The position numbers and the translations under genes are program-made. This document shows positions 1 through 35,375 of a DNA stretch of 35,375 bases, piece after piece (the first letter of the stretch is position 1; every line of letters starts with the position of its first letter). The notes beneath the pieces were generated by a model, which saw nothing but the letters and a program-made list of their open reading frames with translations, was not told the origin of the DNA and did not search any database. Location: the NCBI GenBank assembly GCA_028873925.1, contig JAPPNA010000176.1:1-35375 (forward strand). The letters are read 5' to 3'. This DNA is from Bacteroidota bacterium. Lineage in GTDB: Bacteria > Bacteroidota > Rhodothermia > Rhodothermales > Bin80.

Positions 1-461
1 GCCCGTCCTCTTATGAGTCGGACAACGTTCGGTTCCATAGTTTTGCAAGAGGCTCATGTGTCAGCGACGCAAAGTCGGGCAGCATTCGTTCCCGGAAATG
101 CGGCATGGCTCGCTTGTTGGGGCATCAGCAAGTTGCAAAGGTAATAAAGCCGCCAAAAACAATGCAGCTGGTTGCGGCGCAGGCCCCAATGGATGGCAGC
201 AGCTCAAACTGTGGGTAGGGTGTGCTTCAGGCTGCAGGACGCTCCGCCTGAAACGGTAGCATGTAAGCTGGATGACCGAATCTGATGGGTCGTTGTGTCC
301 GGTACCCGCGATTGCAGGCTGACTGCGCATATGAATTCGGCCCTGGCACGCAGACCATCCGCGTACCCGATGCGGCATAATGGACTTCACGGCAGGCCGC
401 TAAGCGGATCAGAAAGCCGGTGTTGAGCGTAATTGGGCTTTGAACAGCGGAGATTAGCCAA
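1..461. other. No recognisable gene
   Basis: I recognise no gene here. Short open frames exist on both strands, but none has a familiar motif, and the long minus-strand frame reaching in from 1249 runs antisense to the methyltransferase. A 7-bp inverted repeat (TTCAGGC at 226-232, GCCTGAA at 246-252) is present without a T tract. The stretch presumably carries the promoter of the methyltransferase gene at 462, but I cannot point to it. Confidence 0.4.
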
Positions 462-1429
462 ATGCCAGAGCGTGCACAGCGTAATCGCACTTTAACCTGC
501 ACGGAAGATGAGCGAAAATGTCTCGCGGGCGGTCTTGTGCGATTGACCTCGGCCGTAACGTCGGATGATATTGCCGGGAGGCTTGTGCTCGGGGATGCGT
601 TTGAGACTGTCCGTTTTCTGCCGGCAGATTTCGCTGACCTGCTTATCCTAGCCCCCCCTACAACCTTACCCGCAATTTCGGTGGGCGCGTATTCTGCAGG
701 AAATCCCAGTCCGATTTCGCTGATTGGTTTAGGCGGCTGATCGAATTTCTGATGCCGACGCTCAAGGTTACTGCGATGGTATACGTCTGCTGGGACTGGC
801 GCACCTCCATGCTGATATTCCCCGTATTGAATGGCTGCTTGAGGATCCGCAATCGAATCACCTGGGAACGCGAGAAGGGTCGTGGTGCAAAATCCGACTG
901 GAAAAACACCACCGAAGACATCTGGTTCTGTACCGTATCGGATCAGTACAGTTTTGATGTGGACGCGGTTAAGCTCAAGCGTAGAGTAACAGCTCCGTAC
1001 CGCGTCAATGGCGTGCCCAAAGATTGGGAACAGGAGAGGGGAGGCAAGTATCGGCTGACCCATCCGTCCAGTAATCGGACCGACATCACGGTTCCGTTTT
1101 GGTCTATGCGGGAGAACACAGATCATCCGACGCAGAAGCCCGAAAAGCTTCTCGCAAAGCTCATCCTGACCAGCTCCCATCCAGGCGATTTTGTGTTTGA
1201 TCCGTTCGTGAGTAGCGGTACCACGGCGGTGGTCGCGCAGAAGCTTCAACGCTTCTGGTGCGGAGTTGACTTCAATGAAGAATACCTGTGTGGGGCACTT
1301 AAGCGGCTCCGCAGGGCGAAGCAGGAGAGGAGCAGTCAGGGGTATGCAGATGGGGTTTTTGGGAGGCGGAATCCCGCCCCAGGACCCAGCCAGCGGACTA
1401 TAATGGCCCAGAAATCGATTATTGAATGA
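462..1429 (+). pseudogene. Beta-class DNA methyltransferase (type II R-M), frameshifted at DPPY
   Basis: This gene encoded a site-specific DNA methyltransferase (N6-adenine or N4-cytosine) of a type II restriction-modification system. The 5' part (462-740) ends its normal reading with LLIL just before catalytic motif IV. The rest continues in another frame as YNLTRNFGGRVF..., then ITWEREKGRGAKSDWKN, HPTQKPEKLLAKL and the SAM-binding motif DPFVSSGTT. Motif IV preceding motif I marks the beta class. Inserting one A between G651 and C652 restores codons for LLILDPPYNL, so a one-base deletion explains both the frameshift and the missing Asp. The DPFVSSGTT motif has Ser where the usual consensus is DPFxGSGTT. 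The 3' end overlaps the endonuclease-like gene by ATGA. It is a pseudogene if the sequence is right; a sequencing error beside the seven-C run is the main alternative. Confidence 0.85.
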
Positions 1430-2133
1430 AATCGCAGTTCTATTACCACGGTGTGAGCAGGCTGATGGCCTCTCTCATCAAGGCATACCTGAATGATCGT
1501 CGGATTGAAATAGTGGGCGGCGGAATTGGAACCACTAGGACCACCAGGATGATCGGAGCTACTCTGAAGTCCTTGTTGAGGGCTGACTTGGGTGTGCTCT
1601 TGGGTCACTGGTGCAGCAGCTATTCGTCTGATGTCGTTCGGGAGGCCATGGCCGACATAGCGTTTACGGATAGCCAGGGTTTTCATTCCGTCATTGCTGT
1701 GAAGACCTATCGGGAGGGTACGCAATTCAGCCGGCGGAATTTGATATCAGTCCGCCGCTTGGCGCGACTGTACGAATCAGACACGGATGTGTTTGCCTTG
1801 ATTCTCATCAGATTCTCGTTACGGGGCAGAGACGTAAGCGTATCGGATGTGCAATTCGTACCGATTGAGTTCCTGGACTGGAGGTGTCTGGCAATAAGGT
1901 CCTCGGGCTGGGGCCAGATTCAGCTCATGGATTCAAACGACATTCGGGTCGTTCGCCGAAACTCAAGAAAAGCGTGGATGCTGCAATTGTGCGACGCGGC
2001 ATTGGCCTACTATCCGCGCGGGATAGGCAAGATTCACGATAGAATAGAGTTTATTCGAAGTGTCCGTAGCGCGTGGGAAGCTGCGGAAGATAAGTGGGCA
2101 GGCCAAATCCCGGTGGTAAGTTCAAGGGGCTGA
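1426..2133 (+). CDS. Type II restriction endonuclease-like protein (probably inactive)
   Basis: The product is 235 residues. Its start overlaps the methyltransferase stop (ATGA), the usual arrangement of an R-M pair. The middle resembles a PD-(D/E)XK nuclease core: D77-I-A-F-T-D82, then a beta strand reading SVIAVKTY, followed by LISVRRLARLYESDTD, FVPIEFLDWRCL and SGWGQIQL. From memory, related endonucleases carry an acidic residue two before the Lys (IDIKT type). Here residue 91 is Ala (GCT at 1696-1698) and Lys is residue 93. A GAT to GCT change would explain that and would probably abolish cleavage. The expected role was cleaving DNA left unmodified by the neighbouring enzyme. The call rests on gene pairing and recalled family pattern; the recognition site is unknown. 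Confidence 0.6.
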   Translation: MKSQFYYHGVSRLMASLIKAYLNDRRIEIVGGGIGTTRTTRMIGATLKSLLRADLGVLLGHWCSSYSSDVVREAMADIAFTDSQGFHSVIAVKTYREGTQFSRRNLISVRRLARLYESDTDVFALILIRFSLRGRDVSVSDVQFVPIEFLDWRCLAIRSSGWGQIQLMDSNDIRVVRRNSRKAWMLQLCDAALAYYPRGIGKIHDRIEFIRSVRSAWEAAEDKWAGQIPVVSSRG

Positions 2134-2244
2134 GGGATGATTACCGCCATTGGGCTGACTCTGATCGATGGGCCAGCCGCCGGGCCGACCTTGGGATCAA
2201 GGCCACTTGATCATATATAGGTCAGCCATGTAAGCCATTATTCC

Positions 2245-5217
2245 ATGAGTGTAGGGACCCTGCATGAGCAGAATTTCAATGTAGCCCTCGGTCGTGCGCT
2301 TCGCCGGGCCAATCCGCGATGGACATCCGAGCCGCACCGGCTGCAGGTTGAGCCGCTTGGGGTTGTCACCGATAGCTCCCGCCGCAAAATCCGGCCTGAT
2401 ATTCTGGTGTGTGACGAACAGCTCCCACCGGTTGTGCTGGAGTGCTCATACGCGCCCGCAGATGCCGAGAAGGATGCCATGGCACGCCTTGGCTGTACCT
2501 ACAATATCCTGCCAATTCAAACGGCAATGGCCGTGTTTGTCCCCGGTCAGTTCAGGCAGTTGCAGACTGACAGGTGTGTTGACGAATTGATGGAGGGTCG
2601 GCCTGTTTTCTCGTCCATCTTCCAGCTCCTCAAGAGTCGGCAGCAGCTTGCGGCTCCAGACCTGTTTGATCGCCGCTGGCCCAATACCGGTTTCCTGGAA
2701 GGCTCGGTACACGATTTGTCCTCCCTGGTCACCGGAACAGCATTGCCGAAGGAAAAAATTGAGAGTGTCGCCGCCGAAATAGCCGCGCTTGTGGATAAGG
2801 CAGCTGACTTTATGACGCAACTGACGGTAGATGATCTGCAGTCAATCGCTTCAAGTGTGCACCAGCGGTCTCCGCTGAAGGCTTTGAGGACGGTAATGGT
2901 TTTGTGGCTCAATGCGCTGCTGATTCAGCAGCGCCTGCACCAGCAGTCAGTAGAGGCTGCAACACCGGTGGGGCTCCCGGTAGATGCCCTGCCGAAGCCA
3001 TCGGAGCAGATTTCCATTTGGAAGAAGATTCACTGCCAGAATTGGCGCTCCATTTTCGGGCCTGCTACAGAGGCCCTGGAGCTTGCGGGCAGATTGCATC
3101 CGCATGCCTCTAGCAGGGCGCTCTTAGCCCTGATTCGGGCCGTGGAAGAAATTGAGATTGCCCAATTGGGCCTTCACATAAACATTGGGGCTGAGCTGTT
3201 TCCGAAGCTAAGCGACGACCGGAAGCAGGCCGCCGCATTCTACACTCAACCTTCCACGGCAGAGATCCTGGCCACGCTGACCATTCTGCCGGGCGCACTG
3301 TCTCCGGCGGAATGGGCACAGGGCGAATTGTTCAGGAATCACCGCTTGGCGGACTTAGCCTGCGGTACGGGCACACTGCTTCGTGCGGGATACCGACGCA
3401 TTGCCTCACTTCACGAAAGACACGGTGGTACGCTTGACAGCCTGCGAACGCTTCATGCGACCGCTATGGAGAAGGGGCTGGTCGGCACGGATATAAGCCC
3501 AATTGCCGCACATCTGACTGCTTCCTCGCTGGCGGCCATAGGGCAGGGAGAGCCTTACGGGGACAACAACATTGGCTGGGTCAATGTAGGCGGACACGGC
3601 AAAGGGGCGCGGGCCGGCTCCCTGGAGTATTTCGCTGCGCCCCAAGTGGTAGACCTCTTTGGAGACACCGGTGGCGTTTCTATGGGGGATGCGAGCGCGG
3701 ATAAGCAAACGGTTGCCGTGGAAGATGGCTCATGTGACTGGATCCTCATGAATCCACCCTACTCGCGTACGCGTGGAGGCCAAAGCGCCTTTGATGTGGC
3801 CGGACTCACCGAATCCGAACGCAAGGCCTGCCAGAAGCGTTGGGGCACGCTGGTGAAAGGGCAGGAGGTTAACCGCAAGGCAGGGTTGGCGGCCTCGTTT
3901 CTTGCCTTGGCAAACAAAAAGATCAAGCCGGGAGGGAGGATCGGATTTGTGCTGCCGCTAACCGCCGCATTCGCCGAAACATGGGCTATCACGCGCAAGA
4001 TGATTGAAGAGTCTTTTGATGACATCACGGCCATCACAGTGGCAGCGGGCCAGGCATTGGGCAGAGATGCTTTATCCGCAGATACAAACATGGAAGAAAT
4101 GCTTCTGGTTGCCACAAAGAGGTCAGTACCCCCCTCCCAAGAACGTTCTCACAAGGCAGCTACCATACAGTGTGTCACCCTCACCTCTCCGGTATCCCGT
4201 ATTGGTGAAGCTGAGCAGATTGCTCGTGCCATCACGGGTGCTTGTGCCAGAGCCGGTGGAAACGCCTTGCCCATACGTGTCGGCGATGACGGGGTAGGGC
4301 AGTTGTATTGTTACCGCAAGGCTTCAAACGGGAGTCCCTGGCATCCGCTGGGTGTCGTACACGGAGAGTTGGCGAGATTTGCCGCAGGCCTTGAATCAGG
4401 TCTGCTGGAATTCAGTGATCTACGCGATAAGCTCAAGATACCCATGACAATAGTTGAAGAGTTATTTGAGGTGGGTCCTACTCACCACTTGATAGGTCAC
4501 ATTGTCGGAAACGCGTCAATTGGGGCCTTTGAATTTCATCCAACGGCCGGAGGTCCAGACAACATCGGGGCCGATCGGTCCCTGTGGGCGGCGGACAGCA
4601 AGACGCAGACGAGTATGGCGACGAGCCCTACGCACAAGGGATTTGCCCCTGCGGGTGTCGGTTCGGAAACGCGGAGAGCAGCCATGAGGAAATCCCAGAG
4701 CATGTTGTTTTACGCGCGCAACATAAGATGGACATCGCAAAAAATACTGGTGGCCGCTACGCGTCAAAGAGTCGTTGGAGGCCCCACATGGACAGCACTA
4801 CTGCATGGCAGGGCGGATGTGCAAAAGGCCTTTGCACTCTGGGCCAATTCAGCGCTGGGAATGATATTGCACTGGACGCAGGGGCAGCGCACGCATGCCG
4901 GCCGGTCCCGTACTCAGATAGCGGCGCTCAAATCCATTCCGTGTCCAGATCTGACTCAACTCGGCGACGCATATCTGGCAAGGGCAGCAGCCGATTTTGA
5001 TGCGCTCTGCAGCCAGCCACTGTTGCCCGCCTGCCAGGCTCACGCAGATCCCGTGCGCCAGCAGATTGATGACGCGGTGATCAGGATGCTGTCACTGTCA
5101 GATGTCATGGCCGCAACTGTGCCGATACTGCGATGGCTCTGGTGTAATGAACCTTCCGTGCACGCCCGCAATAAAGCCGCACTCAGGAAGATCGAAGAGG
5201 CCGACCAGCTTTTCTGA
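2245..5217 (+). CDS. N6-adenine DNA methyltransferase with N-terminal nuclease-like domain (type IIG-like)
   Basis: This 990-residue protein combines a PD-(D/E)XK-like N-terminus with a gamma-class N6-adenine methyltransferase. Near the start P51-D52 is followed by VVLE66-C-S68, where an active nuclease would normally show E-x-K. Residues about 85-320 are mostly helical with no motif I recognise. The region leading into the catalytic domain reads DRKQAAAFYTQPSTAEIL. SAM motif I is DLACGTGTLL from D370, and motif IV is NPPY at 503-506 in the context DWILMNPPYSRTRGG. The C-terminal 300 or so residues are the expected target-recognition region. Single-chain enzymes of this layout are type IIG restriction-modification proteins or stand-alone methyltransferases; with Ser in place of Lys, cleavage is doubtful. 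The gene lies 111 bp behind the R-M pair and is convergent with the CoA-transferase gene, 12 bp away. Confidence 0.75.
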   Translation: MSVGTLHEQNFNVALGRALRRANPRWTSEPHRLQVEPLGVVTDSSRRKIRPDILVCDEQLPPVVLECSYAPADAEKDAMARLGCTYNILPIQTAMAVFVPGQFRQLQTDRCVDELMEGRPVFSSIFQLLKSRQQLAAPDLFDRRWPNTGFLEGSVHDLSSLVTGTALPKEKIESVAAEIAALVDKAADFMTQLTVDDLQSIASSVHQRSPLKALRTVMVLWLNALLIQQRLHQQSVEAATPVGLPVDALPKPSEQISIWKKIHCQNWRSIFGPATEALELAGRLHPHASSRALLALIRAVEEIEIAQLGLHINIGAELFPKLSDDRKQAAAFYTQPSTAEILATLTILPGALSPAEWAQGELFRNHRLADLACGTGTLLRAGYRRIASLHERHGGTLDSLRTLHATAMEKGLVGTDISPIAAHLTASSLAAIGQGEPYGDNNIGWVNVGGHGKGARAGSLEYFAAPQVVDLFGDTGGVSMGDASADKQTVAVEDGSCDWILMNPPYSRTRGGQSAFDVAGLTESERKACQKRWGTLVKGQEVNRKAGLAASFLALANKKIKPGGRIGFVLPLTAAFAETWAITRKMIEESFDDITAITVAAGQALGRDALSADTNMEEMLLVATKRSVPPSQERSHKAATIQCVTLTSPVSRIGEAEQIARAITGACARAGGNALPIRVGDDGVGQLYCYRKASNGSPWHPLGVVHGELARFAAGLESGLLEFSDLRDKLKIPMTIVEELFEVGPTHHLIGHIVGNASIGAFEFHPTAGGPDNIGADRSLWAADSKTQTSMATSPTHKGFAPAGVGSETRRAAMRKSQSMLFYARNIRWTSQKILVAATRQRVVGGPTWTALLHGRADVQKAFALWANSALGMILHWTQGQRTHAGRSRTQIAALKSIPCPDLTQLGDAYLARAAADFDALCSQPLLPACQAHADPVRQQIDDAVIRMLSLSDVMAATVPILRWLWCNEPSVHARNKAALRKIEEADQLF

Positions 5218-5229
5218 GCGTGGGCGGTC

Positions 5230-6804
5230 CTACTCCAGCGGCAATTCAAAAGATTCCGGTACGAACAGTTGAGCATCCATCCGGCGGAGCGGGTCGCCGA
5301 CCTGCAGCCTGACCTCCGTCTGATCCATAATATCACGCTGGAGGTCGATGCCCGGGGCGATTTCCGTGATCGTGAGGCCCTGGGGGAGGAGGCGCATCAC
5401 GCACCGCTCGGTGATATAGGTCACATGCTGGCCCTGCTTGAGGGCCCGCTGACCGCTGAAGGTGATATGCTCAACGCTGGGCACAATCTTGCTGATCCTG
5501 CCCTCACGGTCAATGTGCATGCGGCCACCTTCCACTTTTAATCGCAGACCGCCGGTAGTGAATGTGCCGACAAAGACGATACTGCGTGCGCTGGAGGTAA
5601 TGTCAATGAATCCGCCCACGCCGGCGGTTACATGCGGGCGGGCCGCAAGCCGCGACACATTCACATTGCCGGTGGCATCGATCTGGAGAAAAGACAGAAA
5701 ACTCCGGTCAAACCCGCCGCCATGGAAGAAGGTGAACTGGTCGGGTGAAGCCATGATGGCCTGGGTGTTGGCCGCACAGCCGAACTGGAAATCCAACAGC
5801 GGAATGCCGCCTACCGCCCCCTGTTCAATGGCCCAGGTTACCGCGTCCGCCTTACCGGCCTCCAGAAGAATCCGAGGCACCAGGGCAGAAATGCCAAACC
5901 CCAGATTTACCACATCCCCCGCCCGCAGCTCCATGGCGGCCCGCCGGGCCATTGGCTTGGTCGGCTGCCAGGGCATCAGGGAAAAATGCGCATCCGGGAC
6001 CCGGATCTGGCCGCTAATGGCAGGCTCGTACGGGGTTTCCGTTGTCTGGAGCTGATCCGGCGCGGTAACCACATAATCCACCACCGTTCCGGGGATTCGT
6101 ATGCTCTGGGGCGAAAGACTGCCCGCCCTGACTACGCGCTTGACCTGGGCAATCACCAGCCCGCCGTTGTTGTGCGCGGCCAATGCCTGATCGTAACCGC
6201 CCAGAAATCCCCCTTCATGCTCAGTCGAAATATTGCCGTTCTCATCAGCTGACGTACCGCGTACCAATGCTACATCAATTGGGATGGATCGGAAATACAA
6301 CCAGTCCTGACCATCAAAATGGACGCGCGTCACCAGATCCTCCCGACTGCATTCATTCATGCGGCCGCCCAGCAGCAGCGGATCGACAAAGGTGTCCATG
6401 CCGACCTTGGTCAGAATGCCGGGCCGCTGTGCGGCCGCCTCCCGGTGCATGTGGAAGAGGATGCCGCTTGGAAAATTGTAGGCCTGCACCCGATTATCGC
6501 CGATCATCTGCCAGATCCGAGGCGATGGCATGGAGCTGGGACCGCTGGGCAGCGACCCCGCAATAACGCGTTTCAACAGGCCATCCTGAGCGAGATGCTC
6601 AATCCCATCAACACCATACATGTCACCGGCAGCAATCGGATGTATGGAGGTCAATTCCCGCGGGTGTCCCGATTGGGCAAACCGCCGCCCGATGGCCGCC
6701 AGTGTCGCGTCTGGACAGCCCAGCGAGCTGGAGGAGCTAACCGTAAGGGTAGCTCCATCTTCGATCAGTGCAGCTGCGGCATCCGCGGTGCAGAACTCAG
6801 CCAT
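5230..6804 (-). CDS. Acyl-CoA:acetate/3-ketoacid CoA-transferase (fused alpha-beta, YdiF/Pct-like)
   Basis: This 524-residue enzyme moves CoA between a carboxylic acid and an acyl-CoA through a glutamyl-CoA intermediate. The length fits fused-subunit family I CoA-transferases such as propionate CoA-transferase (about 520 residues). The N-terminal half carries GATLTVSSSSSLG and the GGRMNE segment near 147. The C-terminal half carries WAIEQGAVGGIPLLDF, with E327 the likely catalytic glutamate, then FHGGGFDRSFLSF and GNVNVSRL. The start at 6804 was chosen over an in-frame start at 6912 because homology begins at MAEFCTADAAAALI and an AAAGGTG lies just upstream. It overlaps the stop of the oxidoreductase gene by 8 nt, so the two are probably co-transcribed and translationally coupled. 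The substrate is not determined. Confidence 0.88.
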   Translation of the reverse strand: MAEFCTADAAAALIEDGATLTVSSSSSLGCPDATLAAIGRRFAQSGHPRELTSIHPIAAGDMYGVDGIEHLAQDGLLKRVIAGSLPSGPSSMPSPRIWQMIGDNRVQAYNFPSGILFHMHREAAAQRPGILTKVGMDTFVDPLLLGGRMNECSREDLVTRVHFDGQDWLYFRSIPIDVALVRGTSADENGNISTEHEGGFLGGYDQALAAHNNGGLVIAQVKRVVRAGSLSPQSIRIPGTVVDYVVTAPDQLQTTETPYEPAISGQIRVPDAHFSLMPWQPTKPMARRAAMELRAGDVVNLGFGISALVPRILLEAGKADAVTWAIEQGAVGGIPLLDFQFGCAANTQAIMASPDQFTFFHGGGFDRSFLSFLQIDATGNVNVSRLAARPHVTAGVGGFIDITSSARSIVFVGTFTTGGLRLKVEGGRMHIDREGRISKIVPSVEHITFSGQRALKQGQHVTYITERCVMRLLPQGLTITEIAPGIDLQRDIMDQTEVRLQVGDPLRRMDAQLFVPESFELPLE

Positions 6805-7807
6805 ATTGCACCTTTGTGCACCTTCCGGTACGCGCGGCCTCACGTACCGCCAACGCGACGGCCAGCGAACGCAATCCGTCTTCCGCGGTCGCGCTGGGGG
6901 TGCCATCGCCATCTACGGCCCGATTGAAGTGCCGCACTGCGCGCGTATACAAGTCCTCGCGTTTGGGTGGAGTAAATTCAAACCGCTCATCATCACTTTG
7001 GAGATAGACCCGCCCGACAGGTCGCTGGGTCATCACATCTTCGGCAATCAGTGAACCATGTATCCCGTGGATTTCAAGCCCGGTTCCGGCATGACCGATC
7101 GTAAATCCGTCATGAAACTGCGCCAGCAGGCCGCTTTCAAACCGCATTACGCCCATGACCGCATCTTCAACACCGTCGGTACCCATGCCCTGTGCAGCCT
7201 GCATCGCGGTTACCTCACAAACCTCCTCGCCGAGAATGAACCGGAGGGTGTCGGTGTCATGTACCGTAATGTCCAGGATTACGCCACCTCCGGCTTCGGG
7301 GTTATTGATCCGCCAGGTCTGCAGATTTTCCGGCAGGCTTACGGCATGAAAAACCCGGGCGGCTAACGGCTTACCAATCGCTCCTCCTTTTAGCATTTTG
7401 CGGAGCTGGCGATGCGTTGCTGCGTTGCGCAGGTGATGATTGGTCCCCATGACCACATCGGCCTCCTGGCACGCCCGGATCATGGCCTGAGCATCCGCCA
7501 GGTTGAGCGCCAGGGGTTTTTCGCACAATACATGCCTACCGGCGCGGGCGGCAGCAATAGTTTCCGCTTTGTGGCGCTCGTTGGTGCTGCTTACATAAAC
7601 CACATCCAGATCCGGGTCCCCCAGGAACGCGTCCAGATCAACATATGTGCGGGGCACGTCAAATTCATCGGCCAGCGTGCGTGCCCGCTGCTCAGATCCG
7701 CTCAGGATGGCAACAACTCGGCTGTCCGGCTGAGCGTTGATCGCGCGGATCATGTACTGCCGGGCAATCGTACTGGCTCCAATAACGCCCCAACCTTTGG
7801 TCTGCAT
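6797..7807 (-). CDS. Gfo/Idh/MocA family NAD(P)-dependent oxidoreductase
   Basis: This 336-residue oxidoreductase has an N-terminal Rossmann fold (GVIGASTIARQYM), the family's VYVSSTNERHKAETI segment and the EKPLALNLADAQAMI motif, whose Lys is a conserved catalytic/cofactor residue. GGGVILDITVHDTDTLRF follows in the C-terminal domain. The family oxidises or reduces sugars, inositols and related polyols. Early positions resemble the dehydrogenases grouped with 1,5-anhydrofructose reductase, but the substrate cannot be read from sequence. It is the first gene of a two-gene minus-strand unit with the CoA-transferase, and it is divergent from etfB across 160 bp, where a candidate promoter lies. 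The start at 7807 gives the complete Rossmann strand. Confidence 0.88.
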   Translation of the reverse strand: MQTKGWGVIGASTIARQYMIRAINAQPDSRVVAILSGSEQRARTLADEFDVPRTYVDLDAFLGDPDLDVVYVSSTNERHKAETIAAARAGRHVLCEKPLALNLADAQAMIRACQEADVVMGTNHHLRNAATHRQLRKMLKGGAIGKPLAARVFHAVSLPENLQTWRINNPEAGGGVILDITVHDTDTLRFILGEEVCEVTAMQAAQGMGTDGVEDAVMGVMRFESGLLAQFHDGFTIGHAGTGLEIHGIHGSLIAEDVMTQRPVGRVYLQSDDERFEFTPPKREDLYTRAVRHFNRAVDGDGTPSATAEDGLRSLAVALAVREAARTGRCTKVQYG

Positions 7808-7839
7808 GATTTCGGTCCGAATTTGGGTCTGTTCTCGCG

Positions 7840-7871
7840 CAATCTTACAGATTCGGCACCTCTAATTCAAG
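7840..7871 (-). promoter_or_regulatory. Candidate Bacteroidota-type promoter for the oxidoreductase/CoA-transferase unit
   Basis: On the minus strand CTTG (7871-7868) is followed after 20 nt by TAAGATTG (7847-7840). This is close to the Bacteroidota sigma-A pattern TTTG-N19/20-TAnnTTTG and sits about 33 nt before the start at 7807. The match is inexact and was found by eye. Confidence 0.3.
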
Positions 7872-7967
7872 TGAGCGTGCCCAGGTGATCACAATTTGCG
7901 GATAATTCGCAACCCAGCGGCAGTCCGTGCGTGCAAGGCCTCCATGTGTGACTAACGGTTCAATGGC

Positions 7968-8720
7968 ATGAAGATCGCGGTGTGCATCAAGCAGACTGCA
8001 GACACGGAAACCGTACCCGGACTGGATGCGGACGGGACCCGAGTGCTCACGGACGATATTACCTGGATCATTAATCCACATGACGAATCGGCCCTTGAAG
8101 TGGCCCTCCGGCAGGTGGAAGAATACGGTGGATCCGTTACCGTGTTGGCCTTGGGTCCGCAGCGCGTGCAAAAGGCCCTTCGGGAAGGCCTGGCTATGGG
8201 AGCAGACCGGGCGATTCATTTGCGGTGTGAACGGATGCCGAACGATGCGCGTGTTACCGCCCGCGCCCTGAAGCCGATCCTTGAATCAGAAGGATTCGAC
8301 CTGGTGCTGGCCGGACAGGTGTCCGTGGACAACGGTGGAGGCCAGTTGCCCCAGCGGCTTGGGGTATTGTTGGGATGGCCCAGTGTGTCAGCTGTTGAAG
8401 GGCTGGAGGTTGATGGCCGGAAGCTGACCGCACAGCGGCCGGTGGAGGGCGGTCGTGAGCAGCATGAATTGAACCTGCCGGCCGTGATCGGCATCAATCG
8501 CAGAATTGGCGAGCCGCGCTATCCGTCCTTCAGAAACATCATGAAAGCTAAGCGCAAACCCGTGATTGCCATTGAAGTAACGCTTGAGCCCAGTCAGCTG
8601 GTCTGCGAGCAGTTGCGTCTGCCCCCGCAGAAAACGGCAGGGCAGATCATGACCTACGGACCGGGTGTTGCGGATCGGGTGGCCCATCTGATCAGAAGTG
8701 AGGCAGGAATTGTCTGGTAA
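7968..8720 (+). CDS. etfB: Electron transfer flavoprotein beta subunit
   Basis: This 250-residue protein is the small subunit of the heterodimeric electron transfer flavoprotein. ETF accepts electrons from acyl-CoA and related dehydrogenases and passes them to the quinone pool through ETF:quinone oxidoreductase. The start MKIAVCIKQTADTE is the classic EtfB N-terminus. INPHDESALEVALRQ, then LALGPQRVQKALREGLAMGADRAIHL and DLVLAGQVSVDNGGGQLPQRL follow, with the PAVIGINRRIGEPRYPS segment near the C-terminus. Etf alpha follows after 7 nt. The partner dehydrogenases are not in this window. The start has no obvious Shine-Dalgarno sequence, which is common in Bacteroidota. Confidence 0.95.
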   Translation: MKIAVCIKQTADTETVPGLDADGTRVLTDDITWIINPHDESALEVALRQVEEYGGSVTVLALGPQRVQKALREGLAMGADRAIHLRCERMPNDARVTARALKPILESEGFDLVLAGQVSVDNGGGQLPQRLGVLLGWPSVSAVEGLEVDGRKLTAQRPVEGGREQHELNLPAVIGINRRIGEPRYPSFRNIMKAKRKPVIAIEVTLEPSQLVCEQLRLPPQKTAGQIMTYGPGVADRVAHLIRSEAGIVW

Positions 8721-8727
8721 CCCACCC

Positions 8728-9675
8728 ATGATCCCCCGGATTGTCGTACTTGCAGACACGGCAGCCCAAGTGGTTCGACCCGTAACACGGGAGGTTTGTA
8801 CGGCTGCGCAACGCATCGCCGACGCAGTGGATCTGCCTTGGGGGGTTATAGTGCCGGCGGCATCGGTCACCGGCCTAGAGGATATTCCGACTGTAGTGCG
8901 TGTGGACACCCTCGCGGAGGCGGTTCCAGATGTGCGGGCATCCGCACTGACTGAAGTATGCCGGGAGTGTGCCTATGTCATGATGGCGCATACGACAGGA
9001 GGCGGTGACCTTATGGCCAGAATGGCCCAACATCTGGATGTGCCGCTGGCGGCAGACTGTGTGGGATTAACAGTGGAGGATCAGCAGGTGCGCTTTGTGC
9101 GTGCCCTGTACGGAGGCAAGGTCCTTAGCACGGTACGAATAACGGCGCGCCCAATCATGGCTACGTTCCGGCCGCGCAGTCTTCCCTCACTGTTCGTCGG
9201 AGAAAATTGCGCTGTTACGCAGACCGTGTCGGTGGAATTGGCAACCCCTTTGTCCACGGTATCCCAAGTTGCCGAAGCGGTCCGGGACCGCCTTGATGTG
9301 ACTGAGGCGGATATTGTTATCAGTGGCGGTCGGGGTATGCAGGGCCCCGAACAATGGGGGGTACTGGAGGAACTGGCAGCCGCATTTGGGCCGAGAGCCA
9401 CATTGGCCTGCTCACGTCCGGTTAGTGATAATGGCTGGCGTCCCCGCAATGAGCATGTAGGGCAGACCGGCCGGGCCATCAGCCCGGACTTATATATCGC
9501 GTGCGGGATTTCCGGGGCGATTCAGCATGTGGCCGGGATTGCTCGCTCCCGGTGCATTGTAGCTATCAATAAAGACCCTGACGCGCCGATATTCAAGGTG
9601 GCGGACTACGGAATAGTGGGGGATCTGTTTGATGTGGTGCCGGCGCTCACGGCTGCCATCAGGCAGCTGCGCTGA
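8728..9675 (+). CDS. etfA: Electron transfer flavoprotein alpha subunit
   Basis: This 315-residue protein is the large, FAD-binding subunit of ETF. The C-terminal FAD domain is well preserved: ISGGRGMQGPEQW, then SRPVSDNGWRPRNEHVGQTG, YIACGISGAIQHVAGI and VAINKDPDAPIFKVADYG. The N-terminal domain is more divergent but keeps the order expected for EtfA. I chose ATG 8728, 7 nt behind the etfB stop; an in-frame GTG at 8698 would overlap etfB by 23 nt and add ten residues with no family similarity. With etfB it forms a clear two-gene operon. Confidence 0.94.
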   Translation: MIPRIVVLADTAAQVVRPVTREVCTAAQRIADAVDLPWGVIVPAASVTGLEDIPTVVRVDTLAEAVPDVRASALTEVCRECAYVMMAHTTGGGDLMARMAQHLDVPLAADCVGLTVEDQQVRFVRALYGGKVLSTVRITARPIMATFRPRSLPSLFVGENCAVTQTVSVELATPLSTVSQVAEAVRDRLDVTEADIVISGGRGMQGPEQWGVLEELAAAFGPRATLACSRPVSDNGWRPRNEHVGQTGRAISPDLYIACGISGAIQHVAGIARSRCIVAINKDPDAPIFKVADYGIVGDLFDVVPALTAAIRQLR

Positions 9676-9747
9676 CGGGCATTTTCGCCGGGGTGGGTCA
9701 AATCAGTCCATTCATTAGATTCTCAGTTGGGCCCGCAGCACATCGGC

Positions 9748-11439
9748 ATGTACATCCAAGCCACTCGCCATGTCACCAAACGGGGCGAGGTGCGCAAGTA
9801 TTTCAGGCTTAGGGAGGTCCGTCATGTGGATGGAAATAGCCAATCCCGGACGCTTCTGAACCTGGGTCAGGACTTCCCGCTGCCGAGAGAGGCTTGGTCC
9901 AAGGTCACTACGCTGATTAAGGAGAGCTTTGACGGGCAGTCAAGCGTGGAGCTGGAATCCCACGCCACACCGGAAAGCAAAGTGGCCCGCCAGCTAATAC
10001 AGCGGCTCATTGCCGCAGGCTACCGGGCAGAATCGTCTGATGACCCCTATCAGGTCAAGGTGGTCCAGCGCATCGAGTACCCGCCGAATGCAACGCGGTC
10101 AGTAGGCGCGGAACGTATCGTACTGCAGGCGATGGACATGCTGGGGCTGGATGCGGTGCTCAAAGAAATTGGTAAGAGACCTCCTGCCCTCAGGATGATC
10201 AAGGCCTGCATTGCGGCCCGCATGCTAAAGCCTCGTGGACGAATAATCACGGAATGGCTCAGGCATGACTCCGCAATGCTTGAGTTGCTCGGGCTGGACT
10301 CAAGTCCCCTTACTGAGGCAGGACTCCGTCATGTCGCCTACACGCTGTGGTTGATTCGATACCGGATTCTTGAACGCACGCAGCGGGCATTCCCGGAAAC
10401 CGAAGGAAAACCTTTTCGGGATTTTACCTATACCGAGACGTTCACTGACAAGCCGCTAACGGGGGCCAAACTGGTTCCAATACTGGATGGATATGGATAT
10501 GTGCAGGGATGTACGGTAGTGCGCAACCCGGATGACTTTTTGACGCGCACACGGAGAATTAAGAATGCAAAGTGCATGCTGATTGCAGGGGCGGGTCAGG
10601 TGACGGACCGGTGGCTGTACCGCTGGACCAAAGCAGGCGTAGGATGGCTGTGCGTTAATCTTGATATGTTGGCAACAGCTGAGCGATCTGCGCCAATGAA
10701 ATGGGATCTGGCCCGTTTTGCCACCGAGTTTCGGCTATACGAACGCTGGGAAGCAGCAGGCGAGCAGACCTGTGAAGAGACGGAGGCTGCATGCCTCAAG
10801 TTGGAAGAGGCATTGATCCGTCTGCATGAAAATCTGTCCAAAAAGAGCAGCTACAGCAGATACCCGGCCGTGGTGCGGCGCATGGCTGCGCTGAACGAAG
10901 AGTTTTCCCATGTGACCCATCTGTACGACATCCATGTGTCCAGGGAGCGGCCCGAACGGGTCAGCAGCATAGACTTCAAGCGGATAAGTGCTAATCCGGC
11001 AACATCGTCGCCCTTCAGATACACGCTGCGAACAAATCTGACGGACTGGGACACAGATCGACTTGAGAGCATGTGGAGAAGGCTGCTGGACAATCGGCGC
11101 ATGTTTCGTGTTCTGAATCATCAAGCGGATCCGGCCGGAGCTGCAGACAGCGAGTCTGCAGAGCAGAGGAAGAGCAGATGGGCCTCTGCTGTCCTGGCCT
11201 ATCAGGTTGTCCGACTGATTGAGGAGAAGCTTCGCGGCAAGGGGATTGACGCGGAATGGTCGGCCTTGCGAAAAAAGCTTCGTCCGTGGGAGCGGATTAC
11301 TTCCGTACTTACCGCCACCGATACGACCATATTTCTAGAGCGCCAGGACACGCAAATTAAACCGGATCTCCGAAAAATAGCCGAAACCGTCGGGATCAGA
11401 CCATCACAACATCTCAAGCGGTCGGTGTACCGGCTCTGA
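9748..11439 (+). CDS. IS1634-like transposase relative, apparently without a complete DDE triad
   Basis: The 563-residue product starts MYIQATRHVTKRGEVRKYF and continues SQSRTLLNLG, the typical N-terminus of IS1634-family (IS4-type DDE) transposases. FRYTLRTNLTDWDTDRLESM matches the family segment before the final catalytic Glu. The catalytic positions look altered by recalled family pattern: D225 in FRDFTYTETF may be the first Asp, the second lies in CMLIAGAGQVTD where Gly replaces Asp, and the third Glu (IERAFR type) reads NRRMFR. I see no inverted repeats flanking 9676-11522 and no target duplication. The ORF is full length, so it is either a domesticated or long-retained derivative or an old inactive copy. 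ATG 9748 was preferred to TTG 9727 because homology begins at MYIQ. Confidence 0.75.
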   Translation: MYIQATRHVTKRGEVRKYFRLREVRHVDGNSQSRTLLNLGQDFPLPREAWSKVTTLIKESFDGQSSVELESHATPESKVARQLIQRLIAAGYRAESSDDPYQVKVVQRIEYPPNATRSVGAERIVLQAMDMLGLDAVLKEIGKRPPALRMIKACIAARMLKPRGRIITEWLRHDSAMLELLGLDSSPLTEAGLRHVAYTLWLIRYRILERTQRAFPETEGKPFRDFTYTETFTDKPLTGAKLVPILDGYGYVQGCTVVRNPDDFLTRTRRIKNAKCMLIAGAGQVTDRWLYRWTKAGVGWLCVNLDMLATAERSAPMKWDLARFATEFRLYERWEAAGEQTCEETEAACLKLEEALIRLHENLSKKSSYSRYPAVVRRMAALNEEFSHVTHLYDIHVSRERPERVSSIDFKRISANPATSSPFRYTLRTNLTDWDTDRLESMWRRLLDNRRMFRVLNHQADPAGAADSESAEQRKSRWASAVLAYQVVRLIEEKLRGKGIDAEWSALRKKLRPWERITSVLTATDTTIFLERQDTQIKPDLRKIAETVGIRPSQHLKRSVYRL

Positions 11440-11522
11440 GAGCGGGGCAGGATTGTCCGCGCGGTGGAACAATTGCCCGAATCCGGGCATTACGGGGATA
11501 CACTCAACATTCCTCTGCCACC

Positions 11523-13892
11523 ATGCGAGCTTTCCTGATCGCTATCTTGTGCCTGATTGCGTTCCCAATGCAGGCCCAGACCACCAGTATGGAACTGGGA
11601 CCTGCGCTGGTTATGAACGACAGCACGATCATAGCCACCCAAGCTGTGTATACGGAGTCTGCTGCGGCATTACGCGTGTATCAGCGTGATGCGGAGGGAT
11701 GGCAACTGGCAGCCACGCATGTGATTGAGGGAGTTGCAGATGATGACAACTTCGGGTCGGCGATGGCTTTGGATGGCGACCTCCTGGCGGTCGGGGCTGA
11801 CGGAGCTGATGATGATAAGGGGGTCGTGTATGTGTTTGAGCGTTCGGAAGATGGGGCCTGGGAGCAGATTGATATGCTCGTACATTATGACGATAGCACC
11901 CAATTGGGGGCCGACCTCTCCCTGCAAGGCCGAACACTGGTGGTCGGCGCTCCCGGTGTTAACAGGGTGCTGATTGTGCGTGACTTGGGGTTGGAATCAA
12001 AGTCGCAACAGCTCGTTGCCGCTGATGGCAGCCTGGAACGCGAAGATATGTTCGGTGCCTCGGTGGCCTATGATGGTGATCGGCTGTATGTGGGTGCGCC
12101 GGGTCGGGATTCGCTGGCCGGGGCGGTTTACATTTTCGGCATGGGTGAATCGGGTTTCACACAGGAGGCTGTACTCACCTCACCGGGACGCAAGAAATTC
12201 GGGAAGGCACTCCACGTACGGGCCCCCAATTCGGTGATCGCCACCGCCCCCGGGTTGTCCCTGAGGGAAATGATGATGGCAGGGCAGCGGAGCTTCACCT
12301 TGTCAGGTCTTGGGTCCGGGCCGATTGTTGAATTGGGCCTGGACGAAACCGATCAGTGGATCCAGACCGTGGTTGTGGACAGCCTCGCTAACAGATGGCT
12401 GCAGATGGAAGCCGCTATCCCTTTGGTCGTTCGCAATGAGCAGCTGTTTGTCGGAATGCCCGGTCAGGGGGGAATGGTGCAGCGTTACAGCCGCGCTGCT
12501 GACGGAGGGTCGTGGTCGGTTAGTCAGGAGATTGCAGGGCTGGGAGATGAAGCCGGATTCGGGTCAGTTATTGCGGCGAGTAATGATCAGCTGGCCGTGT
12601 TGTCGCCGGAGCAGAACTATGGCATGGGTGTTATTACCGCGCTGGAACTGGCCGACGATGGGGTGGACCGGACGGGGCGGATGACGCTGGTTAATGAAGT
12701 TACACTCATCCGTTCCGGCCGCGTGGACTGTGAGGAGGGCGAGGCGCTCCACTTCGGCTGCGGCCGCGTGGATCTGCTGTCATTTCTTCCAATAAGCGAC
12801 CTGGGCGGGGAAGCCGGTGTCAGTCTTAATGATGTCTGGGGATGGACGGATCCGCAGACGGGTGCGGAATATGCGCTGGTCGGCCGCACCAACGGCACAT
12901 CGTTTGTGGACATTTCAAATCCGTCTGCGCCTGTGCTGGTGGGGGATCTTCCGCTCACCGACGGGGCCAATCCGAGTTCATGGCGTGATATAAAGGTCTA
13001 CAAGGATCACGCGTTTATCGTAGCTGACAACGCCGGGCCTCACGGCATGCAGGTTTTCGATCTCGCTATGCTGAGGGAAACGGTCGACATGCCAGCTGCT
13101 CTTGAGGCGAAGACGATCTACCGGGGGGTCCGTAGTGCACATAACGTAATCATCAACGAAGCCACCGGGTTCGCATTCCTGGTGGGCTTCAGTGCGGGAG
13201 GCGAGCACAACTGTGCCAGCGGCCTGCATATGGTCAACATACAGGATCCCGCGAACCCGTTCTTTGCGGGGTGCTTCACCGACACCACCACCGAAATCCG
13301 CGGCGCGGCCAGCACGCACGATGCTCAGTGTGTGACCTATGCCGGACCTGACACTGCGCATCTCGGGCGGGAGATCTGCTTTAGTTCCAACGCGCAGGCG
13401 CTAAGCATTGCAGACGTAACCAACAAAGAAGATCCGGTGGCGCTGGCCAGTGTTTCGTATCCCGGCATCCAGTACGCGCATCAGGGTTGGCTGACCGAAG
13501 ATCAGCAGTATTTCTATCTCAATGATGAGATTGACGAGCTTGGCGGAACCGTGGATCGGACGCGTACGCTGATCTGGGATGTGTCGGATCTGGATGATCC
13601 GATTCTGGCCTCGGAATTTCTGGCGGACAATCGGGCCAGCGATCATAATCTCTACATCCGCGGCAACCTGATGTACCAGTCAAATTACGGGAGCGGTCTG
13701 CGCATATTTGATATCACCGATGTGCTCAATCCCGTTGAGGTCGGCTTCTTTGACACGATCACCATGCTGCCGGACGAACCGGGCTTCATAGGGTCCTGGA
13801 GTAACTATCCCTACTTTGAAAGCGGCACCATCGTGGTCACCAGTATCGATGAGGGCCTGTTCTTGGTCAGGATGCAGGAATTGGACCTGTAG
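11523..13892 (+). CDS. Secreted FG-GAP plus choice-of-anchor-B (LVIVD) protein
   Basis: This 789-residue protein begins with a Sec signal peptide (MRAFLIAILCLIAFPMQAQ). Residues about 60-350 carry FG-GAP-like beta-propeller repeats (DDNFGSAMALDGDLLAVGADG, EDMFGASVAYDGDRLYVGAPG, and EAGFGSVIAASNDQLAV). The C-terminal half is the choice-of-anchor-B family: LNDVWGWTDPQTGAEYALVG, FVDISNPSAPVLVGDL, SAHNVIINEATGFAFLVG, THDAQCVTYAGPD, and ASDHNLYIRGNLMYQSNYGSGL. The family usually ends with a sorting domain; this protein stops at VRMQELDL with none visible, so it is probably periplasmic, outer-surface or released. The function is unknown beyond a likely binding or structural role. It stands alone, 83 bp after the transposase-like gene. 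Confidence 0.85.
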   Translation: MRAFLIAILCLIAFPMQAQTTSMELGPALVMNDSTIIATQAVYTESAAALRVYQRDAEGWQLAATHVIEGVADDDNFGSAMALDGDLLAVGADGADDDKGVVYVFERSEDGAWEQIDMLVHYDDSTQLGADLSLQGRTLVVGAPGVNRVLIVRDLGLESKSQQLVAADGSLEREDMFGASVAYDGDRLYVGAPGRDSLAGAVYIFGMGESGFTQEAVLTSPGRKKFGKALHVRAPNSVIATAPGLSLREMMMAGQRSFTLSGLGSGPIVELGLDETDQWIQTVVVDSLANRWLQMEAAIPLVVRNEQLFVGMPGQGGMVQRYSRAADGGSWSVSQEIAGLGDEAGFGSVIAASNDQLAVLSPEQNYGMGVITALELADDGVDRTGRMTLVNEVTLIRSGRVDCEEGEALHFGCGRVDLLSFLPISDLGGEAGVSLNDVWGWTDPQTGAEYALVGRTNGTSFVDISNPSAPVLVGDLPLTDGANPSSWRDIKVYKDHAFIVADNAGPHGMQVFDLAMLRETVDMPAALEAKTIYRGVRSAHNVIINEATGFAFLVGFSAGGEHNCASGLHMVNIQDPANPFFAGCFTDTTTEIRGAASTHDAQCVTYAGPDTAHLGREICFSSNAQALSIADVTNKEDPVALASVSYPGIQYAHQGWLTEDQQYFYLNDEIDELGGTVDRTRTLIWDVSDLDDPILASEFLADNRASDHNLYIRGNLMYQSNYGSGLRIFDITDVLNPVEVGFFDTITMLPDEPGFIGSWSNYPYFESGTIVVTSIDEGLFLVRMQELDL

Positions 13893-13974
13893 CCAGCGAG
13901 CGGTCCAGCCCTTTGGGATTATGTCGGTGCACACTCGTGGTCTGCTTCCTTACCAGGCTCAGGAGGCCTCGTTA

Positions 13975-13999
13975 CTGGGCAGGTTGACATGCTGCCCGG
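13975..13999. other. Hairpin in the convergent intergenic region
   Basis: CTGGGCAG (13975-13982) and CTGCCCGG (13992-13999) can pair as an 8-bp stem with one wobble and a 9-nt loop. It lies between the converging genes ending at 13892 and 14093, a place where a terminator is expected. There is no T tract on either strand, so an intrinsic terminator is uncertain. Confidence 0.25.
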
Positions 14000-14092
14000 A
14001 TCGGCCGCATTATGCTCCTGTCCGGACGCAAGATCACGGCGAAGGGGTACGGGATCTTTCGGTCGGCATCACGCCGGCTGATCATGCCTGAC

Positions 14093-17000
14093 TCACGACA
14101 TACCCTCTATGATTGACCAAACCCGGTGATAGCTGACACCCAGGTCTCCCATAGCTCGGGTCCATTCGACCGCACTTGCCTTGCGGAGCCGAAGCCGAAC
14201 CTGGTGAAGCGGTTCATCGGGTTTGATGGCCAGATGCGCTGCAAGCCTGGTGGCGGCGGTTCTGGGCACCCCCAACAACCTGAGAGCAACAGCCTCGTCG
14301 CTGTTGACACCATAGTATACGCGAGCGGGCAAATTACGGAGGCTGCGTTGTTCCTCCGCAGCTAACGATTCCATGATACTTCCCAGCGTGAGTGTCTGCA
14401 GGGCGGAGAGTCCCCAGGATGCAGTCTGAGTCAGCTTGCCGAATACGCTTTTGCAGCATTGGGTCATGGCTTTCACAGGGTCAGCCGCTGCGTCGGCGGT
14501 CCCGAAGAATTTGCCAGCCATCTCAGGTAGAGGAATTCCCTGCACCCAATCACAGATAATCTGCGTGAGCCTGTGACCATCCGGGTGACTGCCGCCGGTA
14601 ACATCCTTGAGCTGGTTGCGAAGTTCGGGTACATCCAGCAGAATCCCCATCATTTTGCGCAGTTGTTCCCGTTGGTCCCCAAAGAGTTCGGCGGTCCAGA
14701 CATCCGCAGGCAGGTTCTCCGCACTTAACCTCCCCAGCAGTGCATTGACTGATTCCCAGGAAAAACCGGTAGCGTCAACGAAACTTAACGGCTTACCTTT
14801 GATCTTCTCGGCATAATCGTAAACACTTCGCACCAGCCCGTCTGCCCACCCCGCATGACTTCTTCGCAGCGACTGAAAGCCGAGCGTACCCCGTAGGATC
14901 TGCTCAATCCGCGCTGCAAATTCTTCGTGATTGCCAATCTGCCGGTATGTGTGAGCCAGATACTGAACAAAGGCAGACCAACCGGGATCGCGCGAAAGCT
15001 TATGAAGCTGCAGCTTCGCGCCGCCAGTTACCACTTTCTGCACCATCTCAATTAGCGTGGAGTTGAGCTCTTTGACCGCTGCCTCAATAAACTGCTCAAG
15101 CTCATGTTGCTTTGCGTCACTATTGGCTGCTAAGGCGACCACTCCGATATCTCCCTGATTCACGCGGCCCGCACGCCCTGCAATGTTCCAGAAGTCTTCC
15201 GGGGGCATGTCCCGCCAGTGTGGAGGCGTTGGGAATCGGTACTGGTTGGTCGCAAATATCACACCGGATACAGGGAAATTCAGGCCCTGAGCAATGGTGG
15301 TAGTAGCCACCAGAACGTCCAACTGGCCGGTTTCAGCCAACCATTCCACTAGTGCGCGCGTTTCATCCGACATGCCGGCGTGGTGCACGCCAACACCATA
15401 TTCAAGAAGGCCAGCCAGTGGGAAGTCCGCTCCCATTTCCTGAATCAGAAATCGCTGCACATGCTTAAGATCTTCTTTCTGAAGGGGTATCCTGTTAGCA
15501 TTGACCTCAAATTTCCTGGCGATACTCCAGGTATTCGCCGGAGAATTAGCCAGTACGATAGTAGTTCCACGTCTCTTGAGGGCATGTGCCGTAACTGCTG
15601 CGATTGCACCTGGTGAGTCCTTTACTTTTGACCAGGAAAGGCCGAGGGGACGCCGCTCCCCAATATCAATATGTTCCGGGACAGAAAGCGTCTTGCGCGT
15701 AGTGTGCCGCGTGATGAGCCGCAAGCTGAAATCCCCTCTGACGCTGCCTTTGTCTACCCGTACTATAGCCGCTACGCGGTCATTCGGGGCCCAATCAGCC
15801 CCAATTCCAATGCTCTTGCTCCTGTCCCGGGAGAGCCAGCGGGCGATCTCCAGCCCGTTACGAATAAAGGGAGTTAAGAGAAGAAACTGGGCGTGCCGAC
15901 ACTCCCGGTTAATGGTGGCCAGCAGTAGCTCCAGTTTGAGACCACGGGATTTGGAGGCCAGCCCATGGGCCTCATCAATCACAACCAGCGTAAGGGGACG
16001 GCCTATTCTGGCTTCCCAGCCTCCCCGCATGATCAAATCCAGTTTTTCCGGGGTGGTCACAAGGATCCGGAATTGTTGCTCTTGGTCGGTTTCGGACAGC
16101 ATGCCTGCTTCAAGTCCATCCACTTCCAATGCAGGACTAACTTTCTCCACAAGGACATCAACTTGCGAAAAATCTCGGCGAAGACGTGAGGTTAGCTGAT
16201 TGACCAGTGCACGCGTGGGAGCCACATAGGCCACCCATCCATTCTCGTAATCAAACTGATTGAGTGCCTGAAGAATTCTGAGCTCGGCAATTAGTGTCTT
16301 GCCGCTTGAAGTGGGCAGGTTCACAACCACAGATCGGTGGCCGGACCCAAGCAGTCCCTCTTCCTGAAGTGCACATCGCTGGGGTGGGAGCATCTCAAAA
16401 ATTGGATTTTCCCGTCCACTTGATGTTAAGGACCGCACAAATTGATTGACGCGGCTGTTTACCGCCCGTGTCACGGTCCATATGCTGTTGCTCACCATCA
16501 CATCGGCTGTCCGCGCAAGCAATCGGACCAGTGGTTCAAGCTCCACCAGCAGTCCGCGGGCCGCGGCACTGATGGCGCGATCAAACTGAGCCTCCAACTG
16601 CTCGCGAATGTCAAAATGGCCATCGGCGGAGCCTTGCCCCATATACTCGGCCAACAGTTCGGATGCCTTAGCAAGATGATAACGAGACACCAGCTCCCAA
16701 GCTGGGGTCGTATCCTTGCGGGCTTGCGCTTTCTGCAGGAATTCAGGTTCAAGTCGGCGCTGGACATTTCGGATGTAGGCAACATGTTTCTGAACATCTT
16801 CCAGGTCCCCCCAACCTTTCTGTCTGAATAGGAGCAGCCAGACGCGCAGTACGGATGACCAAACCACATTTCCCCAATTGTCCGACTCCCTGGTAAGTTT
16901 TGGGAGCGGGTATTCCATTAGTATGCGACGGAAATCAACCGCCCGATCCCCGATTACCGAGAAACAGCCCAATCGCACAAGCCACTCGGCTCGGGCGATA

Positions 17001-17263
17001 TTGTCCTCTGGCCATGTCAGAGTTCGGGCTATACCGAATATTTCAGCGGCCAGCGTGCGACGATCATCCGAACGGGTATCATCCTGCAACGCGTCAAATA
17101 ATCCCACCTGCAGTGCATTGCTGACGAGTTCCAGATTCTGAACGTCGGTTTCCTTCGGGGCCAGGTCAAGGGCCACGGTGAGTCTGCGTCGCTGTGTATC
17201 GGCGGATGCCTGACGCAGCCGATCCTCACCGATAGCCTGGTGAATCCAAGTGGAGGCTGTCAT
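14093..17263 (-). CDS. Ski2-like superfamily 2 helicase, Hachiman HamB-like
   Basis: This 1056-residue DExH helicase has Walker A in NLPTSSGKT (316-323), APTRAL near 348, VTTPEKLD near 402, the DEAH box at 430-433, motif V as ATTTIAQGLNFPV (653-665) and motif VI AGRAGR (695-700). The region between motifs II and V reads LLLTPFIRNG, where SAT or TAT is common. GLNFPV and the downstream layout place it with Ski2/Hel308-type enzymes. The first 300 residues are a long helical extension without a motif I recognise. A small PD-(D/E)XK nuclease gene precedes it by 53 bp on the same strand. A nuclease-then-helicase pair of these sizes is the Hachiman antiphage layout, in which HamB loads on DNA and controls HamA. 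The family assignment is inferred; other helicase-nuclease defence pairs remain possible. Confidence 0.8.
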   Translation of the reverse strand: MTASTWIHQAIGEDRLRQASADTQRRRLTVALDLAPKETDVQNLELVSNALQVGLFDALQDDTRSDDRRTLAAEIFGIARTLTWPEDNIARAEWLVRLGCFSVIGDRAVDFRRILMEYPLPKLTRESDNWGNVVWSSVLRVWLLLFRQKGWGDLEDVQKHVAYIRNVQRRLEPEFLQKAQARKDTTPAWELVSRYHLAKASELLAEYMGQGSADGHFDIREQLEAQFDRAISAAARGLLVELEPLVRLLARTADVMVSNSIWTVTRAVNSRVNQFVRSLTSSGRENPIFEMLPPQRCALQEEGLLGSGHRSVVVNLPTSSGKTLIAELRILQALNQFDYENGWVAYVAPTRALVNQLTSRLRRDFSQVDVLVEKVSPALEVDGLEAGMLSETDQEQQFRILVTTPEKLDLIMRGGWEARIGRPLTLVVIDEAHGLASKSRGLKLELLLATINRECRHAQFLLLTPFIRNGLEIARWLSRDRSKSIGIGADWAPNDRVAAIVRVDKGSVRGDFSLRLITRHTTRKTLSVPEHIDIGERRPLGLSWSKVKDSPGAIAAVTAHALKRRGTTIVLANSPANTWSIARKFEVNANRIPLQKEDLKHVQRFLIQEMGADFPLAGLLEYGVGVHHAGMSDETRALVEWLAETGQLDVLVATTTIAQGLNFPVSGVIFATNQYRFPTPPHWRDMPPEDFWNIAGRAGRVNQGDIGVVALAANSDAKQHELEQFIEAAVKELNSTLIEMVQKVVTGGAKLQLHKLSRDPGWSAFVQYLAHTYRQIGNHEEFAARIEQILRGTLGFQSLRRSHAGWADGLVRSVYDYAEKIKGKPLSFVDATGFSWESVNALLGRLSAENLPADVWTAELFGDQREQLRKMMGILLDVPELRNQLKDVTGGSHPDGHRLTQIICDWVQGIPLPEMAGKFFGTADAAADPVKAMTQCCKSVFGKLTQTASWGLSALQTLTLGSIMESLAAEEQRSLRNLPARVYYGVNSDEAVALRLLGVPRTAATRLAAHLAIKPDEPLHQVRLRLRKASAVEWTRAMGDLGVSYHRVWSIIEGMS

Positions 17264-17316
17264 GCTGCGCGTGTTGAAATCAATTTGGGCCAGTCTTGAA
17301 TCGGTACCGGGAGGTA

Positions 17317-18057
17317 CTATGCGACAATCTCCAGGCGTGCTGGCGCATCTACCTTATCGGCGAGAGATTTCGCTTGTGCAGCCACATCCCGCTCAGTGGG
17401 TTCCGTATCCCGCATGAGCATTCCGACCAGAAGGATGTCGTTGCCACCGGACTGAATAAACCGCTTGGCTGCCGCACGAAAAAGGCTCTCGCGTTCAGCG
17501 GTGCGGCATCTTGCCCTAATCCAGTAGAGAAGAGTCCACTTAGTGTCCGTGTTAACTGCTAATTTCGCCAACTGCCGTTCCATCCCTTTCGCACCGAGCA
17601 TTACTTGAGGGGGTGCTCTTCTTTGGGACGAAGTCTTGACCTCTCCAAATACAAAGCACACATCCTCACCCTCCTGGCAGAATCCTACCAGATCCGCGCC
17701 GGGCAGGCTGGCGTTCGGCACTTGAAGGTCGCGCCTGCGATTCCAGGGCCAGATGATCTGACGCGACGGATCATCTGCCATGATACATTCTGCCAGTGCC
17801 TCGCCAATAGCCCAAGACCGCTCTGCTCGGTCTGCCTCCATGAAATTGGCCACAAAGGCTGTTTCCATTCCCGTTGTTGCCATGCTGGACAACTCCACCG
17901 ATAACGGGCCCTTCTCCTCGTCATCTCGGACACGGATTCTGACGTGCCGTTTCATGTAGGACCGGAAAAGCTCTGCCTCCCTGACAAGGAATCCTTGCCA
18001 CTTGATCGATCCCAGCGAGCCCGAGTAATAAGACTCGGCAAAAAGCTCTGCGATCAT
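17317..18057 (-). CDS. PD-(D/E)XK nuclease partner of the helicase, HamA-like
   Basis: The product is 246 residues. The nuclease core is visible: D122 in LPGADLVGF, then a strand ending FGE139-V-K141-TSS, which supplies the D...ExK metal site. An upstream GEAL motif (G85-E86 in ERSWAIGEALAE) lies where the first helix of this fold often carries an acidic residue. HamA (DUF1837) nucleases of Hachiman show a similar GE, GxDG and GExK spacing, but this protein has EVKTS rather than the EAKFY type I recall, so it may be a divergent branch. It is the first gene of the unit; the helicase follows after 53 bp. The upstream 330 bp contain no gene. The likely role is DNA degradation once the helicase senses invading or damaged DNA. 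Confidence 0.65.
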   Translation of the reverse strand: MIAELFAESYYSGSLGSIKWQGFLVREAELFRSYMKRHVRIRVRDDEEKGPLSVELSSMATTGMETAFVANFMEADRAERSWAIGEALAECIMADDPSRQIIWPWNRRRDLQVPNASLPGADLVGFCQEGEDVCFVFGEVKTSSQRRAPPQVMLGAKGMERQLAKLAVNTDTKWTLLYWIRARCRTAERESLFRAAAKRFIQSGGNDILLVGMLMRDTEPTERDVAAQAKSLADKVDAPARLEIVA

Positions 18058-18387
18058 GGGGGATGAACTGCGACAGGTTCAACGTTTAAGTGCGAACGAG
18101 GCATTGCCAGACAGCCAGCTCTGTAGTGGCGATGTGAGGGGGTTGGCGATAATGAACTGAGTTGGTCATATGGTTGGTGCAAGCAACACGGTGTAGGAGA
18201 CTGCGCGTAAGGTGGGACATCCATTGGATGGCGATCCGGATGGCATGGACTCGCAAGAATGAGACACTTTGAAGTTAGCTGCAGTGTGTCAGGGTGGGAT
18301 CATTGTGACGGATCGCGATTACCCTTTACGTTCTTGTTTTCAAATTGTCCCGCACTCAGATTGGCGGCGTTCTTGGGCTTGTTGATC
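18058..18387. other. Non-coding stretch upstream of the nuclease-helicase unit
   Basis: There is no convincing gene here. It should contain the promoter of the minus-strand nuclease-helicase unit, but I cannot locate it with confidence. Together with the decayed reverse transcriptase fragment that follows, it looks like scar sequence left by mobile elements. Confidence 0.4.
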
Positions 18388-18595
18388 CACGTCTGCTGAC
18401 GGGGCTTCGGGACCTGCGACCGCGTAACCAGCGGAGCGTACCGGGCGATGCCAAGCCAGCGGGTACAGATACCCAAACCGGATAGCGGCACAGCTCGGCA
18501 TTATCGCATTGGAGGACAAGATCGTCCAAAAGGCGGTGGTGGAGTGCATCCTTGCGCCGATTTATGAGGCGGGGTTTTGGAGCCAAAATTGCTGA
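18388..18595 (+). pseudogene. Remnant of a group II intron reverse transcriptase (RT0-RT1 region)
   Basis: A short, frame-broken stretch reads like the start of a group II intron maturase/reverse transcriptase. From 18388 one frame gives LLTGLRDL. From 18418 the next gives DRVTSGAYRAMPSQRVQIPKPD (written here as one motif region; key residues SGAYRA and IPKP). From 18494 a third frame gives LGIIALEDKIVQKAVVEC and ILAPIYEAGF before TGA at 18593. Intact family members read SGxYRxxPxRRVxIPKPDGxxRPLGIxxLEDKIVQxAVV, so the order and spacing agree. At least two frameshifts separate the pieces, and the catalytic YADD region is absent. The remnant marks past insertion of a retroelement beside the defence locus. 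Confidence 0.75.
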
Positions 18596-18817
18596 TGTTG
18601 TCGTGAGGTTGGCTAGAGATGGTAGGCGTGGCTAAGTCAATGGGGCCGTAGATTTTCGGAGTGGCAGTGATGATTGGAATCTTCCATAGGAGAGCCAGCG
18701 CACGAAAGGGCCTGCGACAAAACGCAGATTCGGGCCGCCCGGTGCCGGATTCAGCTGAAAGCACCCCGGTATGCGGGCGGCAGGCGGCATCTTGGCAAAG
18801 CTCCAAATACTGCGCTG

Positions 18818-19036
18818 TTACGCGGCACCCTGATGGCCCTTCGTCTCAACGTCAAACCCACGGTCATGTATCGCGCGGGCGGCCTGCCCCAAGCGCGCAG
18901 GCGAACAGTTGATTCGGGCATGGCCAAGAGCAACCTCCGCGACCATTACGTCAGGGACCGATTGCAGGGCAGTCATGACTGCCTTGATGCAGTGGCCGCA
19001 GGACATGCCCTCAATCTTGAGCGTGTAGGATTTCAT
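18818..19036 (-). CDS. Heavy-metal-associated (HMA) domain protein, CopZ-like
   Basis: This 72-residue cytosolic protein is a single HMA domain. It begins MKSYTLKIEGMSCGHCIKAV, with the metal-binding motif GMSCGHC, and continues in the usual beta-alpha-beta-beta-alpha-beta order. Such proteins carry copper(I) or other soft metals to P-type ATPases or regulators. I chose the ATG at 19036 because upstream residues in the open frame have no family similarity. That ATG shares its A with the TGA of the preceding transporter gene (TGATG), so translation is likely coupled. No metal ATPase is present nearby, so the partner is unknown. Confidence 0.85.
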   Translation of the reverse strand: MKSYTLKIEGMSCGHCIKAVMTALQSVPDVMVAEVALGHARINCSPARLGQAARAIHDRGFDVETKGHQGAA

Positions 19037-20154
19037 CAGAATGCAGCAGATAGTTCTCCCAACAGGTAGCCCGCAGCCGCACCTCCGGCCACAAGCCATC
19101 CGGCATGCAATCGGAATCGCCAGGTGGCCAGCGCCGCCAGCCCAAAAACAATCCACGGGCTCCAGCCCGTCAGCACTGCTAGGCCCAAACGCACCGTGAC
19201 CACCAGCATCAGTGCCACCGCACTTACATTGATGGCATCCAGGAATGCCGCCGTTATCTTTGATTTACGCAGGCGAGGGATCAGGGGATTCAAAATGCTG
19301 ACAAAAATGAACGAGGGCAGAAAGATCGCTACCGTAGCCACCAGTCCCCCCTGCCATCCTCCCAGCATTACGCCTATAAAGGTGGCGGTCGTTAGTACGG
19401 GCCCCGGCGTAAACTGCCCAATGGCCACCGCATCCAGTAGCTGTTGCTCAGACAGCCACCCGTACGTCTGCACTAGATCGCCATCCAGGAACGCGATCAG
19501 AACATAGCCGCTCCCGTAGAGCACCGAGCCGACCTTCAGGAAAAACAGCCCAAGCTTCAAGAGCGAATACTCCACCTGCCCGGATTGCAGCACCCCCATC
19601 ACGATCAGCGGCAACGCCATAATGACCGTGCGCCTGCGCCAGGCATACAGGCCCGCCAGTCCCAGCAGACCGCCCCCGATGAGTGCCAGCACCTCGTTGA
19701 CCCCCAACAGCAGTGCTGCCGCTACAGCGGCACCGATCGGGACCAGACTGACCTGCCTGACCGCCGTCTTGCCCAAGCGCCACAACGCTCCCAGAATGAT
19801 GACAATTACGGCCGGCTTTATGCCCGCCAGAAACGGTTCCAGCGCCGGGACCTGCCCGTAGGCCATGTACAGCCATCCAAGCACTCCGGTCATGAGTGCG
19901 GCCGGCAGGATAAAGCACCAACCCGCAACCAGCAGGCCCCCGTAGCCCTTGCGTTCATAGCCGATATGCAGGGCCATTTCCGTGGAGTTGGGCCCGGGAA
20001 TCAGATTGGTTGCGCCCACCAGATCCAGGAAATGCTCGCGGCTGAGCCACCTGCGTCGCACCACCACTTCATCCTCCATCATGGCAATGGCGGCCGCCGG
20101 TCCGCCGAAGCCGATAAAACCCAGCTTCAGAAACAATCGTATCAGGTCACCCAT
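19036..20154 (-). CDS. chrA: Chromate transporter family protein (ChrA, two CHR domains)
   Basis: This 372-residue inner-membrane protein of the CHR family has the two homologous halves typical of long ChrA proteins. The first half has FIGFGGPAAAIAMMEDEVV, RRRWLSREHFLDLVG and LIPGPNSTEMALHIGY. The second repeats the pattern with GSGYVLIAFLDGDLV, YGWLSEQQLLDAVAIG and FTPGPVLTTATFIG. About ten hydrophobic segments are visible. ChrA proteins export chromate by proton-linked antiport, although many family members have no proven substrate. It is coupled to the HMA gene downstream. Its start lies only 16 nt from that of the divergent DCC gene, so either the promoter overlaps coding sequence or the true start lies slightly inside. 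Confidence 0.9.
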   Translation of the reverse strand: MGDLIRLFLKLGFIGFGGPAAAIAMMEDEVVVRRRWLSREHFLDLVGATNLIPGPNSTEMALHIGYERKGYGGLLVAGWCFILPAALMTGVLGWLYMAYGQVPALEPFLAGIKPAVIVIILGALWRLGKTAVRQVSLVPIGAAVAAALLLGVNEVLALIGGGLLGLAGLYAWRRRTVIMALPLIVMGVLQSGQVEYSLLKLGLFFLKVGSVLYGSGYVLIAFLDGDLVQTYGWLSEQQLLDAVAIGQFTPGPVLTTATFIGVMLGGWQGGLVATVAIFLPSFIFVSILNPLIPRLRKSKITAAFLDAINVSAVALMLVVTVRLGLAVLTGWSPWIVFGLAALATWRFRLHAGWLVAGGAAAGYLLGELSAAF

Positions 20155-20170
20155 CGGACAGCGGAATCAT

Positions 20171-20494
20171 ATGCGGCAGAATATTACACTTTGCTATGAT
20201 CATCAATGTCAATTCTGCCGGAGTTCAATGGACTGGCTGGCCCGCCGCGACAAGCACAGCCGCCTCTCCCTAGAGCCTCTGGATGGTGTGTCGGACAGCG
20301 TGATCCTTAAGGATCCGGACGGAACCTGGACTGAGTCAACCGCCATACTGCGATCTGTTGAGCATCTCGGTGGAATCTGGCGGATGGCCCGCCTGCTGAG
20401 ACTGATTCCCGCGCCGGTCCGTAATGCAGCGTATCGGTTTGTGGCCCGCCGCCGCACTACTGCTGTTCAAGCAGCTCAAAATACCGGCGGATAA
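20171..20494 (+). CDS. DCC-family thiol-disulfide oxidoreductase-like protein
   Basis: This 107-residue protein opens MRQNITLCYDHQCQFCRSSM. D10-x-x-C13-x-x-C16 is the signature of the DCC (DUF393) family, which has a thioredoxin-like fold and putative thiol redox function. WTESTAILRSVEHLGG and the RLIPAPVRNAAYRFVARRR tail also fit the family. ATG 20171 was chosen over an in-frame start at 19982, which would run antisense through the transporter gene. The last 38 bp overlap the 3' end of the convergent DUF4175 gene. Confidence 0.85.
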   Translation: MRQNITLCYDHQCQFCRSSMDWLARRDKHSRLSLEPLDGVSDSVILKDPDGTWTESTAILRSVEHLGGIWRMARLLRLIPAPVRNAAYRFVARRRTTAVQAAQNTGG

Positions 20495-23400
20495 GGGCTT
20501 GGTATTCACGGGCGTATCCGCTTTCCAGCGCCTTGAGCAACGCGCGCTGAAGCGCTTCCTCTGAAGGCACAAGGTTCAATAGATCCGGCCCGGCCCGGCC
20601 CGTTTCTTCAGCCTGCTCTCCTTCCCGTCTGCGCTGCTGACCTCGCTCGGTCATGCTGCGGGACGCGTTCAGCAGACGCGTCAGAATCTGCTGCTGGCGT
20701 TCCCTGACCTCCGGGTGTCGGGTCTGCGGCAGGGTCAGCTCACGTATTGACTCTTCCATTTGTGCGGCAATTTGATCCAGATCGCCCGCCAGTCGTCGGG
20801 CCAGGTCCCGTTCACGACTCAACTGTTCCAATTGCCGGCGCATCTGCTCCTGCTGACCGGCCAGCTGTTGCAGCCTTTCCTGCATGTCCACACTGAGTCG
20901 TTCGCCCTCCATTTGACCCAGGAGATCATCCAGCGCTCGGTTCAGGTCACGCTGCTGGGCCGCCATCTGCTGCAGCTGCTCAATCATCTGTTCCATGGAC
21001 ATGCCGCCACCGCTGGACGACGCAGCAGAACTCTGCATCTGGGCCATGAGGTCACTCAGCAGCAAAGCGAGCTCATTCAAGTGCGTCATGGCATTCCGTC
21101 CGGTATCCTCCGCCTGGCGACTGTCGCGTTCCACGAGTGCGTCCGTGGCCGCATCCATGCTCAGCAGTGCGGAACCGGCGTACTGGAGGGCATCCCGGGT
21201 CAGCTGAGGCAGTGTGCGCCCGAGCGACTGCAGCGAATCAATGACCAACCGCGCGCCGTCGCCCAGTTGGGCCTGCTGACGCGCGTACTCGCGCAGCCGG
21301 GTGCTGTTCGGGGTGGTCCTGACGACACGCTGTCTGAGTGCCTCCTGGTCATGCGACAGCAGAAGCACATTGCTCAAGACCTGGCTGAGGCCAGTCAGAT
21401 TCATGCCCATCTGCTGACTCTGCATATTCTGCTGCATCTGTTGCAGCTGTCCCTGTAACTGCTGCATGGACCGGCTCATCTGCTGCTGCCCCTGATTGGC
21501 CTGCTGCATTTGGTTCTGGAGCATCTGCCGGGCATTCTCCATCATCGCCTCGGGAAGCTGACGCGCGCGCGTTTCCTCGTTCAACCGATCCATTTCCTCC
21601 TGCGGCGCGGTACGCATTTCGTCCATCCGTTCGGATATATCCGCCATCTGCTCTTCCAGCGCCTCCATGTCCTCACTGGCCTGACGCTGCCGGCGGCCCA
21701 GTGGCTCAGCCTGAACGGAATCCGGGTCCTGGGCGGTCTGCTCAGCGAGATTTTCCTGAATCTCTTTCAGATCCTCGGCCCGGGAGGCCGCCTCATCCAG
21801 CTTCTGCTGCACTTGGAAGTTGCGAAACAGCTCCAATGTGCGCTCAAGGCGTTCCTGGAACTGCTCCTCGCTGAAGGCGAAGTCTTCCAGGGAAGACTGC
21901 AGCTTTTGCGGGTCAAGCTCTTCAAGGGCCTCCTGCAGCTGCCGGAGCGCCTCCATCAGGGCGGGATCATTGATCTCATCGGTGACCTCACGCAGCTCTT
22001 CAAACATCGACAGCAGTTCATCGCTTATCAGGCCATGATCTTCCATCTGCTCGGCCGCCTGATCCATAGCCTCCGAGAGCGCCTCTACCTGTGACTGCAT
22101 GGACTGCTGCGCCTCGGTCAGATCTTCCAACTGACGCTGATCATCCCAGTCCGCATCCTGCTTCCTGCGCAATTCCTCGCTGAGCTCGTCAAATTGCTCA
22201 CGCAGACCTGCGGCGTACTCAAGAAGAGATTCCAGGTCCGCTTCCGTATTATCCTGCAGCTCCCCCAACTGATCGTAGTGCTCGGTCAGAGAGGGTAGCC
22301 GGATCCGGTGGATGGCACTGCTGGCGGCCTTCGGGCCGCTCAGGTTATCATTATCCCAGACGCGCAAATAATACGCTACCTCATCGCCGGGAATCACATC
22401 GAGTCCGGTGGTAGCATTGATCGGCCAGGTATATACGAGAGCACGATCCAGCGGTACGGCCAGATCAAAGCTCTCAAATTCGTCCATAGTCTCATCGAAG
22501 CGGCTTTCGGCAAGGCGCCAGAACAAGGCTACGCGCGTAAAGCCGTAGTCGTCATCAAGCCGGGCGGCTAAGGGAACGTTTAACGAGACATCCAGAATCG
22601 CCTCCGGCTCTGGAGCGATAATACGGACGGACGGATACCGGTCCGGTACCGGCGTAACAGAATACCGGACAGGATCACTGCTGGCAATGCCCTCCGGGCT
22701 CACCAGGTCAATACGGTAGTGATCTTTTTGCTGTACCACGAAAGTGCCCTTCAATTCCGGCATAGGCACATCCGGCCGGTCACTCTCAAAGGTCAGGCGG
22801 GCCGCTACGGGGGTTATGCTGCTGCGTACCGAGATTTCAGCCCGCGTGCCGACCAAGGCCGTGATATTGCCGGTTCCCGGTGTCAGGGATTGTCGGGGCA
22901 GCCCGGTGTAGGCCGGCGGGATCAGATCCACCGAGAGGTTACGCAGAACAGGCCGATCCAGCACCGTGACCTCGTACCAGGGCGAAACCAGCGGGGAGGC
23001 CACTACCCGATACCGGAAATCCTGCCGCACATTGGATTGCTGATGAACAAACCGCTGCTTCCCCTCCGGTCGCAGCACGACGCTGCGTGCGCGCCGCTGA
23101 CCGCTCGGGTGGATCTCAAGCGCGATTGCTTCCGGAACCGGCTGGCCGGACAGACGCGCGGAGATGGTGAGCGATTCGCCACGGGTGACGCGGACTGACC
23201 CGGGCTCCACCTCTACGGTGAACGAAACAGGCCGCTGAAAAGACACGCCGGGTGAGAATAGCCGGTGGCTGGCCCCCAGGAAGGCCTGCGGGGCTGCGAG
23301 CAGGAATACCAGCAACCCGGCTGCGGGCACGACCGCCAGTCGTGCAATCTGCAAGGACCGCCTGAAGTTGACCGCTCGCTCAAGCGGCAGCCTGACCACA

Positions 23401-23819
23401 TCATCATGCAGCCGCTGTACGGCCTGCATTACGATCCCGGGCGGTGCGGCACTGGCATCACCGCGTCCCAATTCCAGGAGATTTACCAGTTGGTCATCGG
23501 CTTCGGGGACCTCATTCGCGATACAGCGTGCGATGTGCCTGAATCGGGATCTTCTTCGCCACCCGACCATGACCGGTGGCAGAATCAGCACACCCACGAG
23601 TCCGGCCGCCGCCGCTAGCCACAATACGAACAGGGCGGTTCTCCACGGGGAATGGACCCAGAAAACCGCTTCGGCGGCCAGCAGGCACAGCAGCACTGCG
23701 GACAGCACGCCCATAGCAACAATCGCATCCTGCACAAATCGGGCCCACACCCACCGCCCCCAAATGGTGCGCAGGCGTCGTTTTACGGGCGCGATCAGGC
23801 TTTGAAGGTCCGGCTCCAT
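20457..23819 (-). CDS. DUF4175 family membrane protein with long Gln-rich coiled coil
   Basis: The protein is 1120 residues. The N-terminus has two closely spaced membrane segments (about 30-55 and 60-88) and a third near 155-175, with an RRRSRFRHIARCI linker. Residues about 190-500 form beta-rich domains with PVSFTVEVEPGSVRVTRGE and RVWDNDNLSGPKA. From about 520 to the end it is helical, very rich in Gln, Glu, Met and Arg, and predicted coiled coil (runs of QQM and QLQ). This architecture is the DUF4175 family, found mostly in Bacteroidota and relatives, whose function is not established. The combination suggests an envelope-anchored scaffold reaching into the periplasm. The gene stands alone between convergent and divergent neighbours. 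Confidence 0.85.
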   Translation of the reverse strand: MEPDLQSLIAPVKRRLRTIWGRWVWARFVQDAIVAMGVLSAVLLCLLAAEAVFWVHSPWRTALFVLWLAAAAGLVGVLILPPVMVGWRRRSRFRHIARCIANEVPEADDQLVNLLELGRGDASAAPPGIVMQAVQRLHDDVVRLPLERAVNFRRSLQIARLAVVPAAGLLVFLLAAPQAFLGASHRLFSPGVSFQRPVSFTVEVEPGSVRVTRGESLTISARLSGQPVPEAIALEIHPSGQRRARSVVLRPEGKQRFVHQQSNVRQDFRYRVVASPLVSPWYEVTVLDRPVLRNLSVDLIPPAYTGLPRQSLTPGTGNITALVGTRAEISVRSSITPVAARLTFESDRPDVPMPELKGTFVVQQKDHYRIDLVSPEGIASSDPVRYSVTPVPDRYPSVRIIAPEPEAILDVSLNVPLAARLDDDYGFTRVALFWRLAESRFDETMDEFESFDLAVPLDRALVYTWPINATTGLDVIPGDEVAYYLRVWDNDNLSGPKAASSAIHRIRLPSLTEHYDQLGELQDNTEADLESLLEYAAGLREQFDELSEELRRKQDADWDDQRQLEDLTEAQQSMQSQVEALSEAMDQAAEQMEDHGLISDELLSMFEELREVTDEINDPALMEALRQLQEALEELDPQKLQSSLEDFAFSEEQFQERLERTLELFRNFQVQQKLDEAASRAEDLKEIQENLAEQTAQDPDSVQAEPLGRRQRQASEDMEALEEQMADISERMDEMRTAPQEEMDRLNEETRARQLPEAMMENARQMLQNQMQQANQGQQQMSRSMQQLQGQLQQMQQNMQSQQMGMNLTGLSQVLSNVLLLSHDQEALRQRVVRTTPNSTRLREYARQQAQLGDGARLVIDSLQSLGRTLPQLTRDALQYAGSALLSMDAATDALVERDSRQAEDTGRNAMTHLNELALLLSDLMAQMQSSAASSSGGGMSMEQMIEQLQQMAAQQRDLNRALDDLLGQMEGERLSVDMQERLQQLAGQQEQMRRQLEQLSRERDLARRLAGDLDQIAAQMEESIRELTLPQTRHPEVRERQQQILTRLLNASRSMTERGQQRRREGEQAEETGRAGPDLLNLVPSEEALQRALLKALESGYAREYQALIRRYFELLEQQ

Positions 23820-23928
23820 CGGTTGGTCATGTACCCGGGGGTGAAGCGGCTGTTTCCAAGTTCGTCAATACTTAACGCTAAGACCCGCCGAAGTTGGCTT
23901 ATCTTGCAGTATCCCAAGTCGGTGATTC

Positions 23929-25191
23929 ATGGATGACAGCATAGCTCTGATTCTCGGAGGCGGAACGGGCTCCCGCCTGTTTCCGCTGACGCATGTGCGA
24001 AGCAAGCCCGCCGTACCCCTGGCCGGCAAGTATAGGCTCATTGATGTGCCGGTGTCAAACTGCATCAATTCAAAGCTGTACCGGATTTTCGTGCTGACGC
24101 AGTTCAATTCGGCGAGTTTGAATCGGCATCTGGCCCGGACGTACCTGTTTGACAAGTATCGCCGCGGGTTCGTGACGATCATGGCGGCCGAACAGACCCG
24201 CACATCCCTTTCGTGGTTTCAGGGCACCGCGGATGCGGTCCGGCAGAGTATCCCGCACTTTACGGTCTACCGGCACAAGAAGGTGCTCATACTGTCCGGG
24301 GATCAGCTGTACGCGATGGACTACAGCAGGCTGGTCGCTCATCATGAGAAGCATAAAGCGGCCGTAACGGTGGCTTCAATTTCCGTGACTGCGGAGCAGG
24401 CGGGCAGCTTTGGCATCCTCAAGACCGACGATAACCACCAGATCACCGAATTTCACGAAAAACCCGCAGATCTGACCGGCAAGAGCAGCCCGGTCAGTCC
24501 TGAAATGGCGGCTGAAGGTCGGACGTATCTTGCTTCCATGGGCATTTATGTGTTTAACAGCGATGAGTTGTGTGACATTCTGGATGCCCATCCGGATGAC
24601 CATGACTTCGGCAAACAGGTAATCCCCCGGGCCATCAAGAACATGAAGGTCGTCAGCTACCCCTTTGAGGGCTATTGGAGCGACATCGGAACCATTGATT
24701 CCTTTTACGAGGCCAACCTGATGCTGGCGGGAAATGAACCCGGCTTCAACATCTATAACCCTAGGATGCGGATGTACACCAATGCTCGGATGCTGGCCCC
24801 CGCCAAACTGATCGGCGCGCAGGTTACCGAAAGCCTGGTGTCGGAGGGCAGCATCATTGGTCGCAGCACGATCGAGCATTCGGTGATCGGTATCCGCTCC
24901 TTTATCGGCAGCGGGGCCACCATACGGGACTCCATCATTATGGGGGCCGACTATTATCCTTGGCATGGTCGTCAATTGCGGGAACGGGTGGAAGGCCCGC
25001 AACACCCGGGTATTGGAGACTATACGCACATTGAAGGTGCCATCGTGGACAAGAATGTGCGGATAGGCAACAATTGCATCATACGCAACACCGAGGGCGT
25101 ACAAGAGCACGATGCCGGGAATTTCCATATTCGGGACCGGATTGTGGTGATTCCAAAGAACGCCGAAATACCTGATAACACTGTGATTTGA
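23929..25191 (+). CDS. glgC: Glucose-1-phosphate adenylyltransferase
   Basis: This 420-residue enzyme makes ADP-glucose from glucose-1-phosphate and ATP, the committed step of bacterial glycogen synthesis. The nucleotide-binding loop is ILGGGTGSRLFPLT, followed by KPAVPLAGKYRLIDVPVSNC. FQGTADAVRQ, LSGDQLYAMDY, the FGILK and EFHEKP segments and YWSDIGTIDSFYEANL mark the catalytic domain. The C-terminal left-handed beta-helix has the expected hexapeptide pattern (GSIIGRSTIEHSVIGI). These enzymes are usually allosteric. The lipoprotein gene starts 5 nt after the stop, so the two are probably co-transcribed. No glycogen synthase is in this window. Confidence 0.95.
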   Translation: MDDSIALILGGGTGSRLFPLTHVRSKPAVPLAGKYRLIDVPVSNCINSKLYRIFVLTQFNSASLNRHLARTYLFDKYRRGFVTIMAAEQTRTSLSWFQGTADAVRQSIPHFTVYRHKKVLILSGDQLYAMDYSRLVAHHEKHKAAVTVASISVTAEQAGSFGILKTDDNHQITEFHEKPADLTGKSSPVSPEMAAEGRTYLASMGIYVFNSDELCDILDAHPDDHDFGKQVIPRAIKNMKVVSYPFEGYWSDIGTIDSFYEANLMLAGNEPGFNIYNPRMRMYTNARMLAPAKLIGAQVTESLVSEGSIIGRSTIEHSVIGIRSFIGSGATIRDSIIMGADYYPWHGRQLRERVEGPQHPGIGDYTHIEGAIVDKNVRIGNNCIIRNTEGVQEHDAGNFHIRDRIVVIPKNAEIPDNTVI

Positions 25192-25196
25192 CCTGC

Positions 25197-25775
25197 ATGC
25201 GGCTGATCGTGTCCAACAGTTGCCTGGCAATGGCGGCAGTGCTGACTCTGCTCTCCGGCTGTCGCGTCTACGGCAGCCAGGCCAGTCGGGACCTGCTGCT
25301 GCGGACCATTGACGAAACCGTCCTCCAGGTGGATCTGGAAGGGGCACAGTGGCAGCAGGATGCCGTGAAGCTTGCCGGTGCGTCGGATCTCAATCCGGAT
25401 CTCCAGCTGTTTGCGGATCAGGCTGGTGTGCTGGCTCTGGAGCAGGAGCGTCTGGCCGAGCGTTTGCAGGCGTTAGGCACGGAAATTGCAGCGGTTTCAG
25501 TTGTCACCGACAATCCGGGTGCCCGCTGGCTGGGGCCGGACCGATACCGCCAATTGCATCGCATTTACGGCAGCATGGTTACTGAACGTCAGCATCTGAT
25601 CAATCGGCGGGCCATTCTGGCGCGCGATCTGGGCACAAGGCTCGGGCTTGCGGAGCCGACGCAACCGCGCGAAGAAGGGCGCTATCAGATAGTTCCGCAT
25701 CATTATCACCAGTTCAGCCGCACGCTGGATCTCACCGATGTGCTGGCCCAACTGGGGCAGGCGGCCATCAATTAG
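25197..25775 (+). CDS. Predicted lipoprotein of unknown function
   Basis: This 192-residue protein has a lipoprotein signal peptide (LTLLSGC, with the acylated Cys at about residue 20). After the signal it is mostly helical, with LQLFADQAGVLALEQERLAERL suggesting a short coiled coil (key segment LALEQERLAE). I recognise no family. ATG 25197 was chosen over a TTG at 25188 that overlaps the glgC stop. It lies 5 nt behind glgC and 33 nt before a TonB-dependent receptor gene, so the three may be one transcript. A role in the outer membrane or in glycan uptake is only a guess. Confidence 0.75.
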   Translation: MRLIVSNSCLAMAAVLTLLSGCRVYGSQASRDLLLRTIDETVLQVDLEGAQWQQDAVKLAGASDLNPDLQLFADQAGVLALEQERLAERLQALGTEIAAVSVVTDNPGARWLGPDRYRQLHRIYGSMVTERQHLINRRAILARDLGTRLGLAEPTQPREEGRYQIVPHHYHQFSRTLDLTDVLAQLGQAAIN

Positions 25776-25808
25776 ATCGTGGCGACTGCAGGGCAACAAC
25801 CGTAATGC

Positions 25809-27788
25809 ATGATCCTGCGATTGATACTGTGCGCATTATTGGTTGGCTCCGCCAGCGCCCAGGTCCCCTCCGACACGTTGACGCATTACACGATGGAGGA
25901 GATCGTCATCAGTGCAGATGGGGCTGTTGAGCGCAGTCGTTCGGCCTCAACGGTGCACCGTGTAGCCTTGGCGGGTATCGCTCAGACGGATGCGGCCTCC
26001 ATCGATCAGGTCTTGCGGCTTATCCCGGCCGCCCGGGTCCAAACGAATTCACGCGGCGAAAGCCTCGTCTATATTCGCGGGAGCGGTGAACGTCAGATCA
26101 GCCTGTTTTTTGACGGGGCGCTGCTGAATGTTCCTTGGGACAACCGGGTGGATTTGAGCCTGATTCCATCGGAAGTTGTCGGCGACATCACCGTTGCCAA
26201 AGGCGTGCCGTCTGTGCTCTACGGCCCGAATGTGCTTGGGGGTGCTATTGATATGGCTTCGCGCGAGCTTCGCGCCCCCGGAGCGTATCTGCAGCTCTCC
26301 GGCATTACCGGCTCCTATGGAACTTCGCAATCCAGACTCACCTGGCTGCGGCGTGGAAACAGATTCCGGACCACTGTATTTGGCGGATTGTCCCGCAGTG
26401 ATGGGACGGGCATACCCGGAGACGCTGTATTACCCTACAGCCAGACCGAGGGCAGCCTGCGGACCAATACGGACCGCGACATGCACTCGGTGTTTGCGCA
26501 GGGTGCCTTTGAATCCGAAAGTGGCGTGAGTGTCGGGTTGTCCCTGCTGCGCTTTGGTGGGCGCAAAGGGGTAGCCCCGGAAGGGCATCTCGATCCGGCA
26601 CGCGCCCGCGTGCGCTACTGGCGATACCCTGACTGGGCCACGAACATGGTCATTATCAGCAGTCAGGTTCCGCTGGGGACCGGGAATGTGCGGGGTGCAA
26701 TGTGGGTGAGCCGTTTCGGCCAACGCATTGATAAGTTTGAAGATCACTCCTACCGGTCACAGGTGGAATCACAGGAGGATGAAGATGACACCTTCGGCAT
26801 CCGGATGACCTTTATGCAGCCTGCTGGGGCCATCGGCAGGCTGCGGGGTGCCTTCAGCATGCTTGCCTCTGAACACTGGCAGCAGAACAAGGGGGGAGGG
26901 GGGATTGGTGCGCCGCTTGAATTCGTGCAGCGGGTATACAGCGGGGGCGTAGAGTATGTCCGCGAAGGTGCTGTTGAGGTGAGTTTCGGTGCCAGTGGGG
27001 ATGTCCTGACCACGCCGAGGACCGGCGACAAGCCGCCCCGCCCGTCCCAAAGTGCGTTGGGGATTACCACCGGCGCGACGTATACCCGCCGATCCGGTGT
27101 CGCCCTGCGGGCGAGTGTCGGGCGGAAGGTGCGATTCCCGACCATGCGGGAGCTGTTCGGCGAGGCACTCGGGCGATTTCTCGTTAATCCGGCCCTGCGG
27201 CCGGAGTCTTCCATTCTAAGCGAGTTGGGCCTGCATGTGGAGGGGGGATCCACCGACTTTGAGACCATCGTTTTTTTCACCCGTACCTACGACACCATTG
27301 GACAGCATATGGTGGTGCTGCCCGGAGATTCGCGGGCATTGCGTCAGCGGATCAATCTGGAGGGGAGCCGCATGGGTGGGCTTGAGCTGATCCTTGCCTC
27401 AAGACTCAGTCCGAGCCTGCGCGGCAACTGCAATCTTACCTGGATGCATGTACGCGCATTGGAAAATGGGAGGACAGTGCCGCTTGCGGAGAAGCCCAAC
27501 CTGCTGGGAGGTTGCAACCTCGGCTACACCTTGAAACCGGGGCTGGCCATCACTGCGGAATCGTTCATTACCGGGCAGGCTCACGGTCTGGCGACCAACA
27601 ATCAGTTCGTGACGCTTCCGGCCTCCGCCATACTTAATGCGCGGGTGTCCTGGCTGCTGCTGCTGAATCAGGTTGTGCTGGAAGTCTTCGGACGCGTCAA
27701 TAACCTGACTGACGACACCGAGCTGCCGCAACTGGGACTGCCCGGACCCGGCCGTGAGGTTTACTTGGGTGTCCAAGTATCTTTCTGA
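25809..27788 (+). CDS. TonB-dependent outer-membrane receptor
   Basis: This 659-residue protein has a Sec signal (MILRLILCALLVGSASAQ). The plug domain follows: EEIVISADG, then SIDQVLRLIPAARVQTN, VYIRGSGERQISLFFDG, and VAKGVPSVLYGPNVLGGAID. A long beta-barrel ends in VQVSF with the terminal Phe needed for outer-membrane insertion. There is no carboxypeptidase-like domain before the plug, unlike the receptors further right. It would import a ligand such as a siderophore, vitamin or glycan, driven by TonB. The 3' end overlaps the convergent ABM monooxygenase gene by 28 bp. The ligand is not evident; the neighbouring lipoprotein may be an accessory. Confidence 0.9.
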   Translation: MILRLILCALLVGSASAQVPSDTLTHYTMEEIVISADGAVERSRSASTVHRVALAGIAQTDAASIDQVLRLIPAARVQTNSRGESLVYIRGSGERQISLFFDGALLNVPWDNRVDLSLIPSEVVGDITVAKGVPSVLYGPNVLGGAIDMASRELRAPGAYLQLSGITGSYGTSQSRLTWLRRGNRFRTTVFGGLSRSDGTGIPGDAVLPYSQTEGSLRTNTDRDMHSVFAQGAFESESGVSVGLSLLRFGGRKGVAPEGHLDPARARVRYWRYPDWATNMVIISSQVPLGTGNVRGAMWVSRFGQRIDKFEDHSYRSQVESQEDEDDTFGIRMTFMQPAGAIGRLRGAFSMLASEHWQQNKGGGGIGAPLEFVQRVYSGGVEYVREGAVEVSFGASGDVLTTPRTGDKPPRPSQSALGITTGATYTRRSGVALRASVGRKVRFPTMRELFGEALGRFLVNPALRPESSILSELGLHVEGGSTDFETIVFFTRTYDTIGQHMVVLPGDSRALRQRINLEGSRMGGLELILASRLSPSLRGNCNLTWMHVRALENGRTVPLAEKPNLLGGCNLGYTLKPGLAITAESFITGQAHGLATNNQFVTLPASAILNARVSWLLLLNQVVLEVFGRVNNLTDDTELPQLGLPGPGREVYLGVQVSF

Positions 27789-28072
27789 CCCCAACGGCGG
27801 TAGCTGTACGCCCGGGGCTTCGCCGCAAACATGGGTTTGATAGCGGCCCATCGGGCTTTGAAAAGGCTGCTGTTGCGATAGGCCTCCAGGGCATCGTCGT
27901 TTTCCCAGTGGCTGCAGGTGGCAAATCCGCCATCCAGATCCGCCTGCCGCCACAGCTCCAGTCGAATGCACCCGGGAAAGGCACGGATGTGTGGAGCCGC
28001 CTCGCCGAAGACGCTCAGAAATTCCTTCACCCATTCCGGACGGATACAGAGCTGTACGATACGAATCGTCAT
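27761..28072 (-). CDS. ABM-family (antibiotic biosynthesis monooxygenase-like) protein
   Basis: This 103-residue protein has the dimeric ferredoxin-like ABM fold. It opens MTIRIVQLCIRPEWVKEFL and has the FPGCIRLELWRQ and THWEN-like CSHWENDDALEAYRNS segments, the second holding the family's conserved His and Trp. ABM proteins include quinol monooxygenases and heme-degrading enzymes; which it is cannot be told here. Its ATG overlaps the pyrF stop by ATGA, so the two genes are co-translated. Confidence 0.8.
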   Translation of the reverse strand: MTIRIVQLCIRPEWVKEFLSVFGEAAPHIRAFPGCIRLELWRQADLDGGFATCSHWENDDALEAYRNSSLFKARWAAIKPMFAAKPRAYSYRRWGQKDTWTPK

Positions 28073-28911
28073 GGCTGATAAGGAGTCAGCAGTTGGTTGA
28101 GGCGATGCTGAGTTTCCATGGCGACCTGGCTGGCCCGGGTTGCAAAGTTCGCCCCGGATGCCTGGTAGAGTATATTGCGGCTGCTGTTGACCAGAATACG
28201 GCCCTTAATCGTGGCGGCCTGCGTAGCCGCCTGCATTGAGCCGCCCTGAGCTCCGATACCGGGGATCAGAAACGGTACGGTCGGAAATTTGGCCCGCAGA
28301 TGCGCAGGCGCTTCTGTGTGGGTCCCTCCAACTACCATGCCGATGGTACCCGGCATATCCATATTCCATCGCACAGCATGCCGGGCTACCAGCTCATAAA
28401 AGGGCACGCCCTCCACTGGCCAGGACTGAAACTCAATGCTGCTGTAATTGGAAGTGCGGACCAGAATGAAGACTGCTTTGCCGGGATACTCCAGGAACGG
28501 CAGCGCGGCATCACGCCCCATGTAGGGCGCGATCGTACAGGCATCAAAATTCAGCTGTTCAAAGATAGCCTGGGCGTACTTGCGGGCGGTATTGCCGATA
28601 TCCCCCCGCTTGGCATCCGCAATGGTCAGACAGTCCGCCGGAATCATGTGGCGCGTTTTTTGGAGTACCTCAAAGCCGCGGCGGCCCAGCACTTCATAAA
28701 AGGCGAGATTCAATTTGAATGCGCAGGCGTAAGGGTGGGTGGACGCAATAATGGTCCGGTTGAATTGCAGGACAGCTTCTGCTTCCGAGTTCCCCCGCAG
28801 CAGGTGACGCGGCAGGCGGTCCACATCCGGGTCCAATCCGACGCACAGAATGGATTCTTTTCTGCTCTGCGCCTCACGGAGACGGTCGTTGAAATTCAGC
28901 TCTGCGAACAT
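28069..28911 (-). CDS. pyrF: Orotidine 5'-phosphate decarboxylase (type 2)
   Basis: This 280-residue enzyme catalyses the last step of UMP synthesis, decarboxylating OMP. The active-site signature DAKRGDIGNTA (D99-A-K101-R-G-D104) is intact, with FKLNLAFYE upstream and PFLIPGIGAQGG near the C-terminus for phosphate binding. The length fits the longer type 2 PyrF found in mycobacteria and Bacteroidota. The gene is divergent from the class V PLP enzyme gene and overlaps the ABM gene at its 3' end. Confidence 0.95.
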   Translation of the reverse strand: MFAELNFNDRLREAQSRKESILCVGLDPDVDRLPRHLLRGNSEAEAVLQFNRTIIASTHPYACAFKLNLAFYEVLGRRGFEVLQKTRHMIPADCLTIADAKRGDIGNTARKYAQAIFEQLNFDACTIAPYMGRDAALPFLEYPGKAVFILVRTSNYSSIEFQSWPVEGVPFYELVARHAVRWNMDMPGTIGMVVGGTHTEAPAHLRAKFPTVPFLIPGIGAQGGSMQAATQAATIKGRILVNSSRNILYQASGANFATRASQVAMETQHRLNQLLTPYQP

Positions 28912-28978
28912 AGGGTCACTGCTAACAGAATTGTCAATATTATGGGAAGATGGCCGGTGAAACCTGCTCTTCTGCAGA

Positions 28979-29009
28979 TTGATTACGCACAGCCAGCACC
29001 CTAAATTAC
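28979..29009 (+). promoter_or_regulatory. Candidate promoter for the PLP enzyme/ligase unit
   Basis: TTG at 28979-28981 is followed after 20 nt by TAAATTAC (29002-29009), a partial match to the Bacteroidota pattern TTTG-N19/20-TAnnTTTG. It lies 21 nt before ATG 29031. It was found by eye with two mismatches in the second element. Confidence 0.28.
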
Positions 29010-29030
29010 GGTTCCCTCGGCCATTGAACG

Positions 29031-30299
29031 ATGCCTTACTTCCCTGTGAAATCCCCTCAGACTTCGGCGGGTCGCGTCAGCCGGCGGAGTTTTTTGGGCG
29101 GGCTGGGCGCAGCCGCAGCCGCAGCCGCCGTTACCTGTGCTCCTACGGCACTGGGGGGCCTCGATGATGAGGCCTACTGGCGGCAGATCCGGCGCCAATT
29201 CCCGTTGCGTTCGGGCTTTATCCTGATGAATGCGGCCAACCTGTGCCCGTCTCCGATCCAAGTGTCCGAGGCGGTGCGCGCCTATACACGGGACATCGAT
29301 GCGGATGCCTCATTCCAGAATCGTAGCAAGTATGCCGTATATCTGGACCGCGCGACGGGTCTTCTGGCCCGGTATATGGGTGCAGACAGTGACGAGATAG
29401 CCATTGTTCGCAATACGACTGAGGGCAACAATCAGGTCGTGGCAGGACTGGAGCTGGGTCCAGAGGACGAGGTGTTGCTCTGGGACGAAAACCATCCGTC
29501 CAACAACCTGTCCTGGGATGTGGCGGCCCGGCGAAGGGGATTTGGGGTGCGCCGCGTTACAACTGGCGCTGATCCCACGGATTCAGAGCAGTTGTTTGCG
29601 GCTTTTGCCGAGACCGTTACTCCCCGTACCCGGGTACTGAGCTTTTCCCATGTCTCCAACGTAACGGGTGTAGCACTGCCGGTAGCGGAGCTTTGCGCCT
29701 TTGCTCGTGACCGGGACATTCTGACGCTCATTGACGGGGCGCAGACCTTTGGGGTGCACGAAGTTGATCTGCACGCGATAGGTTGCGATTTCTACACGGG
29801 CAGCGCCCATAAGTGGTTCATGGGACCCAAGGAAGGCGGGCTGTTGTATGTGCGGCGGACCAGTGCGCGGCGGTTGTGGCCCTCGGTAGTGGGGGTGGGA
29901 TGGAGTGAGGAACTGGAGGGCGCAGGTCGCTTTGCCACATTGGGACAGCGTGATGATGCCATGTATGCATCCATGATTGAGGCGGTAGGTTTTCTTGAAT
30001 CCGTCGGCAATGCCAGAATTGAGGCGCGCGTGCGCAGTCTGGCCGCATCACTGAAATCAGGCATTCTAACATCAGTCAAAGGCGCGAAGCTCATTACGCC
30101 TGAAGATGAAGCCCTCAGCGGGGGTGTGGTTGTATTCTCGGTGGCCGGGTGGGATCATGGGGCCGTTTTTGAGAGACTGTACGAAGATCACCGGATTGCC
30201 GGCGCGCAGATCGGGCCGGAATGGCTCCGATTATGTCCACATGTGTACAACACGCGGGCCGAAGTGACGCGAGTGGTTGACGTTCTGGCCGCCATTTGA
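29031..30299 (+). CDS. Tat-exported class V aminotransferase-fold PLP enzyme
   Basis: This 422-residue PLP enzyme resembles the isopenicillin-N epimerase/cysteine desulfurase branch. The N-terminus carries a twin-arginine signal (SRRSFLGGLG at about 17-26, then an Ala-rich stretch), so it is likely exported folded with its cofactor. H155 in DENHPSNN, D235 in LIDGAQTFG and Lys261 in GSAHKWFMGPKEGG are the expected PLP residues, with Lys261 forming the Schiff base. The substrate is unknown. A YbdK-type ligase gene follows after 19 bp, suggesting a shared pathway, although the ligase has no export signal. A three-copy GCAGCC repeat encodes part of the Ala stretch. Confidence 0.85.
   Translation: MPYFPVKSPQTSAGRVSRRSFLGGLGAAAAAAAVTCAPTALGGLDDEAYWRQIRRQFPLRSGFILMNAANLCPSPIQVSEAVRAYTRDIDADASFQNRSKYAVYLDRATGLLARYMGADSDEIAIVRNTTEGNNQVVAGLELGPEDEVLLWDENHPSNNLSWDVAARRRGFGVRRVTTGADPTDSEQLFAAFAETVTPRTRVLSFSHVSNVTGVALPVAELCAFARDRDILTLIDGAQTFGVHEVDLHAIGCDFYTGSAHKWFMGPKEGGLLYVRRTSARRLWPSVVGVGWSEELEGAGRFATLGQRDDAMYASMIEAVGFLESVGNARIEARVRSLAASLKSGILTSVKGAKLITPEDEALSGGVVVFSVAGWDHGAVFERLYEDHRIAGAQIGPEWLRLCPHVYNTRAEVTRVVDVLAAI
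29109..29126 (+). repeat. Three tandem copies of GCAGCC in the Tat signal
   Basis: Three exact copies of GCAGCC encode part of the alanine run in the hydrophobic region of the Tat signal. Copy number changes would lengthen or shorten that region by two residues without shifting the frame. Confidence 0.8.
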
Positions 30300-30318
30300 T
30301 AATTGACTTTGACTGCAA

Positions 30319-31470
30319 ATGACCAGTGTGGAGGACCTCCTCCAGGAGCCCAGCCTGACGATAGGGATTGAGGAGGAGTATATGATTGTGGACCGGGAAA
30401 CCGGAGATTTGATCAGGGAAGCCCCCCGTCAACTGCTCAAGGACGCGGAGGCTGTGCTGGAAAACCAAGTGGCACCGGAATTTTTTCAGTCACAAATTGA
30501 AGTAGGCACGCGGGTCTGTCGTACCGTCAGTGAGGCGCGCAGTGAACTGGTACGGCTGCGCCGGGGTGTGTCGGAAGTGGTGGAACCTTATGGGTTTGCC
30601 ATTATTGCGGCATCAACGCACCCGAATGCCTCCTACGCCACGCAGCTCCATACGCCGCGCGAACGCTACCAGGTACTTGCGCAGAATATGGCCGTGGTAG
30701 GCCGGCGCATGGTGATCAGCGGCATGCATGTTCACGCCGGCATAGAGGATGATGATCTTCGGATCGACCTGATGAACCAGACCGCGTATGTGCTGCCGCA
30801 TCTGCTGGCGCTGAGCACTTCATCCCCGTTCTGGGAGGGAGTCTACACCGGGCTGAAGTCCTACCGTATCGCGGTGTGGAATGAGCTGCCCCGGACCGGC
30901 CTGCCGGAGGCCTTTGAGAGCTACGCGGAATATGAGCGCCATGTTATGGCGCTCGTGTATGCGGGGGTCATTGAGGACAGCTCGAAAATCTGGTGGGATA
31001 TCCGGCCCAGCAAGCGGTTTCCCACCCTGGAAATGCGCGTGGCGGACACATGTACGCGCGTGGAAGACGCGGTATGTATCGCGGCCTTGTACAAGTGCTG
31101 GCTGCATATGCTCTGGCGGCTCCGGCGTCGGAATCAGCGGTGGCGCAGCTACGCCAATATGCTGATTTACGAAAACCGATGGCGGGCGCAGCGTTACGGT
31201 ACCGATGGCACTCTGATTGACTTCGGACGCGGTGTGGCGGTCCGGTATGACGAGCTCATTGAGGAGCTGCTGGGCAAGATCATGCCCGATGCGGAGCATT
31301 TCGGGTGTGTTGAGGAGGTGCAGCATGCTCGTGCGATTCTGGCCCGCGGCACCAGTGCTCACTGGCAGATCAGGACCTTCAATGAGACCCTTGAAGAGAC
31401 CGGGTCCGAACGCGCGGCCATCAAGGCCGTGGTGGAAATGCTGATTGCCGAAACCATGCACGGCTTATGA
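30319..31470 (+). CDS. Carboxylate-amine ligase (YbdK/GCS2 family)
   Basis: This 383-residue ATP-dependent ligase forms an amide between a carboxylate and an amine, as in gamma-glutamylcysteine synthesis by YbdK-like enzymes. It opens with IGIEEEYMIVD, then has SQIEVGTRVC, SGMHVHAGIEDDD and WWDIRPSKRFPTLEMRVAD, which are the family's metal and ATP-binding segments. The length is normal. It lies 19 bp behind the PLP enzyme gene. Its stop overlaps the convergent DUF4249 gene by 6 bp. Whether the product is gamma-glutamylcysteine or another amide cannot be told. Confidence 0.9.
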   Translation: MTSVEDLLQEPSLTIGIEEEYMIVDRETGDLIREAPRQLLKDAEAVLENQVAPEFFQSQIEVGTRVCRTVSEARSELVRLRRGVSEVVEPYGFAIIAASTHPNASYATQLHTPRERYQVLAQNMAVVGRRMVISGMHVHAGIEDDDLRIDLMNQTAYVLPHLLALSTSSPFWEGVYTGLKSYRIAVWNELPRTGLPEAFESYAEYERHVMALVYAGVIEDSSKIWWDIRPSKRFPTLEMRVADTCTRVEDAVCIAALYKCWLHMLWRLRRRNQRWRSYANMLIYENRWRAQRYGTDGTLIDFGRGVAVRYDELIEELLGKIMPDAEHFGCVEEVQHARAILARGTSAHWQIRTFNETLEETGSERAAIKAVVEMLIAETMHGL

Positions 31471-32379
31471 GCTGGCCCCGTCCGGGCGCAGCACGACAAA
31501 ATCATACGTCACACGCGCCATACTGCCGAAGATGCCGTGTGCACCCTGGATGTTCTCAATAGGGTTCGGTATTTCGCCGGGGCCGAAGGTTGACCCGCCT
31601 TGCTGTACGCTCTGGGACCGAATCAGATCATACAGATTGTCGTCAACCGCGTTGATGCTCAGGCGGTTGGGTCCGTAAGCGATCACGCCGATCCAGGGGT
31701 ATCTGATGGTGATCGTACCATCCGGATGTACATCAAAATTCCCGGAACTCACCAGTGGGGATCCATTGAACCGAAAGTCTTCCAGGGTCGCTTCCTCATC
31801 AGTTTCCAAGACATCCACGGCAAGCGGCACGAGCTGCTCCGCCCGCAAGTCCAATGATTCGGTCACGATGGTGAAATAGTTCAGCTCCCGGCCGGGATGC
31901 GTGCTTTGGGTGATGGTCAGCAGCAGCTGTTCATCTGACTGGTAGACTGCGGAGTCCAGGGACGCGCTGAGCAGCTCAAACCGCCCGGGTACCGTAGTAC
32001 TTGAGGAAATGGACTCGCCGGGGATCAGCACGTTCAGATCATAGGTACCGCCCGGCTCAACAAGGTGATCGTCCGCAGTCGGATAGTAGTGTCCACGCTG
32101 GCCCGGTTTTTCCAGAAATCGCACCGGTGCCTGCGCGGAGCCGCGCAGGGACACCGTAACTTCCGCATCACCAATCGCCTGAGCTTCAAGATCAATGGTC
32201 TGCTCCAGGGCCACGGTGCGGCTGAGCCACAGCGGTGGCAGGGGTTCATCCGCGATGAGCACCATTTCGACGACCACATCCGAGTCCAGCGCATCGTAGG
32301 TCATACTGTCACACCCGGCCAAAAGCGGGATCAGCAGGACTGCGGCCATTACCAGCGTCGGCGATTTGAAGGGATTCAT
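31465..32379 (-). CDS. DUF4249 family lipoprotein
   Basis: This 304-residue lipoprotein has signal MNPFKSPTLVMAAVLLIPLLAGC, with the lipobox LLAGC. The following VEMVLIADEPLPPLWLSRTVALE and GGTYDLNVLIPGESISS segments match DUF4249, a family usually encoded next to TonB-dependent receptors in Bacteroidota. I chose ATG 32379 because longer in-frame starts would overlap the receptor gene and lack a signal. It begins 7 nt after the receptor stop, so the two form an operon. The probable role is an outer-membrane or periplasmic partner of that receptor. Confidence 0.85.
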   Translation of the reverse strand: MNPFKSPTLVMAAVLLIPLLAGCDSMTYDALDSDVVVEMVLIADEPLPPLWLSRTVALEQTIDLEAQAIGDAEVTVSLRGSAQAPVRFLEKPGQRGHYYPTADDHLVEPGGTYDLNVLIPGESISSSTTVPGRFELLSASLDSAVYQSDEQLLLTITQSTHPGRELNYFTIVTESLDLRAEQLVPLAVDVLETDEEATLEDFRFNGSPLVSSGNFDVHPDGTITIRYPWIGVIAYGPNRLSINAVDDNLYDLIRSQSVQQGGSTFGPGEIPNPIENIQGAHGIFGSMARVTYDFVVLRPDGASS

Positions 32380-32386
32380 CGTACGG

Positions 32387-34684
32387 TCAGAATTTGAGCG
32401 TGAACGCAATATTGGGCAGCGGAATCGGAATCTGCGGCACATCCACATTATCGACCGTTCCGTCCGGCTGAAACTGATGCGAGATAAACCAGGTGTTGCG
32501 GCGCGCATACGCGTTAATGACCTGCAGTTGCAGTTCATAGTCGGCAAACCCGAAAAAGCCGCCCTTCCATGTGGCACCGATATCCAGCCGGTGGTAGTCA
32601 GGCAGGCGTGCCCCGTTCAGGCCCCGTGAGAGCAGAACATCGGTGGTGGCAACACCGGTGATCTCGTCGGTGTTCTGCAGCTGATAGCGTGCCTCCGGGT
32701 TGGTATAAGCCTGTCCGGTTGCGTAGGAAAACACGGCATTCAGGGTCCATCGCCGTCCAATATCCCAGCTTACGACACCATTGAAGTCATGGAGCCGATC
32801 GTGTTTGGGCTTGAACGTACGGGGTTGTCGTTGTCCGTCCGTGTTGATGCCATCAAAGCTGCGGTTGGTGGCTCCCAGCGTATAGGCGAGGAAGCCGTAG
32901 AGTCGTCCGACATTGCGCATCAGCTGCACTTCCAGACCTTGGGCGGTCCCTTCACCGAAGGTGAACAGATCCCGGTATTCCAGCCCTGAGGGGTCAGCGA
33001 GGAATGGATCCGGTTCAAAGAGGTCGCGCATGGTGCGGTAGTATACCTCCGTATCCAGCGCAAATCCGGCCGGAAGATTGGTCTTAGCACCCATGATGTA
33101 TTGATTGCCGAAGGCGGGCTTAACCCCTCTGCCGCTGGTGAGCCAGTAATCGAATCCGCTGAAAGATTCATTAGTGACCAGCGTCTGGAACTGATAGTAT
33201 CGGCCAACGCTGGCCTGCAGCCGGATGTCCGGATTGAGGCGGTGTTCAATGGAGAATCGGGGTGCAAGGGTAAAATGATCACCATTTGCGAAGTAGGTGG
33301 CACGCAGTCCACCGGTCATGAGCCATTGCGGACTGGGTCTCCAGGTGTCCTGAACATACGCAGCGGCGTGTTCCACGCGGTTGCGGGATGTAAAGGAATC
33401 CTGTCCATCAAAGAATGTCTTGAGCGGAGCCAGAAAGCGGCCGGCCCAGATTCCGGTCTTGATGTCATGCTGTCGGTCGGAGAAGTACTCAAAATCCACC
33501 CGCAGAGACGTTTCGTAGATGGAGTTTTCCTGCCTGATTTCGGTTCCGGCGATGACAACGCGCGGGGTTGAATTGTAGCGCGATGTGGTGGCGGTAAAGT
33601 TGGCGAGCAACTTACTGGAGAACAGGTGCACCCAAGTGCCGGTCAGCGTGGCGTTTCCGTAATCCAGCCCGATGCTGGTGTCCTCATAGAATCCGAATCT
33701 GAGGTGGTCCGACCCCACATAGAACGAAATGGAGACGCGATCATTCTGCGTGGCATCCAAATTGAACTTACCGTTTACGTCATAGAAGTGGAAGGCATCG
33801 GGGATTCCGTCAACGTCATCCAGGGCAGCCAGCAACGGCTCCAGCGTCGATCGGCGGACTGCCAGCATCCATGACCCTTTGCTGTAGGGTCCTTCGACAA
33901 AGGCACGTGATGCCAGCAGGCCCAAGCTAAGGCCACCGTGGTGCTTAAGGCGATTGCCATCTTTGTTATTGACATCCAGCACAGCTCCGAGACTTCCACC
34001 GTAGAAGGCGGGATAGCCGCCTTTGTGGAGCCGGAGGTCCTTGATGGCATCCGGATTGAAGGTGGAGAAAAAGCCGAACACATGGCTGGGGTTATAGATC
34101 TTGGTGCGGTCCAGCAGAATGAGTGTCTGGCCCGGATTGCCCCCGCGTATGTAGAGTCCGCTGGAGTAGTCTGAGGCGGCCGTGACACCTGGCAGCAGCT
34201 GAAGTGTGCGAAACACATCTGGCTCCAGGATGGTGGGCAGCTCCTTAACGGTCTGAATTGAGATCTGGCCGACACCGATATTCCGGCTTTCTTCTTCAGC
34301 CAGTCGACCGGCCGAGACGACGACTTCCTCCAGAAACTCCGCTTCCGGTGTCAGCTGAATATCCAGGCGGCGGCTTTCACCGGGTGCCACGGTAACAACC
34401 TGCCTGAATGGCTCAAATCCGATGTACGAGCAGATCACGATATATTCGCCAGCCTCAACGCGCGTGATGGCAAAGAACCCTGAAGAATTGGCAGAGGCAC
34501 CCTTGCCGGTGCCCTCCAGAATGACATTGGCCCCAATGAGCCACTCCCCGTTGGAGGAGTCTGCCACGAATCCGCTGAGGGTGGCAAACTGCTGGCCCTT
34601 AGCTGGTAGCATGCACAGTTGCAGAAGACCAAGTAAGCCCAACCACCTTATAGACTGCATCCGGTTCAATATGGATCTCTCCAT
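32387..34684 (-). CDS. TonB-dependent receptor with carboxypeptidase-like regulatory domain
   Basis: This 765-residue outer-membrane receptor has a Sec signal ending near LPAKGQ. A carboxypeptidase-like domain follows (LSGFVADSSNGEWLIGANVI, SSGFFAITRVEAGEYIV), then the plug: EEVVVSAGRLAEEES, DVFRTLQLLPGVTAASDYSS, and GLYIRGGNPGQTLILLDRTKIYNP. The barrel ends FTLKF with the terminal Phe. The DUF4249 lipoprotein gene follows after 7 nt. A second in-frame start at 34660 (MQSIRWL) is possible and gives a more typical signal peptide; the longer form is listed because both fit. The ligand is unknown. Confidence 0.92.
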   Translation of the reverse strand: MERSILNRMQSIRWLGLLGLLQLCMLPAKGQQFATLSGFVADSSNGEWLIGANVILEGTGKGASANSSGFFAITRVEAGEYIVICSYIGFEPFRQVVTVAPGESRRLDIQLTPEAEFLEEVVVSAGRLAEEESRNIGVGQISIQTVKELPTILEPDVFRTLQLLPGVTAASDYSSGLYIRGGNPGQTLILLDRTKIYNPSHVFGFFSTFNPDAIKDLRLHKGGYPAFYGGSLGAVLDVNNKDGNRLKHHGGLSLGLLASRAFVEGPYSKGSWMLAVRRSTLEPLLAALDDVDGIPDAFHFYDVNGKFNLDATQNDRVSISFYVGSDHLRFGFYEDTSIGLDYGNATLTGTWVHLFSSKLLANFTATTSRYNSTPRVVIAGTEIRQENSIYETSLRVDFEYFSDRQHDIKTGIWAGRFLAPLKTFFDGQDSFTSRNRVEHAAAYVQDTWRPSPQWLMTGGLRATYFANGDHFTLAPRFSIEHRLNPDIRLQASVGRYYQFQTLVTNESFSGFDYWLTSGRGVKPAFGNQYIMGAKTNLPAGFALDTEVYYRTMRDLFEPDPFLADPSGLEYRDLFTFGEGTAQGLEVQLMRNVGRLYGFLAYTLGATNRSFDGINTDGQRQPRTFKPKHDRLHDFNGVVSWDIGRRWTLNAVFSYATGQAYTNPEARYQLQNTDEITGVATTDVLLSRGLNGARLPDYHRLDIGATWKGGFFGFADYELQLQVINAYARRNTWFISHQFQPDGTVDNVDVPQIPIPLPNIAFTLKF

Positions 34685-35260
34685 AGTACGCTGCAGGTCA
34701 ATAAAGATTCAGCTTACCGGGTTGAGATTCGGCGAAAATGCCTACGCTGCCCCATTCAGGGGATGATCAGGTCCCCGGCAGTCCACCTGCATCCCTCGCA
34801 AGCCCGGCGTAGGCCGGATTACAGGCGGCCGCGACCTCAACGGCAGCGCAGGACCCGGCAGGCAGGTCCGAATGGTACCGCTTAGGCCCCCGGCGCAGCC
34901 ATCACCGAGGTGTCCGAGGCGAGGTCCATTCCCGACTGACGGCGCATGACCGACCTGGTCCCGATTCCCGGTGCAGGCCGTACCCGACCCTGTGAACAGG
35001 CGGGGTCGTCGTGCAAAAGATCGGTGTCCGCGTTTCGGCGATGTACGTCCGGGTTGGGTGCTTCAGAAAATTTCAAGGAGGGATTGGCAGTTTCGGCCAG
35101 CACCTGCAGGGTGCCGATGAGACTGCGCCCATTCAGCCCTTTTTCTGCGGATTGCATCGCACACCATGGAGGTATTGGCCGTTGTGTCCTGCGCAGGCCG
35201 TTTGCAGGGGAAACTATTCGGCAGGAACGTCGTATGGGGCAGTAGTAACTGTTCAGCGCT
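34685..35260. other. Intergenic stretch between divergent receptor genes
   Basis: These 576 bp separate the minus-strand receptor at 34684 from the plus-strand receptor starting at 35261. Open frames on both strands (for example 34882-35328 minus) lack any motif I recognise. Promoters for both receptor genes should lie here, but I find no convincing match. The stretch is long for this compact region, so it may hold regulatory sequence or a decayed gene. Confidence 0.4.
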
Positions 35261-35375
35261 ATGCACATCCGGCCAGTGCTTGCCCGACTGTGGATTTGTG
35301 TGGTACTGCTGGCTCCGGCAGTATCCAACGCGCAGATCGATGTTCAAGGCACTTTGTTGAGTGCTGATGGCCATC
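35261..35375 (+). CDS. Start of a TonB-dependent receptor-like protein, cut by the window end
   Basis: The open frame from ATG 35261 runs to the window edge without a stop (38 codons). It begins with a Sec signal (WICVVLLAPAVSNAQ), followed by IDVQGTLLSADGH, the first strand of a carboxypeptidase-like regulatory domain. In this genome type that is normally the N-terminus of a TonB-dependent receptor or a similar outer-membrane protein. The rest lies outside the window. Confidence 0.65.
   Translation, partial: MHIRPVLARLWICVVLLAPAVSNAQIDVQGTLLSADGH

Follow-up and report, generated by a model that had tools for sequence, protein, structure and literature searches.

Among the closest known relatives of the locus reported here is Hachiman, in which a nuclease gene (HamA) is followed by a helicase gene (HamB), and for which structures from E. 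coli ECOR31 are available (8VX9, 8VXA and 8VXY). In the HamAB complex, HamA is bound by the N-terminal domain of HamB, and the HamA authors name the type IIS enzymes, which include PaqCI of Paucibacter aquatile, as the closest enzyme type (PMC12278908). AbpAB, a proposed Hachiman variant, likewise combines a Ski2-type helicase with a partner that carries a HamA-like domain; in AbpA, this domain is inactive and accompanied by an extra N-terminal nuclease (PMC12278908). A further point of reference is PDC-M23, a candidate system of PADLOC-DB v2.0.0 that comprises a nuclease (M23A) and a helicase (M23B). Systems with the PDC label are candidates, most of them not validated (PMC12988326), and the open-access papers searched yielded neither a paper that mentions PDC-M23 or M23B nor activity, complex or phage data for any M23 pair.

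The M23 gene pair in the window

The gene pair lies on the minus strand of the window, the 35,375-nucleotide stretch of DNA that was analysed. The nuclease gene (17317–18057; 246 aa, ATG start) comes first, and the helicase gene (14093–17263; 1056 aa, ATG start) follows 53 bp downstream on the same strand. The original prediction had described both open reading frames with these sizes, coordinates and spacing, leaving out the strand, and the nuclease motifs it quoted, GADLVGF and FGEVKTSS, are both present in the translation. The nuclease matches the PADLOC M23A model PDLC04527 (E 4.6e-80, 266.6 bits), and the helicase matches the M23B model PDLC04531 from residue 4 to 1054 (E 0, 1327.6 bits). 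Given that curated profiles are matched by both proteins at these values, a chance match is excluded. Adjacency, strand and gene order also agree with PDC-M23; the pair is thus already catalogued in PADLOC, although no description of its nature was found in the open-access papers searched. The original prediction was made without knowledge of this PADLOC entry or of the early end of the nuclease.

The window copy departs from other PDC-M23 members at the junction of the two genes. Its nuclease stops at profile position 244 of 263, without the conserved C-terminal tail, and its 53-bp gap (17264–17316) takes the place of the usual 4-bp overlap. Among the 71 loci with enough downstream sequence to be counted, the helicase directly follows the nuclease in 67, with an overlap of exactly 4 bp in 49, so that the spacing, although correctly predicted, is peculiar to the window. 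Nuclease and helicase distances correlate across 47 loci (r 0.95), as adjacency alone would also produce. The pair is real and conserved, and it is probably defensive.

Base composition dips mildly around the pair (GC 0.546–0.56 vs. about 0.58–0.60), and no obvious flanking repeats were found there. The neighbouring genes in the window are mostly metabolic, with no obvious defence island among them. They include, on the minus strand, a chromate transporter (19036–20154), an overlapping open reading frame with a heavy-metal-associated domain (18818–19156) and a DUF4175 protein of 1120 aa (20457–23819). About 9 kb from the pair, the plus strand carries a possible restriction-modification locus (752–5217), with a methyltransferase-like open reading frame (752–1429) that matches type II methyltransferase models (E 2e-40), most of them in their C-terminal part only, and a 990-aa open reading frame (2245–5217) with weak N6-methylase/mad2 signals.

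Relation to HamA and HamB

Sequence comparison alone ties the nuclease only weakly to HamA. No match was obtained in Pfam (E up to 1) or NCBIfam, PF08878 (formerly DUF1837) included, nor with the PADLOC HamA models, and membership of the HamA sequence family, for which the original prediction had proposed a DUF1837 search, was therefore not borne out. The nuclease of one relative (G188) comes near the PF08878 cut-off (21.3 bits against 25), and profile-profile comparison of the nuclease with HamA gave a weak match (E 3.5e-4, probability 37%).

The predicted structure supports a HamA fold. The AlphaFold model of the nuclease, based on 83 homologues, is confident without the C-terminal tail (pLDDT 91.6). 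HamA was its sole Foldseek match below 1e-3 (8vxy_A, E 2e-6), and VIA aligned it with HamA chain 8vx9_A over 220 residues (Z 15.1, rmsd 4.3). Three Hachiman chains were matched with Z scores of 15.1, 13.7 and 11.2, while the next fold, PaqCI, reached 6.8; the predicted structure thus has the HamA fold. The third of these chains, 8zue_A (531 residues, E. coli, Z 11.2), is taken to be of the AbpA type, judged by its length. M23A itself differs from AbpA in being a single nuclease domain with intact catalytic residues.

The active-site residues of this PD-(D/E)XK nuclease are E86, D122, E139 and K141. D122, E139 and K141, which form the Hachiman D-E-x-K set, do not vary in any of the 83 aligned homologues, nor do G120, G138 and other positions, and E86 is kept in 82. 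M23A has counterparts to the HamA invariants E, G-x-D, GE-x-K and a C-terminal P, but it also has invariants of its own (S143, P149, P150, Q162 and R216), and identity between M23 and Hachiman proteins in structural alignments is 15–17%. A homologue from the same phylum (G255) bridges the two nuclease families, matching both the M23A (4e-9) and the HamA1 (1e-5) models, and it adjoins an M23B helicase (1.6e-189). These results suggest that PF08878 covers only part of the HamA nuclease family.

The helicase is of the Ski2 family within SF2, with intact motifs I, II, V and VI (PTSSGKT, DEAH, TTTIAQG and NIAGRAGR). It is divided into an N-terminal helical domain (about residues 1–290), RecA1 and RecA2 (about 290–745) and a helical C-terminal region (746–1056). 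Its AlphaFold model, based on 48 homologues (pLDDT 88.2), was aligned by VIA from residue 2 to 1056 with residues 6–1089 of HamB 8vxa_A (Z 26.6, 939 residues), and among the top PDB matches only HamB covered this whole length. The alignments with Hel308, Pol theta and almost every Brr2 entry begin only around residue 250. Foldseek agrees, with TMq values of 0.71–0.74 for HamB and 0.43–0.48 for Hel308. The protein therefore has a HamB-type N-terminal helical domain, as a predicted fold match, which is the domain used for docking in HamAB. The Ski2-like helicases Hel308, Brr2 and Slh1 share the helicase core (about residues 250–1000), but their matches miss the N-terminal domain of about 250 residues, and no nuclease gene accompanies them as a partner. 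For the core alone, the VIA Z scores of Hel308 and Brr2 are tied with that of HamB, and a sequence search of the PDB ranked SLH1/Brr2 (1e-46) above HamB (3e-19). In PADLOC, PDC-M23B outscores all HamB models, the best HamB1 match reaching 188.8 bits.

A tree built from helicase cores groups M23B with all HamB proteins, against Hel308 (support 99/97). M23B may lie inside or beside HamB: the tree places it next to the short HamB proteins with the long HamB proteins outside (98/92), but the branches are long and the AU test gives p 0.045 against a single HamB clade. Overall, the window pair is taken to be a separate branch within the Hachiman group, with what looks like a helicase branch of its own, and by analogy it probably works like Hachiman. 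The original prediction, which described a divergent Hachiman-like pair and allowed for a distinct branch, is upheld by the HamA and HamB fold matches, the bridging homologue, the helicase tree and the defence neighbourhoods of relatives described below. It had named two outcomes that would speak against it, namely the lack of any structural match to the HamAB proteins and homologues outside defence islands, and neither was observed.

Proposed mode of action and the early stop in the nuclease

The most economical reading is that the pair would act as HamAB does, and a two-gene anti-phage operon of the PDC-M23 type is the likely nature of the locus. The analysis itself establishes the parts, namely the gene pair, the predicted folds, the active-site residues, the intact helicase motifs, the shared docking domain and the defence neighbourhoods of relatives, whereas the formation of a complex, the sensing of DNA ends, activation and cell death are carried over from HamAB (PMC12278908). 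M23B would carry M23A, docked on the N-terminal helical domain of the helicase, while patrolling DNA until it engages a DNA end, free or single-stranded, that infection has produced. Movement powered by ATP would then release or activate M23A, which would degrade phage and host DNA and so abort the infection. Through this link to a solved complex, a widespread catalogue entry gains a concrete mechanism that can be tested.

The window copy may no longer be able to act in this way, given that an in-frame TAG (17317–17319) cuts its nuclease about 18 codons short. Past this TAG, the nuclease frame still encodes YLPVPIQDWPKLISTRAA, a counterpart of the C-terminal tail of the aligned relatives, and is then closed by a TGA that overlaps the helicase ATG. 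Given that the frame continues to encode the tail of the relatives and that its stop overlaps the helicase start, the 53-bp gap is a remnant of the end of the nuclease gene. All 82 aligned relatives have 14–30 C-terminal residues beyond the end of the window nuclease, with a Pro within the first four in 76, and a C-terminal Pro is invariant in HamA too. As read from the sequence, the TAG removes a conserved C-terminal motif. The missing tail follows the last core strand, which makes a loss of nuclease function plausible.

It is accordingly a serious possibility, though somewhat short of an even chance, that the family is Hachiman-like while the window copy is decaying, its helicase intact but its nuclease inactive or unstable. 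The tail present in all aligned relatives and the still recognisable frame fit this account, and other broken M23 copies occur in the same family, with a helicase in pieces in G388 and in-frame stops in G402 and G400. However, the window nuclease keeps its catalytic residues and its entire predicted core, the helicase frame is open over its full length, and in a draft of 185 contigs the stop may stem from faulty sequencing or assembly; the copy may be either impaired or mis-assembled. An order-level HMM search returned no close same-genus orthologue against which the stop could be checked. The nearest relative, from the same family, has a helicase about 70% identical. In the same-family genome G403, the helicase and nuclease match are the same as in L016, a Rhodothermales MAG, so that its relatives place the window genome near Rhodothermales. 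Intact M23 copies exist in relatives, with the Thiorhodococcus and Moorella loci as examples. The fragmented G388 helicase (L199, G388:C128) is about 45% identical to that of the window, and its near relative in G401 (L197) is intact, which points to turnover of M23 within the family.

Distribution, neighbourhoods and competing readings

In one scan, 80 loci were found in genomes that span over 20 phyla, three of the loci being archaeal, and a separate scan found five M23A loci on IMG/VR viral contigs. No nuclease relatives were found in phage records, and a plasmid search returned a single distant helicase only. M23 relatives are found in the company of defence genes, frequently those of type I restriction. 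Neighbours of 33 loci (132 genes) matched 255 PADLOC families at E up to 1e-20, a figure that reflects redundant models rather than a gene count, whereas 126 control genes from 20 arbitrary regions matched three; the control regions come from the phylum of the window genome and give a rough base rate. Type I restriction genes lead among these matches, with seven HSDR_N proteins and five carriers of Methylase_S specificity domains among the 132 neighbours.

These neighbours raise the question of whether M23 serves type I restriction-modification as an accessory, in which M23B would recognise ends or stalled complexes left by HsdR and M23A would finish the DNA, rather than a stand-alone sensor of genome integrity. 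The pair in G188 adjoins HsdM/HsdS-like and HsdR-like genes, and a second M23B helicase in the window genome, cut by a contig end (L121, G000:C96:20000–27218), directly adjoins hsdM, hsdS and hsdR. However, most loci examined, that of the window included, have no adjacent type I genes, and defence genes cluster anyway, so that this account is unlikely. A related proposal, that PDC-M23 is a Hachiman offshoot specialised for type I restriction, is quite doubtful; here the helicase would detect restriction-made DNA ends and license the HamA-fold nuclease for the final kill, in a two-stage relay.

A housekeeping DNA-repair pair, built of a Hel308/Brr2-like helicase and a nuclease, would suit the Ski2/Hel308-like helicase, its closer PDB sequence matches to SLH1/Brr2 and the mostly metabolic genes around the window pair. 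It is nevertheless very unlikely, given how patchily the genes occur (of 296 genomes in the phylum, 7 have M23A, as does no control genome; of 114 in the order, 11 have M23B), the defence neighbourhoods of relatives and an N-terminal domain held in common with HamB only. Convergence of an unrelated pair on the Hachiman layout, which the original prediction had offered as its alternative, could draw on the missing DUF1837 match and the motif context (KTSS rather than KFY), but the whole-chain HamA fold match, the bridging G255 sequence and the whole-length HamB match make it extremely improbable.

As a HamAB-like operon, the M23 pair would be one of several defence loci in the genome of the window, even if this copy may be impaired. 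At another locus (L120, G000:C119, 629–4932), the same genome encodes both a HamA1 nuclease and a helicase of the HamB1 type. One HamB1 model is matched there in two overlapping frames (1–641 and 639–1160), so that this helicase is either frame-broken or mis-sequenced. A Shango SngC-like helicase is present at a further locus (L154, G000:C152:4861–7029; E 1.6e-267).
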